A stretch of DNA of 64,000 bases from Pseudomonas sp. PDM05 (GTDB taxonomy: Bacteria > Pseudomonadota > Gammaproteobacteria > Pseudomonadales > Pseudomonadaceae), in NCBI RefSeq assembly GCF_014851685.1, contig NZ_JACVAC010000002.1, forward strand, positions 186,001 to 250,000, in the 5' to 3' direction. Numbering within the stretch: position 1 is the first letter of the stretch; the number at the start of each line of letters is the position of its first letter. Below, in pieces: positions 1-64,000 of the stretch. Under the pieces are notes generated by a model. It worked only from the letters and a program-made list of their open reading frames with translations. It had not been told where the DNA came from and made no database searches. The translations under genes were made by a program, and so were the position numbers.

Positions 1-131
1 TCACCGAGGAATTCCAGGCGTTCGTTGTTACGCCCTGCAAAGCTGCGGTGTGTGAGAGCAAGGACCATCAATTCCTGGTCCTTGAAGGTGTAGCCGAGCT
101 GGCGCTCGAGACGTGCTAGAGAAACGGTCAC
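1..131 (-). CDS. rnc: Ribonuclease III, N-terminal part (cut by window edge)
   Basis: Only the first 43 or so codons are inside the window. The translation starts [16 protein letters not shown] and contains ALTHRSF and NERLEFLG, the first RNase III signature block of the endonuclease domain. RNase III cleaves double-stranded RNA in rRNA processing and mRNA decay. The GTG start at 131-129 is preferred because homologues begin at this point. The gene lies downstream of lepB on the same strand, the usual Pseudomonas lepA-lepB-rnc order, after a 148-bp spacer that holds a strong hairpin. The remaining domain and the dsRNA-binding domain lie outside the window, so integrity cannot be judged. Confidence 0.9.
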
Positions 132-252
132 GGTTTACCCATATCTGTGTGGTGGCACCGGCGGCCATCGACGATTGACGCAGTGTTCAAATTCAAATCC
201 TGGTTGGTGCTGCATGAGGCCGGACATTTGTCCAAGCCCCAGAAAAGCATTC

Positions 253-272
253 GGCGCTGTGTTCACAGCGCC
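253..272 (-). repeat. Perfect 9-bp stem hairpin between lepB and rnc
   Basis: ggcgctgtg (253-261) and cacagcgcc (264-272) pair around a 2-nt centre. In the minus-strand transcript the hairpin lies just after the lepB stop and about 120 nt before rnc. It is followed only by a short CTTTTC stretch, so it is a weak terminator at best. It could equally be an RNA-processing site in the rnc leader. The function is inferred. Confidence 0.6.
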
Positions 273-279
273 GCCTGTA

Positions 280-1131
280 TTACTTGATCAGCCCGACTCG
301 CGAGAAGTTCGGCAGGTGGCTGAGTTTGGACTCCGGCCAGCTCATCCAGACCGCGAAGGCCTTGCCGACGATGTTCTCGTCGGGAACCATGCCCAGCATG
401 TCCTTGGGAATGTTGGGATCGTTCCAATAACGGCTGTCATTGGAGTTGTCACGGTTGTCGCCCATCATGAAGTAGTGCCCGGCCGGCACTTTCCACTCGC
501 CATCAGGCTGGCGGTAGCGCGACATTTCCTTGCGGATCTGGTGCTCCACCGCGCCGAGTTTCTCCTGGTACAGCTCGGCGCTGCCCAGGGAGTTCGGCTC
601 GGAGCCGATCAGCTTTTCAGCCACCGACTCACCGTTGATGAACAGGCGCTTGTCGCCGGTGTAGCGGATCACGTCGCCCGGCAGGCCGATCACACGCTTG
701 ATGTAGTTGACGTTCGGGTCGCTCGGGAAGCGGAACACCATCACATCGCCGCGCTGCGGGTCGCCGACTTCAATGACCTTCTTGTCGATCACCGGCAGGC
801 GGATGCCGTAGGCAAACTTGTTCACCAGGATGAAGTCGCCAACATCCAGGGTAGGCTTCATCGACCCCGAAGGGATCTGGAACGGCTCCACCAGGAACGA
901 GCGCAGCACCAGCACGATGAACAGTACCGGGAAGAACGACTTGCCGTATTCAACCAGCAAAGGCTCTTTGTTCAGCTTCTCGACCACCACCGCATCGGGC
1001 TGGCTGACGCTGCCCTGATAGGATGCGATAGCCGCCCGCCGACGCGGGGCGAAGAACACCAGATCGAGCAATGCCAGAAGACCACAGACGGCAACGGCGA
1101 TGACCAGCAACAGCGGGAAATTTAGTGACAT
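280..1131 (-). CDS. lepB: Signal peptidase I
   Basis: Type I signal peptidase of 283 aa, which removes signal peptides from exported proteins at the periplasmic face of the inner membrane. Two N-terminal membrane segments are visible (residues ~4-25 and ~65-85). They are followed by box B PSGSMKPTL with the catalytic Ser, box D YIKRVIGLPGD with the general-base Lys, and box E GDNRDNSNDSR. The length matches Pseudomonas LepB. The start is 5 bp after the lepA stop, so the two are cotranscribed, with rnc downstream. No anomaly is seen. Confidence 0.97.
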   Translation of the reverse strand: MSLNFPLLLVIAVAVCGLLALLDLVFFAPRRRAAIASYQGSVSQPDAVVVEKLNKEPLLVEYGKSFFPVLFIVLVLRSFLVEPFQIPSGSMKPTLDVGDFILVNKFAYGIRLPVIDKKVIEVGDPQRGDVMVFRFPSDPNVNYIKRVIGLPGDVIRYTGDKRLFINGESVAEKLIGSEPNSLGSAELYQEKLGAVEHQIRKEMSRYRQPDGEWKVPAGHYFMMGDNRDNSNDSRYWNDPNIPKDMLGMVPDENIVGKAFAVWMSWPESKLSHLPNFSRVGLIK

Positions 1132-1136
1132 AGGAC

Positions 1137-2936
1137 CTAACTATCCAACCTGAGCACCGCAAGGAAGGCTTCTTGTGGAATTTCCACGTTGCCCACTTGC
1201 TTCATGCGTTTTTTACCGGCCTTTTGCTTCTCAAGCAGCTTGCGCTTACGGCTTACGTCACCGCCGTAGCATTTGGCCAGTACGTTCTTTCTGAGAGCCT
1301 TGACGGAGGTCCGCGCAATGATCTGCCCGCCAATGGCGGCCTGGATCGCGACGTCGAACATCTGGCGCGGAATCAGTTCTTTCATCTTCTCGGTCAACTG
1401 GCGACCTTTGTAGTGCGCGTTGTCCTTGTGCACGATGAGTGCCAGGGCATCGACCTTATCGCCGTTGATCAGCACATCCAGTTTCACCAGATTAGCCGAT
1501 TGATAACGATCGAAATGGTAATCCAGCGAAGCATAGCCGCGACTGGTGGATTTGAGACGGTCGAAGAAGTCCAGGACCACTTCGTTCATCGGCAAATCAT
1601 AGGTCACTTGGACCTGGGTACCGAGGAACAGCATGTCGTGCTGCACGCCACGTTTTTCGATACACAGGGTGATGACGTTGCCCAGGTGTTCCTGCGGCAC
1701 CAGGATATTGGCGCGCACAATCGGCTCGCGCATGTCTTCGATGGAAGACAGGTCTGGGAGCTTGGACGGGTTGTCGACGTAAATCGTTTCACCGGTTTTC
1801 AGCGCCAGCTCAAAAATAACCGTTGGCGCGGTGGTGATCAGGTCCAGGTCGTATTCACGCTCCAGGCGCTCCTGGATGATCTCCATGTGCAGCATGCCCA
1901 GGAACCCGCAACGGAAGCCGAAGCCCAGGGCGTCGGAGCTTTCCGGGGTGTACTGCAACGACGAGTCGTTGAGGGTCAGCTTTTGCAGGGCTTCGCGGAA
2001 GTCTTCGAAGTCATCGGAGCTGACCGGGAACAGGCCGGCGTAAACCTGCGGCTGGATGCGCTTGAAGCCGGGCAGCACGTCAACGTCCGGCGTCGAGCTC
2101 AAGGTCAGGGTGTCACCCACCGGGGCCCCGTGAATGTCCTTGATACCGGCAATGATGAAGCCTACTTCACCGGCTTTCAGATCGGTGGTCGCCGTGTGCT
2201 TGGGGTTGAACACACCAACGCTGTCCACCAGGTGGATCTTGCCGGTGGATTTGACCAGGATCTTGTCGCCCTTCTTCACGCGGCCGTGGCGCACGCGGAC
2301 CAGGGACACAACGCCCAGGTAGTTGTCGAACCAGGAGTCGATGATCAACGCTTGCAGCGGATCTTCGTAGTTGCCGGTCGGCGCGGGAATGGTCTTGACC
2401 AGGCGCTCGAGCACTTCGTCGACGCCCAGGCCGGTCTTGGCGCTGCACTCGACGGCGTCGGTGGCGTCAATGCCGATGATCTTTTCGATTTCTTCCTTGA
2501 CGCGGTCCGGATCGGCCTGTGGCAGGTCGATCTTGTTCAGCACCGGCATCACTTCCAGGCCTTGCTCGATCGCGGTGTAGCAGTTGGCGACGGACTGGGC
2601 TTCAACGCCCTGGCCGGCGTCCACCACCAGCAAGGCGCCTTCGCAGGCGGCCAGCGAGCGGCTGACTTCGTAGGTGAAGTCAACGTGGCCGGGGGTGTCA
2701 ATGAAGTTCAGCTGGTACTTGATACCGTCTTTTGCGGTGTAGTACAGGGTAACGCTATGGGCCTTGATGGTGATGCCGCGTTCACGCTCGAGGTCCATGG
2801 AGTCCAGGACCTGGGCTTCCATTTCACGCTCGGCAAGGCCACCGCACATTTGGATGAACCGGTCGGCCAGCGTCGACTTGCCATGGTCAATGTGGGCGAT
2901 GATGGAGAAATTGCGGATATGACTCAAATCACTCAC
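1137..2936 (-). CDS. lepA: Elongation factor 4 (LepA)
   Basis: Ribosome-associated translational GTPase of 599 aa, thought to act on stalled or mistranslocated ribosomes. The N-terminal G domain shows AHIDHGKST (G1), DTPGHVDF (G3) and NKIDLP (G4). EF-G-like domains and the LepA-specific C-terminal domain follow, ending [12 protein letters not shown]. The start is GTG (2936-2934), matching the family N-terminus [17 protein letters not shown]. It is the first gene of lepA-lepB-rnc. In P. aeruginosa, as far as I recall, mucD lies upstream; here lptG does, in the same orientation but behind its own terminator. Confidence 0.97.
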
Positions 2937-2990
2937 GGATCAACACTCAAAAAGGCTGCAGGCAGATTGCCCGCTGAAAAATAGCCGGGA

Positions 2991-3020
2991 ATTGTACCTG
3001 ATGCTCAGGCCAGACGTCAT
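2991..3020 (-). promoter_or_regulatory. Candidate sigma-70 promoter of lepA-lepB-rnc
   Basis: Read on the minus strand, TACAAT (2996-2991) is one mismatch from the -10 consensus. ATGACG (3020-3015) is a 4/6 match to the -35 at 18-bp spacing. It sits about 55 bp upstream of the lepA GTG and downstream of the lptG terminator. The match is by eye only. Confidence 0.4.
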
Positions 3021-3036
3021 CTTTGCTGACCAGAAC

Positions 3037-3065
3037 AAAAATGCCCCGATCTCTCGACCGGGGCA
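3037..3065 (-). terminator. Rho-independent terminator of lptFG
   Basis: tgccccg (3042-3048) pairs with cggggca (3059-3065). On the minus strand the stem is followed by TTTTTG (3041-3036). It lies 23 bp after the lptG stop and separates lptFG from lepA. The reverse strand also has a short T run (cgtttt). Confidence 0.8.
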
Positions 3066-3087
3066 CGTTTTGATCATAAGCGCTCTA

Positions 3088-4159
3088 TCAACCGGCCCGG
3101 CGCAATAGCCAGAACCCGGCCAGGGCGCAGATACCAGTGGGCACCAGCACCGCAAACAGCGGCGAGAAGCCGAACACCAGGCTCGAAGGGCCGAGCAGGT
3201 CCTGGGCGATGCGGAAGGTAAAGCCCACCAGCACGCCGGTAAAGACGCGCTGGCCAAGGGTCACGGAGCGCAGCGGGCCGAAGATGAACGAGATCGCCAT
3301 CAACACCAGCGCGGCAGTGACCACCGGCTGCAGCACCTTGACCCAGAATGCCAGCCAGTAGCGACCGTTGTTCAGGCCCTGGTCCTTCAAGTAATGGATG
3401 TAACCCCAAAGCCCGGAGATCGGCAGGCTTTCGGGGATCATCACTACGGTATTGAGCAGTTCCGGCTTGAGGGCGATGTCCCACTCCTCGGCCGGCACGT
3501 TGATCACTTCAGTACTGGCCTTGGTACCTTGCCCTACATTGCGGAAATGCGTGGTGGTGACATCGCTCAGCTGCCATTTCTCGGCGTTGTACTGCGCGCG
3601 CTTGGCAAAGCTCGACATCAGCAGATGGCGTTCCTTGTCAAAGGTATAACGTGTCACACCAATCAACAGGCCGCCGGGCTGCACGGCGTTGATGTGGATG
3701 AACTCGTCACCCTGGCGGTGCCACAGGCCATGCTTGGAGCTTTGTGCGTCGCCCGACCCCTGGGCCAGGGCGCGGTTGGCCTGGGCCGTGGTTTCGGCCG
3801 GTGGCGCAACGTATTCACCGATCAGCACGCTGCACAGCATCAGCAGCAGCATCGGCTTCATCACCGCCCAGACAATACGACCGATGGACACACCGGCGGC
3901 ACGCATGATGGTCAGTTCGCTGTTGCTGGCCAGGCTGCCCAGGCCGATCAGGCAACCGATCAGCGCGGCCATCGGCATCATGTCGTAGAGGCGGCGCGGC
4001 GCGGTGAGGGCCACGTAGCTCATCACGTCCCATACGGTATAGGTGTCGCTGACGTTGCCGACTTCATCGATAAAGGCGAACAACGACGCCAACCCAAGGA
4101 TGATGCCCAATACCGCCAGGATGGCGATCAGTACGCTGCTACCAATGTAGCGATCGAGC

Positions 4160-4167
<8 letters not shown>
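3088..4167 (-). CDS. lptG: LPS export permease LptG
   Basis: Inner-membrane subunit of the LptB2FG ABC transporter, which extracts lipopolysaccharide and passes it to the LptC/LptA bridge. The 359-aa protein begins VAKLDRYIGSSVLIAILAV. It has an N-terminal pair of membrane helices, a large periplasmic jellyroll domain (~residues 125-260) and C-terminal helices ending in FWLLRRAG. The GTG start at 4167 is preferred over an ATG at 4188 because AAGGAG lies 7 bp before it and homologues begin here. It overlaps the lptF stop by 8 bp, so translation is probably coupled. Confidence 0.94.
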
Positions 4168-7051
<2,884 letters not shown>

Positions 7052-7106
7052 AAATGAGAACGCCAGGGCGGCTTTTACACAACCGCCCTGGGTTCCAGGA
7101 ACCACA

Positions 7107-7535
7107 ATGACCCAAGTCGACTTCTATATATTGCCCAGCGCCGACCCGCTCGCGCGCCTGGACTTTGCCTGCAAACTCACTGAAAAAGCCTGGCGCATGG
7201 GTCACCGCATCTACCTGCATTGCAGCGATGCGGCCCAACGCGACGAGCTGGATGCCCGCCTGTGGCGTTTCAAGGGCGAAAGCTTCGTGCCCCACGGCCC
7301 CGCCGAGTCAGAACCCGAAAGCCTGGTGGTCCTGGGCTTGGGCGACAACTGCGGCGATCACCATGACCTGCTGGTCAACCTGGACCTGAAAGTGCCGCCG
7401 TTCGCCAAGGCGTTTGCCCGCGTGGCAGAGGTGGTGGTGGAAGACCCGGCTATTCGTCAGGCGGCGCGGGAGAGTTTCCGTTTCTATCGCGAACAGGGCT
7501 ATCCTTTGCAGGATCACCGGCTACAACGACTTTGA
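7107..7535 (+). CDS. holC: DNA polymerase III subunit chi
   Basis: Chi subunit of the clamp loader (142 aa), which links the DNA polymerase III holoenzyme to SSB. The sequence has the family pattern: VDFYILPS at the N-terminus, the conserved ACKLTEKAWRMGHRIY helix, RLWRFKGESFVPHG, and RFYREQGYPLQDH near the end. SD AGGAA lies 7 bp before ATG. Its place between pepA and valS is the standard gammaproteobacterial order, with a small unknown gene inserted before valS as in other Pseudomonas. Confidence 0.95.
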   Translation: MTQVDFYILPSADPLARLDFACKLTEKAWRMGHRIYLHCSDAAQRDELDARLWRFKGESFVPHGPAESEPESLVVLGLGDNCGDHHDLLVNLDLKVPPFAKAFARVAEVVVEDPAIRQAARESFRFYREQGYPLQDHRLQRL

Positions 7536-7539
7536 GTAA

Positions 7540-7923
7540 ATGATGGACACTCCCAACTCGGTAAAAAAAGACGACCACCTGCTGGACGACCTGGAGTCGA
7601 TCCGCCAGTTGCTCGGTGACGACGGCCTGCAACCGCCACTGCTGACCGACTCGGTCGATGCAGAGGTACAGATCCCGCTGTTGTTCGATATGGTCGGCGC
7701 CAAGCCCGCTGCGCCGGAGCCGGTTGCCGCTGCTGTCGAGCCCGCCCCCGCCGAAAAAGGCCAGGACGCCCTGCTGCTGCACCTGGACAACGAACTGCGT
7801 GCCGCCGCGCAACTGATCATGCAAGACGTCATCGACGACTTCGCCCCGCATATCGAAACCGAGATCAAGCGTCGGCTGGATGCGCGGATGGAGCGGTTGC
7901 TCGCTGCAGCGACAAGTAACTAG
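7540..7923 (+). CDS. Small conserved Pseudomonas protein between holC and valS
   Basis: A 127-aa acidic soluble protein with no recognised domain. Residues 1-70 are acidic and include DDHLLDDLESIRQLLGDD. A Pro/Ala-rich linker (~60-85) follows, then a C-terminal helical region containing ALLLHLDNELRAAAQLIMQD and DDFAPHIETEIKRRLDARM. It starts 4 bp after the holC stop, so it is cotranscribed; ATG 7540 and 7543 are both possible starts. By position it matches the hypothetical gene at this spot in P. aeruginosa (PA3833, from memory). A link to the replisome is only suggested by position. Confidence 0.8.
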   Translation: MMDTPNSVKKDDHLLDDLESIRQLLGDDGLQPPLLTDSVDAEVQIPLLFDMVGAKPAAPEPVAAAVEPAPAEKGQDALLLHLDNELRAAAQLIMQDVIDDFAPHIETEIKRRLDARMERLLAAATSN

Positions 7924-7978
7924 CTACAAGCCACAAGTAAAAGCTCCCCGCTCCACTTGCAGCTGATAGCTTGTAGCT
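7922..7978. repeat. Imperfect inverted repeat (agctacaagc family) before valS
   Basis: agctacaagc (7922-7931) and gcttgtagct (7969-7978) are exact reverse complements. They sit in a 65-bp stretch of related words (acaagt, cttgcagct, cttgcagctg). This is a common intergenic repeat type in fluorescent pseudomonads. It lies between the small gene and valS and would form a hairpin in RNA. No T tract follows. Confidence 0.6.
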
Positions 7979-8046
7979 TGCAGCTGCTCCCCCCCGCTAT
8001 ACTTGCCGGCTTTCCTGAATAAATGCCAACTAGGGTCCCGCCGCGC

Positions 8047-10893
8047 ATGGATAAGACCTACCAGCCGCACGCTATCGAAACTTCCTGGTACAACACCTGG
8101 GAATCCGAGAATTATTTCGCCCCGCAAGGCGCGGGCGATTCCTACACCATCATGATCCCGCCACCGAACGTCACTGGCAGCCTGCACATGGGCCATGGCT
8201 TCAACAATGCGATCATGGATGCGTTGATCCGTTTCCGCCGCATGCAGGGTCGCGACACCCTGTGGCAGCCGGGCACCGACCACGCCGGTATCGCCACGCA
8301 GATGCTGGTGGAACGCCAACTCGAAGCCACCGGCCAGAGCCGTCACGACCTGGGTCGCGAGAAATTCCTGGAAAAAGTCTGGGAATGGAAAGACCAGTCC
8401 GGCGGCAACATCAGCCGTCAGATCCGTCGCCTCGGCTCGTCCGTAGACTGGAGCCGCGAGCGCTTCACCATGGACGACGGCCTGTCGGAAGCCGTGAAAG
8501 AAGCCTTTGTGCGCCTGCATGAAGACGGCCTGATCTACCGTGGCAAACGCCTGGTCAACTGGGACACCAAGCTGCACACGGCGATTTCCGACCTCGAAGT
8601 GGAAAACCACGACGAAAAAGGCTTCCTGTGGAACCTCAAGTACCCCCTGGCCGACGGTGCCAAGACCGCTGAGGGCAACGACTACCTGATCGTCGCCACC
8701 ACCCGTCCGGAAACCATGCTCGGCGACGCCGCCGTGGCCGTTAACCCGAACGATGAGCGCTACCAGGCACTGATCGGCAAGTTCGTCGAGCTGCCGCTGG
8801 TTGGCCGCCGCATTCCGATCATCGCGGACGACTACTGCGACCCGGAATTCGGCACCGGCTGTGTGAAAATCACCCCGGCCCACGATTTCAACGACTACGA
8901 AGTCGGCAAGCGCCATAACCTGCCGCTGCTGAACATCTTCGACAAAAACGCCGCCGTATTGCCGGCCTGCCAGGTGTTCAACCTGGATGGCACGTTGAAC
9001 GACAGCATCGACGGCAAGATCCCGGCCGAATACGCCGGTCTCGACCGTTTCGAAGCGCGCAAGCAGATCGTTGCCGCCTTCGACGCTGCCGGCCTGCTGG
9101 TCAGCGTTGACGACCACGGCCTGAAAGTGCCGAAGGGCGACCGCTCCGGCACCATCATCGAGCCGTGGCTGACCGACCAGTGGTACGTGTCTACCAAGCC
9201 GTTGGCCGAGCCTGCGATTGCTGCCGTGGAAGATGGCCGCATCCAGTTCGTGCCGAAACAGTACGAAAACATGTACTTCTCGTGGATGCGCGACATCCAG
9301 GATTGGTGCATCAGCCGTCAACTGTGGTGGGGCCACCGTATTCCGGCCTGGTACGACGAGTCGGGCAAGGTCTATGTAGGCCGCGACGAAGCCGAAGTGC
9401 GTGCCAAGCACAACCTCGGTGCCGACGTTGCGCTGCAACAGGACAACGACGTACTGGACACCTGGTTCAGCTCGGGCCTGTGGACGTTCTCCACCCTGGG
9501 CTGGCCGCAACAGACCGAATTCCTGAAGAAATTCCACTCCACCGACGTGCTGGTCACCGGCTTCGACATCATTTTCTTCTGGGTCGCCCGGATGATCATG
9601 CTGACCATGCACCTGGTGAAGAACGAGGACGGCACGCCGCAGGTTCCGTTCAAGACCGTGTACGTGCACGGCCTGGTGCGTGACGGCCAGGGCCAGAAGA
9701 TGTCCAAGTCCAAGGGCAACGTCCTGGACCCGTTGGACATCATCGACGGCATCGACCTGGAAACCCTGGTAAAAAAACGTACCTCGGGCCTGATGCAGCC
9801 GAAACTGGCGAAGAAGATCGAGAAGCAGACCCGCGACGAGTTCGCCGACGGCATCGCCAGCTATGGCACCGACGCCCTGCGCTTCACCTTCTGCTCGCTG
9901 GCGTCCACCGGTCGCGACATCAAGTTCGACATGGGCCGCGTCGAAGGCTATCGCAACTTCTGCAACAAGATCTGGAACGCCGCGCGCTACGTGCTGGACA
10001 AAGGCGAAGACTGCGGCCAGAACGGCGAAGCCGTCGAACTGTCCCTGGCGGATCGCTGGATCATCTCGCAATTGCAGCGCACCGAAGCCGAAGTGACCCG
10101 CCAACTCGACCAGTTCCGTTTCGACCTGGCCGCACAAGCCTTGTACGAGTTCATCTGGAACCAGTACTGCGACTGGTACCTGGAACTGTCCAAGCCTGTG
10201 CTGTGGGACGAAAACGCGCCGATCGAACGTCAGCGTGGCACCCGTCGCACCCTGGTGCGCGTGCTGGAAGTGGCCCTGCGCCTGGCGCATCCGTTCATGC
10301 CGTTCATCACCGAAGAAATCTGGCAGCGCCTCGCGCCGCTGGCCGGTATCGAAGGCAAGACCATCATGCTGCAACCTTGGCCGGTGGCCAACGAAGCGCG
10401 CATCGATGAGGCGGCCGAAAGCGATATCGAATGGCTCAAGACCCTGATGCTTGGCACGCGCAACATCCGCGCCGAGATGAACATCGGGCCGGGCAAGCCA
10501 TTGGCGGTGTTTGTGAAGAACGCCAGTGCCGAAGACCAGCGTCGTCTCGCCGAAAACGATGCGCTGCTCAAGAAGCTGGCGAAGCTGGAGTCGATTACGG
10601 TATTGGCTACCGACGCCGAAGCGCCGCTGTCCGCCACCGCACTGGTCGGCGAGATGGAAGTGCTGGTGCCGATGGCTGGCCTGATCGACAAGGGCGCGGA
10701 ACTGGCTCGACTCGACAAGGAAATTGCGCGCCTGCAAGGCGAAGTGCAGCGTGTGGGCGGCAAGCTGTCCAACGCGGCGTTCGTCGACAAGGCACCGGCC
10801 GAAGTGATCGACAAAGAACGCGCCAAGTTGGCCGAGGCTGAACAGGCCCTGGGCAAGCTGGCGGAGCAACATGCGCGGATTTCCAGCCTGTAA
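8047..10893 (+). CDS. valS: Valyl-tRNA synthetase
   Basis: Class I aminoacyl-tRNA synthetase of 948 aa, which charges tRNA-Val. The HIGH signature appears as [14 protein letters not shown] (~residues 40-53) and the KMSKS loop as [11 protein letters not shown] (~residues 550-560). The editing (CP1) domain lies between them ([10 protein letters not shown]), and there is an anticodon-binding region plus the ValRS-specific C-terminal coiled coil ([17 protein letters not shown]). ATG 8047 ([11 protein letters not shown]) is taken because homologues begin there; an in-frame ATG at 8023 is possible. A strong terminator follows. Confidence 0.97.
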
Positions 10894-10910
10894 GGTGGAT
10901 TCCCTGTAGA

Positions 10911-10937
10911 AAAGAGGCCTTCGGGCCTCTTTTTTTT
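10911..10937 (+). terminator. Rho-independent terminator of valS
   Basis: aagaggcc (10912-10919), loop ttcg, ggcctctt (10924-10931), then a run of T to 10937. A UUCG tetraloop and perfect 8-bp stem 18 bp after the stop make this a strong terminator. Confidence 0.93.
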
Positions 10938-10955
10938 GGCCTGAAAACCCAATCG

Positions 10956-11046
10956 ATGTGGGAGCGGGCTTGCTCGCGAATGCAGTGTGTCAGGCACTGC
11001 ATCTGTTTCTGAGGTACCGCATTCGCGAGCAAGCCCGCTCCCACAT
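10956..11046. repeat. REP pair in inverted orientation (REPIN)
   Basis: The 28-bp arm atgtgggagcgggcttgctc... (10956-10983) is repeated exactly as its reverse complement at 11019-11046, separated by 35 bp that contain a smaller hairpin (gcagtg/cactgc). The arm matches the abundant extragenic REP family of P. fluorescens-group genomes. It lies between the valS terminator and rlmF. Confidence 0.93.
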
Positions 11047-11111
11047 TTAACCGAGTTCACCCTGAGAATGTGTGACAATGCCCGTCACTTTGAGCCAACA
11101 CCAGAATCATC

Positions 11112-12131
11112 ATGACCGCCCCCAGCACACCCAAGCCTGCACGCAAGAAGCCTAAAACCGCCGCCACGGCCAAGCCCGTCGCGCCGCGCAAAGAGGCTAC
11201 CCTGCACCCGCGCAACCGCCACACAGGCCGTTACGACTTCCCGGCGCTGATCAAGACCACGCCGGAACTGGCGAAATTCGTGATCATCAATCCGTATGGC
11301 AAAGAGAGCATCGACTTCGCCAGCCCGGATGCGGTGCGGGTGTTCAACCGGGCGCTGCTCAAATCCTTCTATGGCATCCAGCATTGGGACATCCCGGCCG
11401 ATTACCTGTGCCCGCCGGTGCCGGGGCGTGCGGACTACGTGCACTTCCTCGCTGACCTGTTGGCCAGCAACAACGACGGCAAGGTCCCGCGCGGCTCGAT
11501 CATCAAGGTGCTGGACATCGGCATGGGCGCCAACTGCGTCTACCCGCTGATTGGCTACATGGAGTACCGCTGGACCTTCCTCGGCTCGGAGGTCGACCCT
11601 ACCGCCGTGGCCGCCGCCAAGGCCATCGTGCAGTCCAACGACCTGAGCAAGGTCATCCAGCTGCGCCAGCAACCCAACCCCAAGCAGATCCTGCTGGGCT
11701 TGCTGGAGCCGGGTGAGCGTTTTGACCTGACCATGTGCAACCCGCCGTTCCACGCGTCCATGGACGAAGCCACCAAGGGCAGCGAGCGTAAATGGCGCGC
11801 CTTGGGCAAGGCCGATCCCAAGCGCAAGTTGCCGGTACTGAACTTCGGTGGCCAATCGGCTGAATTGTGGTGTGAAGGCGGCGAAGCGCGTTTTGTGACG
11901 CAGTTGATCGCCGAGAGTGCGCATTTTGCCCACAAGGTGTTGTGGTTCAGCACCCTGGTGTCAAAGGCGTCGAACCTGCCTGCCATCGAGACCGCGCTGA
12001 AAAAAGCCGGCGTGCTGGAAAGCCAGGTAGTGGAGATGTCCCAGGGGCAAAAACAAAGCCGCTTTGTGGCCTGGACCTTCCAGACCAAGAACGAGCAGCA
12101 GATCTGGCGCCAGCGCTGGGCCCGCGACTAA
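11112..12131 (+). CDS. rlmF: 23S rRNA (adenine1618-N6)-methyltransferase
   Basis: SAM-dependent methyltransferase of 339 aa, in the RlmF/YbiN family that methylates A1618 of 23S rRNA. A basic, low-complexity N-terminus (~1-35, rich in Lys, Pro, Ala) precedes the family block [16 protein letters not shown]. The SAM motif is [14 protein letters not shown], and the N6-adenine catalytic motif is [10 protein letters not shown]. It is slightly longer than the E. coli protein because of the N-terminal extension. It is monocistronic, flanked by REP pairs on both sides. Confidence 0.94.
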
Positions 12132-12269
12132 CTGTAGTGAGCGGGCTTGCACCCGCGCTGGGGGGCGAAGCCGCCCCAAATCCCGTCACCTCGGTTTTCC
12201 TGACACACCGCGGCGGACCGTTTTAGGGCGGCTTCGCCCCCCAGCGCGGGGCAAGCCCGCTCACTACAG
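12132..12269. repeat. Second REP pair, different subfamily, after rlmF
   Basis: The left arm begins ctgtagtgagcgggcttgc (12132) and runs through a gggcgaagccgcccc hairpin. The right arm (about 12225-12269) is its reverse complement, ending gcaagcccgctcactacag. The arms are about 45 bp with a few mismatches. The core word (agcgggcttgc) is shared with the repeat at 10956 but the flanks differ. It starts right after the rlmF stop and could act as its 3' structure. Confidence 0.9.
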
Positions 12270-12292
12270 GGCCTCTACAAATCGCAGGCAAC

Positions 12293-12333
12293 AAAAAACC
12301 GTGCCCGGATCGCTCCGGAGCACGGTTTTTTTT
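12293..12333. terminator. Bidirectional terminator between rlmF and hupN
   Basis: aaaaaaccgtgc (12293-12304) pairs with gcacggttttttt (12320-12333), extended by ccgg/ccgg inside. A and T tracts on opposite sides make it work for the convergent transcripts of both genes. On the minus strand it lies 8 bp after the hupN stop. Confidence 0.93.
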
Positions 12334-12341
12334 GCTGCGTC

Positions 12342-12623
12342 TTACTTGTTAACAGCGTCGGTCAGGCCTTTGGCCACAACCAGCTTGATAACTTTCTTGG
12401 CAGCGATTTCGATGGCAGCGCCAGTCGAAGGGTTACGGCCAGTACGGGCAGGACGCTCGGTCACTTTCAGTTTGCCAACGCCTGGCAGAGTGATTTCGCC
12501 GCCGTTTTCCAGCTGGTCAGCAACAACTTGGCTCAGTTGGTCCAGCAGAGCGCGCACGGTGGTTTTCGGTGCGTCTACTGCTTCAGCCAGGTCAGCGATC
12601 AGTTGGTCTTTAGTAATAGCCAT
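12342..12623 (-). CDS. hupN: HU-family DNA-binding protein (HupN type)
   Basis: Histone-like nucleoid protein of 93 aa that bends DNA without sequence specificity. The HU fold is plain: N-terminal MAITKDQLIADLAEAVDAP, central GEITLPGVGKLKV, and the DNA-binding arm signature ERPARTGRNPSTG. P. putida has three HU paralogues (HupA, HupB, HupN). HupN is the one I recall next to yejK and near valS, so the symbol rests on context. It is divergent from yejK across 395 bp with several inverted repeats, and has its own terminator. Confidence 0.9.
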   Translation of the reverse strand: MAITKDQLIADLAEAVDAPKTTVRALLDQLSQVVADQLENGGEITLPGVGKLKVTERPARTGRNPSTGAAIEIAAKKVIKLVVAKGLTDAVNK

Positions 12624-13018
12624 TGTGGTGTTCCTTCCCTATCAAATTCATATGGATTGCAGAGTGCAGTGTCAGCCGTCGAGCCCGACCGTCTAGGTCT
12701 GGCACCCCAGGCTATAACCGCGAAGATCGGGGTTATAGATGCTTGAAACGGGGATTGGTTCGACCTGACAGATGCTGAATGCACGCTTAACGCCGAGACT
12801 TGGCGTAAGACGGGGCAAAACTAGCACAGAGACGGGGAAATATCCGCTTCTACCTACCCATTTGGTCAGCTTTATCGCTCTAAACCGTGAAAAAATGGCA
12901 TATGCCATGTCGGAGAGCGGCAAAACCGCCTTGAAAGCGCGTCTTGACCAATGGGTGCGGTACACTGGGCGACTTTTCGGGGAGGCCAACCGCTCCCCTT
13001 CAACCAGCCGAGAAGCCC
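12624..13018. other. Divergent intergenic region between hupN and yejK
   Basis: 395 bp without a gene. It contains ctataacc/ggttatag (12712-12719 and 12731-12738, 11-bp spacer), a second stem cttaacgcc/ggcgtaag (12785-12793 and 12802-12809), and a perfect 14-bp palindrome atggcatatgccat (12895-12908). The first two would lie in the hupN leader or promoter and the last nearer yejK. I could not place a convincing -35/-10 pair for either gene. Confidence 0.55.
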
Positions 13019-14023
13019 ATGCCGATCCGTCATTGCATCGTCCACCTGATCGACAAAAAACCCGACGGCACGCCCGCAGTTCTCCACGCCCGCGATTCGG
13101 AGCTGTCCGAATCGGCCGCCATCGAGAACATGCTTGCCGACCTCAACGAGAGCTATAACGCCAAACAAGGCAAGGCCTGGGGTTTCTTCCATGCCGAGTC
13201 CGGCGCGCACCCGTTCAGTGGCTGGTTGAAGGAGTATTTCGACGGTGGCCAGGATTTCACCACCTTTAGCCGCACCGCCGTCGAGCACCTGCAAAAGCTG
13301 ATGGAAGAGTCCAACCTCTCCACTGGCGGCCACGTGCTATTTGCCCACTACCAACAAGGCATGACCGATTACCTGGCCATCGCTCTGCTGCACCACAGCG
13401 AAGGCGTGGCGGTGACCGACGAGCTGGACGTGACCCCGTCGCGTCACCTGGACCTCGGCCAGTTGCACCTGGCGGCGCGTATCAACGTTTCCGAGTGGCA
13501 GAACAACAAGCAGTCCAAGCAGTACATCTCGTTTATCAAGGGCAAGAACGGCAAGAAGGTCTCGGAGTACTTCCGCGACTTTATCGGCTGCCAGGAAGGC
13601 GTCGACGGCCCGGGCGAAACCCGCACCCTGCTCAAGGCATTCAGTGACTTCGTCGAAAGCGAAGACCTGCCGGACGAATCCGCCCGCGAAAAAACCAAGA
13701 CCCTGGTGGACTACGCCAGCAGCCAGGCCAAGCTCGGCGAGCCGATGGGCCTGGAAGAACTCTCGGGCTTGATCGATGAAGATCGGCCTAAGGCGTTCTA
13801 CGACCATATCCGCAACAAGGACTATGGCCTGTCGCCGGAAATTCCGGCGGATAAGCGCACCCTCAACCAGTTCCGCCGCTTTACCGGCCGCGCCGAAGGC
13901 TTGTCGATCAGTTTTGAAGCGCACTTGCTGGGCGACAAGATCGAGTACGACGAGGCGGCTGGCACGCTGATCATCAAGGGTTTGCCGACCCAACTGACCG
14001 ACCAGCTCAAGCGCCGCAACTGA
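13019..14023 (+). CDS. yejK: Nucleoid-associated protein YejK (NdpA)
   Basis: Conserved 37-kDa nucleoid-associated protein of the YejK/NdpA family, 334 aa. Its exact role is unclear. The N-terminus [19 protein letters not shown] and internal blocks such as [12 protein letters not shown] and [19 protein letters not shown] are typical of the family. ATG 13019 is chosen because the family starts here; 25 open codons upstream are not conserved. Its divergence from an HU gene makes this a small chromosome-organisation neighbourhood. Its stop overlaps the start of the glutaredoxin gene (TGATG). Confidence 0.92.
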
Positions 14024-14373
14024 TGCTCGGCGGGGTGTTCAAGAAAGTCCTGCTGGTATTGCTGGTGGTGGTGGTGTTCCAGAACTGGGGCAAGATCGAG
14101 CGGGTGTTCAATCCGTCCCAGGTGGCGCCGGAACAAACCCGGGCCTCGGCGCGGGTGGTGCTCTATTCCACCGAATGGTGCGGCTACTGCAAGCAGATCC
14201 GCCGCTTCCTGGACCAGAAAGGCCTGCCCTACCAGGCGTTCGACATCGAAAAGGACGCCCAGGCGCGCAAGGCCTACGAGGCGCTGGGCGGCGGTGGGAT
14301 TCCGTTTGTAGACGTCAACGGCACGCTGATCCGTGAGTTCAGCCCGGAGAAGATCATGGCGGCGCTGAAATAA
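14023..14373 (+). CDS. Membrane-anchored glutaredoxin-family protein
   Basis: 116 aa. A single N-terminal hydrophobic helix (residues ~5-21, FKKVLLVLLVVVVFQN) is followed by a linker and a glutaredoxin fold with the active site EWCGYC (CxxC, ~residues 51-54), a cis-Pro in GIPFVDVNG, and a C-terminal helix. It probably acts as a thiol oxidoreductase, most likely anchored with the domain in the periplasm; this topology is inferred. It overlaps the yejK stop by one base, so translation is coupled. It ends directly against the convergent FecR-like gene with no spacer. Confidence 0.85.
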   Translation: MLGGVFKKVLLVLLVVVVFQNWGKIERVFNPSQVAPEQTRASARVVLYSTEWCGYCKQIRRFLDQKGLPYQAFDIEKDAQARKAYEALGGGGIPFVDVNGTLIREFSPEKIMAALK

Positions 14374-15351
14374 TCAGCGCACCACGATCACGCGACCCAG
14401 CAGGTTGCGCTGCTCGAACCCGAGCACGGCCTGCAACGCATTCAACACCGCCTGGGGATCCTTGCTCGGGAAACTGCCGCTGACGCGCTTGCTGCCCATC
14501 TCATCGTTGAGCAACAGGATACGGCCCGGGTAGTAGCGCTCCAGATCCTTGACCACATCGGCCAGCGGCGCCTTGTAGTAGTTGAGCCAGCCGTCGCGCC
14601 AGGCCAGGCGCGATTCGCTGTCCACCGGGTGCGTGGCATCGGCCACACCTTGCGTGTAGGCCACTTGCTGGCCGGCTGTAAGGACTTGCTGTTGGCCGTG
14701 CCTGGACGGCGTCACCCCTACCCGCCCCGATAACACCGTCACCTGCGCCCCCGCCGGTTGCAGGCGCACTTCGAATTGCGTACCGAGCACCCGCGCTTCA
14801 CCGCTGCCCGCCTCCACCACAAAGGACTCGCCAGTGTGGGTCACGCTGAAAAACCCCGCACCACGACGCAACTGGATGTGCCGTTCGCCATGGCTGAAAT
14901 CCACGGCAATCGCGCTGTCGGCATCGAGGGTGACTTGGGATTTATCCGCCAGGGTGACGGTTTTGACTTCGCCTGGCGCCGTCACATAGTCGGCGCCAAA
15001 GTCATCGACCCAGCGCGACGGCTGCCAGCCTGCGCCCATGGACACCATCAGCAGCAGGCACGCGGCCATCGCCAAGGCGCCGGCCCCGCGTACAACCCGC
15101 GAGCGCTTCGAGGTGTGCATCGCCTTGAGGTAACCCTGCAAGGCCAATGCATCCTCGTCCGCCAATTTTCGCGCAGGCACTTCACTCAATTCCCACAGTA
15201 CCTGGGCCTGGGAGTACGCCTCGATGTGGGCCGGATCGGCACGCAACCATTGGCTGAACGTGGCCTGGTCGCCGCTGCTCGGCTGGTCGTGCAGCAGGCT
15301 CAGCCAGGCCAGCGCGGCGTGTTCCTGGTCGGGCGTGGGGGTGCGGTTCAC
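14374..15351 (-). CDS. FecR-like anti-sigma factor without adjacent receptor
   Basis: Inner-membrane anti-sigma/sigma regulator of 325 aa. Cytoplasmic N-domain (residues ~8-48, with AALAWLSLLHD and FSQWLRADPAHIEAY), one membrane helix (~88-106, GALAMAACLLLMVSMGAGW), periplasmic FecR domain (TLADKSQVTLDADSAIAVDF) and a C-terminal STN-interacting domain (DVVKDLERYYPGRI). The GTG start overlaps the TGA of the sigma gene (GTGA). In most cell-surface signalling operons a TonB-dependent receptor follows; here the next gene is the convergent glutaredoxin, so the receptor must be elsewhere. Confidence 0.9.
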   Translation of the reverse strand: MNRTPTPDQEHAALAWLSLLHDQPSSGDQATFSQWLRADPAHIEAYSQAQVLWELSEVPARKLADEDALALQGYLKAMHTSKRSRVVRGAGALAMAACLLLMVSMGAGWQPSRWVDDFGADYVTAPGEVKTVTLADKSQVTLDADSAIAVDFSHGERHIQLRRGAGFFSVTHTGESFVVEAGSGEARVLGTQFEVRLQPAGAQVTVLSGRVGVTPSRHGQQQVLTAGQQVAYTQGVADATHPVDSESRLAWRDGWLNYYKAPLADVVKDLERYYPGRILLLNDEMGSKRVSGSFPSKDPQAVLNALQAVLGFEQRNLLGRVIVVR

Positions 15352-15926
15352 GGTGCTGTCCCTGGCGTGCGTGGGGGTGATGGCTCGCGAAGGCTGGCTT
15401 TGCAGGCTTCGAGGGCACGCATCATATGTTTTTCCACGGCACTTTGGGACAGACCCATGGCCTTGGCGATTTCCGCGTACTTGCGGCCATGAATGCGGTT
15501 GAGCAGGAAAATCTGCCGCGTGCGCTCCGGCAAGCTGCGCAGGGCAGCTTCGACATGGCGCAGATCATTGCCCGCCTCCAAGGCCGCTTGGGGTTCGCAA
15601 CCCTGATTATCCTGTTGCTCGGGCAGCCAGCCTTCGCTGCTGCGCACCCGCGCGCTTTCGCTGCGCAGGTGGTCAATGGCGATGTTGCCAGCGCAGCGCA
15701 GCAGGTAGGTGCTGAGTTCCTCGACCTGCACCAACGGGCGGCGCCAGAAGCGTAGGAATAAATCCTGCACCAGGTCGGCAGCCGTGGCACGGCAACCGAC
15801 ACGACGACTGACCAAGGCTTCCATCTGTGAACGCTGCGAGAGAAACACCTGCAGGAAATGCGCACGCCCGCCTGCTGATTCAGCGCGCTGGCTGTCTTGG
15901 GACTCCGGTGGGGTGCTGATCATCAT
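15348..15926 (-). CDS. ECF sigma factor, iron-starvation (FecI) type
   Basis: 192 aa. Sigma region 2 includes ATAADLVQDLFLRFWRR and YLLRCAGNIAIDHLRSE. Region 4 includes LRSLPERTRQIFLLNRIHG and an HTH YAEIAKAMGLSQSAVEKHM. This is the iron-starvation ECF group that transcribes siderophore receptor genes when released by a FecR partner. Two ATGs in a row begin the frame. It follows the DUF3325 gene by 9 bp and overlaps the anti-sigma gene, so it is part of the five-gene minus-strand operon rather than heading its own unit, which is less common. Confidence 0.9.
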   Translation of the reverse strand: MMISTPPESQDSQRAESAGGRAHFLQVFLSQRSQMEALVSRRVGCRATAADLVQDLFLRFWRRPLVQVEELSTYLLRCAGNIAIDHLRSESARVRSSEGWLPEQQDNQGCEPQAALEAGNDLRHVEAALRSLPERTRQIFLLNRIHGRKYAEIAKAMGLSQSAVEKHMMRALEACKASLREPSPPRTPGTAP

Positions 15927-15935
15927 GGGCGTGGC

Positions 15936-16262
15936 TCAGAGGATGGCGAAGGCCGCGACGGGGCTGGCCAGCAGGCCGACGCCCGCCAGGATCAAGGCCA
16001 ACCGTGGCCGATACGGCAACAACAGCACCAGCAACAGCGCACTGAGCATCAACACCGCGCACCACTCCACCAGGCCCCGGCTCCAACCACCGAGCGCCAC
16101 GGCCGGCCAGATCGACAGTGCCAGCAGCAACCAGCCCGCCGCCCGCAACCCCACGCGCCGTTGGGGCGACGGCTTGCTGTGCAGCAATTCGCCATGGTGA
16201 CGGTCGGTGGACAGGCACAGCGCGGTGAACCCGGCGTAGCACATCAAGAGAGCGAGCAGCAT
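15936..16262 (-). CDS. DUF3325-type small membrane protein
   Basis: 108 aa with three predicted membrane helices (residues ~1-16, ~42-60 and ~66-105) and a His/Asp-containing loop (STDRHHGELL). I take it to be DUF3325, a family found next to PepSY-type reductases in Pseudomonas iron loci. Its ATG abuts the TGA of the PepSY gene, indicating tight coupling. The biochemical role is unknown. A part in siderophore reduction or iron release in the periplasm is inferred from its neighbours. Confidence 0.72.
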   Translation of the reverse strand: MLLALLMCYAGFTALCLSTDRHHGELLHSKPSPQRRVGLRAAGWLLLALSIWPAVALGGWSRGLVEWCAVLMLSALLLVLLLPYRPRLALILAGVGLLASPVAAFAIL

Positions 16263-17837
16263 TCAGTTCGCCTCCTGCTTGAGGGTCAACGAATGCGCCC
16301 GCTCGGCCCTGGTCTGGGACGCAGCACGGTGCTGCATCTTCCACGCGGCCCAGGCGAGGAATACGCCGCTGGCCAGGCACGTCAGGTCGAAACCGGCCAT
16401 GGCCCAATCACCCGTCGCCAGCGACACGCCCAGGTGGTGCGAAGTGGTCAGCGCATTGAGCATCGGGATCGCGACAAACATCAGCGCGCCGACACTCAGT
16501 TGTTCAACCCAGCCCTGGCGGCCACGGCGCAGGACCGCGTGCAGCAGGCTCACACCCCAGGCCATGAAGAAGGTCTGTACTTCCCAGGCAGAGCGCTCGG
16601 CAAAGCCCACCGGCAGCAGGCGGTTGGCCCAGAAGAACGCCGCAATGGCGATCATCAACCCGGACATGCTGGCGATGTTGAGCACCTCCACCAGGCGCAG
16701 TTCAAACGGCATCACGCCGCTCTTGGCGTGCTTGAGCTGGCGCTTGCCCAGCCAGATCACCAGCCCGGTGCCGATCATCGCCGTGCCCGCCAGCCCGCAG
16801 ATAAAGTACAACCAACGCAACACCGGCCCGGCGAACTGGCCCATGTGCAGGCCGTAGAAACTGCCGCCGATGATCGCCGGCAGCGATTGCCCGGCACTGG
16901 TGCGCAGCAGTTCGCCGCTGGTGCCGCTGAACGACACGATGCTGTCGAACTCATGCACCACGTTGTCGGAACTGGCCCGAAACACATTGACCGAAGCGTT
17001 CACGTCGCTGGGGTTGTTCACCCCCAGACGCCCCACATGGCCACCGTCCCATTGCGCCCGCGCCTGTTGGTACATCGGCAACAGCGGCAGCAATTTGCCC
17101 GGTTGCCCCTGCGCCGGCGCGTTGTTGGTGGCGGGGAACACGTCGTTGAAAAAGGCGCGGGTATCGCCCGCATAGGAGGCAAGGATCGGCGCCGGCATCA
17201 CCATGCTCATGAAAATCACCAGGCTGCTGTAGGTGATCATCAGGTGGAACGGCAGCACCAGCACACCGACCGCGTTATGCCCGTCGAGCCAGGAACGCTG
17301 GCCTTTGCGCGGGCGGAAGGTGAAGAAGTCCTTGAAGATTTTCTTGTGGGTGATGATCCCGGTGATCAGCGCGACAAACATCACCATCGCAGCGATGGTG
17401 GACAGCCAGCGGCCCCAGGGATGGGGCATTTGCAGCTGGAAATGGAAACGATAGAAGAACTCGCCGCCCATGCTTTCGCGGGCCTGCACATCTTGGCCGG
17501 TAACCGGGTCGAGGGTTTTCTGGATGAAATTGCCGCGACGGCCAGGGTCGAGTTTGTCTTGCCACATCACCGTCAAGGCGGGGTCGCGGTCATCCGGCAG
17601 GTTGATAAACCAGCGCGCGGCCGTTGGCGCCACCTGCTGCAAATAGGTTTGCGCGACGCCCAGGCTGCGCGCGTTGTCCAGTGGATAAGCCTGCACTTCG
17701 GGCTGCATCCAGTGGCTGATCTCGTCCTTGAAATACGACAAGGTGCCCGTCAGGAAAATCGCAAACAGCAGCCAGCCAAAGATCAGCCCGCTCCAGGTGT
17801 GCAACCAGGCCATGGCCTGGCGAAAGCCCTCTTTCAT
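16263..17837 (-). CDS. PepSY-associated TM protein, ferrisiderophore-reductase-like
   Basis: 524 aa inner-membrane protein. It begins MKEGFRQAMAWLHTWSGL with an early helix (FGWLLFAIFLTGTLSYF), a large periplasmic PepSY-type loop and further helices with membrane-facing histidines (DGHNAVGVLVLPFHLMITY, SHHLGVSL). The family includes PiuB and FpvG-like reductases that free iron from siderophores. ATG 17837 was chosen because it overlaps the DUF3649 stop (ATGA) and gives the conserved N-terminus. It is central to the DUF3649-PepSY-DUF3325-sigma-FecR operon. The substrate is unknown. Confidence 0.85.
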   Translation of the reverse strand: MKEGFRQAMAWLHTWSGLIFGWLLFAIFLTGTLSYFKDEISHWMQPEVQAYPLDNARSLGVAQTYLQQVAPTAARWFINLPDDRDPALTVMWQDKLDPGRRGNFIQKTLDPVTGQDVQARESMGGEFFYRFHFQLQMPHPWGRWLSTIAAMVMFVALITGIITHKKIFKDFFTFRPRKGQRSWLDGHNAVGVLVLPFHLMITYSSLVIFMSMVMPAPILASYAGDTRAFFNDVFPATNNAPAQGQPGKLLPLLPMYQQARAQWDGGHVGRLGVNNPSDVNASVNVFRASSDNVVHEFDSIVSFSGTSGELLRTSAGQSLPAIIGGSFYGLHMGQFAGPVLRWLYFICGLAGTAMIGTGLVIWLGKRQLKHAKSGVMPFELRLVEVLNIASMSGLMIAIAAFFWANRLLPVGFAERSAWEVQTFFMAWGVSLLHAVLRRGRQGWVEQLSVGALMFVAIPMLNALTTSHHLGVSLATGDWAMAGFDLTCLASGVFLAWAAWKMQHRAASQTRAERAHSLTLKQEAN

Positions 17838-18136
17838 GGACGCGCCATCCACAACCCCACACCCGCCAGGGTGGCAAACGCCGCACTCGGCAACATCACG
17901 CCAAACCAGGCGCGCCAGGCCGTGCGGCATGCAAAGCACCAGAGCACCGCCAGCAGATAGAACACAAACGAACTCATCATCCCGGTGATCACCGCGTCGG
18001 CGCGGGACGTGGGCATCCACAGTGCCAGGCAGATGGCGGCCAGGGAGGCCATCAGGTAGCCGCCGACGACAGCCGCGAGCACCCGCGATGTGACGGCCAG
18101 ACGGTAGGGTAGCGCAAGTGAGGTTTTGCTTTTCAT
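17834..18136 (-). CDS. DUF3649-type small membrane protein
   Basis: 100 aa with three hydrophobic helices: VLAAVVGGYLMASLAAICL, a segment around GMMSSFVFYLLAVLWC, and MLPSAAFATLAGVGLWM. I take it as DUF3649, which is typically encoded just before a PepSY reductase in Pseudomonas. It is the first gene of the minus-strand iron operon. ATG 18136 (MKSKTSLALPYRL) is favoured over an upstream TTG at 18166 that would run into the Fur-like box. The function is unknown; an accessory role in iron uptake is inferred from the operon. Confidence 0.7.
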   Translation of the reverse strand: MKSKTSLALPYRLAVTSRVLAAVVGGYLMASLAAICLALWMPTSRADAVITGMMSSFVFYLLAVLWCFACRTAWRAWFGVMLPSAAFATLAGVGLWMARP

Positions 18137-18166
18137 GCGGGAGACGCCAGGTTCATCAGTACGCAA

Positions 18167-18185
18167 TATTAATGATAAATATTCT
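18167..18185. promoter_or_regulatory. Fur-box-like site between two divergent iron operons
   Basis: attaatgataaatattctc matches 14 of 19 positions of the Fur consensus gataatgataatcattatc. It lies 31 bp upstream of the DUF3649 ATG and about 135 bp upstream of fecI, so one bound Fur could repress both directions. The surrounding 30 bp is the most AT-rich part of the locus. Confidence 0.65.
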
Positions 18186-18320
18186 CATAAGCAAAAAAGA
18201 ACGGATGAAACGCCGGTACTGGCGGATTGCCGAACCGTAGCGGCCCACCTACAATGCGAACAATTCTTGTTCTCTAAAGCATGCCGAATGCCCGCATGCT
18301 CGTAGCGAAGGGTGATCGCG

Positions 18321-18809
18321 TTGCAGCCGTCCAACACCGTCGAAGTTTTGTACACCGACCATCACCACTGGCTCACCGGCTGGTTGCGACGCAAGCTCGG
18401 CTGCCCGGAAAGTGCCGCCGACCTGGCGCAAGACACCTTCATCCGCGTGCTCAGCGCCCGTGAAACGCCAACATTGATCGAACCCCGCGCCTTCCTCACC
18501 ACCGTGGCCAAGCGCGTGCTGTGCAATTTCTACCGCCGCCAGGACCTGGAGCGCGCCTACCTCGACGCCCTGGCCCAGTTGCCGGAACACGTGGCACCGT
18601 CGGAAGAAGAACGCGCAATCATCCTGCAAACCCTGGTCGAGCTGGACCAGTTGCTCGACGGTTTGCCCACGCCAGTCAAACGCGCCTTCCTGCTGGCCCA
18701 ACTCGATGGCCTGACCTACGCGCAAATCGGCGCAGAGCTGGGCATCTCCATCGCCACCGTCAAACGCCACCTGAATAAAGCCGCCATGCGCTGCTACTTT
18801 GCCCTATGA
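18321..18809 (+). CDS. fecI: ECF sigma factor FecI (ferric citrate)
   Basis: 162 aa, closely resembling E. coli FecI. Region 2: ESAADLAQDTFIRVLSA and FLTTVAKRVLCNFYRRQ. Region 4: RAFLLAQLDGLTYAQIG and ISIATVKRHLNKA. It directs transcription of fecA when ferric citrate is sensed. The TTG at 18321 is the likeliest start, 8 bp after GAAGGG; a GTG at 18312 overlaps that Shine-Dalgarno. Its stop overlaps the fecR start (ATGA). It probably responds to iron through the Fur-like box at 18167. Confidence 0.93.
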   Translation: MQPSNTVEVLYTDHHHWLTGWLRRKLGCPESAADLAQDTFIRVLSARETPTLIEPRAFLTTVAKRVLCNFYRRQDLERAYLDALAQLPEHVAPSEEERAIILQTLVELDQLLDGLPTPVKRAFLLAQLDGLTYAQIGAELGISIATVKRHLNKAAMRCYFAL

Positions 18810-19747
18810 ATTTCTCGACCCAAGTTGCCGAACAGGCCGTGCATTGGCTGATGGAAATGCAGCAAGGCGCCCTCAACCCGCGCCAACAAGCGGCCTGGCA
18901 GCAATGGCTGAATGCCCACAGTGAACACCAGCGCGCCTGGGACCATATGCAACGCGTCAACCAGCGCCTGCGTGGCATGCCATCGCCCCTGGCCCATGCG
19001 GCGTTGAACGCGCCAACCTCCACTAGCCGCCGCCAGGCCCTCAAGCTGCTGCTGATCCTCGGCGCTGGTTCGGCCGCCGCCTGGAGCCTGCGCCAGCAAC
19101 ATATCCTGCCGCCGCTCACGGCCGACTACCGCAGCCCCGTCGGTCAACGGCGCAAGGTGCAACTGGCCGACGGCAGCCAGTTGCAGCTCAATACCGGCAG
19201 CGCGGTGGATGTGCATTTCGATGGCCAGCAGCGGCTGATCCGCCTGCTCGAAGGCGAGATCCTGCTGACCGGCGCCAAAGGCAACAGACCGCTCAACGTG
19301 CTGACCGGCCAGGGCCTGCTCAGCAGCCAGGCGGCGCGCCTGAATGTGCGCCAGTTCAACGACCACACCCAACTGGCGGTCCTCGACGGCCACGTCGACG
19401 TGATGCCCAATACCTACAGCGGCCTACCGCTGACGGTCGACACCGCGCACCAGGTCAACTTCACCCGCAAAGGCTGGGACACCCCGCGTGCCACCGACGC
19501 CAACAGCGGCGCGTGGGCCGATGGCATGCTGGTCGCGGCCCACATGCGCCTGGAAGATTTCCTCGGCGAACTCAGCCGTTATCGCCGTGGCCAACTCAAT
19601 TGCGCCCCCCAGGTCGCCAACCTGCTGATCTCCGGCAGCTACCCGCTGGACGACAGTGAACGCATTCTCGACCTGTTGACCGTCAGCCTGCCGGTCAAGG
19701 TGCGGCGCTTTACCCGCTACTGGGTGACCGTCGAGGCGCGAGCCTGA
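18806..19747 (+). CDS. fecR: FecR anti-sigma/sigma regulator with twin-arginine motif
   Basis: 313 aa. N-terminal sigma-binding domain (~1-65), then SRRQALKLLLILGAG (~72-86), a twin-arginine pair before the single membrane helix, then the periplasmic FecR domain (VQLADGSQLQLNTGSAVDV) and C-terminal receptor-contacting region ending RFTRYWVTVEARA. It carries the FecA signal across the membrane to FecI. The RR-plus-helix pattern suggests Tat-dependent insertion, as proposed for some Pseudomonas FecR-family proteins; this is inference. It overlaps fecI by 4 bp. Confidence 0.93.
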   Translation: MNFSTQVAEQAVHWLMEMQQGALNPRQQAAWQQWLNAHSEHQRAWDHMQRVNQRLRGMPSPLAHAALNAPTSTSRRQALKLLLILGAGSAAAWSLRQQHILPPLTADYRSPVGQRRKVQLADGSQLQLNTGSAVDVHFDGQQRLIRLLEGEILLTGAKGNRPLNVLTGQGLLSSQAARLNVRQFNDHTQLAVLDGHVDVMPNTYSGLPLTVDTAHQVNFTRKGWDTPRATDANSGAWADGMLVAAHMRLEDFLGELSRYRRGQLNCAPQVANLLISGSYPLDDSERILDLLTVSLPVKVRRFTRYWVTVEARA

Positions 19748-19793
19748 AATTATCTGCAATTGTTGTGAGCCGTTTTCCACACCTGGCGTGACA

Positions 19794-19825
19794 GAGAAGG
19801 AAAGCCACCTTGATCCTTCCTTCTC
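19794..19825 (+). promoter_or_regulatory. Hairpin in the fecR-fecA intergenic leader
   Basis: gagaaggaa (19794-19802) and ttccttctc (19817-19825) are exact reverse complements around a 14-nt loop. The right arm ends 13 bp before the fecA ATG, and the gap is otherwise free of a clear Shine-Dalgarno. The left arm (agaagga) is itself SD-like, so the stem could modulate fecA translation. Function inferred. Confidence 0.45.
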
Positions 19826-19838
19826 AGGACCGCACTTC

Positions 19839-22175
19839 ATGCCCCAGCAACCGACGCTTCTTGCCCGCACCTTGGGCCAACTCCTACTCGGCGCCAGCCT
19901 GAGCCTGACCGTACTGCCTGCTGCAATGGCCGCCGACGCCAAGCCTTACCACATCGCACCAACGTCGCTGGAGGCCGCGTTGAATCAATTCGGTCGCGAG
20001 GCCGGCGTGCTGATTTCCTTCGGTTCCGAGGTCACGGCCGGCATGCAGAGCCGTGGTTTGAGCGGCAACTACAGCGCCGCCGAGGGCCTGCAAAAATTGC
20101 TCGAAGGCACCGGCCTGCAAGCCCGCGCCGAGGGCGACAATGCCTACAGCCTGCAGTCGGCCAGTGCACCGGCAACCCTCGAACTGGGCACCTCCAGCGT
20201 GGTCGGCGACTGGCTCGGCGATGCGGCGCAAACCAATGTCTTCGAACATCCCGGCGCCCGTGACGTGATCCGCCGCGATGAATTCGAACGCCAGGGCGCC
20301 ACCCAGGCCCGCGATGTGCTCAACCGCATCCCCGGCGTCAACGCCCCGCAAAACAATGGCACCGGCAGCCACGACATGGCGCTGAACTTCGGCATTCGCG
20401 GCCTCAACCCGCGCCTGGCGTCGCGCTCCACGGTGCTGATGGACGGCATCCCGGTGCCTTTCGCACCGTATGGCCAACCGCAACTGTCATTCGCGCCGAT
20501 CAGCATGGGCAACATGGACGCGGTGGACGTGGTCCGCGGCGGCGGCGCCGTGCGCTACGGCCCGCAGAACGTCGGCGGGGTGGTCAACTTTGTGACCCGC
20601 GCAATCCCGGACACACCGACTGTCAAAGGCGGTTTCCAGACCGAAACCAGCCCGTCTTCGAGCCATGACGGTTTCAAGACCACCGCCAACCTGCTGGCCG
20701 GCGGCACCGCCGACAACGGCCTGGGCGGCGCGCTCCTGTACTCCGGCACCCGTGGCGGCGACTGGCGTGAAAACAGCAACACGCACATCGATGACCTGAT
20801 CCTCAAGGGCAAATACCAGCTCGACGAGGCCAACAGCTTCAACGCCATGGCGCAGTACTACGAAGGCCAGGCGGATATGCCCGGTGGCTTGAACGTCAAG
20901 GACTACAAGGCCGACCCGTATCAGTCGACCCGTCCCTACGACAAATTCTGGGGGCGCCGTACGATGTTCAACGCCGGTTACCGCTACCAGGAAGACCGCC
21001 GCGAATTCACCGTGAACACCTTCTTCACCACCACCCTGCGCAACGGCTACCTGGACCAGACCCGCTTCCTGTCCCTGTCGCCCCGCGAATACTGGGTGCG
21101 CGGCCTGGAAACCCGCTTCGCCCAAGGCTTCGACCTCGGCAACACCAGCCACGAAGTCGGCGTGGGCTATCGCTATATCAACGAAGCCGGCCACGAGATG
21201 CGCTACACCACGCCGATTGCGGCCAACCAGCAAATTCCGACCACCAGCAGCAAGAACGACCGCGACACCCGTGGCAGTACCGAAGCCAACGCGTTCTTCA
21301 TCGACGACCGGATTGATATTGGCAAGTGGACCATCACCCCGGGCGTGCGCTACGAAATGATCAAGTCCCGGCAGGTCGACCACATCAACAACCTCTACAA
21401 CAAAGGCAGCTACAACACCGCGCTGCCAGCGTTGAACGTGCTCTATCACCTGACCGACAGCTGGAACCTCTACGCCAACACCGAAGGCTCGTTCGGCAGC
21501 GTGCAGTACAGCCAGATGGCCAAGCGCGTGCCCAAAGGCGAAGTCAAACCGGAAAAAGCCCGCACCTGGGAAATCGGCACGCGCTACGACGACGGTACCT
21601 TGCGTGCGGAACTCGGCGCGTTCCTGATCAACTTCGACAACCAGTACGAAAGCAACCAGACCGATGACTCGGTGATTGCACGCGGCGAAACCCGCCACCA
21701 GGGCATCGAATCCAGCATCAACTATGCCCTCGACGGTTTGAGCCCGGCGCTGGCCGGTTTTGATGTGTACGCCAGCTACGCCTACGTCGACGCGACCATC
21801 CGCGAAGACGGCCCGAACAAAGGCAACCGCGTCCCCTTCTCGTCCAAGCACAAAGGCACCCTGGGCGTGGGTTACACCGAAGGTCGCTGGAAACTCAATG
21901 TGGACAGCAGCTACCAGAGCAGCCAGTTCGCCGACAACGCCAATACCGAGCAGGAAAATGCTGAAGGCAATACCGGACGTATCCCTGGCTACATGCTGTT
22001 CAGCAGCCGTGCCGCGTACGACTTTGGCCCGCAACTGTCAGACTTGAACGTCGCGGTCGGTGTGAAAAACATCTTCAACAAGCAGTATTTCACCCGCTCG
22101 TTCGACGACAACAACAAGGGCAAGTACGTCGGTGAACCGCGCACGGTGTACGTGCAGACTTCCATCGCATTCTAA
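19839..22175 (+). CDS. fecA: Ferric citrate outer-membrane receptor FecA
   Basis: TonB-dependent transducer of 778 aa. Signal peptide (~1-31, ending AAMAAD), periplasmic signalling (STN) domain (~33-110, TSLEAALNQFGREAGVLISF), TonB-box region before SSVVGDWLGDA, plug domain (GARDVIRRDEFERQGATQ, NRIPGVNAPQNNGTGSHD, NFGIRGLNPRLASRS) and a 22-strand barrel ending VYVQTSIAF. These blocks are nearly identical to E. coli FecA, so the substrate call is strong. ATG 19839 gives a proper signal peptide; earlier open codons do not. It ends 11 bp from a convergent LysR gene. Confidence 0.95.
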   Translation: MPQQPTLLARTLGQLLLGASLSLTVLPAAMAADAKPYHIAPTSLEAALNQFGREAGVLISFGSEVTAGMQSRGLSGNYSAAEGLQKLLEGTGLQARAEGDNAYSLQSASAPATLELGTSSVVGDWLGDAAQTNVFEHPGARDVIRRDEFERQGATQARDVLNRIPGVNAPQNNGTGSHDMALNFGIRGLNPRLASRSTVLMDGIPVPFAPYGQPQLSFAPISMGNMDAVDVVRGGGAVRYGPQNVGGVVNFVTRAIPDTPTVKGGFQTETSPSSSHDGFKTTANLLAGGTADNGLGGALLYSGTRGGDWRENSNTHIDDLILKGKYQLDEANSFNAMAQYYEGQADMPGGLNVKDYKADPYQSTRPYDKFWGRRTMFNAGYRYQEDRREFTVNTFFTTTLRNGYLDQTRFLSLSPREYWVRGLETRFAQGFDLGNTSHEVGVGYRYINEAGHEMRYTTPIAANQQIPTTSSKNDRDTRGSTEANAFFIDDRIDIGKWTITPGVRYEMIKSRQVDHINNLYNKGSYNTALPALNVLYHLTDSWNLYANTEGSFGSVQYSQMAKRVPKGEVKPEKARTWEIGTRYDDGTLRAELGAFLINFDNQYESNQTDDSVIARGETRHQGIESSINYALDGLSPALAGFDVYASYAYVDATIREDGPNKGNRVPFSSKHKGTLGVGYTEGRWKLNVDSSYQSSQFADNANTEQENAEGNTGRIPGYMLFSSRAAYDFGPQLSDLNVAVGVKNIFNKQYFTRSFDDNNKGKYVGEPRTVYVQTSIAF

Positions 22176-22186
22176 CCCTCGCCACT

Positions 22187-23059
22187 TTAACTGCCCGCCA
22201 GGCAGCTCGGCGTCGCCGCGACCAGCGCGTCGATGGCGCACCGGGTCTTGGCCGGCATATGCGGTGCGGTCGGCCAAATCACGTGGATCGGCGAAGGCTG
22301 TTCACGGTAGCCCGGCAACACCGCCTCCAGCCTCCCGCGCAGTACGTAATGCGCGATCAACCAACTCGGCAACCAGGCCAGGCCAACGCCCGCGATGGCG
22401 GCATCGGCCACGGCCTGGAGGTCGTCCAGCACCAACGGCGAAACCACTCTCGAACGATGCGGGGTGTTGGTTCTGTAGGCGATGCCGCGATGGCCTGTCA
22501 GATCATCGATAGATTCAATTCGTCCTACGCGCTGCAGGTACGCCGGTGACGCCGCCAGGCCTACCGATTGTTCACCCAGCCGGCGCGCACTCAGGCGGTC
22601 GGTGTCGGGCAGCGGGCCGATCCGCACGGCGAGGTCAAAGCCTTCCTGCACCAGATCGATCATGCGGTCGGCAAAACTGATCTCAATCTCCAACTCCGGG
22701 TAAACATCCATCAGCCCCCACAACGCAGGCGCCGCATAGTGATGCCCGAACGCCAGTGGCACGCTTGCCCTCAAGCGTCCGCGCGGCTGCTGGCGCCCGC
22801 TTTCCAGCACCGATTCGGCCGCCTCCAGTTCCGCCACTGCGCGTAGGCAATGCTCGTAGTACGCCTGCCCATCCTCGGTCAGATGCTGACGCCGGGTAGA
22901 ACGCTGCAGCAAGCGTGTGCCCAAGCGGGCTTCCAGCCGCGCCAGACCTTTGCCGACGGCCGAGCGCGTGAGGTTCAGGCGTTCGGCCGCCTCGGTCAGG
23001 TTGCCGCTTTCCACCACTTGCAGAAAGAGCTCAACGCCATCAAAACGTGGGGTAGACAT
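22187..23059 (-). CDS. LysR-family transcriptional regulator
   Basis: 290 aa. The N-terminal winged HTH (residues ~1-62: FDGVELFLQVVESGNLTEAAERL then TRSAVGKGLARLEARLGTRL) is followed by a LysR substrate-binding domain (~90-285) with the GLAASPAYLQRVG and AIAGVGLAWLPSWL patterns. It is divergent from a DHA2-type exporter across 106 bp, the usual arrangement for a regulator of the transporter. The inducer is unknown. Confidence 0.9.
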   Translation of the reverse strand: MSTPRFDGVELFLQVVESGNLTEAAERLNLTRSAVGKGLARLEARLGTRLLQRSTRRQHLTEDGQAYYEHCLRAVAELEAAESVLESGRQQPRGRLRASVPLAFGHHYAAPALWGLMDVYPELEIEISFADRMIDLVQEGFDLAVRIGPLPDTDRLSARRLGEQSVGLAASPAYLQRVGRIESIDDLTGHRGIAYRTNTPHRSRVVSPLVLDDLQAVADAAIAGVGLAWLPSWLIAHYVLRGRLEAVLPGYREQPSPIHVIWPTAPHMPAKTRCAIDALVAATPSCLAGS

Positions 23060-23165
23060 GCTTGAATTGTCGCTCTTGATTCCCGTATTGGCGGAAAAAT
23101 TATCACGAATAAAGAACTGAATTCCCCTGAAAATAGCGTCACTTCACCCTTCCCAGGAGAATTCC

Positions 23166-24677
23166 ATGCCCGCCGCCACGTTATCGGCCACTCAACCAAC
23201 CCACTCCGCCAGGAACGGCCTAGCTTTAACCGCCGTCTGCCTGGTGGCCCTGATGTTCGGCCTGGAGATTTCCAGCGTGCCGATCATCCTGCCCACCCTC
23301 GAACAACAATTGGGCACCGGCTTCCAGGACGCCCAATGGATCATGAACGCCTACACCCTGGCCTGCACCAGCGTGTTGATGGCAGCCGGTACCCTGGCCG
23401 ATCGCTTTGGTCGGCGGCGCATGTTGGTGCTGTGCCTGTGGCTGTTTGGCCTGGCCTCGCTGGCGTGTGGCCTGGCTGACGACGCCTCCACGCTGATCGC
23501 GGCACGTTTCGTACAGGGTGTGGGCGCTGGGGCGATGATGATCTGTCAGTTCGCGATTCTGTCGCACCAGTTCCGCGAACCGGCGGCGCGGGCACGGGCC
23601 TTTGCGGTATGGGGCGTGATCGCGGGTGTGGGGTTGGGCTTCGGGCCGATGGTCGGGGCGCTGATCCTGGCGGTGGCGGACTGGCGCTGGGTGTTTCTCG
23701 TACACGTGCCGCTGACCTTGCTGACGCTGGGATTGCTGCACATCAGCGTGCAAGAATCCCGCGACCCGGCCGGAAACCGCCTCGATATCGCCGGCATGTT
23801 GACCCTGACGCTGTCGGTGTTTTCGCTGGTGTACTTCATCACCCAAGGCAGCGAATACGGTTTCGGCACACCGGCCATGCTCGGTTGGGCGGGCTTGGCG
23901 TTGGTCGGCCTGATGCTGTTCATATTTATCGAGAGGCGCAGCGCCCACCCGATGTTTGATTTCTCGGTGTTTCGCATCCGCCGCTTCAACGGTGCGCTGA
24001 TGGGTTCCATCGGCATGAACTTCAGCTTCTGGCCGTTCATGATTTACCTGCCGCTCTACTTCCAGGCTGGCCTGGGCTACGACACCCTGACCACCGGCGG
24101 CGCCCTGCTCGCCTACACCTTGCCGACCTTGCTGGTGCCGCCACTGGCCGAACGCCTGGCCCTGCGCTACGGCGCCGAACGCATCATCCCCCTGGGGCTG
24201 GGCCTGATGGGCGTAGGCTTCTTGAGCATGGCCGCCGTCAACCTTGCCGCACGACCAAGCGTCGTGCTGGTGCTGATCAGTTGCGTGATGGCCGGCGTGG
24301 GCCTGGCGCTGACCAACTCGCCGACCACCAACACCACCACCGGCTCCGTGTCGGCAGACCGCGCGGGAATGGCCTCGGGCATCGACCTCAGTGCGCGGTT
24401 GATTACCCTGGCGCTCAACATTGCGTTGATGGGGTTGGTGTTGCTACTGGGGATCAGCGATCAACTGGCCGCACTCTTGCCCGCCAGTACGCTGACGCAG
24501 TGGCCGGCCATCAGCCAGAATATTGCAGCGGGCAAGCTCACCGCCTCAAGCGTACTTGCGGCCACCGACGCCCAGGCGGCGCTGCGTCACGGCGCTGGCT
24601 GGGCGATGCTCTTCGCGGGGGCGGGCGCCGCCGGGCTGGCAGTGTTGAGCCGGTATTTTTTCCGACGTCTGGGGTAA
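23166..24677 (+). CDS. MFS drug exporter, DHA2 (14-TM) type
   Basis: 503 aa proton-driven efflux protein. Fourteen hydrophobic segments can be followed. Motif A is LADRFGRRRM, and the N-terminal DHA2 pattern is DAQWIMNAYTLACTSVLM. Motif C is around GVIAGVGLGFGPMVGAL. This type exports toxic compounds and sometimes plant or self-made antimicrobials; the substrate cannot be told from sequence. SD AGGAGA lies 6 bp before ATG. It is probably controlled by the divergent LysR gene and is closed by a strong hairpin terminator. Confidence 0.9.
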   Translation: MPAATLSATQPTHSARNGLALTAVCLVALMFGLEISSVPIILPTLEQQLGTGFQDAQWIMNAYTLACTSVLMAAGTLADRFGRRRMLVLCLWLFGLASLACGLADDASTLIAARFVQGVGAGAMMICQFAILSHQFREPAARARAFAVWGVIAGVGLGFGPMVGALILAVADWRWVFLVHVPLTLLTLGLLHISVQESRDPAGNRLDIAGMLTLTLSVFSLVYFITQGSEYGFGTPAMLGWAGLALVGLMLFIFIERRSAHPMFDFSVFRIRRFNGALMGSIGMNFSFWPFMIYLPLYFQAGLGYDTLTTGGALLAYTLPTLLVPPLAERLALRYGAERIIPLGLGLMGVGFLSMAAVNLAARPSVVLVLISCVMAGVGLALTNSPTTNTTTGSVSADRAGMASGIDLSARLITLALNIALMGLVLLLGISDQLAALLPASTLTQWPAISQNIAAGKLTASSVLAATDAQAALRHGAGWAMLFAGAGAAGLAVLSRYFFRRLG

Positions 24678-24680
24678 ACG

Positions 24681-24710
24681 AAAACGGGCCTGCATTTGCA
24701 GGCCCGTTTT
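24681..24710. terminator. Terminator after the DHA2 exporter
   Basis: aaaacgggcctgca (24681-24694) and tgcaggcccgtttt (24697-24710) form a perfect 14-bp stem with a 2-nt centre and A/T tails on both sides. It can serve the exporter (plus) and the HPF-like gene (minus, whose stop is at 24739). Confidence 0.92.
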
Positions 24711-24738
24711 ATGGGGGGGATGAAAGAACTGTCAGCTA

Positions 24739-25149
24739 TCAGCTGTTAAATACGGCACGTTCTTTTTCCAGAAACTCCTGTTCAAGCTCATCTTCATTGA
24801 CTTTGGTATCCGACAAACTTTTACCGGCAGCGCGTGGCTTGCCTTGCAGTCGGCCAAACAGATGTTCCAACGCGTGGTCCAGCTTGGTCGCCGCACCGTC
24901 GATCGCCTGTTCCAGGGTATCGGCCTTGTGCAGTACCGAGAGCGGCTGATGACCCTTTGGCCGTGCTTCCAGACGGCAGCTCAAATCATGGGGACCGGGC
25001 TTGTCGCCGTTCTCATCGCGCAGGTAGACCTCAACGCGGGTCAGGTCTTCTTCGTATCGTTCGAGCGTGCTCTCAATGGTAGTACGTACCCACTCCTCCA
25101 GTCGGATGCTGCTTTCAATATGGTTATCGCTATTGACTTGGATTTGCAT
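24739..25149 (-). CDS. HPF/RaiA-family ribosome-associated protein
   Basis: 136 aa. Begins MQIQVNSDNHIESSIRLEEW, and the beta-alpha-beta fold of ribosome hibernation factors is suggested by VEVYLRDENGDKPGPHDLSC and LEQAIDGAATKLDHALEHLF. A charged C-terminal tail follows. It may bind idle 30S subunits in stationary phase or stress. It is a second, divergent HPF-like protein rather than the one usually found next to rpoN. SD AAGGGAAG precedes ATG. It stands alone, with 212 bp of AT-rich DNA upstream. Confidence 0.8.
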   Translation of the reverse strand: MQIQVNSDNHIESSIRLEEWVRTTIESTLERYEEDLTRVEVYLRDENGDKPGPHDLSCRLEARPKGHQPLSVLHKADTLEQAIDGAATKLDHALEHLFGRLQGKPRAAGKSLSDTKVNEDELEQEFLEKERAVFNS

Positions 25150-25361
25150 AGTTCTTCCCTTATTTCAGCTAGCTCGCGGGAGGTCACAACTGCAACACCG
25201 ATGCGGTGAAACCATGACCTCCTGACTACACAATTGAGCAGTCAGCGAAACAATTCAACCCCTTTGCAAAGATAAATCCCACATTACAAATTAACCCTGA
25301 CTACAAGCAAAAACGCTGTTAGGGTGGGGAGTTAGTTACAACTTATTCCACCCTGCGCCCC

Positions 25362-26309
25362 TCACAATTGCCCCTCGCCCAACGGGTGCAATCCGCGAAA
25401 AATCCCTGCCTCCTCCACCAGCCAGTCATGCACCGCCCGCACGCCCGGATGGTTCAGCGCGCCCGGCGCATACAGCAGCACGTAACGTTTATGGTTGGGC
25501 ACCGCCAGGCCGAACGGCACGATCAAGGTGCCGCGTTCCAGCTCATCGTTGAGCAAGGTGCGGCGTGCGATGGCCACGCCCATGCCGGCGATGGCGGCTT
25601 CGATGGTCAGGTGGTTGCGGTTGAACGTGTGGCCGCGGCGCACATCGGCTTCGTGATAACCGATGGCATTCAGGTAAAACTCCCACTCGGCGTATTCATA
25701 ACTCCCACGCCAGGCGGTGATGTCGTGCAGCAGCGGGAAATGCACCAGGTCGGCCGGGCCATGCAACGGCGGACGCCCGCGCAGCAGGCTTGGCGCGCAC
25801 ACCGGGAAAATCTGCTCATCCAGCAGGGCTGTGGATAACAGGCCGGGGTAGCTGCCGTCGTTCAGGTCGATAGCCAGGTCGAAGTCGCCCTCATGCAAGG
25901 CGATGCTGCTGTCTTCGGCGACCATGCGCAGCTGAATGTCCGGGAACCGTTGCTGCAAGCGCGGCAGACGCGGGGTCAGCCATTTGCCCAGGAACGACGG
26001 GATCGACCGCAGGCGCAAAGTGCCGCTGATCATTCCTGCGTCCAGCCGCTGCAATTCCGCATCGATGCTGCCGTAGGCCTCCCCCACCGTCGCCGCCAGC
26101 CGTTGCCCCTCGGCGCTGAGCTCTACCCCGCGTGCACGGCGATGGAACAGCCGAAACCCCAAACGCTCCTCCAGCTGGCGAATCTGCTGGCTCACCGCCC
26201 CCGGTGTGATGTGCAGTTCTTCGGCGCAACGGGTGAACGACAAGTGTCGTGCCGCGCAGGAAAACACGTGTAGCCAGACATAAGTCTGGCCATGGAGAGG
26301 ACGGGTCAT
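25362..26309 (-). CDS. LysR-family regulator beside serine catabolism genes (GcvA-like)
   Basis: 315 aa. The N-terminal HTH is typical of the GcvA/AmpR branch (residues ~10-65: FSCAARHLSFTRCAEELHIT, GAVSQQIRQLEERLG). The effector domain (~95-300) has the LHEGDFDLAIDLNDG and EAAIAGMGVAIARR blocks. ATG 26309 (MTRPLHGQTYVW) is used. It is divergent from sdaA across 136 bp, so control of serine breakdown and uptake is the natural inference. The effector is unknown. Confidence 0.88.
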   Translation of the reverse strand: MTRPLHGQTYVWLHVFSCAARHLSFTRCAEELHITPGAVSQQIRQLEERLGFRLFHRRARGVELSAEGQRLAATVGEAYGSIDAELQRLDAGMISGTLRLRSIPSFLGKWLTPRLPRLQQRFPDIQLRMVAEDSSIALHEGDFDLAIDLNDGSYPGLLSTALLDEQIFPVCAPSLLRGRPPLHGPADLVHFPLLHDITAWRGSYEYAEWEFYLNAIGYHEADVRRGHTFNRNHLTIEAAIAGMGVAIARRTLLNDELERGTLIVPFGLAVPNHKRYVLLYAPGALNHPGVRAVHDWLVEEAGIFRGLHPLGEGQL

Positions 26310-26445
26310 AGGGTTTAGTCCTGCTAAAGGGTGTCTTAGGATAATTCGTTGGTCAGTGCCGATCCAGAGGCTCAGTATCGCGCCAACTCCGCTCGGCCGA
26401 CAAAAAATGGCAGCGATTATCTTCCATTGCTTGTAAGGCTTTAGC

Positions 26446-27822
26446 ATGGCTATCAGTGTTTTTGATCTATTCAAGGTGGGCATCGGCCCGTCCAGCTCCC
26501 ACACCGTTGGTCCGATGCGTGCGGCGGCGACCTTCGCCCAGGCACTGCTCGACCACCATCTGCTGAGCGACACCCGCCGCGTCGAAGTGCGCCTGTACGG
26601 CTCACTGTCCGCCACAGGTATCGGCCATGCCACCGACCGCGCCTGTGTGATGGGCTTGATGGGCGAGTGGCCCGATCGCGTCGATCCCACGTCGATCAAT
26701 GCACGTATCCAGCACCTGCGCGAGTCCGGTCGACTGCTGCTCGCAGGCCAACAGGAAATTGCCTTCAACTGGCAAAGTGATCTCCTGCTGCTGGACGAAA
26801 GCCTGCCCTACCATCCCAACGCCATGTCCCTGCACGCCTATGGCGACAACGGCCTGTTGAGCGAACAAACCTACTACTCGGTGGGCGGCGGTTTCATTAT
26901 CGAAGCGGCTGAGGCCGAATCGGGCATTGCGCCGACCAGCGATGTGCAATTGCCCTACGACTTTTCCAGCGCCGTCGAACTGCTGGCGCTGTGCAACAAG
27001 CACGGCCTGCGGGTTTCCGAGCTGATGATGGCCAACGAACGCGCATGGCGCAGCGATGAGCAGATCCGCAGCGGCCTGCTGCATATCTGGTCGGTGATGC
27101 GCGAATGCGTGGAACAAGGCCTGCGCGATGAAGGCATCTTGCCTGGCGGCCTGGATGTTCCGCGCCGAGCGGCGAAATTGCACCGCAGCCTGTTGGAAAT
27201 CGGCAAACCGAATGTGATCACGTCGACCTTGTCGGCGATGGAATGGGTCAACCTGTTCGCCCTCGCCGTCAACGAAGAAAACGCCGCCGGCGGGCGCATG
27301 GTCACCGCGCCGACCAATGGCGCGGCGGGGATTATCCCGGCGGTGCTGCATTACTACATGAAGTTCAATGCCGATGCGTCCGACGACGACGTGGTGAATT
27401 TCTTCCTGGCGGCCGCCGCTGTCGGCATTTTGTGCAAGAAAAACGCCTCGATCTCCGGCGCCGAAGTCGGCTGCCAGGGCGAAGTCGGTTCAGCCTGCGC
27501 CATGGCCGCGGCCGGCTTGGCCGATGTCCTCGGCGCCACGCCCGAACAGCTGGAAAACGCTGCCGAGATCGGCCTGGAACACAACCTTGGCCTGACCTGC
27601 GACCCCGTCGGCGGGCTGGTCCAAGTGCCGTGCATCGAGCGCAATGCGATTGCCGCCGTCAAGGCGATCAACGCCACGCAGATGGCCCTGCGCGGCGACG
27701 GCAAACACTTCATCTCCCTCGACCGGGTGATCCGCACCATGCGCGATACCGGCGCCGATATGCATGACAAATACAAAGAAACTTCACGGGGCGGCCTGGC
27801 CGTGAGCTGGGTGGAATGCTGA
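26446..27822 (+). CDS. sdaA: L-serine ammonia-lyase (iron-sulfur type)
   Basis: Converts L-serine to pyruvate and ammonia with a [4Fe-4S] cluster; 458 aa, single chain with fused beta (N-terminal) and alpha (C-terminal) domains. Seen: the N-terminus [19 protein letters not shown], the cofactor region with cysteines in [19 protein letters not shown] and [11 protein letters not shown], and [18 protein letters not shown]. It heads a two-gene plus-strand unit with a serine-type transporter 60 bp downstream and is divergent from a LysR regulator. Length and motifs are complete. Confidence 0.96.
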
Positions 27823-27882
27823 GGAGCATTCCCTGACCGTCCCAACGTGAGCCCGCGCAAAAATAATAACGAGGCAATAACG

Positions 27883-29169
27883 ATGACCGATGTACGTACA
27901 CCTGCTGCCGAAAATCCTGTAATTGAAACAACCGTGAGCAAAGGCTGGACCAAACACGACACCACCTGGATGCTCGGCCTCTACGGCACCGCCATCGGTG
28001 CCGGCACGCTGTTCCTGCCGATCAACGCCGGCGTGGGCGGCTTCTGGCCGCTGATCGTGCTGGCGCTGCTGGCTTTCCCGATGACTTTCTTCGCCCACCG
28101 TGGGCTGACGCGCTTTGTGCTGTCGGGCAAATCCGGCGACATCACCGAAGTGGTCGAAGAACACTTCGGCGTCGGCGCGGGCAAACTGATCACCTTGCTG
28201 TATTTCTTTGCGATCTTCCCGATCCTGCTGGTGTACAGCGTGGCGCTGACCAACACGCTGAGCAGTTTTATGGAACACCAACTGCACATCGCCCCGCCGC
28301 CCCGGGCGATCCTGTCGCTGGTGCTGATCCTCGGCCTGATGGCGATTGTGCGTTGCGGCCAGGGCGTGATCGTCAAGGCCATGAGCGTGCTGGTGTATCC
28401 GTTCGTCGCCGCCCTGTTGTTGCTGGCATTCAGCCTGATCCCCAACTGGAACGGCGCATTCTTCGCCTCAGCCAGTGAGGGCATGCCCCTACCGCTGTTC
28501 TTCAAGACCCTGTGGCTGGCAATTCCGGTGATGGTGTTTTCCTTCAACCACTCGCCGATCATCTCCGCGTTCGCCGTCGACCAGAAACGCGTGTATGGCC
28601 CGCAGGCCGAGCGCAAAAGCAGCGGCATCCTCGCCACCGCCCACGGCATGATGGTGCTGACGGTGATGTTCTTCTGCTTCAGCTGCGTGCTGGCCCTGTC
28701 GCCGGCCGACCTGGCGGCCGCCAAGGCGCAGAACATCTCGATCCTGTCGTACCTGGCCAACCACTTCCAGACCCCGGTGATCGCCTATGCCGCGCCGTTG
28801 ATCGCGCTGGTGGCCATCACCAAATCGTTCCTCGGCCACTACATCGGCGCCAGCGAAGGTTTTCAAGGTTTGATCGTCAAATCGCTGCGCGGGCGTAACC
28901 GTTCGATGTCGGCCAAATGGCTGGAACGCAGCACCGCGCTGTTCATGGTGCTGACCTGCTGGGCCGTGGCCACCTTCAACCCGAGCATCCTGGGCATGAT
29001 CGAAACCATGGGCGGGCCGATCATCGCGTGCCTGCTGTTCCTGATGCCGATGTATGCGATTCGCCGCGTGCCATCGCTGCGCCAGTATTCGGGCCAGGTG
29101 TCGAATGTGTTTGTGGTCGTACTCGGCCTGATTGCGCTGTCTGCGATCGTTTTCTCGGTACTGCCCTGA
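27883..29169 (+). CDS. HAAAP-family serine/threonine transporter (SdaC-like)
   Basis: 428 aa, about eleven membrane helices. The family start is visible in WMLGLYGTAIGAGTLFLPI, with helix-rich blocks such as SFNHSPIISAFAVDQK and LVAITKSFLGHYIGASEGFQ characteristic of SdaC/TdcC proton symporters. It probably imports serine for SdaA. ATG 27883 is preferred over 27847 because ACGAGG lies upstream and the conserved part begins soon after. A REP pair follows. Confidence 0.92.
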   Translation: MTDVRTPAAENPVIETTVSKGWTKHDTTWMLGLYGTAIGAGTLFLPINAGVGGFWPLIVLALLAFPMTFFAHRGLTRFVLSGKSGDITEVVEEHFGVGAGKLITLLYFFAIFPILLVYSVALTNTLSSFMEHQLHIAPPPRAILSLVLILGLMAIVRCGQGVIVKAMSVLVYPFVAALLLLAFSLIPNWNGAFFASASEGMPLPLFFKTLWLAIPVMVFSFNHSPIISAFAVDQKRVYGPQAERKSSGILATAHGMMVLTVMFFCFSCVLALSPADLAAAKAQNISILSYLANHFQTPVIAYAAPLIALVAITKSFLGHYIGASEGFQGLIVKSLRGRNRSMSAKWLERSTALFMVLTCWAVATFNPSILGMIETMGGPIIACLLFLMPMYAIRRVPSLRQYSGQVSNVFVVVLGLIALSAIVFSVLP

Positions 29170-29204
29170 AACAACGCACACACCTGAAGAACAACACTGA
29201 CTCA

Positions 29205-29295
29205 ATGTGGGAGCGGACTTGCTCGCGAATGTGGTGGACCAGCCAATGAATACCTGGTTGATCCACCGCATTCGCGAGCAACCCCGCTCCCACAT
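29205..29295. repeat. REP pair after the serine transporter
   Basis: atgtgggagcggacttgctc... (29205-29231) and the reverse-complement arm cattcgcgagcaaccccgctcccacat (29269-29295) differ at one base pair. The 37-bp middle contains an inner stem (ggtgga/tccacc). Same family as the repeat at 10956. Confidence 0.92.
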
Positions 29296-29439
29296 GGGGG
29301 TCTCATTGCCAGGGGGATCGCTGTACGGCACGGCGCTTGCTGTACAGATCACAAGGGAAATGGCCGGTGGTCAGGAGATGCGAACTAATCCCGACACCGG
29401 TCGTCAATGACTGCATGTTCTTATCAGGCGGTACGCACC

Positions 29440-29754
29440 ATGGACAATCCTTTTCAGATCATCACCGACACCTTCACCCCCGAATACCGCGTCAACCTCA
29501 GCATCCAGCGGCTGGATGGCAGCATCATGCTCACCCTCTCGAATGAGTCGGGCGTGGTGGCCAAGCGCATGATCAGCGCCGAACAACGCAACGATCCACA
29601 GCGCCTCAAACGCCTGGTGCAAAGCATCCAATTCGGCATCGCCATCGAGCAGGGCCACAGCGCCATGGAGATCCTGGCGGTGATGACGGATGGCGATCAC
29701 AAACTGTTGCAGCGACCACCCAGCCGCGCCCTGCCCTTCAGCGTCGGGCTTTAA
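29440..29754 (+). CDS. Small DUF3509-like protein
   Basis: 104 aa, beginning MDNPFQIITDTFTPEYRV, with a beta-rich first half (NLSIQRLDGSIMLTLSNES) and a helical stretch (QRLKRLVQSIQFGIAIEQGH). This looks like the Pseudomonas-restricted DUF3509 family of unknown role. ATG 29440 gives the conserved start; AGGCGG lies upstream. It stands alone after a REP pair and its stop overlaps the convergent psiE stop by 3 bp. Confidence 0.75.
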   Translation: MDNPFQIITDTFTPEYRVNLSIQRLDGSIMLTLSNESGVVAKRMISAEQRNDPQRLKRLVQSIQFGIAIEQGHSAMEILAVMTDGDHKLLQRPPSRALPFSVGL

Positions 29755-30239
29755 AGCTCACCCTTCTCGGTCTCCAGGCTCGCCTCGCCCTTGCGCCGCG
29801 GCCCTTCGACTTTCACCGAAGGGAACGCCGACGAGGCGTAGCGCACCACCAGAATCGAGAAGGCCAACAGCAGAATCCCACCGCACAGGTAGATGATGCC
29901 TACGTCAGGCGGGTTGTGGTGGGACACGTTGGAGATCAGAAGGCGTGTCAGCGCGGTGATCGCCACGTAGATCAGGAAGCGCACGGGCATGTGGTTGGTC
30001 TTGAAGTAAATCCCGACCATCGCGCCCAATTCCAGGTAGATGAACAGCAGCAAGATGTCATCGATCTTGATATGCCCGTTCTCCAGCATCCCCAGAAATT
30101 CCATCACCGCCGCCCAGGCCGTCACCGCACCAATGGCGAACAACGCCAGGTAGTGGAACGACTCCACAAACAGATTACCCAGGGATTCCGCCAGCCCATG
30201 CACGTTCTGGCGCAGCCTTTCGGCCCAGTTGATTTTCAC
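29751..30239 (-). CDS. psiE: PsiE-family membrane protein
   Basis: 162 aa. Four hydrophobic helices are visible (FHYLALFAIGAVTAWAAVME, ILLLFIYLELGAMVGIYF, FLIYVAITALTRLLIS, IIYLCGGILLLAFSILVV), with the PsiE block around HMPVRFLIYVAITALTR. The family is named for a phosphate-starvation-induced E. coli protein; its molecular role is unknown. The start is GTG, 7 bp after AAGGAAG. I saw no clear Pho box upstream. It overlaps the end of the DUF3509 gene. Confidence 0.85.
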   Translation of the reverse strand: MKINWAERLRQNVHGLAESLGNLFVESFHYLALFAIGAVTAWAAVMEFLGMLENGHIKIDDILLLFIYLELGAMVGIYFKTNHMPVRFLIYVAITALTRLLISNVSHHNPPDVGIIYLCGGILLLAFSILVVRYASSAFPSVKVEGPRRKGEASLETEKGEL

Positions 30240-30428
30240 GATGATGCTTCCTTAGGTCGGTTCGACCGGATAATGCGGGTTGGACGTGACGGTTGTTCTG
30301 CATGCAGAAAAAAGGCCAGCGGCGTGTATAAGATGATGGCGGGGTGACATGAGGCACGCTCAACCTGTATTTACGGGCTACATTAAAAAACTGCTACCCA
30401 AACCCCACGGTTTGGCTTACCCTTTTCG

Positions 30429-30444
30429 CTGTATATAAATACAG
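30429..30444 (+). promoter_or_regulatory. LexA (SOS) box upstream of yebG
   Basis: ctgtatataaatacag is a full match to the LexA pattern CTGT-N8-ACAG with the preferred AT-rich alternating centre, 44 bp before the yebG ATG. It predicts DNA-damage induction. Confidence 0.92.
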
Positions 30445-30487
30445 TAGTCGCAAAAGACAACTATCGTGAAGGCATGTGAGGTGGTGA

Positions 30488-30748
30488 ATGGCCGTCGAAG
30501 TGGTATACCGCAGCAGCCGAGATCTGGAGCGTTTGTTCATGGATAAAGCCGAAGCTGACCGTCATGACAAGATGCTTGAACTCGCTGAGTTGCTCGCAGA
30601 AGTGCTGCAAAAAGCCGTGCCGTCGTTGAGCGAGCAGCAGGTTGAGGAAGCCGGGATCTACATGGCGAAGAACCGCGATGTGTTTGCCAAGGCGTTCAAG
30701 AGCCAACCGGATGCACTGTCCGAGTTGCTGAACCCCGCGGCAGAATAA
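30488..30748 (+). CDS. yebG: YebG-family SOS-induced protein
   Basis: 86 aa. Begins MAVEVVYRSSRDLERLFMDK with the YebG block KAEADRHDKMLELAELLAEV. YebG is a LexA-regulated gene in E. coli; its biochemical role is not established. The LexA box 44 bp upstream, SD GAGG 6 bp before ATG and a terminator 14 bp after the stop make this a self-contained SOS gene. The C-terminal LNPAAE is short compared with E. coli YebG. Confidence 0.93.
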   Translation: MAVEVVYRSSRDLERLFMDKAEADRHDKMLELAELLAEVLQKAVPSLSEQQVEEAGIYMAKNRDVFAKAFKSQPDALSELLNPAAE

Positions 30749-30762
30749 AGCCCGAATTGAAC

Positions 30763-30794
30763 AGGCCCTGAATCATTGATTCAGGGCCTTTTTA
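30763..30794. terminator. Terminator after yebG
   Basis: aggccctgaatca (30763-30775), one base, tgattcagggcct (30777-30789), then ttttt. Perfect 13-bp stem. It lies 8 bp beyond the end of the convergent dehydrogenase gene and could stop that transcript too, though the A side is weak. Confidence 0.92.
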
Positions 30795-30802
30795 ATATCT
30801 GG

Positions 30803-31822
30803 CTAGCGGTACAGCAGGCGTTCGGCCAGTTCGTCCGCCACCCTGGCGGGGGAGCGTTTTTCGGCTTGGGCGTGGGCGTAGATTTCCGTCAGGCGGGTGC
30901 CAATGTTCGACAGGTGCGCGGTGATGGTGGGCAGTTCGGCGCCGCGGTGCTTGAGCGCGACGTAGATCAAGCCGCCGGAGTTGATCACGTAGTCGGGGGC
31001 GTAGAGGATGCCCCGTGCTTCCAGCTGATCGGCGTTGTCCAGGTGGGTCAGTTGCGCGCTGGCGGAACCGGCGACGGCGGCGCAGCGCAGTTGGCCGACG
31101 CTCTGGCGGTTGAATACGGCGCCCAGGCCGCAGGGGGCCAGGATGTCGCAGGGGGTGCTGAGCAATGCATCGTTGGCGATGGGGTGCGCGCCCAATTGCT
31201 CCATGGCCAACTGCACCTTGCCATGGTCGATGTCGCTCACCAGCAGCTCGGCACCCGCGGCGTGCAGTTGCTCGGCCAGCGCGTAACCGACGTTGCCCAG
31301 GCCCTGCACGGCCACGCGCAGGCCTTCGAGGTTGTCACTGCCCAGGCGCGCCATGGCGGTGGCGCGGATACCGGTGAATACGCCCATGGCAGTATGGGAC
31401 GAAGGGTCGCCCGCCGCCGTGGTGCTGGTGACGAAACGGGTGTGCTGGGCGATGCAGTCCATGTCGGCCACCGAGGTGCCACTGTCGATGGCGGTGATGA
31501 AGCGCCCGTCGAGTTTTTCGAGGCAGCGGCCAAAGGCTTCGAACAACGCGGCGCGGCTTTCCACGTGCACTGGGCGGACAATCACCGCCGTGCCGCCGCC
31601 CACCGGCAAGCCAGCCAGGGCGGCCTTGTAGCTCATGCCCTGGGCCAGGCGCGCGGCATCCGCCACGGCACTTTCGTCGTCGGGGTAGGAGAGGTAGCGA
31701 CAGCCACCCAGGGCGGGCCCGAGACGGCTGTTGTGGATGGCGATGACCGCCTTCAGCCCGGTAACCGGGTCGACGCTCAAGTGCAGCGATTCAAGGCGGG
31801 TGCTGTGCATGAGAGCAAACAT
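30803..31822 (-). CDS. Glu/Leu/Phe/Val dehydrogenase homologue, probable leucine dehydrogenase, catalytic Lys replaced by Thr
   Basis: 339 aa. NAD-dependent oxidative deamination of branched-chain amino acids is the family reaction. The N-terminal substrate domain has LGPALGGCRYL and MSYKAALAGL (Lys66). The family glycine motif reads LPVGGGTAVI, where GGGK is expected, so Thr78 (codon ACG at 31591-31589) replaces the catalytic lysine; AAG to ACG is one base. The Rossmann part (VAVQGLGNVGYALAEQL) and the NSGG region (YVINSGGLI) are intact. ATG 31822 has GGGAG 8 bp upstream. Dehydrogenase activity is doubtful unless this base is an error. Confidence 0.85.
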   Translation of the reverse strand: MFALMHSTRLESLHLSVDPVTGLKAVIAIHNSRLGPALGGCRYLSYPDDESAVADAARLAQGMSYKAALAGLPVGGGTAVIVRPVHVESRAALFEAFGRCLEKLDGRFITAIDSGTSVADMDCIAQHTRFVTSTTAAGDPSSHTAMGVFTGIRATAMARLGSDNLEGLRVAVQGLGNVGYALAEQLHAAGAELLVSDIDHGKVQLAMEQLGAHPIANDALLSTPCDILAPCGLGAVFNRQSVGQLRCAAVAGSASAQLTHLDNADQLEARGILYAPDYVINSGGLIYVALKHRGAELPTITAHLSNIGTRLTEIYAHAQAEKRSPARVADELAERLLYR

Positions 31823-32009
31823 CGTCAAGCTCCCGAATCACTTCTGGTAGTGGCCCAAGTATAGGCTTGCGGTGGAAAACTGCCGGAATACGCTGGAATA
31901 AGCCGCCCGTTTTTGTAGGTCGCGCGACATAAGCAAGTGGGATATATCTCAAGCCACTGGACGAAAATTCCCAGCAAGGCTAAAACGGGGACATCCGCCG
32001 GAGAATGCA

Positions 32010-32813
32010 ATGAATCCCCGCAAAGCCTTTTTCGCCTGCCTGGAACGCTCCCCCCCTGCGCTGTTTGAAGCGGCGCTGTGGATTGCCGCCGAGCACGACT
32101 CCACGGTGCAGCCGTTGGTGATCCTGCAAGAGCTGACGTTGCTGCAACAGCAAGTCAGCGTAGGCATGCCCATGCTGCCGGCGGATGAACTGGGCCAGCC
32201 GCTGCTGCGCCGCCTGAACGACCTGGGCTTCGCCCAGGACGACTTCACCCCGCTACGCCCCGCCGCGGCCTTGCTGGACAAAGTCTTGCAACGCAAACGC
32301 GGGCAGCCGCTGGCCATGGGGTTGATCGCGCTGGAGCTGGCGCGACGTCTGCACATCCCGATGGTCGGCGTGAATTTCCCCGGACACTTCCTGCTGCGGG
32401 TACCCGGCGCCGATCACCTGCTGGACCCCTGCGGCGGCCGGCGCCTGTACCCCAACGATTGCCGCGAACTGCTGCAACGCCAATACGGCCCCAACCTCAA
32501 GTTGCAGGCCGACCACCTGCACAGCGCCGACCCACGTTCGATCCTGCAACGTCTGTCACGCAACCTGCGCCAACTGCACCTGGCCAATGACGCGCCGCTG
32601 GCCGCCCTGGTGGATGCCGAACGTGTACTGGAACTGGGCAATGCCAGCGCCGCCGATTACCTGGCGCGGGCCAGTTTGTATCAGCGCCTGGATTGCCCGA
32701 ACGCCGAGCGTTTTGATCTGGAGCACGCGTTGATGCTCAGTGAGGACCCGATCCAACGCCTGCGCTTGACCGAGCGATTGGGCCATTTGCCGCCTAACTC
32801 AGTGGTGCACTGA
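32010..32813 (+). CDS. SirB1-family protein (transglutaminase-like plus repeats)
   Basis: 267 aa. The N-terminal half is the SirB1 transglutaminase-like region, with VLQRKRGQPLAMGLIALELA, LHIPMVGVNFPGHFLLRV and LLDPCGGRRLY. The C-terminal part (~180-260) looks like short helical repeats (ERFDLEHALMLSEDPIQRL). The biochemical role is unknown. In E. coli the family member lies by prfA/prmC; here it is isolated, divergent from the dehydrogenase across 187 bp and convergent with an MFS gene. Confidence 0.85.
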   Translation: MNPRKAFFACLERSPPALFEAALWIAAEHDSTVQPLVILQELTLLQQQVSVGMPMLPADELGQPLLRRLNDLGFAQDDFTPLRPAAALLDKVLQRKRGQPLAMGLIALELARRLHIPMVGVNFPGHFLLRVPGADHLLDPCGGRRLYPNDCRELLQRQYGPNLKLQADHLHSADPRSILQRLSRNLRQLHLANDAPLAALVDAERVLELGNASAADYLARASLYQRLDCPNAERFDLEHALMLSEDPIQRLRLTERLGHLPPNSVVH

Positions 32814-32840
32814 GCATCAAATTGTGGAAGCTGCGGCGCA

Positions 32841-34211
32841 TCAGCGATTGGCCGGCGCTTTTAGAATGTCGCCATGCAATGGACTCACAGGCCCACTTGA
32901 GCCCGGTGATCTCACTTGGATGATCAAGAGCGCCGCCATCACCGCCGGAATCGCACAGAAGAAGAAAATCTGCTGCACCGGGATATGCATCGCCAGCAAC
33001 AGGCTGCCGAACAGCGGCCCCAGGATCGAGCCAAACCGACCCACACCCAACGCCCACCCCGTGCCGGTGGCGCGCACGTGGGCCGGGTAGAAGTTGCTGG
33101 CGAAAGCATTAAGCGTCAGTTGCCCGCCGATAATGCAGAACCCGGCGGCAAACACGCACGCCACCAGGTAGCGCGGATTGTCGTGATTCAAGCCCAGCAG
33201 GATCGTGCACAGCGCGGCCGCCGCCAATACCCCGGACAACAGGCGCACTTTGCTTTTCAGGCGGTCGGCGAACCAGGCCATGCCGATGGCGCCAAGGGTG
33301 CCGGCAAACAGGAACATCGAGGTCACCAGGTTGGCTTGCTTGAGGGCCAGCCCACTTTCCAGCAGCAGCGACGGCAGCCAGCTGATCATGAAATACAACA
33401 GGATCAGGCTGACAAAAAACGTTGCCCAGATCAGCAGCGTCGGGCGCGCATAGCCGTTGCGGAACAGCTCCACTACCGTCAGTTGGCCGCCCTGCGCCTG
33501 CGGGCTGTCTGCCGCAGCCGCCAGCGGCGCTTGCCAGCCGGGCACCATGTGCGTGCTGACATCGTGCAAACGCGCATACGGCGGCGCATCCCGCAGCAAG
33601 CGCGGCAGCGACTCCGGCAGCAACCACACGAGGAACGGGAACAGCAGCAACGGCGTCACGCCACCGGCAAGAAACACCGCCTGCCAGCCGAAGCCGTCGA
33701 TAAACCCGGCGGCCACAAACCCACCCGCCGCACCGCCGAACGAAAAGCCGCACGCAGCCAACGTCACCATCAAGGTGCGCAGGCGCGGTGGCGAGTAGTC
33801 CGACATCAACGCCATGGCGCTCGGCATGGCGCCGCCCATGCCGATGCCGCAGATAAAGCGTGCCGCCATCAAGCTGGTCAGTGAGTGGGCGAACACCATC
33901 AGCAGCGTGAGGCTGGCGTAGATCAGCACGCAGCCGAGCAGGATGCGGCGCACGCCAAAGCGGTCCGCCAGCGGCGTAACCAGCAGCGAGCCCAACGTCA
34001 GCCCCAACAGGTTGGCGCTGAACACCGGGCCGAAGGCCGCTTTTTCCAGCCCCCAATCCTTGGCCAGCGCTGGCACCACGTAACCCAGGACCTGGGCGTC
34101 GTAACCATCGGTCACCAGCAACAGCGCCAGCAACAGAAGAATCAACCACTGATAGCGCGACACCGGACGGGCGTCGAGTGCCGCGCGAAAGCTGGCAATC
34201 TGATTGTGCAT
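32841..34211 (-). CDS. MFS aromatic-acid transporter, AAHS family
   Basis: 456 aa, twelve helices. The AAHS/PcaK signature is clear: LLVTDGYDAQVLGYVVPAL in helix 1 with Asp-Gly-Tyr-Asp, motif A around LADRFGVRR, and GFCIIGGQLTLNAF late in the protein. This group imports aromatic acids such as 4-hydroxybenzoate. ATG 34211 begins MHNQIASFRAALDARPVSR; the longer open frame upstream overlaps a REP pair. Its position next to homogentisate genes on the same strand suggests it feeds that pathway, but a REP pair of about 90 bp separates them. Confidence 0.88.
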   Translation of the reverse strand: MHNQIASFRAALDARPVSRYQWLILLLLALLLVTDGYDAQVLGYVVPALAKDWGLEKAAFGPVFSANLLGLTLGSLLVTPLADRFGVRRILLGCVLIYASLTLLMVFAHSLTSLMAARFICGIGMGGAMPSAMALMSDYSPPRLRTLMVTLAACGFSFGGAAGGFVAAGFIDGFGWQAVFLAGGVTPLLLFPFLVWLLPESLPRLLRDAPPYARLHDVSTHMVPGWQAPLAAAADSPQAQGGQLTVVELFRNGYARPTLLIWATFFVSLILLYFMISWLPSLLLESGLALKQANLVTSMFLFAGTLGAIGMAWFADRLKSKVRLLSGVLAAAALCTILLGLNHDNPRYLVACVFAAGFCIIGGQLTLNAFASNFYPAHVRATGTGWALGVGRFGSILGPLFGSLLLAMHIPVQQIFFFCAIPAVMAALLIIQVRSPGSSGPVSPLHGDILKAPANR

Positions 34212-34254
34212 CGCAAGGTACCTATTATTTTTATACGGATGACGCTGATCAAAC

Positions 34255-34343
34255 TGTGGGAGCTGGCTTGCCTGCGATGGCGGCGTGTCAGGCAACTCAT
34301 CTGGCACGGGTGCTCCGCTATCGCAGGCAAGCCAGCTGCCACA
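34255..34343. repeat. REP pair between maiA and the MFS gene
   Basis: tgtgggagctggcttgcctg... (34255-34278) and the reverse complement arm atcgcaggcaagccagctgc... (34320-34343) match over 24 bp with one mismatch. This subfamily (gctggcttgcctgcgat) differs from the gcgggcttgctcgcgaat type elsewhere in the window. It begins 43 bp upstream of the MFS start and ends 7 bp after maiA. Confidence 0.9.
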
Positions 34344-34350
34344 TTTGTAT

Positions 34351-34986
34351 TTAGGGGGTGTCAGGTTGATTGGCGGGGTGCGCCTGAATAAAGGCCGGAT
34401 GCTGCGCCGCCAACGCCGCCACCCGGCCGATACGCGGATACGCCGCCAACGGCACCTTGAAGCGCTCCGCCGCATACAGCTGCGGAATCAGAAACGCATC
34501 CGCCATGCCTGGCTGCTCCCCAAAGCAAAACCCTGTGTCGCCAATCAACTGTTCCACCGCGCCCAGGCCCTGGCTGATCCAATGGCCGATCCATTCCAGC
34601 AGTTGCGCTTCGTCATGCCCCCACTGGCGCAGCAGGTTCTGGGTGCTGGAGTTGTGCAACGGATGAATATCGCAGCCAATGATCGACGCCACCGCGCGTT
34701 CGTGGGCGCGGGTTGCCAGGTCTTTGGAAAGCAGCGGCGCCTGTGGATAACGTTCGTCGAGGTACTCGATGATCGCCGGTGACTGGATCAACAGCTCGCC
34801 GTCATCGGTGCGCAGGGCAGGCACGCGGCCCTGCGGGTTGATCGCCAGGTACTCGGGCTGGCGGTTCGCGCCACCGGCCGGCACCAGCAGGTTGACCGGC
34901 ACCGCACGAAAATCCAGGCCCTTGAGCGCCAGGGCGATGCGCACCCGGTACGACGCGGTGGAGCGGTAGTAGGTATAGAGTTCCAT
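34351..34986 (-). CDS. maiA: Maleylacetoacetate isomerase (zeta GST)
   Basis: 211 aa, glutathione-dependent isomerisation of maleylacetoacetate to fumarylacetoacetate in homogentisate catabolism. The N-terminal thioredoxin-like domain begins MELYTYYRSTASYRVRIAL. The GST zeta site usually written SSC reads STA here, which I believe is common in Pseudomonas. PQGRVPALRTDDGELLIQSPAI carries the glutathione-binding cis-Pro and Gln-Ser. The all-helical C-domain has DAFLIPQLYAAERF. It is the third gene of hmgA-fahA-maiA, 12 bp after fahA. Confidence 0.95.
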   Translation of the reverse strand: MELYTYYRSTASYRVRIALALKGLDFRAVPVNLLVPAGGANRQPEYLAINPQGRVPALRTDDGELLIQSPAIIEYLDERYPQAPLLSKDLATRAHERAVASIIGCDIHPLHNSSTQNLLRQWGHDEAQLLEWIGHWISQGLGAVEQLIGDTGFCFGEQPGMADAFLIPQLYAAERFKVPLAAYPRIGRVAALAAQHPAFIQAHPANQPDTP

Positions 34987-34998
34987 CGCCCTGCCCTC

Positions 34999-36285
34999 TT
35001 AACGTGCGGCGACCACCGTGCCACGGCACTCGCCGAAGCCGATGGAGGCAAACCCTTCGCGGTTGCAGCGGGCGCGCAGGATGATTTCGTCACCGTCTTC
35101 AAGAAACTTGCGCACTTCGCCGGAAGGCAACTCGACCACCTTTTTACCGCCCTCGGTCATTTCCAGCAGGCTGCCAAACTGGCCTTCCTGCGGCCCGGAC
35201 AAGGTGCCCGAACCAAACAGGTCACCGGGCTGCAATTGGCAACCGTTGACGCTGTGATGCGCCACCAACTGGGCGACGGTCCAGTACATATGCAAGCTGT
35301 TGCTCAGGGCCAGGCGCTGGGCCGGCAGGTTCTGCTCGCGCATGGCGGCGGTGGTCAGCAGCACTTCCAGTTCGATGTCCAGCGCACCCGCCGCCTGGTC
35401 GCGTTTATCCAGCAGGTACGGCAGCGGTTGCGGGTCGCCTTCAGGCCGCGCCGGTTGTGCCTTGCGGAACGGCGCCAGGGCTTCGGCGGTGACGACCCAC
35501 GGCGAGACGGTAGTGATGAAGCTTTTCGACAGGAATGGCCCCAGCGGCTGGTATTCCCAGGCCTGGATGTCCCGCGCCGACCAGTCGTTGAGCAGGCAGA
35601 AACCGGCGATATGCTCGGCCGCGTCGCCAATCGCAATCGAGTCGCCCATGGCATTGCCCTGGCCGATCCAGATGCCCAGCTCCAGCTCGTAGTCCAGGCG
35701 TGCACAGGGGCCGAAGCTCGGTTCGGTCTGGCCGGCCGGCAGCGTCTGGCCTTTGGGGCGGCGCACGTCCGTACCGGAGGGGCGAACGGTCGAGGCGCGA
35801 CCGTGGTAGCCAATCGGCACGTACTTGTAGTTGGGCAGCAATGGGTTATCCGGACGGAACAGTTTGCCAACGTTCTGCGCGTGTTCGATGCCGACGTAGA
35901 AGTCGGTGTAATCGCTGATTTTCGCTGGCAGGTGCATCTGGCAATCGGCGGCGCGATGCAGCACCTGGGCCTCTCGCGCTTGCAGCGGGCTGCCTTCGGC
36001 GAGCAGTTCCAGCAGGCGCTCGCGCAGGGCCACGCGCGCGCCGCGACCCAGTGCGAAAAAGTCGTTCAACTGGCCACCGGCCGTGGCTTCGACGGCACGC
36101 CGGGCTTCGCCTTCGAACGCGTCGATGGCCGCGTGCAGGTCCAGGATCGCATCGCCAATCGCCACGCCACTGCGCGGCGCCGAGCCGTTGTGGCTGAAGA
36201 TGCCCAGGGGCAGGTTTTGCAATGGGAAATCGGCGTGACCGTTGGCGGAGGCTACCCAGCTGCGGGTCGTGGTGGGCTGAGTCAT
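34999..36285 (-). CDS. fahA: Fumarylacetoacetase
   Basis: 428 aa, hydrolyses fumarylacetoacetate to fumarate and acetoacetate, the last step of tyrosine/phenylalanine breakdown. N-terminal SH3-like domain (~1-115), then the FAH fold with YTDFYVGIEHAQNVGKLFRP, GYHGRASTVRPSGTDVRRP (catalytic His and Arg), LDYELELGIWIGQGN (metal Glu pair), NDWSARDIQAWEYQPLGPF and GDLFGSGTLSGP. All key blocks are present. It starts 3 bp after the hmgA stop and is followed by maiA. Confidence 0.96.
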   Translation of the reverse strand: MTQPTTTRSWVASANGHADFPLQNLPLGIFSHNGSAPRSGVAIGDAILDLHAAIDAFEGEARRAVEATAGGQLNDFFALGRGARVALRERLLELLAEGSPLQAREAQVLHRAADCQMHLPAKISDYTDFYVGIEHAQNVGKLFRPDNPLLPNYKYVPIGYHGRASTVRPSGTDVRRPKGQTLPAGQTEPSFGPCARLDYELELGIWIGQGNAMGDSIAIGDAAEHIAGFCLLNDWSARDIQAWEYQPLGPFLSKSFITTVSPWVVTAEALAPFRKAQPARPEGDPQPLPYLLDKRDQAAGALDIELEVLLTTAAMREQNLPAQRLALSNSLHMYWTVAQLVAHHSVNGCQLQPGDLFGSGTLSGPQEGQFGSLLEMTEGGKKVVELPSGEVRKFLEDGDEIILRARCNREGFASIGFGECRGTVVAAR

Positions 36286-36288
36286 GGG

Positions 36289-37572
36289 TTATCTCCGGTT
36301 CGGGTTGAAGGTGACGGGCAGCGAGGCCCAGCACGCGTCATAAGAGGGTTGCAGTTGCGGGCAGTCCAGGGCGAATTGGGTCGGGCGCAGCACTTGGCTG
36401 GTCTCGAACATGAAGGCCATGGTGTTATCGATCTTGTGCGGCGCCAGCTCGACGTTGATCGCCTTGGTGCAGGTTTCGCCGTCCGGGCCGTGGGCGCTCA
36501 TGCAGCTGTGCAGTGACGCGCCGCCGGGCAGGAAGCCTTCGGCCTTGGCGTCGTAGGCCCCCTGGATCAGGCCCATGTATTCGTTCATCAGGTTGCGATG
36601 GAACCACGGCGGCCGGAAGGTGTTCTCGGCCACCATCCAGCGCGGCGGGAAGATCACGAAGTCGAGGTTGGCCAGGCCGTGCACGCTGGTGGGCGAGGTC
36701 AGCACGGTGAAGATCGACGGGTCGGGGTGATCGAAGCTGACGGTGCCGATGGTGTTGAAACGGCGCAGGTCGTATTTGTACGGCACATTGTTGCCGTGCC
36801 AGGCGACCACATTGAGCGGCGAGTGGTCGAGCTCACAGCCCCACAGTTCGCCGAGGAATTTCTGCACCAGGGTGGTCGGTTGCTGCAGGTTCTCGTAATG
36901 CGCGACGGGCGTGAGGAAGTCACGCGGGTTGGCCAGGCCATTGCTGCCGATGGGGCCCAGGTCCGGCAGACGCAGGGGTGCGCCATGGTTCTCGGCGGCG
37001 TAGCCGCGGGCTTGGGCATCCAGCAGTTCGACGCGGAATTTCAGGCCGCGTGGCAGTACGGCGATCTCCAGCGGCTCAACGTCCAGCACGCCCAGTTCGG
37101 TGGCAATGCGCAGGCGGCCCTGCTCGGGGACGATCAGCAGTTCGCCATCGGCATTGAAGAACACCCGTTCCATCGAGCGGTTGGCGCAATAGTTGTAAAT
37201 GCTGATGCCTGCGGGTTTTTCCGACCCGGAGTTGGCGACCATGCCGACAAGGCCGTCGATAAAGTCCGTCGGTTCAGCGGGAATATCCAACGGGTTCCAA
37301 CGCAACCGGTTTGGCGTCACCGCGCCCAGCGGTCCGCCGGCGAGCTGGCGCTCCAACTTGACGAACGCCGGGTGATTGGCCGACGGCTGGATGCGGTACA
37401 GCCAGGTACGCCGGGCTTCGCTGCGCACCATAGTGAAGGCCGTACCGGAGAAGAGTTCGGTGTACAGCCCGTAGGGCGCTTTTTGCGGGGAGTTCTGGCC
37501 GACCGGCAATGCGCCGGGCAGGGCTTCGCTGGCGAATTCATTGCCGAAGCCCGAGAGGTATTCGAGGTTCAT
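36289..37572 (-). CDS. hmgA: Homogentisate 1,2-dioxygenase
   Basis: 427 aa Fe(II) ring-cleavage enzyme making maleylacetoacetate. The iron ligands are visible as His325 and Glu331 in [12 protein letters not shown] and His361 in SAHGPD, with the same spacing as the human enzyme. The N-terminus [20 protein letters not shown] is the family start; P. putida has a few more residues. It is the first gene of hmgA-fahA-maiA and is divergent from the IclR regulator, with a palindromic operator candidate 40-57 bp upstream. Confidence 0.97.
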
Positions 37573-37612
37573 GGATCATCCTCTGTACGGAAGTTGTTTT
37601 TATCGTAATCCA

Positions 37613-37629
37613 GTTACGCATAACGTAAT
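37613..37629. promoter_or_regulatory. Candidate HmgR operator
   Basis: gttacgcataacgtaat is a 17-bp imperfect palindrome with arms ttacg and cgtaa. It lies 41 bp upstream of hmgA and 64 bp upstream of the IclR gene. A second half-like word, atcgtaatcc, is adjacent at 37602-37611. P. putida HmgR is known to bind a palindrome in the hmgA promoter; equivalence here is inferred. Confidence 0.6.
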
Positions 37630-37692
37630 TTGATCACTATCGACCGTCAAGCTATAAAGACGCCCATTCATCTCTCGGATTCCCGCTCCCCC

Positions 37693-38472
37693 ATGGAAAA
37701 GCCCCGCGACACAGGCAAACAGAAAGTCCGCTCGGCCGAAGTGGGCACCGACATCCTCAAGGCCCTGGCCGAACTGTCGCCGGCCACGTCGCTGTCGCGC
37801 CTGGCCGAACATGTGCAAATGCCGGCCAGCAAGGTGCATCGTTATCTTCAGGCGTTGATCGCCTCGGGGTTTGCCGAACAGAACACCGCCACCAACCATT
37901 ACGGTCTCGGCCGCGAAGCGTTGCGCGTGGGCCTGGCGGCGCTGGGCAGCATGGACGTGTTGAAAGTCGGCGCCCTGCCCCTGGCGGAACTGCGCGATGA
38001 GCTGAATGAAACCTGCTTCCTGGCGGTATGGGGCAACCAGGGCGCGACCGTGGTGCATATCGAACCGGCGGTGCGTGCGGTGACGGTGGTGACGCAACTG
38101 GGCTCAGTGTTGCCGCTGCTCAGTTCGTCCACCGGATTGGTCTTCAGCGCCTTCCTGCCCTCGCGGGAAACCGTGGAGTTGCGTGAACGGGAGATCCAGG
38201 CCGGTATCGCCCACGCCCTGGCCGACGATCAGGCCTACGCGACCACGTGCGAGCAGATCCGCGCCCGTGGCCTGCACTTTGTGCATGGCTTGCTGATGCC
38301 GGGTGTGGATGCACTGTCGGCGCCGGTGTTCAACGCCGTCGGGCAAGTGGCGGCGGTGATGACCGTGGTCGGTCCCACCTCGCTGTTCCACGCCGATGAA
38401 GACGGCCCGGCGGCGCAGCACTTGCTGGCCGCGACCCGGGCCGTGAGTTGGCGCATGGGCTATCAGCCCTGA
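37693..38472 (+). CDS. hmgR: IclR-family regulator of the homogentisate pathway
   Basis: 259 aa. N-terminal IclR winged HTH (residues ~12-75: EVGTDILKALAELSPATSLS, HVQMPASKVHRYLQALIASG) and C-terminal ligand domain (~90-255) with the GLVFSAFLPSRETV and ALSAPVFNAVGQVAAVMTV blocks. In P. putida HmgR represses hmgABC and is released by homogentisate; position and family fit here. ATG 37693 is chosen because the upstream codons overlap the promoter. It ends 1 bp from the convergent dacB stop. Confidence 0.85.
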   Translation: MEKPRDTGKQKVRSAEVGTDILKALAELSPATSLSRLAEHVQMPASKVHRYLQALIASGFAEQNTATNHYGLGREALRVGLAALGSMDVLKVGALPLAELRDELNETCFLAVWGNQGATVVHIEPAVRAVTVVTQLGSVLPLLSSSTGLVFSAFLPSRETVELREREIQAGIAHALADDQAYATTCEQIRARGLHFVHGLLMPGVDALSAPVFNAVGQVAAVMTVVGPTSLFHADEDGPAAQHLLAATRAVSWRMGYQP

Positions 38473-38473
38473 G

Positions 38474-39904
38474 TCACCAGTTGGCCAAGGTCAGCGCGAC
38501 GCGGTTTTCCAGGGCCTTCACCTGCGCGCCGCTGGCCAGGTAATTATTGCTGATCATCGAGAACACCAGGCGGCGCCCGTGGGCGTCGGTGATGTAGCCA
38601 CCCAACGAAGAGACGCCGGCCATGGAGCCGGTCTTGGCGTGCAGGTTATCTGCCGCCGGGGTCTTGCGCAGGCGCCAGCGCAGGCTGCCGCCGGTCATGC
38701 GCTCGCGGTTGCCGGCAATCGGCAGCGCGTTGTACCAGGCGTCGAACCACGGTTGTTTGCTCGCGACCAGCAACAGGTCGGTGAGGGTTTGCGAAGACAC
38801 CAGGTTCAGCCGCGACAGGCCAGAGCCGTCCACTTGCCTCAACATCGTCGTATCCAGCCCCTGGCGCTGCATGAAACCCGCCACCGCCGCCACGCCTGCC
38901 GCCGCAGTCCCGGCATTCGCGGTCTTGCGCCCCATGGCCTTGAGCAAGGCTTCGGACATGTTGTTGTTCGACAGCTTGAGCAACGGCGTGATCAGCGCCT
39001 GCAAAGGCGCGGACTGATGCTCGGCCAGCACGCTCGCCGTGGCCGGGGTTGCACCACCGATCACGCGACGCCCGACCACACTGATGCCCTGCTGCGCCAG
39101 GGCCTGCTCGAACAGGTTGGCGACCAATTGCGTCGGTTCCCAGACACTGAGCAGTTGCTTGCTCTGTTTACCCGGCGCCAGCGCACCGCTGAGCTGCAGC
39201 AGGTTGGTGCCGTGGCGACGGTTGATGCCATAGCTGTTGCCTGGCCCGCTGACCGCGCGATTGCTCAGTTGCAGGTAGTCGGTGGGAGGGAAAATCTCCA
39301 CGCCCACCGGCTGGCCGACCCGCACCGGCGCCTTGGCCGTGACCAGCACGGTGCCTGCATCAAAGTCAGCATTGGGTGACACGGTCAGCGCCGAAATCTG
39401 CGCGCCGTAGTAGGTGCTTTCGTCATCGTGGGACCAGTCGACCCCCAAGCGCTCGGCATCAAACCAGCTGTCGTCGAACACCAGGTCGCCCTGCACCTGG
39501 CGGATGCCCTGGCTGGCCAATTGCGCGGCCAGGGCCTGATAGTCGGCCCACTGCAGGGTCGGGTCGCCCAGGCCGCGCAGGTAGAGATTGCCGCTCAGGC
39601 GCTCGCCCTGCCGGGTGCCATTGCTCAACAGTTGCGTGGCAAAACGGTATTGCGGGCCCAGCACATCCATCGCCGCCGCCGTGGTCAACAACTTGAGGTT
39701 GGAGGCCGGCACCAGCCGTGTGCGCGGGTTGTGCTGATAGAGCATGTTGCCACTGCGGGCATCACGCACCGTCAGCGACACCGTGGCGCCGTGCAGCGCC
39801 GGGTCGGCCAGGAGTTGGTCGAGGGAAGTGGTTTGCGAAACGCTGGCGCAACCGCTGAGTAACAACAGAAGTGCGCTGGTGTAGATCAACTTTCCAAATG
39901 GCAT
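38474..39904 (-). CDS. dacB: D-alanyl-D-alanine carboxypeptidase/endopeptidase PBP4 (lipoprotein)
   Basis: 476 aa S13-family penicillin-binding protein that trims peptidoglycan cross-links. SxxK is in VPASNLKLLTT (Ser68, Lys71), SxN in LKLSNNNMSEALL, and KTG in LHAKTGSMAGV. The N-terminus ends in LLLLLSGCASV, a clear lipobox (Cys19), so the protein is probably a lipoprotein rather than freely periplasmic. ATG 39904 is chosen because it gives this signal peptide. In Pseudomonas loss of dacB induces AmpC; no ampC is nearby. Confidence 0.93.
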   Translation of the reverse strand: MPFGKLIYTSALLLLLSGCASVSQTTSLDQLLADPALHGATVSLTVRDARSGNMLYQHNPRTRLVPASNLKLLTTAAAMDVLGPQYRFATQLLSNGTRQGERLSGNLYLRGLGDPTLQWADYQALAAQLASQGIRQVQGDLVFDDSWFDAERLGVDWSHDDESTYYGAQISALTVSPNADFDAGTVLVTAKAPVRVGQPVGVEIFPPTDYLQLSNRAVSGPGNSYGINRRHGTNLLQLSGALAPGKQSKQLLSVWEPTQLVANLFEQALAQQGISVVGRRVIGGATPATASVLAEHQSAPLQALITPLLKLSNNNMSEALLKAMGRKTANAGTAAAGVAAVAGFMQRQGLDTTMLRQVDGSGLSRLNLVSSQTLTDLLLVASKQPWFDAWYNALPIAGNRERMTGGSLRWRLRKTPAADNLHAKTGSMAGVSSLGGYITDAHGRRLVFSMISNNYLASGAQVKALENRVALTLANW

Positions 39905-39950
39905 CAGTGAGGTGTTTCCGCGAAAAATCAGTGCGGCCACGCTACCAGCT

Positions 39951-40061
39951 CGCTTCCCTTGTGGCGAGGGAGCCTGCTGCCGTCAGGTCGCGCAGCGGCC
40001 GCCGCTCTTTACTTGGAAAGACGAGGACTGCTGCGCAAAGCGCCTTTGCCACAGGGGCCGG
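39951..40061. repeat. Degenerate REP-like region between dacB and the receptor gene
   Basis: cccttgtggcg (39956-39966) and gccacagggg (40048-40057) are near reverse complements, and gcttcccttgtggcgagggagc resembles a widespread pseudomonad repeat. The arms are much less matched than in the other pairs, so this looks like a decayed element. Confidence 0.5.
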
Positions 40062-40063
40062 GT

Positions 40064-42484
40064 CTAGAAAGCCAACGTGCTGGACACCGACACCTGCCGC
40101 GCATCACCAATCGACACAAACAGGCGGCTGGCCGCCGAGCTGTAGTAGGTGCGGTCGAACAGGTTCTTCACGTTGAGCTGGAACTTGACCTTCTGCCCGT
40201 CGATCTTGGTGTCGTAGGTGGCAAACGCATCCGCCACGGTGTAGCCCGGCAAGGTGAAGTCGTTGGCCGCGTCACCTGCGCGCTCGCCGACGTAGCGTGC
40301 ACCTGTGCCCACGCGCAACTGGTCGCCACCGAAAATGCTGCCGAAGTCGTAGGCCACCGACAGCGAGCCGGTGTGCTTGGCGACGTTTTGCAGGCGGTTG
40401 CCTTCCAGGGTCGGATCTTTGTCCTTGGTGTCCCTGGCGTCGGTATAGGCGTAGCTGCCGATCAGGCTCCATTGGTCGGTCAACTGGCCGCTGGCGTCCA
40501 GTTCCAGGCCACGGGAGCGCACCTGGCCAGCCAGGCTATAGATGGTGCTTCCCGCCACTTCCGACGACACCAGCACGTTGCGCTTGTCGATATTGAACAG
40601 CGCCGCACTGGCGGTGATGCGCCCAGGAATGTCGAGCTTGGCCCCCAGCTCCCACGACTTGGATCGCTCTGGCGTCAGGTCGCCGGTCAAGGTGCTGCCA
40701 TCGGCCAGGGCGGCGATGGTGGAGTTGGGCTTGAACGACTCGGTGTAGCTGCCATAGAACGACAACTCATCGGTGTAGCGATACACCAGGCCCGCACGCG
40801 GCACCCAGGCCTGGCCATTGCCGTTGGTGTTGGCCTTGAACGGCACGCCTTTGCCGGCGTACTGGTCGTACATCTGGTAGCGCGCACCGGCGACGAAGAT
40901 CCACTGGTCGGTGAGGTGGATCGCGTCCTGGAAGAACAGCGAGTCGCTGCGCAGCAGGTCGGTCTGGGCGCTGTCGGCGGCGCTGACGTTAGTGCCCGCG
41001 ACTTCATTGCCGTAGACCGGGTTGTAGTAGTTGAACGAGCTGCGCGAATTCTGGCGGATCAGGTCGGCGCGGTAGACCTTGCGATACTCGTCGTCCATGC
41101 CGAACACCAGGTCGTTCTGCAGGCCAAACACATTGACCTTGCCTTCGAGGCTGGCGGTGGTGAAGCGGTCGGTGGTGATCGCGCCTTTGGTGCCGTCCAT
41201 CCTGCGCGTCAGTGCGCCGTTGGTAGCCACGGCGCTGACGCGTACCTGGCTGGCGTCGTAGGTTTCGCGGTTCCAGCTGTAGCCGAAGTGGGCCTTCCAG
41301 TCGTCGTTCAGGTCGTGGTCGGCTTCAAAGCGGTACAGGTCGGAACGGCCTTCCATGTTGTTGAAGGGCTCGTCCAGCCGGCGGGTGGACGGGATGTCCA
41401 GCGGGTGGTTGGACTTGTCGATGGCGGTGCCGCGGTCGAACGGCGAGAGAAACTCGCGGTGCTCGTAGGCGAACAGCAATTTGGTGTTGTCGCCGTACCA
41501 GGCCAGGGACGGCGCCACCAGCGTCTCGCGGTGGGTGCCGAAGTTGCGCCAGTAGTCTTCGTCTTCATGGTCGACGATCAGCCGATAGGCCAGGCCGCTG
41601 TCGCCAATCGGGCCGGTGGTGTCGAGGCTGCCGCCGCTGCCGTTCTTGCCATCGCCGAAGGTGGAGCCGCGCACCGTCAGGGCGGTGGATTGCACCAGTT
41701 CCGGCTTTTTGCTGACGATGTTGACCACGCCGCCCGGGTCCTGGATGCCGTACAGCAACGACGCCGGGCCCTTGAGCACTTCGACGCGCTCGGCGGTGGC
41801 GTTCAGCGCACGGCCCTGCACCACCGGCATGCCGTCGCGCATGATCGAGCCGTTACGGTTGTCGCCAAAGCCGCGCAACATCACGGCGTCCTGGGTGCTG
41901 GCAAGGGTGTTGGCCTGGGTGATGCCGCTGATATTGCCCAGGGCGTCATCCAGGTTGCGCGGGGTCTGGTCGCGCAGCACTTGGGCGGGCACGACGTTGA
42001 CGGTTTGCGGGGTTTCCAGCAGCAGGCCGCGCGAGCGCATCACCGAGCTGGTGGGCGGCGGCTGGTAGCTGGTGCTGTCCTGGGTCTGCTGGCCGACACC
42101 GCTGATGGTGGTGGCGCCCAGGTTGACTGCGCCTTCGGTCGGCGCGGGTTCCAGGGCCAGGGTGCGGGCGTCGATCTGGCGGAAGGTGAAACCGGAGTGG
42201 CCGAGCAGGCGTTGCAGGGCCTGGGTCGCGCTCATCTGCCCGCTGACCGCTGGGGCGCTGAGGCCGTAGGGCGCTTCATCCGTGTAGATCACACTGATCC
42301 CGGTGACCCGGCTGAAATCGCTCAGCGCCTGCGGCAGCGGCTTGGCTGCCAGGGCAAAGGTGAACTGGGTGCTTTGTTGCTCTTGCGCCTGCGCCACGCA
42401 CAGGGGCAGCAAGGCCAACCCCGAGACTGCCAATACCGAGGCTCCCAGCCATTGTTTAACCAAACCGCCCGCCGTCGACTTCAT
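40064..42484 (-). CDS. TonB-dependent siderophore receptor with signalling domain
   Basis: 806 aa. Signal peptide (~1-33, ending VAQAQ), STN signalling domain (~38-110: FALAAKPLPQALSDFSRVTG, SATQALQRLLGHSGFTF), then a plug (LLLETPQTVNVVPAQVL, MLRGFGDNRNG, LKGPASLLYGIQDPGGVVN) and barrel ending in VSVSSTLAF with terminal Phe. This is the hydroxamate/ferrichrome-like branch; the ligand cannot be fixed. The STN domain implies it signals to an anti-sigma factor, yet no FecI/FecR pair adjoins it. ATG 42484 gives a good signal peptide. Confidence 0.9.
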   Translation of the reverse strand: MKSTAGGLVKQWLGASVLAVSGLALLPLCVAQAQEQQSTQFTFALAAKPLPQALSDFSRVTGISVIYTDEAPYGLSAPAVSGQMSATQALQRLLGHSGFTFRQIDARTLALEPAPTEGAVNLGATTISGVGQQTQDSTSYQPPPTSSVMRSRGLLLETPQTVNVVPAQVLRDQTPRNLDDALGNISGITQANTLASTQDAVMLRGFGDNRNGSIMRDGMPVVQGRALNATAERVEVLKGPASLLYGIQDPGGVVNIVSKKPELVQSTALTVRGSTFGDGKNGSGGSLDTTGPIGDSGLAYRLIVDHEDEDYWRNFGTHRETLVAPSLAWYGDNTKLLFAYEHREFLSPFDRGTAIDKSNHPLDIPSTRRLDEPFNNMEGRSDLYRFEADHDLNDDWKAHFGYSWNRETYDASQVRVSAVATNGALTRRMDGTKGAITTDRFTTASLEGKVNVFGLQNDLVFGMDDEYRKVYRADLIRQNSRSSFNYYNPVYGNEVAGTNVSAADSAQTDLLRSDSLFFQDAIHLTDQWIFVAGARYQMYDQYAGKGVPFKANTNGNGQAWVPRAGLVYRYTDELSFYGSYTESFKPNSTIAALADGSTLTGDLTPERSKSWELGAKLDIPGRITASAALFNIDKRNVLVSSEVAGSTIYSLAGQVRSRGLELDASGQLTDQWSLIGSYAYTDARDTKDKDPTLEGNRLQNVAKHTGSLSVAYDFGSIFGGDQLRVGTGARYVGERAGDAANDFTLPGYTVADAFATYDTKIDGQKVKFQLNVKNLFDRTYYSSAASRLFVSIGDARQVSVSSTLAF

Positions 42485-42511
42485 GCTGTGAGAACCCGTG
42501 TAGAAAACGCT

Positions 42512-42530
42512 GTTAATGCGAATTGATCGC
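42512..42530 (-). promoter_or_regulatory. Weak Fur-box-like site before the receptor gene
   Basis: gttaatgcgaattgatcgc matches about 11 of 19 Fur consensus positions and lies about 30 bp upstream of the receptor ATG. This match is weak on its own; it is listed because of the gene type. Confidence 0.28.
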
Positions 42531-42593
42531 AGTTTCAAGCACTACACGGATGGGCCGCAGGTTTACCTCACATCTTTTGCAAAATATTTTCAG

Positions 42594-43529
42594 TTATTGC
42601 GCCTGGATGCGGAAACCCAGGCGTGGGAAATGCACATGCACGGTGCCAGCGCGTTCATCGGTGCGGCGTAGGATCAGTTCTTCGCGGCCAGCGAAAAGCA
42701 GCTCACCGACGACCGGGTCGGTGCCATAGTCGGTGGCACTGATAGCCACCTGCTGACCAGCCTTGAAGCCGTTCAAGTCATCGAACTGCTCATCCGGCAG
42801 CGCGGCTGGGGTCGCGTTATGCGCAATCTCCAGGGCTTGGGCGGCACTCATCTGGGTGGCCGTGCCGTGTTCGAAGCTCAGCACCCGCTCCAGCCAGGCG
42901 GCCATGGCCGGATAGGCGTCCACCAACGGCGCCGTCACCGACGAGCCTTTGAGGAACCACAACGGGTGGGCCAGGGCGATGTCGGCAATCGACGGCTCGC
43001 CAAACAGGAAATCCCCCGCCTGGTGCTGCAACTGCTGCTCGATGCGCCCGGCAATCGCCGGCCATTGGTGCAGGGCCTGGTCCAACTGCACCCGGGCTGC
43101 GGTGCCGCCGCTGAACAACTTGCCGCGGTCGGCCACCAGCACCTGGAGCATCTCTGGCGGTACCTTGGCAAATTTCACTGCCAGGGATTGCGGTTGGAAC
43201 ACCAGCGCCACGGCATGGGAAAACACCACCGAGTCCGCCCAGGCGGCAAAGCCCTGGGTGATGATTTCCTGGCCTTGGGGGAACAGCGCCGGGGCGGCTT
43301 TTTCCTGCTCCAGGCGACGGGCGATCAGGGCGGTGTCGCAGTAGATATCGGCCCCCACTTGCAGCACCGGCGTCTTGCGATAGCCCCCGGTGAGCGCGGT
43401 GAGGTCCGGCTTGGGCATCACCGGCGGAATCAGCACCGAGTGCCACGACAGGCCCTTGAAGCCCAGCAGCAGGCGGGCTTTTTCAGCGAAGGGGGATTGC
43501 GGGTAGTGGTGCAGGATCAGCTCAGACAT
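42594..43529 (-). CDS. Glutathione S-transferase-like protein with C-terminal extension
   Basis: 311 aa. N-terminal thioredoxin-like GST domain (~1-80: LILHHYPQSPFAEKARLLLG, GYRKTPVLQVGADIYCDTAL), helical C-domain (~90-215, with FLFGEPSIADIALAHPLWFL), then an extra ~80-residue beta-rich tail (FKAGQQVAISATDYGTDPVV, REELILRRTDERAGTVHVHF) not part of ordinary GSTs. The substrate is unknown. It lies upstream of the receptor gene on the same strand, 109 bp away. Confidence 0.85.
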   Translation of the reverse strand: MSELILHHYPQSPFAEKARLLLGFKGLSWHSVLIPPVMPKPDLTALTGGYRKTPVLQVGADIYCDTALIARRLEQEKAAPALFPQGQEIITQGFAAWADSVVFSHAVALVFQPQSLAVKFAKVPPEMLQVLVADRGKLFSGGTAARVQLDQALHQWPAIAGRIEQQLQHQAGDFLFGEPSIADIALAHPLWFLKGSSVTAPLVDAYPAMAAWLERVLSFEHGTATQMSAAQALEIAHNATPAALPDEQFDDLNGFKAGQQVAISATDYGTDPVVGELLFAGREELILRRTDERAGTVHVHFPRLGFRIQAQ

Positions 43530-43604
43530 ACCGGGCTCCGCTCGAGAAGTGAACGCCTAGCTTAGCCTGCAAAAATGCGCAGGGGGGCGATGGGAACCCA
43601 TCAG

Positions 43605-43880
43605 TCAAATCAATGGAGCGCTCGCCGCAAGGCACTCCTTGGCGCTCTTCTTCAATTTCTTGATCAGCCTCTCCTGGCGCAGTGCCTCGCCTTTGTTTGC
43701 GCACCTTTCGGTGTACACCAGCGCCACGGCCGGGCTGGACAGGAAAAACCGCGCGCCCTTGCCGCTCTGGTGCATGGCAAAACGGCGTACCGGGTCATTG
43801 CTGATGCCGCAATACAGCGAGCCATTCGCGGCGCGAACCAGGTAGACAAACCAGGGTTTGGGTTCAGAAGGATCAGTCAC
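43605..43880 (-). CDS. GIY-YIG nuclease-superfamily protein (YhbQ-like)
   Basis: 91 aa single-domain protein. The two signature strands read [17 protein letters not shown] (GIY as VYL, YIG as YCG), followed by the conserved Arg in [10 protein letters not shown] and a Glu in [14 protein letters not shown]. This fits the YhbQ/UPF0213 subgroup, of unclear cellular role. It stands alone on the minus strand between the GST-like and NTF2-like genes. Confidence 0.88.
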
Positions 43881-43917
43881 AGGTCAGTTCAGCAAAACCG
43901 GAAGAGCGCCAAGCTTA

Positions 43918-44388
43918 TCAACGACTGGCCTGGAATGCCTTCAAACCACGCAATGCCTGGGTACGCACGGCGTTTTTCACCAGCGGCGTCCAGCCGAGCA
44001 ACAGGCCTTTGGTGCCCAGTGCCTGACGCGACCAGCGCCACAGGTCGAAACTGTCGTGGTGTTCGCAGATCTTGCCGTCGCGAAACACAAAGCGCGCCTG
44101 GATGTCGTTGACCACGGTGTTGCCGGTGGCGCTGAACAAATAGGTGGCGACCCAATGCGCGCCGCCGCTGCGGTCATCGCTGCGCACGTTGTCGAAGGTC
44201 AGCGAGAAGTCTTTGGCGCGGGTGGTGAGCATGCGCCACATATCGCCGGCATCGCGCCCACGCAGTTCGCCAAAGGCTGGGTCGCTGAACACCACATCAT
44301 CGGTGTAGCAGGCGGCCATGGCTTCGGCGTCCAGGCGCTGGAATGCCTGGTAGAAACGGGTGATCAGGGCGGTGTGGGCATCACTCAT
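43918..44388 (-). CDS. NTF2-like (SnoaL-type) protein
   Basis: 156 aa. Begins MSDAHTALITRFYQAFQRLD with the NTF2 cone fold pattern: ACYTDDVVFSDPAFGELRG, AHWVATYLFSATGNTVVNDI and ARFVFRDGKICEHHDSFDLW. These small folds bind hydrophobic ligands or act as isomerases/dehydratases; no specific function can be given. ATG 44388 is used because homologues start here. It lies 37 bp upstream of the GIY-YIG gene on the same strand and may be cotranscribed. Confidence 0.82.
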   Translation of the reverse strand: MSDAHTALITRFYQAFQRLDAEAMAACYTDDVVFSDPAFGELRGRDAGDMWRMLTTRAKDFSLTFDNVRSDDRSGGAHWVATYLFSATGNTVVNDIQARFVFRDGKICEHHDSFDLWRWSRQALGTKGLLLGWTPLVKNAVRTQALRGLKAFQASR

Positions 44389-44600
44389 GGGCAGGCTCCG
44401 CGGGAACGTCAGGGGTGCAGAACGATAATCCGCGGGACGCTGGAAAGCCATGGCTATTCGCCAGGAAAATACGGGCTGTACCGCGACGGCCATGGCGTTG
44501 CAACTCACAACAATGAACCGTCAAGCGTGAGTGCAAGTAATACAACCGAGGGCGCAGAACGTTTATGTTCGACTTAAGTATGCAAGTCGTTCATTAACAG

Positions 44601-45236
44601 TCAGGGCACCATGCCACTTTCCCGTGCATAGGCATATAAGTCCACATCAGTGGAGATGCACAGTCGCAACATCGCCGTACTTTTCTGTTTACTGATCGTG
44701 GAGATACTGCGATTCACCTGTGCAGCAATCTGGCTGACAGTCATGCCACTGGCCAGCATTCGCACCACCTCCCGTTCTTTGCCGGACAATTGCGGAGGCT
44801 GGTCGTTTTTCGCGCTGCCGGCCAGGTCCATTTGGGCACGCAGGCATTCACTGACGAAGGTGCGCCCATTGATGACCGCCTTCAAGGCCAACGGCAACTC
44901 CCTCGCCGAAGCGCTCTTGGCCACAATCGCCCGGGCACCATGGCTGAACGCCGCCCTCAGGGTGGCAACGTTGGCAAACATGGTCACCAGAATCACTGGC
45001 AACGTCGGGTATTGGCGCTGCAACAAACCCAGCAAGCCAAAGCCGTCGGCCTGCTGGTCACCCGGCATAGCGAAATCGGTAACAATCACCTCGCACGGCG
45101 TACTCGCCACCAACGCCAACAGTTGGTCAGGACCATTGGCCTCACCGACAACTTTGCACAGACCACTGGCCTCGATCACCACTTTCTGCCCAACACGAAC
45201 AATCGGGTGATCGTCGGCAATAATTATCCGAAGCAT
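44601..45236 (-). CDS. NarL/FixJ-type response regulator beside the pilus locus
   Basis: 211 aa. Receiver domain (~1-120) with the acidic pair in IIIADDHPIVRVG, phospho-acceptor Asp54 in IVTDFAMPGD, Thr in VILVTMFANV and Lys in AIVAKSASA. LuxR-type HTH (~145-205: LSGKEREVVRMLASGMTV, SQIAAQVNRSISTISKQK). It resembles RcsB/BvgA/EvgA regulators. ATG 45236 has GGAAAG upstream; a second ATG is at 45248. It is transcribed away from the pilus operon and follows the receiver-HPt gene, so it is the natural output regulator of that phosphorelay. Confidence 0.9.
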   Translation of the reverse strand: MLRIIIADDHPIVRVGQKVVIEASGLCKVVGEANGPDQLLALVASTPCEVIVTDFAMPGDQQADGFGLLGLLQRQYPTLPVILVTMFANVATLRAAFSHGARAIVAKSASARELPLALKAVINGRTFVSECLRAQMDLAGSAKNDQPPQLSGKEREVVRMLASGMTVSQIAAQVNRSISTISKQKSTAMLRLCISTDVDLYAYARESGMVP

Positions 45237-45433
45237 CGTTCTTTCCATGATGGCAATTTGAGTATTTCAAAATACATCGACAAGACTTACACAACAACAG
45301 GCGATCTCGTACAAGTTGCGGGTCCTAACCCTTGTTCACACGGCACCAACTTACGCCTACAAAATAAAAAGAATTAACTTACAGAAACACCCTACAAACA
45401 ATAATTAAAAGTCTTACATATCTATGTAAAAAA

Positions 45434-46249
45434 TCACAAATCAGCCAAATACAGCAGGTAGCGCTCGATGTCCCCATTGAAACGCTCAAGCAACGACCTG
45501 TTCGCCGCAACACCCGTGCGTCGTACCCGCTCGATCAGATGCATCGCCCGCTGCTCAAGGCCGGTATCGCCTAAAAATGCCACACCACCGACCAGCCGAT
45601 GCAAATGGTGGGTGGTCAGGGCTGCATCGAAAGCGTTTCGTGCACTATCCAGTGCCGCCAGATCGTCGTGGGCTTCTTGAATCAGGCAAAACAGCAGGGG
45701 TTCGACAACTTCCCAGAAACCGAAGGTGGCAATCAGGCTCGCCCGCGTTGGATACCTGCCGTGCAGGCGTGACAAGTTGGCCGCTCGCCTGCCCTGCTGC
45801 CGATACGTTTCAGGGGCAGGCAACCAGTACAACAGCATGTCTCGCAGTTGCCCCAGCGTGATGGGCTTGAGCATCCAGTCGTCCATGCCGCACGCCACAC
45901 AGCGCTGGATCTGTGCGATGTCCAGGCAGGCGGTCAAGGCAATCACGGGAATACGCGCCGCACACGCTTCACTTTCGCGCTGGCGCAGTTCAAGGGTCAT
46001 GGCATAGCCGTCCATTACCGGCATGCGGCAGTCGCTGATAACCAGGTGAAAGGGGCGCGTTGCCAGCGCCTCAAGGGCTTGCTGCCCATTTTCGACCGTT
46101 TCGTGAGCCACTCCCAACACTTGCAGAAATGAGCCGATCAACAAACGGTAGGCACTGTGGTCGTCTGCCAGCAACACCCGGATTGCTTGCCAATGTGGCG
46201 GCGGAGACATGGCGTTGCCTGGACCACGACCGGCACTGGTGTGCTGCAT
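45434..46249 (-). CDS. Stand-alone receiver-HPt phosphorelay protein
   Basis: 271 aa. Receiver domain (~22-140) with LLADDHSAYR, phospho-acceptor Asp73 in ISDCRMPVMDG and Lys128 in WMLKPI, then a linker and an HPt domain (~165-265) with His217 in HRLVGGVAFLG. This Rec-HPt order is that of the C-terminus of BvgS/EvgS hybrid kinases, but the sensor, kinase and ATPase parts are absent. Starts at 46249 or 46210 are possible. It lies 401 bp from the first pilin gene, divergent, and 197 bp upstream of the NarL-type regulator. Confidence 0.88.
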   Translation of the reverse strand: MQHTSAGRGPGNAMSPPPHWQAIRVLLADDHSAYRLLIGSFLQVLGVAHETVENGQQALEALATRPFHLVISDCRMPVMDGYAMTLELRQRESEACAARIPVIALTACLDIAQIQRCVACGMDDWMLKPITLGQLRDMLLYWLPAPETYRQQGRRAANLSRLHGRYPTRASLIATFGFWEVVEPLLFCLIQEAHDDLAALDSARNAFDAALTTHHLHRLVGGVAFLGDTGLEQRAMHLIERVRRTGVAANRSLLERFNGDIERYLLYLADL

Positions 46250-46650
46250 AGCTACCTCGCGCAAAACGATCAGCGCGCCGGCCATGCATGTGGCTGACGG
46301 GTGCCGACCTGACGGTCGACCTCACTCGATTTTTTCGCGCAAGGACCTGTATCACCATTCAAAGTAATGAATTGACGTGATTTACCCGCAAAAAAAATAT
46401 CCGAACGAATGATTGATGGCGATACAACAACTACGACATTGCAGCTTTCCCTGCATACACGGCGTGACGTTTCAAAAAAATCCTGCCCTGATCGCGTTCT
46501 CGTAAAAGTTGCATGTTTCCTGGCCAGAGCCGGCGCTAAATTCGCCGCCGCTCTGGCCATCGAAGGCGCAGGGGGGCGAGTACTGCCACGCCCCCATCAA
46601 CGCACGGCCCGAGCTCCCCCTATTCCTGTACGACACGGAGCTCACTTCAC
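46250..46650. other. Divergent control region of the pilus locus
   Basis: 401 bp with no gene, locally AT-rich around 46345-46480. It contains the element described at 46494-46560 and an A-rich stretch at 46391-46398. The region should hold the promoters for the receiver-HPt gene (minus) and the first pilin (plus). No standard sigma-70 pair with 16-18 bp spacing was convincing for the pilin. Confidence 0.5.
46494..46560 (+). promoter_or_regulatory. Upstream element 1 of the pilin genes
   Basis: Carries gcgttctcgtaaaagttgcat, then ttgcat (46509-46514), a 22-bp spacer ending ggcgc, and taaatt (46537-46542), then tcgccgccgctc. The same framework recurs before the second pilin gene at 47311-47376, with ttgcat, the same 22-bp spacing ending ggcgc, and tacagt. 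It ends 108 bp before the first pilin ATG. The abnormal spacing suggests an activator-dependent promoter or a regulator site. Confidence 0.55.
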
Positions 46651-47283
46651 ATGAAACCTCTCTTCTACCCCCTGGTCGCCACTGCCTTGCTGGCCAGTAC
46701 CGCCTCGGTTTTGGCGGCCAGCAGCGTCGACCTGAACGTAACAGGCCTCATCACCCCCAGCGCCTGCACGCCAACCCTGAGCCAGGGCGGTTCCATCGAT
46801 TTGGGCAAGCTGGCGGCCAAAGACCTGACTGAAGACATGGAAACCGAACTGCCGGCGATCACCCTGCAACTCAGCGTGAATTGCGAGGCCCCCGTGCTGT
46901 TTGCCCTGCAGGGCACGGACAACCGCCCCGGCACCGCCATTACCCCGGACGGTTATGGCCTGGGCCTGACCGACGCCGCCGAGAAACTGGGGGCCTTTAG
47001 GCTTGCATTGCGCGATGCCGTTGCCGACTCCACCAGGGTCACCGCCCTCCTGTCGGCGGACGACGGTGTCACTTGGCAGGAGCGGGAATACCCCAACACC
47101 TGGAATCGCACGGGGTTGGCGGCGTTCGGCAGCAATTCGGGCGGTGTCTGGACGCCCCAGGCCGCCAAGGAGCTGACCAGTGACCTGGTTGTCGAGACCT
47201 ACATCTCCGCCAGCCGAGACTTGACCCTGACCGACGAACAAACCATCGACGGCTCGGCCACCCTGGAAGTGCGCTACCTCTAA
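46651..47283 (+). CDS. DUF1120 pilin-like subunit 1
   Basis: 210 aa secreted protein. Signal peptide of 22 residues ending SVLA, mature N-terminus ASSVDLNVTGLITPSACTP. A Cys in PSAC and a second in LSVNCEAP would form the pilin disulfide. The protein ends in GSATLEVRYL, a beta-strand with penultimate Tyr as in chaperone-usher pilins. I take the family as DUF1120, known in Pseudomonas as putative fimbrial proteins. SD GGAG is 10 bp before ATG. It is the first gene of the locus. Function as a pilin is inferred from chaperone and usher genes downstream. Confidence 0.85.
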   Translation: MKPLFYPLVATALLASTASVLAASSVDLNVTGLITPSACTPTLSQGGSIDLGKLAAKDLTEDMETELPAITLQLSVNCEAPVLFALQGTDNRPGTAITPDGYGLGLTDAAEKLGAFRLALRDAVADSTRVTALLSADDGVTWQEREYPNTWNRTGLAAFGSNSGGVWTPQAAKELTSDLVVETYISASRDLTLTDEQTIDGSATLEVRYL

Positions 47284-47310
47284 CGCCCGCTCGGCATTCA
47301 GCCGCGCAGA

Positions 47311-47376
47311 GCGCTTTCGTATTAGTTGCATTTCAGCCACCCAAGTGCGGCGCTACAGTCGCCGACGCTCAGGCAA
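47311..47376 (+). promoter_or_regulatory. Upstream element 2 of the pilin genes
   Basis: gcgctttcgtattagttgcat followed by a 22-bp spacer ending ggcgc (47332-47353), tacagt (47354-47359) and tcgccgacgctc. It repeats the layout of element 1 and ends 107 bp before the second pilin ATG. It suggests that promoter and gene were duplicated together. Confidence 0.55.
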
Positions 47377-47466
47377 TGACGGCGCGATGGGGTCCCCCCT
47401 CACAAGAATAAATGTTGGGTTCCTGTCAGCGCCCTGCCCGAGCCTTGTTCCAAAGGAGTTCCATTA

Positions 47467-48108
47467 ATGAAAGCCTTATCCACAACCCTGTTGGCCGCCA
47501 CCCTGCTTGGCCTTACACCTTGCGTGCTGGCCGCCAGCGGCGTGGACCTGACACTCAAGGGCAGCATTACACCCAGTGCCTGCGTCCCCACACTGACCCA
47601 GGACGGTACGGTCGATTACGGCAAGATCGCGGCCAAGGAGTTGTCCATGAACAGCTCCACCGAACTCCCGCCTGCCAACCTGCAACTGAGCGTGAACTGT
47701 GAGGCCCCAACCCTGTTTGCGCTGAACGGCAAGGACAACCGCTTTGGTACAGCCCACTACTCCGCCTTGAACTGGGCCTACGGCCTGGGCTTGATCAACG
47801 GCACCGAAAAGTTGGGCAGCTACGGCATTGACGTGCTCAACCCTGTTTCGGACGTTGTGCTGTACCCGCTGTTTTCCTTCAACAACGGCCAAAGCTGGTT
47901 GATGAACCCCTCGGGCAGCTACATGTCGCACAGCGCCTTGAATGCCTTCACTGACATCCCCGGCAGCGGGCCTCACTTTCCGGCCGCCCTGCGCAACATC
48001 ACCGTCGACCTGCGCATCTCCACCGACATCGCGCCAGCCAGGACCCTGACCCTGACCGAGGAAGTGCCGTTGGATGGCAGTGCCTCGCTGGACCTGCTGT
48101 ACCTCTGA
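47467..48108 (+). CDS. DUF1120 pilin-like subunit 2
   Basis: 213 aa. Signal peptide ends PCVLA; mature start ASGVDLTLKGSITPSACVP. Cys pair in PSAC and LSVNCEAP; C-terminus GSASLDLLYL. It is close to subunit 1 in the first 90 residues (DYGKIAAKELS) but has a different middle, including NWAYGLGLINGTEKLGSY. Excellent SD AAGGAG lies 8 bp upstream. The 183-bp gap from subunit 1 contains upstream element 2, so it may have its own promoter. Confidence 0.85.
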   Translation: MKALSTTLLAATLLGLTPCVLAASGVDLTLKGSITPSACVPTLTQDGTVDYGKIAAKELSMNSSTELPPANLQLSVNCEAPTLFALNGKDNRFGTAHYSALNWAYGLGLINGTEKLGSYGIDVLNPVSDVVLYPLFSFNNGQSWLMNPSGSYMSHSALNAFTDIPGSGPHFPAALRNITVDLRISTDIAPARTLTLTEEVPLDGSASLDLLYL

Positions 48109-48147
48109 CCACCGTCCCCAAACGCCCACCCACAAGGACTTGTGCCC

Positions 48148-48771
48148 ATGGATAAAACCCCCTCCGCCGCCCTCGCGCTCCTGCTGGCGGCCTGCACACC
48201 CGGCGCCATCGCCGCCAGCAATACGGACCTGAGCGTCACCGGGATCATCACCCCGGCGTCGTGCACACCCAGCCTGTCCGACGGCGGCGTAGTCGATCAC
48301 GGCAAATTGACCGCCAGGGACCTGGAACTGGACAAGCCCACCAGTCTGCAAACCGGCGAAATGCGCCTGCACGTGCAGTGCGAGGGGGCGACATTCTTCA
48401 CCCTGACCACCTTGGACAACCGCGCCGGCAGCTCGGCAATCAACCCGGCGCATCATGGGCTGGGCATCATCAACGATGACCAGAAACTCGGCAGCGTGGC
48501 GCTCGGCCTATTTGACCCGGTGGCCGACAGCCAGCCGGTGCAAGCCATCCTCTCCCGAGACGGCGGTGCCACCTGGTATCCCTCTTCATACCTGGGGCAC
48601 GCCGGCTTGACGTCGTTTGCGACGCCAAGCGATCCCTACACACCAATCGCCTTGCAAGAGCTGAGCGCTCGCCTGCGCGCCTTCACCATGATCGTGCCCG
48701 CCACCGACCTGACCTTGCTCGACGAGGTGCCGATCGACGGCCAGGCCACGCTGCAACTCAAATATTGGTAA
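48148..48771 (+). CDS. DUF1120 pilin-like subunit 3, with lipobox-like signal
   Basis: 207 aa. Signal peptide MDKTPSAALALLLAACTPGA contains LAAC, which fits a lipobox, but the normal signal peptidase I site AIA-AS two turns later gives the same mature start (ASNTDLSVTGIITPASCTP) as the other subunits. Cys pair in PASC and HVQCEGA. It ends ATLQLKYW, with Trp where the others have Leu. ATG 48148 is preferred over GTG 48142 by Shine-Dalgarno spacing (AAGGAC). Which peptidase acts is undecided; a lipid anchor would make it a pilus base or terminator candidate. Confidence 0.83.
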   Translation: MDKTPSAALALLLAACTPGAIAASNTDLSVTGIITPASCTPSLSDGGVVDHGKLTARDLELDKPTSLQTGEMRLHVQCEGATFFTLTTLDNRAGSSAINPAHHGLGIINDDQKLGSVALGLFDPVADSQPVQAILSRDGGATWYPSSYLGHAGLTSFATPSDPYTPIALQELSARLRAFTMIVPATDLTLLDEVPIDGQATLQLKYW

Positions 48772-48809
48772 CCCTCGCTTTCCCTTAACCTCTACTCAGG
48801 AGCTCAACC

Positions 48810-49433
48810 ATGAACACCGCGTTCAAATCCCTAACCGCCGTCCTTCTGTTCGCTGGCAGCACCAGTGCCTTCGCCGCGTCCAGCGTCGACTTGACCGTCA
48901 AGGGCCTGATCACCCCAAGTGCCTGCACCCCCGCCCTGTCCAACAGCGGTTCAGTCGACTACGGCAAGATTTCGGCCAAAGACCTGAACATCGACCAGGT
49001 GACCCCACTCGACGAGCAAACCGTGCAGCTCACCGTCACCTGCGATGCTGCGACGCTGATGGCGCTGGACGCCAACGACAACCGCGCCGGCTCGAACTAC
49101 GGTGGCAACACCGCGGAGTTCGGCCTGGGCCTGATCAACGGTACGGAAAAGCTCGGCGCCATGAACCTGAGCTTGAACGCGCCCGTCGCCGATGGCGTGG
49201 CTGGCCGTCCGATCGCCTCTGCCGATGGCGGGGTCACCTGGCTCAGCGAACGCAATCTGACACCTGCCAACCTGGTGTCGGTGGCCGACGCCACGGTCGA
49301 CGCGCCAATCCCTGTGCAGGTGCTGACTTCGGACCTGATTGTCAGCCCCAAAATCGCCCCATCCAGTCAATTGACGCTGACCAACGAAGCCGCCATTGAC
49401 GGCTCGGTCACCGTAACCGTGCGCTACTTGTAA
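48810..49433 (+). CDS. DUF1120 pilin-like subunit 4
   Basis: 207 aa. Signal peptide ends TSAFA; mature start ASSVDLTVKGLITPSACTP, then DYGKISAKDLNIDQVTPL. Cys pair in PSAC and LTVTCDAA; C-terminus GSVTVTVRYL. It is the closest to the family average, with neither odd signal nor altered motifs, so it is a fair candidate for the main shaft subunit. SD AGGAGC lies 8 bp before ATG, 38 bp after subunit 3. Confidence 0.85.
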   Translation: MNTAFKSLTAVLLFAGSTSAFAASSVDLTVKGLITPSACTPALSNSGSVDYGKISAKDLNIDQVTPLDEQTVQLTVTCDAATLMALDANDNRAGSNYGGNTAEFGLGLINGTEKLGAMNLSLNAPVADGVAGRPIASADGGVTWLSERNLTPANLVSVADATVDAPIPVQVLTSDLIVSPKIAPSSQLTLTNEAAIDGSVTVTVRYL

Positions 49434-49451
49434 GCACACCTTGAAGCGTGT

Positions 49452-49476
49452 GGCGTCAGGCACCCCGCCTGGCGCC
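49452..49476 (+). promoter_or_regulatory. Hairpin between pilin genes 4 and 5
   Basis: ggcgtcaggc (49452-49461) pairs with gcctggcgcc (49467-49476), 9 of 10 bp, around a 5-nt loop. No T tract follows, so it is not a classic terminator. It may be an mRNA-stability or processing element that sets the pilin to chaperone-usher ratio. Confidence 0.5.
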
Positions 49477-49521
49477 GTCTCGCATTGAAACGATGAAACA
49501 GGCAACCGGTGAACCTCTTCC

Positions 49522-50151
49522 ATGAAGCACACCCTTCCACGCCTTCTCTCCATGCTTTTCCTGCTGGGTAGCGGGCCTTCGGCCCTGGCTGCATCCAGTG
49601 TCGAGCTGAACATCACGGGCCTGATCACCCCCAGCGCCTGCAACGCCACATTGTCTGCCAACGGCATCGTCGACCACGGCATGGTCCCGGCACGCACGCT
49701 CAACCAGTTCGAATTCAGTGCGTTGCCCACCCAGTCCCTGGACTTGACGGTGAGCTGTAACGAACCGGTGCTGTACGTACTGGTGGGCCTGGACAATCGC
49801 GCCGACTCCTCCCTGGGCCCCGGTTTTTACTATGGCCTGGGGAATAACGTGCATGTCCCTTCCGAGCGACTGGGTACGGTCTCCCTGGCGTTTCGCGAAG
49901 TGATGGGCGACGGCCAGCGTGCATTGGTGCTGGCCTCCAGCAACCAGGGGCTGACCTGGTTCCCGGAAACCAACGCCTACCCGGACAACTTCATGGGTTT
50001 TGCCCACCCGGGCACCCTGGTGCCGGAGCCCCACCGCCTGCTCACCGCCACCCTGCAAATCAACACGTCCATCAATGCGGCCGCCTACCTGACCCTGAAG
50101 CAGGAAGTGCCGCTGGACGGTTCTATCGTGCTTGACCTGAGGTATTTGTAG
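49522..50151 (+). CDS. DUF1120 pilin-like subunit 5, divergent
   Basis: 209 aa. Signal peptide ends PSALA; mature start ASSVELNITGLITPSACNA. The conserved GKIxAKDLN block is altered to VDHGMVPARTLNQFEFSALP, making this the most diverged single-domain subunit. Cys pair in PSAC and LTVSCNEP; C-terminus GSIVLDLRYL. It ends 2 bp before the chaperone ATG, so the two are translated together. Position and divergence suggest an adaptor or minor subunit; that is inference. Confidence 0.83.
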   Translation: MKHTLPRLLSMLFLLGSGPSALAASSVELNITGLITPSACNATLSANGIVDHGMVPARTLNQFEFSALPTQSLDLTVSCNEPVLYVLVGLDNRADSSLGPGFYYGLGNNVHVPSERLGTVSLAFREVMGDGQRALVLASSNQGLTWFPETNAYPDNFMGFAHPGTLVPEPHRLLTATLQINTSINAAAYLTLKQEVPLDGSIVLDLRYL

Positions 50152-50153
50152 CC

Positions 50154-50891
50154 ATGACGTCCCTGCCCCTTCTAACCCGCGCCTTTGTCTGTGTGCGCTA
50201 CGCCGGGGTCTACCTCGGCGCACTCGCCTTGTCGCTCGCCGGCCCCGCGCTTGTTCTCGCCGATGGCATGGTGCCCGACACCTCGGTGGTGATCGTCAAC
50301 GAAGCCGACGGCGAAGCCTCGGTCACCGTGACCAATACCGATGACAAGTTGGCCCTGTTGCATGTGACCCTGGAAGACATTCCCGAAGACAAGGCGACCT
50401 TGCTGTTCGTGACTCCTCCCCTGGCCCGGGTCGAGCCAGGCAAAAGCCAGCTCATTCGTTTCATTCTGCAGGCGCCTGAACCCTTGGCCACCCAACGCCT
50501 CAAGCGGGTGATCTTCGAGGGCATGCCCCAAGGCCGTTCGGCAGCGCAGGCCGGGCATGCGCGCGTCGGCGTGACGGTACGCCAGAACCTACCCGTGATC
50601 CTGCACCCCAAGGGCCTGGCGCCCAATCGCACCCCCTGGACCGGGCTTGAGTGGCGCTTGAGCCACGACCAATTGAGCGTGAGCAACCCCACGCCCTACG
50701 TGGTGCGCCTGGCCCAGGAACTGCGGCTGCTGCCCGGAAACGGTTCGGCGTTGCTGCCGCGTACTTATGTGCTGCCGGGCGAAACCCTGAAGATGACGGC
50801 CAGCAGCACTGGCGCCAGTCGCATTCAGCTGCAACCGGCCACGGTCTATGGCTTTGCGGTAGCGCCCTACGAAGCACCGATCTCCCTATAA
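50154..50891 (+). CDS. PapD-like periplasmic pilus chaperone
   Basis: 245 aa. Signal peptide (~1-36, ending ALVLAD), then two immunoglobulin-like domains. The G1-strand region VEPGKSQLIRFILQAPEP carries the conserved Lys and hydrophobic alternation used for donor-strand complementation, and the domain 1 N-terminus has TSVVIVNEADGEASVTVTN. Domain 2 includes ARVGVTVRQNLPVILHPKG and SNPTPYVVRLAQELRLLP. It folds subunits and delivers them to the usher. It is the only chaperone gene here, so it probably serves all eight subunits. Confidence 0.9.
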   Translation: MTSLPLLTRAFVCVRYAGVYLGALALSLAGPALVLADGMVPDTSVVIVNEADGEASVTVTNTDDKLALLHVTLEDIPEDKATLLFVTPPLARVEPGKSQLIRFILQAPEPLATQRLKRVIFEGMPQGRSAAQAGHARVGVTVRQNLPVILHPKGLAPNRTPWTGLEWRLSHDQLSVSNPTPYVVRLAQELRLLPGNGSALLPRTYVLPGETLKMTASSTGASRIQLQPATVYGFAVAPYEAPISL

Positions 50892-50984
50892 AAAAGAGTG
50901 GCCTGCCAACGCCACCAGAAGGCCTGACTGAACCGCAGAGTCGGCGGGCCATCCACAGTTGAGTATGACCTTGTGAGCACAGCA

Positions 50985-53432
50985 ATGACTGACCGCTACG
51001 GCGGAGCCGTGCCCGGCGTTTCACCGCGCCGCGCACACACACTAGTGGCGGGGCTGGCGCTGGCCCTGGGCGGCACCCTGCCGTCCGAGGCACCGCTGGC
51101 GGACACCCTGATCGCCGGTTCCTTCGACCCCCAGACGCTGTCCCGACGCGGCATCGACCCGGATCTGGCCAACCTGCTGCTGCAAGCTCCACGCTTCGCG
51201 GCTGGCCGGCATGCCGTGAACCTGAGCGTCAACGGCCAGCGCCGGGGCCGGGTGGATGTGACCTTCGACCGCGACGCAGCGCTCTGTTTCAACCAGGCCC
51301 TGCTGGATGCGGGTAACTTGCAGGAGCCCGAAAACAACGACGCTGCAACCTGCCACCGATTCACCGAGCGCTACCCGCAAACCGTGATCGAGCAGGACCC
51401 CGCCAGCCTGAGCCTGGCCCTGGTGGTGCCGACCGAGGCCCTGCGCCCGGCCCGGCAGGACATTACCGGCTACCAGACCGGTGGTTTCGCCGGCCTGCTC
51501 AACTACGACCTGACCGGGCTCTACAACGAGTTCGGCGATACCACCAGCCGCTTCGGCTCGGCCAACACCGAAGTGGGCTTCAATGCCGGCGACTGGATCG
51601 TGCGCAGCCGCCAGGTCAAGACCTGGCAAGACAGCCGCTCGCGCACCACCCACCTGGACGCCTACGCCCAGCGTACCTTCGCCGCGCAACAGGCGGTGTT
51701 GCAGGCCGGGCAGATCAGCCTTTACAACCCGGTCCTGGCCGGTACACAGATCACTGGCGCGCAAGTGCTGACCGAAACCGCGCTGCAAGACCAGAACCAG
51801 GGCGCGACCATCACCGGCATCGCCAACAGCCCGGCGCAGGTGGAGGTGCGCCAGAACGGCGCGCTGATCCACTCCAGCGTGGTGCCGGCGGGGCCGTTCG
51901 CCCTGACCGATGTGCGCCGCTTGAACGGTCGCTCCGACGTGGAAGTCACCGTCAAGGAAACCACCGGCGAAGAGCGCCGCTTTACCGTCCCTGCCGCCAT
52001 GCTTGGCCTGGGCCTGCCGGCGCCGGGTTATTCGGTGGCCGCCGGGCGCGTGCGGCAGATCGGCGAAAGCCAAGGCAAGGAGCCCTGGGTAGTCAGTGCC
52101 GGCTGGAGCGGTGCCGTACATCCACAGCTCAGTGTGGGCGGTGGGGCGCTGGTGGCGGATGCTTATCGGGCGGCGGGCTTCAACCTGGGGTGGCTGCCCT
52201 GGCAGGACAGCCAACTGCAATTCTCCGCACAGGGTGCCGAAGCCAGCCGCGAGGGGCGTGATCGCGGGGTGCAGACCGACCTGTCCTGGTCCCAGCGGTT
52301 GAGCGCCAGTTGGTCGGTCACCGGCGCAGGGTCCTGGCGCTCCCAGGGCTATCGCGACCTGGAAGACTCCACCTACGTCGGCAACAGCCGCGACCAGCAA
52401 CGTTCACGTTATCGCGACCAGCAAAGCCTCACCGCGTCCTGGGCGCACCCGGCCCTGGGGGCGTTCAGTGCAGGCGTCTCGCGTACGGCGTCCTACAACG
52501 GCGAAAGCAGCAGCCGCGCATTGGCAGCCTGGGGCACCAGCTTTGGTCGGGTATCGGTCTCGGCCAGCGCCGAATGGCAGGTCGGTGGTCGTCAGCAGAA
52601 CGACAACAGCCTCTACCTGAACATCAGCCTGCCCTTCGGTGAAAACCGCCGCGCCCGCACCTGGGCCCGCAAGACCGGCAGTGAGCATCGCCTGGGCGCC
52701 GGCTTGAGCGAGCAACTCAACGATCAACTCAGCTACCGGGTCGGCGTGGAACGCGACAGCCGCGACCGCGAGGTGGAGTCGTCATTCGGCGTGTCGGCCC
52801 TGCCGTGGTACAGCCAGCTGGATTTCAACTACACCCGCAGCGACGACGAGCATTCCAGCTATCAAGGTGGCGCCCGCGGCGGCGTGGTACTGCACGGCGA
52901 CGGCGTGACGTTTTCGCCCTACCCGGTGCGCGACACCTTTGCGGTGATGTCCGTGGGGGAAATGGCCGGGATCAAAGTCAGCACCCCAAGCGGCCCGGTC
53001 TGGACCGACTGGCAAGGCCAGGCGGTGGTGCCGCAACTGAGCGCCTATGGCCGCAGCCCGGTGGAAGTGCAGACCCGTTCATTGCCGCGCAATGCCGACA
53101 TCCACAACGGCCTGGCGGTGATTTCCGCCGGGCGCGGGGCGGTGGACAAGGTGCAATTCGGCGTGGCGCTCACCCGCCGTGCGCTGTTGAACGTCACGAC
53201 CGATAGCGGCCAGCCGCTGCCACGCGGTGCAACTGTCAGCACCGCCGAGGGTGAATTCGTGACCTTGGTGCAGGAAGGCAGCCAAGTGTTCCTGCCCGAC
53301 GTGCTCGACCCGCGCGCCCTGTGGGTCAAGGCGCCGGGGCAGCCACGTTGTCGCCTGGATTTTGCCCTGCCGGAAGACGCCGACCCCGAGGTGTACTTCG
53401 AAACCGCACCAGCCCGGTGCCATCAGCCATGA
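50985..53432 (+). CDS. Outer-membrane pilus usher (FimD/PapC family)
   Basis: 815 aa. N-terminal domain after the signal peptide (SFDPQTLSRRGIDPDLANLL), a 24-strand barrel with plug (middle, ~130-640; TGYQTGGFAGLLNYDLTGLY, SGQ-like AGQISLYNPVLAGTQITGAQ), and C-terminal domains (GRGAVDKVQFGVALTRRALL) ending with a Cys pair in CRLDFALPEDADPEV...ARC. ATG 50985 or GTG 50973 could be the start. It exports chaperone-subunit complexes and assembles the pilus. The stop overlaps the first ATG of the next gene (ATGA). Confidence 0.92.
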   Translation: MTDRYGGAVPGVSPRRAHTLVAGLALALGGTLPSEAPLADTLIAGSFDPQTLSRRGIDPDLANLLLQAPRFAAGRHAVNLSVNGQRRGRVDVTFDRDAALCFNQALLDAGNLQEPENNDAATCHRFTERYPQTVIEQDPASLSLALVVPTEALRPARQDITGYQTGGFAGLLNYDLTGLYNEFGDTTSRFGSANTEVGFNAGDWIVRSRQVKTWQDSRSRTTHLDAYAQRTFAAQQAVLQAGQISLYNPVLAGTQITGAQVLTETALQDQNQGATITGIANSPAQVEVRQNGALIHSSVVPAGPFALTDVRRLNGRSDVEVTVKETTGEERRFTVPAAMLGLGLPAPGYSVAAGRVRQIGESQGKEPWVVSAGWSGAVHPQLSVGGGALVADAYRAAGFNLGWLPWQDSQLQFSAQGAEASREGRDRGVQTDLSWSQRLSASWSVTGAGSWRSQGYRDLEDSTYVGNSRDQQRSRYRDQQSLTASWAHPALGAFSAGVSRTASYNGESSSRALAAWGTSFGRVSVSASAEWQVGGRQQNDNSLYLNISLPFGENRRARTWARKTGSEHRLGAGLSEQLNDQLSYRVGVERDSRDREVESSFGVSALPWYSQLDFNYTRSDDEHSSYQGGARGGVVLHGDGVTFSPYPVRDTFAVMSVGEMAGIKVSTPSGPVWTDWQGQAVVPQLSAYGRSPVEVQTRSLPRNADIHNGLAVISAGRGAVDKVQFGVALTRRALLNVTTDSGQPLPRGATVSTAEGEFVTLVQEGSQVFLPDVLDPRALWVKAPGQPRCRLDFALPEDADPEVYFETAPARCHQP

Positions 53433-53443
53433 GGACGTTGACC

Positions 53444-54574
53444 ATGGGTCTGAAACACGCGCTGTATCCCTTGAGCTTGCTGCTGTTGGGCTCCCAGGCC
53501 TGGGCCGCGCAGGAGTGCCAGTTGAACCTCAGCCAGGCACAGCTGGACTTTGGCCTGATGAACCGCGCCGTTCCGTTGCTGGCCGCCACCGAACGGTTGC
53601 TGGGGGAGCGGCGGATCAGCCTGACGCTGAACTGCCCGCAGCCCACCGACATGAGCCTGTTTTATCGCAGCCTGGGCGCGGACACCGAGCGTTTTCGGTT
53701 TACCGAGCGCGGCAGCTACGGCCTGCGCGTCAGCGAAGCGCTGCTTGACAGCCAACCCGTGGAGCTCGGACTGATCGCGGGCCAGGGGCAAGCGCCGGCG
53801 ATTGTCGGCACTCAACTGGCCTGGCAACCGGGCCATGGACTCGTGCCGATACGCGGCGGTGTCGCAGTCACCGGGCACAACCTGTCATTGCAGATCGACG
53901 CCAGCGCCTGGGCCGATGAAAGCGCCACGCGCGTACGCGATGCGGTTACCTGGGACACCGCAGGGCTGTTTGACGCCCTCGCTGCCGGTCGCTCACGGGA
54001 ACTGCGCCTGCAAGCACGCTTTGCGCCGGCGGCCTGCACGCCCACGCTGTCCAATGGTGGGCATGTGGAACTGGGCAAGCTCTCGGTCAGCGATCTGAAT
54101 ATCGACAAGGAAACGCCCCTGGCGCCACGCCCGCTGTCACTCAGCGTGACCTGCGATGCGCCCACCGCCTTCGCCGTCCGCATGCAGGACAACCGCCAGG
54201 GCTCGGCAACCGGCACGGGCGACCAATCGGTATACGGGCTCGGCCTGGACGCCCGCCAACAGAAGATCGGCCGCTATCGGTTGCTGTTCGATCCGACACA
54301 CATCATCGCCGACAGCTTCTCCCAGGTGTTCAGCACCGACTCCGCCACCGCGGGCCTGCCCTGGAGCAGTGCCAGCAGCCGCATCGCGGCGGTCAGCGCC
54401 AATCGCTACCTGGGTTTCAGCGCCACGTCCGGCAGCACGGGTGGCCCCACCGCCATTCAAAACCTCAACGCCACGCTGAACCTCGAAGCGATCATTGCGC
54501 CTCTGGGCTCGCTGGATTTGGGCAATGAGGTACGGCTCGATGGTTCGGGCACCCTCGAAATCACCTACCTATAG
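53444..54574 (+). CDS. Two-domain candidate tip subunit with C-terminal DUF1120 domain
   Basis: 376 aa. Signal peptide ending QAWA, an N-terminal domain (~20-190; CQLNLSQAQLDFGLMNRAVP, LTLNCPQPTDMSLFY) with its own Cys pair, then a full DUF1120 domain (~195-376: ACTPTLSNGGHVELGKLSVS, DLNIDKETPL, VTCDAPTAF) ending GTLEITYL. Two domains with only one pilin-type N-terminus is the design of tip adhesins such as FimH. GAGG lies 9 bp before ATG 53444; an earlier ATG at 53429 overlaps the usher stop. What it binds is unknown. Confidence 0.8.
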   Translation: MGLKHALYPLSLLLLGSQAWAAQECQLNLSQAQLDFGLMNRAVPLLAATERLLGERRISLTLNCPQPTDMSLFYRSLGADTERFRFTERGSYGLRVSEALLDSQPVELGLIAGQGQAPAIVGTQLAWQPGHGLVPIRGGVAVTGHNLSLQIDASAWADESATRVRDAVTWDTAGLFDALAAGRSRELRLQARFAPAACTPTLSNGGHVELGKLSVSDLNIDKETPLAPRPLSLSVTCDAPTAFAVRMQDNRQGSATGTGDQSVYGLGLDARQQKIGRYRLLFDPTHIIADSFSQVFSTDSATAGLPWSSASSRIAAVSANRYLGFSATSGSTGGPTAIQNLNATLNLEAIIAPLGSLDLGNEVRLDGSGTLEITYL

Positions 54575-54583
54575 GAGCACCCC

Positions 54584-55207
54584 ATGAAACCCTTTCTGAT
54601 GACCCTGATCACCACGCTAGGACTGGCCACCATGGCGCCGGCCCACGCGGCCTCCAGCGTCGACCTGAGTGTCAGCGGCCTGATCACCCCTAGCGCCTGT
54701 GAGCCCAGCCTGTCCAACGGCGGGATATATGACTTGGGCAAGATTGCCGCCAAAGACCTGAATGTCGATCAGCCCACCAAGTTGGCTGAGCACACCCTGC
54801 AACTGTCGATCACCTGCGAGGCATTGACGTTGCTGGCGCTGAAGCCCAGGGACAACCGCCTCGATTCCGCGGGTGCAGTGGGGACGACGCGATTCGGCCT
54901 GGGGATGGCCAACGAGAGCGTAGCGCTTGGCTACATGCATCTGAACCTCGGCTCGATCGTGGCTGATGGCGTCGGTATGTACCCCATCGGCTCCAGCGGC
55001 CCATCCACCTGGGCGCCGACGAGTATGTTGTCGCATTACTTTCTGTCCTCGTTCTCCCTTAACAGAAACCCAATGGTGCCGGCTCCGGTGAAACAACTCA
55101 CGGCCGCTGTACTGATCTCCCCGACCATCGCCCCGAGTAACACGCTGCCGTTGACCGAAGAAATCCCCATCGACGGTTCCGTCACCCTGTCCATGAACTA
55201 TTTGTAG
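54584..55207 (+). CDS. DUF1120 pilin-like subunit 6
   Basis: 207 aa. Signal peptide ends APAHA; mature start ASSVDLSVSGLITPSACEP, followed by IYDLGKIAAKDLNVDQPTKL. Cys pair in PSAC and LSITCEAL; C-terminus GSVTLSMNYL. SD AGGAGC lies 9 bp after the tip gene stop and 6 bp before ATG. It is one of two subunits encoded after the usher, away from the first five. Confidence 0.84.
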   Translation: MKPFLMTLITTLGLATMAPAHAASSVDLSVSGLITPSACEPSLSNGGIYDLGKIAAKDLNVDQPTKLAEHTLQLSITCEALTLLALKPRDNRLDSAGAVGTTRFGLGMANESVALGYMHLNLGSIVADGVGMYPIGSSGPSTWAPTSMLSHYFLSSFSLNRNPMVPAPVKQLTAAVLISPTIAPSNTLPLTEEIPIDGSVTLSMNYL

Positions 55208-55217
55208 GAGACCGATC

Positions 55218-55868
55218 ATGAAAACGTTACTGATCCCTCTGGCGACCTGTGCATGGTTGGCCAGCATCGGAGCAGCCCAGGCCGCGTCCACCGTCGAACT
55301 GACCGTCGGTGGCCTGATCACGCCCATGGCGTGTACCCCCGTATTGTCCGGTGGCGGGCTGATCGACTTCGGCAAGATCTCCCAACAAGACCTCAATCAG
55401 GCCACGGGGACGCGGCTGCCGCTCAAGTCACTGACCTTGACCGTCAGTTGCAATGCCCCAGGCCGCTACGCCCTGCGCATGCGCGATAACCGCGACGGCA
55501 GCGCCCACGTCAACAGCGAGATCTACTACGGCCTGGGGCTGGACAGCGCAGGCAACAAAATTGGCGTGTATTCGGTGAAGTTCGACCCCAGGCAGACCGT
55601 GGCCGACGCGTTGCCCGTGGCCTATGGCACTGAGTCCACCACCGGCGGCCTGGCGTGGCGCACGTCCAACCTCAATCCCATCGACGTCGGTTCGCGCAGC
55701 TTGCTGGGCTTTACCGATGTGGCGGGCAGCACCGCAGGGCCCTCGGCGATCCAGAACCTGACAAGCACCCTGACCCTGGAGGCAGTGATCAACGCCAAGC
55801 AGAACCTTGAACTGAGTGTGGAGACGCCCATGGACGGCTCCGCGACGCTGGAGGTGGTTTACCTGTAA
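55218..55868 (+). CDS. DUF1120 pilin-like subunit 7
   Basis: 216 aa. Signal peptide ends GAAQA; mature start ASTVELTVGGLITPMACTP. Cys pair in PMAC and LTVSCNAP; C-terminus GSATLEVVYL. The segment YYGLGLDSAGNKIGVYSVKF and the ending with TSTLTLEAVINAKQNLELS resemble the pilin domain of the tip protein more than the upstream subunits, suggesting recent duplication from it. SD AGGAG is 6 bp before ATG. The stop abuts the convergent MFS stop with no space, so no separate terminator fits. Confidence 0.84.
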   Translation: MKTLLIPLATCAWLASIGAAQAASTVELTVGGLITPMACTPVLSGGGLIDFGKISQQDLNQATGTRLPLKSLTLTVSCNAPGRYALRMRDNRDGSAHVNSEIYYGLGLDSAGNKIGVYSVKFDPRQTVADALPVAYGTESTTGGLAWRTSNLNPIDVGSRSLLGFTDVAGSTAGPSAIQNLTSTLTLEAVINAKQNLELSVETPMDGSATLEVVYL

Positions 55869-57122
55869 TCAGACCTTCTCGCTGGTTACCCCGACGTACA
55901 GCGCGCGGCCGGCACCGCACCCGGTGACGATCGCGCCCACGCCGATCACGGCAAATACCCAACCCGTGGCGCCCCAGCCGCCGGTCCAGTCATGCAACAC
56001 GCCCACCGCCAGCGGCCCCATGGACGCCAGGGTGTAACCGAACCCCTGGGCCATGCTCGACAGGTTGGCCGCCACATGGGAGTCCCGTGAGCGCAGCACG
56101 ATCAGGGTCAGCGCCAGGCTGAACGTGCCGCCCTGGCCCAGGCCCAACAGGATCGCCCAGCCCCACAGGCCGTCAAGCGGCGCATACAGACAGCCGAACA
56201 GGCCGCCAAGGGTCAGGACCATCACCACCACGATTGCCAGGCGCTGGTCCTTGCCACGCGTGGCCAGCCACGGCGCGGCGAGGGAGCTGATCAATTGCAC
56301 GATGATCGAACCCGACAGCGCCAACCCGGCCTCGGTGGCACTCAGGCCACGGCCGATCAGAATCGACGGCAACCAGCCAAACACGATGTAGGCCAGGGAC
56401 GATTGCAGGCCCATGTACAAGGTCACTTGCCAGGCCAGCGGGTCGCGCAGCAACCCCTTGACGCGGTACGCCACCTGATGGGCGCCAGGCTTGTGCCCGA
56501 CCTGCGGCAACCAGACCAACGCTGCCACCAGCGCCGGCAGCAGCCAGAAACCCAAACCGATGTTCCAGCTGTCGCCAAAGTGCTGGCTGAGCGGCACCGC
56601 GGCGCCGGCCGCCAGCGCGGCACCCAGGCACAGCGCCATGGTGTAGACGCCGGTCATGGCCCCGGCCTGTCTGGCGAAATCACGCTTGACGATACCGGGC
56701 AGCAACACGCCGATAATGCCGATGCTGGCACCGGCCATCAGGCTACCGGCGAACAGCCCGACTTCGCCGAATGAACTGCGCAGCAGGATGCCGGCGGCCA
56801 GTGTCAGCAAAATCCCCAGCACCACGCGCTCGGCGCCAAAGCGACGGGCCAGGATCGGTGCCATCGGCGCAAACAAGCCCAGGCACAACACCGGCAAGGT
56901 GGTCAGCAGACCGGCCCTGGCCGCCGACAAGCCGAGGCTTGCCGAAACCTCGCTGAGCAGCGGCGCCATGCTCGACAGCGCCGGGCGCAGGTTCAGCGCC
57001 ACCAACACCAGGCCCAGCAGCAACAGCCATGGGCGGCTCACTACCGGCGCGCTGTGTTGCACCACTTCGTCGTCGGCTTCGGCGTCGATCAACAGTTCTT
57101 CAAGCTTGGGTTCAGGGTTCAT
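55869..57122 (-). CDS. MFS transporter, CynX/NimT type
   Basis: 417 aa, twelve helices. Typical CynX/NimT features: ALNLRPALSSMAPLLSEVSA in helix 1, MAPILARRFGAERVVLG, and GASIGIIGVLLPGIVKRDFA. E. coli CynX accompanies cyanate use and NimT relates to nitroimidazole resistance, but the substrate here is unknown. ATG 57122 (MNPEPKLEELLIDAEADDE) gives an acidic cytoplasmic N-terminus. It stands alone and converges on the last pilin gene. Confidence 0.88.
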   Translation of the reverse strand: MNPEPKLEELLIDAEADDEVVQHSAPVVSRPWLLLLGLVLVALNLRPALSSMAPLLSEVSASLGLSAARAGLLTTLPVLCLGLFAPMAPILARRFGAERVVLGILLTLAAGILLRSSFGEVGLFAGSLMAGASIGIIGVLLPGIVKRDFARQAGAMTGVYTMALCLGAALAAGAAVPLSQHFGDSWNIGLGFWLLPALVAALVWLPQVGHKPGAHQVAYRVKGLLRDPLAWQVTLYMGLQSSLAYIVFGWLPSILIGRGLSATEAGLALSGSIIVQLISSLAAPWLATRGKDQRLAIVVVMVLTLGGLFGCLYAPLDGLWGWAILLGLGQGGTFSLALTLIVLRSRDSHVAANLSSMAQGFGYTLASMGPLAVGVLHDWTGGWGATGWVFAVIGVGAIVTGCGAGRALYVGVTSEKV

Positions 57123-57282
57123 TGAGCAACTGCCGGCAGAGGGATGGGCGCTTGCCCTGATCACCTATTGAAAAGTCCCACAGCCTATTCGGACGCACCT
57201 ACAAGAGCAACGCACTAGCGCTCTTATCAACGATATGAAGAGGATTGCGCTGCTGGCGGCTCAAGCCTCCTGACAACCCGCA

Positions 57283-57318
57283 GGCAAAAATAAACCCGGC
57301 GCCGGGCCGGGTTTATTT
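57283..57318 (-). terminator. Terminator of aapJQMP
   Basis: aaataaacccggc (57288-57300) pairs with gccgggtttattt (57306-57318) around a 5-nt loop. On the minus strand the stem is followed by TTTTTG. It lies 13 bp past the aapP stop. Confidence 0.9.
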
Positions 57319-57331
57319 GTTCAAGCATCGA

Positions 57332-58096
57332 TCAATGCAGGATCTGGCTCAAGAACAGCTTGGTCCGGTCGTTCTGCGGGTTGTCGAAGAAGTCATTCGG
57401 CGCCGCCTGTTCGACGATCTCGCCCTTGTCCATGAAGATCACGCGGTTGGCCACGGTGCGTGCAAAGCCCATTTCGTGGGTTACGCACAACATGGTCATG
57501 CCGTCTTCGGCCAGGCCGATCATGGTGTCCAGCACCTCTTTCACCATTTCCGGGTCGAGTGCCGAAGTCGGCTCATCGAACAGCATGATTTTCGGTTTCA
57601 TGCACAACGCACGGGCAATCGCCACGCGCTGTTGCTGGCCGCCAGACAGCTGGCCCGGGAACTTGTGGGCCTGCTCCGGGATGCGCACGCGCTCCAGGTA
57701 GTGCATGGCAATTTCTTCGGCCTTGCGCTTGGGCATCTTGCGCACCCACATCGGCGCCAGCGTGCAGTTCTGCAGGATGGTCAGGTGCGGGAACAGGTTG
57801 AAGTGCTGGAACACCATGCCGACTTCACGGCGGATCGCTTCGATCTGCTTGAGGTCGTTGGTCAGTTCCACGCCATCGACCACGATGCGGCCTTGCTGGT
57901 GTTCTTCCAGACGGTTGAGGCAGCGGATGGTGGTGGACTTGCCCGAACCCGACGGGCCGCACAGCACGATACGCTCGCCCTGCTTGACGTTGAGGTTGAT
58001 GTCTTTCAACACGTGGAACTGGCCGTACCACTTGTTGACGCCCTGCATCTGAATAATGCCTTCAGGGCTCACAGGCTGTTTGATCGCTTCGCTCAT
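57332..58096 (-). CDS. aapP: General amino-acid ABC transporter, ATP-binding protein
   Basis: 254 aa ATPase. Walker A is [12 protein letters not shown]-loop region [12 protein letters not shown], signature LSGGQQQR, Walker [13 protein letters not shown], switch His in VTHEMGF. It powers the AapQM permease for polar and hydrophobic L-amino acids. ATG 58096 ([13 protein letters not shown]) is used; the 45 open codons upstream overlap the aapM end. It is the last gene of the operon, followed by a terminator. Confidence 0.94.
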
Positions 58097-58107
58097 AACA
58101 TCAACTC

Positions 58108-59205
58108 CTAACGCTTGTGGCCTGTGTCGAGCTTGTGTTCCAAATGAATGGAATAGCGCGACATACCAAAACAGAAAATCCAGAACACCAGGGCTGCGAA
58201 CACGTAGCCTTCGGTCGCCATGCCCAACCATTTCGGGTCGGCGGCGGCTTGCTTGACGCTGTTGAGCAGGTCGAACAGGCCGATGATGATCACCAGGCTA
58301 GTGTCCTTGAACAGCGCGATAAACGTATTGACGATGCCGGGAATCACCAGCTTCAGGGCTTGCGGCAGAATCACCAGGCCCATGCTGCGCCAGTACCCCA
58401 GGCCCATCGCCGCGGCCGCTTCGTATTGGCCCTTGGGAATCGCCTGCAAGCCACCGCGCACCACTTCGGCCACGTAGGCCGACTGGAACAGGATCACGCC
58501 GATCAACGCCCGCAGCAGTTTGTCGATGCCCATGCCTTCAGGCAGGAACAACGGCAGCATCACCGAAGACATGAACAGCACGGTGATCAACGGCACGCCG
58601 CGCCAGAATTCGATGAAGGTCACGCAGACCACACGAATCGCCGGCATGTTCGAACGCCGCCCCAGCGCCAGCACAATCCCCAGCGGCAACGCGCCGGCGA
58701 TACCGACGGTGGCGATCACCAGGGTCAGCATCAGGCCGCCCCATTGGCTGGTCGCCACGTTGGTCAGGCCGAAGATGCCACCGTGCAACAGGAAGTAGGC
58801 AATGATCGGGTACAGCACCAGGAAGCCCAGGCCGTAGACCGCCTTGCGCGCAAAACGCGAGATGAACAACGGCGCCACGCCGACGATGGCCAGCCACACG
58901 GTCAGGTCCACGCGCCAGCGCAGGTCGCCGGGGTAGTAGCCGTACATGAACTGCCCGAAGCGCTGCTGGATGAACACCCAGCACGCGCCTTCCTTGGTGC
59001 AATCGGCACGGGTGGTGCCAACCCAGTTGGCATCGAGGATTGCCCAGTGCAGGATCGGCGGCACCACCAGGTAGACCAGGTAGAACGCCAGCAACGTCAG
59101 CAGGGTGTTGAGCCAACTGGAAAACAGATTGGCGCGCATCCATGCCACCGGGCCGAAGACTTTGCTCGGCGGCGGCATATCAGGTTTGAAAGTATGCGTA
59201 CTCAT
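58108..59205 (-). CDS. aapM: General amino-acid ABC transporter, permease AapM
   Basis: 365 aa. About eight membrane helices; the conserved permease loop (EAA-type) is visible in [20 protein letters not shown] with [15 protein letters not shown] periplasmic insertion near the N-terminus includes CTKEGACW and the aromatic [12 protein letters not shown] region, typical of the Aap family and absent from shorter polar amino-acid permeases. It lies 10 bp after aapQ and 11 bp before aapP. Confidence 0.93.
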
Positions 59206-59215
59206 GCAGGTTTCC

Positions 59216-60397
59216 TCACCGCTCGATCAGCGCAATGCGCTTGTTGTACCAGTTCATCAGCAGGGAAATGCTGATGCTGATCGCCAGGTACACGCTCATG
59301 GTGATGGCAATGACTTCGATGGCCTGGCCGGTCTGGTTGAGCACCGTGCCGGCAAACAGCGAGACCATTTCCGGGTAACCGATACCGGCGGCCAGCGACG
59401 AGTTCTTCGCCAGGTTCAGGTATTGGCTGGTCAGCGGCGGAATGATCACCCGCAGGGCCTGCGGGATGATGACTTTGCGCAGCGTCGGCCCGGGGCGCAG
59501 GCCCAGGGAGCGCGCGGCTTCGGTCTGGCCGTGGCTGACGGACTTGATGCCCGAACGCACGATCTCGGCGATAAACGCCGCGGTGTAGACAGTCAGCGCC
59601 AGGGTCAACGCCAGCAGTTCGGGAATCAGGACCCAGCCGCCGACAAAGTTGAAGCCCTGCAACTTCGGCATTTCCCAGTGCAGCGGCGCACCGAAGATCA
59701 ACGCGCACAACGCCGGGATCACGATGAACAGCGCCAGGCCCGCCCAGAATTTGTGGAACGGTTCGCCGGTCGCTTCAAAGCGCTTGTTGGCCCAACGCGT
59801 CATCAGCACGATGGCCACGATGGCAACCACGATGCTCACCACAAACGGCCAGAAACCGTCGGCGGCAATCGCTGCCGGCATATTCAGGCCACGGCTGCTG
59901 ACAAAGAAGGTATCGCCGAAGTTATGACTGTTGCGCGGCCCCGGCATGGTCAGGAACACCGCGAAGTACCAGAACAGGATTTGCAGCAGTGGCGGGATGT
60001 TGCGGAACACTTCCACATACACGGTCGCCAGCTTGTTGATCATCCAGTTCGGCGACAGACGCGCCACGCCGATGATGAAACCGAGCAGGGTCGCCAGGAT
60101 CACGCCGATCACGGTGACCAGCAGGGTGTTGAGCAGGCCGATCACAAAGACCCGGGCATAGCTGTCCGATTCGGTGTAATCGATCAAGTGCTGCGCGATG
60201 CCGAAGCCGGCACTGCGTTCAAGAAAGTCGAAACCCGAGGTAATGCCCCGGTGCTGAAGGTTGGTCTGGGTATTGTTGAAGAGGTACCAGCCCAGCGAGA
60301 CCACCGCCACAATCGTGATGATCTGGAAGAGCCACGCACGCACTTTGGGATCGCTGAAGCTGAGCTTCTGCTTTGGTGCGCCGATTTGATTTTGCAT
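59216..60397 (-). CDS. aapQ: General amino-acid ABC transporter, permease AapQ
   Basis: 393 aa. About eight helices, with the permease loop in HGQTEAARSLGLRPGPTLRK and IIPQALRVIIPPLTSQYLN. The N-terminal part has the Aap-specific extension (SAGFGIAQHLIDYTESDSY). It forms the heteromeric membrane channel with AapM. It is separated from aapJ by 72 bp containing a strong hairpin, so it is expected at a lower level than the binding protein. Confidence 0.93.
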   Translation of the reverse strand: MQNQIGAPKQKLSFSDPKVRAWLFQIITIVAVVSLGWYLFNNTQTNLQHRGITSGFDFLERSAGFGIAQHLIDYTESDSYARVFVIGLLNTLLVTVIGVILATLLGFIIGVARLSPNWMINKLATVYVEVFRNIPPLLQILFWYFAVFLTMPGPRNSHNFGDTFFVSSRGLNMPAAIAADGFWPFVVSIVVAIVAIVLMTRWANKRFEATGEPFHKFWAGLALFIVIPALCALIFGAPLHWEMPKLQGFNFVGGWVLIPELLALTLALTVYTAAFIAEIVRSGIKSVSHGQTEAARSLGLRPGPTLRKVIIPQALRVIIPPLTSQYLNLAKNSSLAAGIGYPEMVSLFAGTVLNQTGQAIEVIAITMSVYLAISISISLLMNWYNKRIALIER

Positions 60398-60427
60398 GAA
60401 GTGCCCCGGAAATAATGGAACAGAACA

Positions 60428-60454
60428 TCACCCGGCGGTTGGCCCACCGGGTGA
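60428..60454 (-). promoter_or_regulatory. Hairpin between aapJ and aapQ
   Basis: tcacccgg (60428-60435) pairs with ccgggtga (60447-60454). No T run follows on the minus strand. Such stems after a binding-protein gene commonly protect the upstream mRNA segment or cause partial termination, raising AapJ over the permease. Confidence 0.6.
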
Positions 60455-60469
60455 CAGAACCATCAGCGA

Positions 60470-61501
60470 TCAGCGCACAGGTGGTGCGTATTGAATGCCG
60501 CCGTTGTTCCACAGCGCGTTCAGGCCACGGTCGATTTCCAGCGGGGTGCTCTTGCCCAGGTTGCGCTCGAACACTTCACCGTAGTTACCGACCTGCTTGA
60601 CGATCTGTACAACCCAGTCTTTCTTCACTTTCAGGTCTTTGCCGTATTCGCCGTCAGCACCGAGCAGACGCGCGACGTCCGGGTTCTTGGTGGACTTGGC
60701 TTCAGCTTCAACGTTTTTCGAAGTGATACCGGCTTCTTCAGCGTTGAGCATGGCGTAGCCAACCCAGCGCACGATGGCCAGCCACTCGTCGTCGCCGTTA
60801 CGCACGACCGGGCCCAGCGGTTCTTTGGAAATGGTTTCCGGCAGAACCACGTAGTCCTTCGGCGAGGCCAGCTTGCTGCGCTGGGCGAACAGTTGGGACT
60901 TGTCCGAGGTCAGCACGTCGCAACGCCCGGATTCCAGCGACTTGGCGCTTTCATCGGAGGTGTCGAAGGTGATCGGGGTGTATTTCAGGCCGTTGCCACG
61001 GAAGTAGTCGGAAACGTTCAGCTCGGTGGTGGTACCGGCCTGGATGCAGATGGTTGCACCGTCCAGTTCCTTGGCGCTCTTCACGCCCAGCTTGTTGTTT
61101 ACCAGGAAGCCGATGCCATCGTAGTAGGTGATGAAGCCCGGGAATTTCAGGCCCATACCGGCGTCACGGGAGCTGGTCATGGTGGTGTTGCGGGACAGGA
61201 TGTCGACTTCGCCGGACTGAAGCGCGGTGAAACGCTCCTTGGCGTTCAACTGGCTGAATTTGACCTTGGTCGCATCGCCGAACACGGCAGCGGCAACAGC
61301 ACGGCACACGTCAGCGTCGATCCCGAGGATCTTGCCGCTGGCATCCGGCACCGAGAAACCCGGCAGGCCGTCACTCACGCCACATTGCACAAAGCCTTTC
61401 TTCTGCACGGCATCCAGGGTGGCGCCGGCTTGGGCGAAACCACTGACACCCAATACGGCCGCCGCAGTCACGATGGCCAGGGTGGATTTCAATACCTTCA
61501 T
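60470..61501 (-). CDS. aapJ: General amino-acid ABC transporter, periplasmic binding protein
   Basis: 343 aa. Signal peptide ending SGFAQAG, then a type II periplasmic binding fold with the family start AVQKKGFVQCGVSDGLPGFS, FSQLNAKERFTALQSGEVDI and SRNTTMTSSRD. Lengthened C-terminus (DWVVQIVKQVGNYGEVFERN), as in AapJ/BztA rather than short glutamate binders. It captures L-amino acids and docks on AapQM. First gene of aapJQMP; upstream is 345 bp with no other gene. Confidence 0.94.
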   Translation of the reverse strand: MKVLKSTLAIVTAAAVLGVSGFAQAGATLDAVQKKGFVQCGVSDGLPGFSVPDASGKILGIDADVCRAVAAAVFGDATKVKFSQLNAKERFTALQSGEVDILSRNTTMTSSRDAGMGLKFPGFITYYDGIGFLVNNKLGVKSAKELDGATICIQAGTTTELNVSDYFRGNGLKYTPITFDTSDESAKSLESGRCDVLTSDKSQLFAQRSKLASPKDYVVLPETISKEPLGPVVRNGDDEWLAIVRWVGYAMLNAEEAGITSKNVEAEAKSTKNPDVARLLGADGEYGKDLKVKKDWVVQIVKQVGNYGEVFERNLGKSTPLEIDRGLNALWNNGGIQYAPPVR

Positions 61502-62503
<1,002 letters not shown>

Positions 62504-62605
62504 AACCCGGCGTTTATGTAGCCGTATGACAGACGCACTACGCCGCGCCCGTTTCTTGCATTACACTGGCCGGCGTACATTCCTTAACCAATTAATGAGA
62601 TCACC

Positions 62606-64000
62606 GTGCTCGAAGCACTCAAGAAGATGTTCGGCAAAAGCGAGGCCGAGCCGCTCGCGCCTGTTCCCAGTGCTCCTGTCCCGACTGCCGGCAGCCGCAA
62701 TGACGGTAAACAGCCAGAGCGGCCTGCGCCTGTCGCCCAGCCGACGACGCCTACGGTGACCACGCCTGAACCGGCTAAAGAAGCGGCACCGGCCCCCAAG
62801 CCTCGCCGCGAACGCGCGCCCAAGCCGCCGGTCATTCCCTGGAAACTCGAAGACTTCGTCGTCGAACCCCAGGAAGGCAAGACCCGCTTCCACGACTTCA
62901 AACTCGCCCCGGAACTGATGCACGCCATCCAGGACCTGGGTTTCCCGTACTGCACGCCGATCCAGGCACAGGTGCTGGGCTTCACCCTGGCGGGCAAAGA
63001 CGCCATCGGCCGCGCCCAGACCGGCACCGGCAAGACCGCCGCGTTCCTGATCTCGATCATCACCCAGCTGCTGCAGACGCCGCCGCCGAAAGAGCGCTAC
63101 ATGGGTGAACCGCGCGCGCTGATCATCGCCCCGACCCGCGAGCTGGTGGTGCAGATCGCCAAGGACGCCGCCGACCTGACCAAGTACACCGGTCTCAACG
63201 TCATGACGTTCGTCGGTGGCATGGACTTCGACAAGCAGCTCAAGCACCTCGAAGCCCGTCACTGCGACATCCTGGTTGCCACCCCCGGCCGCCTGCTGGA
63301 CTTCAACCAGCGCGGCGACGTGCACCTGGACATGGTCGAAGTGATGGTGCTGGACGAAGCCGACCGCATGCTCGACATGGGCTTTATCCCGCAAGTACGC
63401 CAGATCATTCGCCAGACCCCGCCGAAATCCGAGCGCCAGACCCTGCTGTTCTCCGCGACCTTTACCGAAGACGTGATGAACCTCGCCAAGCAGTGGACCA
63501 CCGAGCCGTCCATCGTCGAGATCGAAGCGGAAAACGTCGCCAGCGAAAACGTCGAGCAACACATCTACGCCGTGGCCGGTGCCGACAAGTACAAGCTGCT
63601 CTACAACCTGGTCAACGACAACGGGTGGGAGCGCGTAATGGTGTTCGCCAACCGCAAGGACGAAGTGCGCCGCATCGAAGAGCGCCTGGTGCGGGATGGT
63701 GTCAACGCCGCGCAACTGTCCGGTGACGTGCCGCAGCACAAGCGCATCAAGACCCTGGAAGGTTTCCGCGAAGGCAAGATCCGCGTGCTGGTGGCCACCG
63801 ACGTGGCCGGCCGTGGGATTCACATTGATGGCATCAGCCACGTGATCAACTTCACCCTGCCGGAAGTGCCGGATGACTATGTGCACCGTATTGGTCGTAC
63901 TGGCCGTGCGGGGGCTGCGGGTGTGTCGATCAGCTTTGCCGGGGAAGATGATTCGTACCAGTTGCCGTCGATCGAGACGTTGCTGGGGCGCAAGATCAGT
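62606..64000 (+). CDS. rhlB: DEAD-box RNA helicase RhlB (cut by window edge)
   Basis: 465 codons are in the window with no stop. A Pro/Ala/Lys-rich tail of about 75 residues at the N-terminus ([25 protein letters not shown]) precedes the helicase core: Q motif PTPIQ-like YCTPIQAQ, motif I AQTGTGKT, Ia PTREL, Ib TPGR, II DEAD, III SAT, then [11 protein letters not shown] (V) and [10 protein letters not shown] (VI). RhlB works with RNase E/PNPase in mRNA decay. The start is GTG at 62606 ([11 protein letters not shown]). The C-terminus is beyond the window. Confidence 0.93.

Follow-up and report, generated by a model that had tools for sequence, protein, structure and literature searches.

What does a Pseudomonas locus build when one usher and one chaperone are surrounded by small proteins of the DUF1120 family, and which of its products would occupy the tip? 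The ten genes in question lie in the window, the 64,000-nucleotide stretch of Pseudomonas sp. PDM05 DNA that was analysed. They probably encode a chaperone-usher pilus of the beta type, assembled from DUF1120 pilins and carrying the two-domain protein T at its tip, with the first domain of T filled in cis. According to the accessible part of PMC5216030, beta-fimbriae had never been characterised as of 2017, which agrees with the original prediction that no detailed description of such a pilus was known. The same text and the accessible part of PMC3373541 hold that beta-fimbriae have neither a tip subunit nor a typical adhesin subunit; YhcE is given no clear role in the available portions of published beta-fimbria accounts. 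A literature search, with subscription journals mostly outside its reach, found no paper on a beta-fimbrial tip subunit. What is new is a candidate for such a subunit, either stand-alone (related to YhcE) or fused (T), and the finding that many pilins per locus are ordinary.

Gene content, chaperone and usher

All ten genes are on the plus strand between positions 46651 and 55868, as first described, and every reading frame is open. Their predicted make-up is borne out by Pfam: seven single-domain DUF1120 proteins, a chaperone (PapD_N/PapD_C), a usher (Usher/PapC_N/PapC_C) and a two-domain protein. PF06551 (DUF1120) is found on all seven single-domain proteins and on the C-terminal half of T, with E-values from 2.9e-9 to 4.9e-19, each match above the curated Pfam cut-off. 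The features are listed below.

44601..45248, minus strand: LuxR-type response regulator, divergent, candidate regulator (Pfam)
45434..46285, minus strand: receiver plus Hpt-like protein, candidate phosphorelay partner (Pfam Response_reg; Hpt below cut-off)
46651..47283, plus strand: predicted DUF1120 pilin 1, 210 aa, slot C-5, the fifth before the chaperone (PF06551, E 1.4e-12)
47467..48108, plus strand: predicted DUF1120 pilin 2, 213 aa, slot C-4 (PF06551, E 1.5e-14)
48148..48771, plus strand: predicted DUF1120 pilin 3, 207 aa, slot C-3, Tyr-Trp end (PF06551, E 2.8e-15); start ATG at 48148 chosen over GTG at 48142
48810..49433, plus strand: predicted DUF1120 pilin 4, 207 aa, slot C-2, modelled (PF06551, E 1.3e-16)
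48876..48923, plus strand: N-terminal extension of pilin 4, mature residues 1-16, predicted donor strand (AF2, residue pattern)
49522..50151, plus strand: predicted DUF1120 pilin 5, 209 aa, slot C-1, a conserved slot (PF06551, E 2.9e-9)
50154..50891, plus strand: periplasmic chaperone, YhcA family (NF007392, 252.5 bits)
50973..53432, plus strand: outer-membrane usher, YhcD/StjB-like, putative beta clade (NF011832, 670.7 bits; tree)
53429..54574, plus strand: T, candidate two-domain tip protein, 381 aa (Pfam, NCBIfam, AF2)
53507..53977, plus strand: N-domain of T, mature residues 1-157, tip-like (NF011829, homology to YhcE and stand-alone proteins, AF2)
53990..54022, plus strand: predicted linker strand of T, mature residues 162-172, RSRELRLQARF (AF2, VIA)
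54023..54571, plus strand: C-domain of T, DUF1120, predicted incomplete fold (PF06551, E 4.9e-19; AF2; VIA)
54584..55207, plus strand: predicted DUF1120 pilin 6, 207 aa, slot T+1 (PF06551, E 3.5e-15)
55218..55868, plus strand: predicted DUF1120 pilin 7, 216 aa, last slot (PF06551, E 2.6e-17)

This gene pattern is beyond chance: 80 named loci repeat it, as do 33 loci from a Pseudomonas genus sample. The two sets overlap, 15 of the 33 T-bearing loci sharing an identical usher with a named locus. All 80 named loci have one T protein (>330 aa) each.

The chaperone exceeds the cut-off of the YhcA-family model. Archaic and alternative chaperones are known to use an arginine/tyrosine anchor. In the window's chaperone, residues R118, R185 and Y205 correspond in position to this non-classical carboxylate anchor, as located by alignment with EcpB and FimC after PMC4654587. 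By the same alignment, all three are present in every one of 160 beta chaperones (144 distinct), and the classical Arg and Lys anchor is absent from all 160. PDB sequence searches with the chaperone and the usher returned nothing but chaperones and ushers already known from fimbrial or capsule systems.

The best NCBIfam model for the usher, NF011832, scores below its cut-off of 723 bits and leads the next usher model (200 bits) by 470 bits. In a tree that leaves out kappa and sigma ushers, seven E. coli ushers, which we take to be members of the gamma/pi clades, group with the third usher of the window's genome (C44) with a support of 1.0, excluding the window usher and YhcD. When this tree is rooted on EcpC, the classical ushers nest inside the beta group, so that the beta ushers are paraphyletic there. 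The Pseudomonas genus sample holds 76 beta-usher places at 480 bits or more, separated by a clear gap from the next at 294 bits; a usher pseudogene in one genome (G051) was excluded. A class-wide search with the NCBIfam model at 1e-110 matched only the window's own genome among 369, at a limit that also misses the E. coli usher, detected at 1e-60. Alignment A1 at 1e-90 gave three of the 369, namely the window's own genome and two ambiguous ones at 307-332 bits. Related ushers at 27-35% identity were among the matches listed in a plasmid search.

Judged by its sequence, the locus resembles the beta-fimbriae, the usher clade of Nuccio and Baumler to which E. coli gltF-yhcADEF belongs. Its subunits are DUF1120 proteins, as are GltF and YhcF, and the anchor of its chaperone is non-classical, not classical. 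This family had gone unrecognised in the original prediction. The models PRK15301-15304 (NCBIfam), which presumably derive from the Salmonella stj locus with its StjB usher, match the N-domain of T, the pilins and the usher. Compared by description and not by sequence, two further systems are alike in part. According to the accessible part of PMC9238391, Salmonella enterica subsp. enterica has no reported beta-fimbria besides stj, and the typical adhesin gene is missing from this locus in the accessible account of PMC3373541. Cronobacter sakazakii ESA_03512-03521 unites a chaperone, a usher and seven putative beta subunits in one cluster, the tip protein being unnamed in the available portion of PMC7545074.

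DUF1120 proteins as pilins

DUF1120 had been proposed as a pilin family, and the evidence supports reading these proteins as pilins with an incomplete fold and a donor-strand-like extension. All single-domain subunits of the window have an N-terminal extension and a DUF1120 match. The AF2 monomer of pilin 4 (pLDDT 93.9), a single-subunit model of the kind first suggested as a check, has an incomplete pilin fold like that of FimG, FimA and PapA, which Foldseek and VIA comparisons bear out. Its extension is without secondary structure, with a mean pLDDT of 67 over residues 1-10 and a first strand at residue 17. VIA aligns this model with FimG (3jwn_G), FimG's own extension included, at Z 9.3 from residue 2 to residue 185 (first and last aligned residues only, as for all VIA ranges here), and chaperone-usher subunits make up all 50 of the matches listed. 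The models of pilin 4 and T are of one chain each, so donor-strand docking is represented only in cis, in T.

The extensions have the residue pattern of FimA, FimF and FimG, which likewise have Gly at -7. Among 548 non-redundant DUF1120 subunits (of 556; the eight without a PxxC motif were left out), with positions numbered from the first Cys, 528 have Gly at -7, 503 have Leu at -11, 498 have Val at -9 and 467 have Ile at -5. A comparable alternation, G,V,F,G,I, is given for the solved CupB1 donor strand in the accessible part of PMC5022761. The start motif first described for the mature proteins, AS-x-V-D/E-L followed by GLITP-x-A-C, is exact in five of the seven single-domain proteins; the protein at 47467 has GSITP, and that at 48148 has ASNTDL...GIITPASC instead. 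The predicted Cys pair per mature domain holds, with a third Cys inside the signal peptide at 47467, 48148 and 55218, as does the C-terminal Tyr-Leu, found in seven of the eight DUF1120 chains with Tyr-Trp in the other. A profile made from the DUF1120 pilins of the window also picks up GltF and YhcF (L038).

Up to eight pilin domains had seemed a high number for one usher. The count of seven single-domain pilins is above the median but ordinary: the 80 named loci have 1-11 pilins each, with a median of 5, and 13 of them have seven or more, counting usher-strand genes within about 10 kb and excluding divergent DUF1120 genes and pieces past contig ends. The outer slots differ among species and slot C-1 is conserved. 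The closest relatives of pilin 3 are 85-86% identical, and that of pilin 7 is 95% identical. Recent duplication was considered as a source of the outer pilins and set aside, their mutual identity being only 33-52%. A 410-aa open reading frame in one other locus (L127), considered as a pilin-pilin fusion that could give donor-strand exchange a second test, was rejected as an over-long reading frame.

As predicted, the locus would be expected to yield a donor-strand-exchange polymer, judging from the sequences and the models. Instead of a long fibre, it might make thin fibrillae or else something afimbrial on the surface, a suggestion published for the beta clade on the ground that a tip subunit or typical adhesin subunit is lacking (accessible parts of PMC5216030 and PMC3373541). 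This is unlikely: every single-domain subunit of the window combines the extension with the DUF1120 match, and the argument from a missing tip is weaker if the YhcE/T family provides one.

Protein T and its stand-alone relatives

The locus was first described as built entirely from DUF1120 subunits. This is wrong, because the N-terminal half of T is a distinct tip-like domain, not DUF1120 by Pfam, that matches NF011829, a model of a 189-aa hypothetical protein (NCBIfam). The most likely start of T is 53429, where an ATGA overlaps the usher stop. With the signal-peptide cut, and so the mature numbering, being an estimate, the first Cys is residue 4 of the mature chain and there is no N-terminal extension. 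On the evidence of sequence and model, T looks like a tip-like domain fused to a DUF1120 pilin.

The AF2 model of T (pLDDT 92.0, pTM 0.69) has strands at 147-157, 162-172 and 177-181. The linker strand 162-172 has the alternation of a pilin extension and lies at the same distance from the first Cys of the C-domain as an extension does in a pilin. At -7 from this Cys, where pilins have Gly, all 76 T proteins have Ala. FimG with its extension aligns to the model at 163-355, and three self-complemented or C-terminally extended pilins cover the first domain and the linker: FimA 6s09 at 2-175, FimA 2jty at 3-174 and CsuA/B 6fm5 at 3-174 (VIA). These strand positions and structural alignments point to pairing in cis, in which strand 162-172 seems to be supplied by the second domain to the first.

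For T as a whole, CupB6 is the best VIA match, with both domains aligned (Z 10.9, 275 residues). CupB6 and CupE6 of Pseudomonas aeruginosa and CsuE are likewise two-domain tip adhesins; unlike in these, the first domain of T has stand-alone homologues in sister loci. CfaE-CfaB and CfaB-CfaB fusions fill the first three rows of the Foldseek result, with low TM-scores (0.16-0.39 over the first 13 rows). The structure-match lists for T also contain unrelated Ig-like proteins (integrin alpha-V, CEP192, a peptidase, ciliary proteins), and a search of PDB sequences gave one match, to an unrelated protein (E 0.067). The E. coli type 1 pilus (FimA/F/G/H, FimC, FimD) shares the pilin fold, the extension with Gly at -7 and a two-domain tip, but has a usher of another group and other chaperone anchor residues, and its FimH lectin domain is not known to need a donor strand.

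The stand-alone relatives were classed with an HMM iterated from the window's T N-domain. Since its last round picked up pilins as well, matches were then required to reach 100 bits, a limit that seven pilins still passed. YhcE matches the N-domain of T at 48 bits, and contig 33 of the window's own genome carries a stand-alone tip protein (L044, 7027-7692). Of 75 Pseudomonas loci, 39 have a stand-alone tip gene behind the usher, 33 have T there and one has a pilin, and in 2 no tip gene was found there; a tip domain or T thus directly follows the usher in 72. Measured by alignment, 37 of 40 stand-alone tip proteins have 1-12 residues between the hydrophobic signal-peptide core and the first Cys; pilins mostly have 12-24, in a search limited to 9 or more. 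The exceptions are L043 and L088, with a longer interval, and L103, whose tip protein is seemingly truncated; by eye, the interval is longer in L110 too.

E. coli yhc (gltF-yhcA-yhcD-yhcE-yhcF) likewise has DUF1120 subunits, a chaperone of the YhcA family and a related usher, and its usher gene is immediately followed by that of the tip-like YhcE. It differs in having two single-domain pilins (GltF, YhcF) against seven in the window, and in encoding YhcE and YhcF as separate genes with an ATGA overlap; T looks like their fused equivalent.

T could also be an ordinary two-domain adhesin resembling FimH or UclD, its N-domain complete and the linker strand its own last strand. The F17-like lectin domains UclD and UcaD, tip domains of a different kind, match the N-domain of T at Z 9.0-9.1, about equal to a C-terminally extended FimA at Z 9.4 (VIA). 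Three lines of evidence make this decidedly improbable: (i) 37 of the 40 stand-alone tip proteins stop at T-equivalent positions 157-166 and three have tails to 172, those that end at 163-166 entering the place of the linker strand by a few residues, so that they have little or none of it and the strand seems to belong to the second domain; (ii) the linker has the spacing to Cys and the alternation of a pilin extension; (iii) YhcF, a pilin with such an extension, has its own gene immediately after YhcE.

Proposed fibre and candidate regulators

From domain families, gene order, the short N-terminus of the tip domain, the homology of stand-alone and fused forms and the predicted folds, all of them computed, we infer a subunit order and the formation of a fibre. 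The chaperone would take DUF1120 subunits to the usher, gripping the pilin C-terminus through its arginine/tyrosine anchor, and the N-terminal extension of each pilin would serve as donor strand for the adjoining subunit. Since the first domain of T has no extension, it could only be terminal, with no subunit placeable beyond it; T would thus sit at the tip, where it may have an adhesive role. The extension of its second domain would be the inter-domain linker, filling the first domain in cis, and the open groove of the second domain would receive the next pilin. The seven single-domain pilins would form the remaining fibre. Compact relatives would have a separate tip protein (YhcE in E. coli), whose groove a pilin extension would fill in trans, and T would be such a pair, fused.

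That beta-fimbriae in general have a tip subunit of the YhcE/T family, a pilin-like domain lacking its own donor strand and fused to its neighbour in one lineage, and that the fusion, perhaps with its Ala, marks the tip-adjacent subunit, has about an even chance of being right. Among pilins encoded right after a stand-alone tip gene, the residue at -7 is Ala in L049, Val in YhcF and Gly in L109 and L116. A rule that tip-following pilins lack Gly, first seen in L049 and YhcF, is thus weak outside T. The L109 pilin gene is also the first of a second chaperone-usher set; the gene order of L116 is odd.

With a defined tip candidate, function can be tested in non-pathogenic Pseudomonas, and YhcE would gain a role. 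If the proposal is true, the fusion has turned an intermolecular donor-strand contact into an intramolecular one; such a natural fusion of adjacent subunits would speak, on evolutionary grounds, for fibre order and donor-strand complementation. In a pilus class still uncharacterised, the fusion or its Ala would then hint, from the sequence, at the order of subunits. Being self-complemented in part, T would offer crystallography a ready-made protein.

A silent or decaying locus whose many pilins are duplication leftovers, as the variable outer slots and the IS5 interruption of the related K-12 yhc locus might suggest, is very improbable, given ten open frames out of ten, close orthologues across species in some slots, and an adjoining LuxR-type regulator in 76 of the 80 named expanded loci. 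In the 44 compact or other loci this regulator was matched once, and weakly. The receiver plus Hpt-like protein adjoins 47 of the 80 named expanded loci.

A probable beta-clade fimbrial locus

The window comes from a genome of 6.03 Mb. The ten genes of the locus all lie on the + strand, and their reading frames are open.

44601-46285, - strand: LuxR-type response regulator and receiver-Hpt-like protein, divergent from and upstream of the pilin genes
46651-55868, + strand: ten-gene chaperone-usher locus
48810-49433, + strand: pilin 4, a single-domain DUF1120 subunit
53429-54574, + strand: T, with a tip-like N-terminal domain, a linker strand and a DUF1120 pilin domain

Pfam places DUF1120 in all seven single-domain proteins and in the C-terminal half of T, PapD domains in the chaperone and usher domains in the usher. 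Among NCBIfam models, the chaperone matches NF007392 (which we take to be the YhcA family) over its cut-off, the usher has NF011832 as its top model at 670.7 bits, under the cut-off of 723 and with the second-best model at 200, and the N-terminal half of T matches NF011829, a 189-aa hypothetical protein. The closest named usher matches, at 86-89% identity, are from Pseudomonas, e.g. sp. MYb60, sp. KBW05 and P. extremorientalis, presumably all of the P. fluorescens group.

A matching gene set is found in E. coli K-12, gltF-yhcA-yhcD-yhcE-yhcF, where an insertion sequence breaks yhcE; it belongs to the beta clade of chaperone-usher fimbriae, as the window locus probably does. In its general nature the locus is a member of a named, uncharacterised kind of pilus: the authors of PMC5216030 state that, to their knowledge, beta pili have never been characterised. 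According to PMC4654587, beta chaperones lack the classical residues that anchor the C-terminus of the pilin; they have those of archaic chaperones. At anchor positions inferred from alignment with EcpB and FimC, all 160 beta chaperones from the compared loci (144 distinct) keep R118, R185 and Y205, and none of the 160 keeps the classical Arg or Lys. A tree of the ushers joins seven non-beta E. coli ushers with the third usher of this genome (support 1.0), to the exclusion of the window usher and YhcD, and unites the 35 expanded-type ushers (those followed by T) at support 0.86. Its root is uncertain, rooting with EcpC makes the beta ushers paraphyletic, and the tree holds no kappa or sigma usher.

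DUF1120 as a pilin family

DUF1120 is a pilin family, as the original prediction had proposed. The pilin 4 model (AlphaFold2, 104 aligned sequences, pLDDT 93.9) leaves residues 1-16 without secondary structure, with the fold downstream. Chaperone-usher subunits fill all of the best 50 rows in VIA, where FimG with its own extension covers residues 2-185 (Z 9.3), and the top Foldseek rows are type 1 pilus subunits. Residues were counted in the 548 of 556 non-redundant single-domain subunits that have the PxxC motif. Counting back from the first Cys, Gly stands at -7 in 528, Val at -9 in 498, Leu at -11 in 503 and Ile at -5 in 467, and the final two residues are Tyr-Leu in 468. K-12 FimA, FimF and FimG likewise have Gly at -7, and in the solved CupB1 donor strand G, V, F, G and I are reported to alternate in five pockets (PMC5022761). 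E. coli K-12 GltF (positions 4177-4941 of the yhc locus, L038), named after the glutamate synthase operon, heads the yhc pilus genes and has the same pattern with Gly at -7; it looks like a pilin, and PMC5216030 also lists it as one.

A candidate tip subunit

The same paper calls the function of YhcE unclear and quotes a suggestion that beta pili are without tip subunits and perhaps afimbrial or thin (PMC5216030); for Salmonella stj, the typical adhesin gene is described as absent (PMC3373541). We propose here a recognisable candidate tip subunit, of which T would be a natural fusion with its neighbour, and which would give YhcE a role. The 181-aa YhcE of an uninterrupted E. coli locus matches the T N-terminal domain at 48 bits, and the yhcE stop overlaps the yhcF start (ATGA).

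The T N-terminal domain is without an N-terminal extension, since its first Cys is residue 4 of the estimated mature protein. The signal-peptide hydrophobic stretch and the first Cys are 1-12 residues apart in 37 of the 40 stand-alone tip proteins; most pilins have 12-24 residues there (in a search set to distances of 9 or more). Leaders are longer in L043, L088 and, by eye, L110; L103 seems truncated. Because they end at T-equivalent positions 157-166 (37 of 40) or 172 (three), the stand-alone proteins have little or nothing of the strand that T forms at 162-172.

The T model (AlphaFold2, 76 sequences, pLDDT 92.0) has strands at 147-157, 162-172 and 177-181. In VIA, CupB6 aligns across both domains (Z 10.9, 275 residues); C-terminally extended FimA covers T 2-175, self-complemented FimA and self-complemented CsuA/B each cover 3-174, and FimG with its extension aligns to 163-355. 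Residues 162-172 are therefore covered in two roles, closing the first domain as its last strand and preceding the second as its extension, and on this basis we propose that they may complement the first domain in cis. A lectin-like first domain is possible: F17-like lectin domains match it about equally (Z 9.0-9.1), and the VIA and Foldseek lists for T both include unrelated Ig-like proteins.

The T linker has Ala at -7 in 76 of 76 sequences, Leu at -9 in 74 and Phe at -5 in 73; Gly is at -7 in all 34 compact loci (stand-alone tip domain after the usher) with a single pilin. Ala at -7 may mark the subunit next to the tip. Separate pilins directly 3' of a stand-alone tip gene have Ala (L049), Val (E. 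coli YhcF) and Gly (L109, L116), so that the residue is fixed in the fusion and the mark is not general in unfused followers. The L109 follower also heads a second chaperone-usher set, and the genes of L116 are unusually arranged.

Two architectures and their surroundings

Across 149 genomes of the genus, the scores set beta ushers well apart: 76 places reach at least 480 bits, and the next one 294. We compared 74 loci besides the window, with 75 ushers. The compact order is pilin-chaperone-usher-tip and the expanded order pilins-chaperone-usher-T-pilins; directly after the usher stand a stand-alone tip domain (39), T (33), a pilin (1) or nothing recognised (2). In L112 and L113, a tip gene was not found 3' of the usher, although chaperone, usher and pilin are present. 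L116 is ordered pilin, pilin, chaperone, tip domain, pilin, usher, pilin, pilin. The window genome has both architectures, the expanded one in the window and a compact one (pilin, chaperone, usher, stand-alone tip domain) on contig 33 (L044). One genome of the sample (G051, contig 2, near 309300-314700) holds a decayed beta-like locus, in which the usher carries 16 stops and the DUF1120 frames are short.

Scanning named genomes confirmed 262 relatives. The best 80 of these are all expanded (79 from Pseudomonas, one from Luteibacter), and in every one a single T follows the usher. Of the 33 genus-sample ushers of the expanded type, 15 recur with identical sequence in the named set, which leaves 98 distinct ushers when the two overlapping sets are combined. 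The 80 named loci have 1-11 single-domain pilins, five in 27 and seven or more in 13. Three slots retain orthologues across species: the one adjoining the chaperone, the third from it and the final one, with a same-slot best match in 69%, 58% and 69% of comparisons, respectively; in the other slots this is less frequent. Several expanded loci (L119-L124, L126, L127 and others) have an extra DUF1120 gene upstream on the opposite strand, e.g. p227r in L119.

The LuxR-type regulator adjoins 76 of the 80 named expanded loci, at a median identity of 80%, and has one weak match (36%) among 44 compact or other loci. The receiver-Hpt-like protein adjoins 47 of the 80 and the downstream transporter 78. 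Neighbours common to most expanded loci indicate one mostly shared chromosomal site, and the linkage of the regulators may therefore be positional as well as functional.
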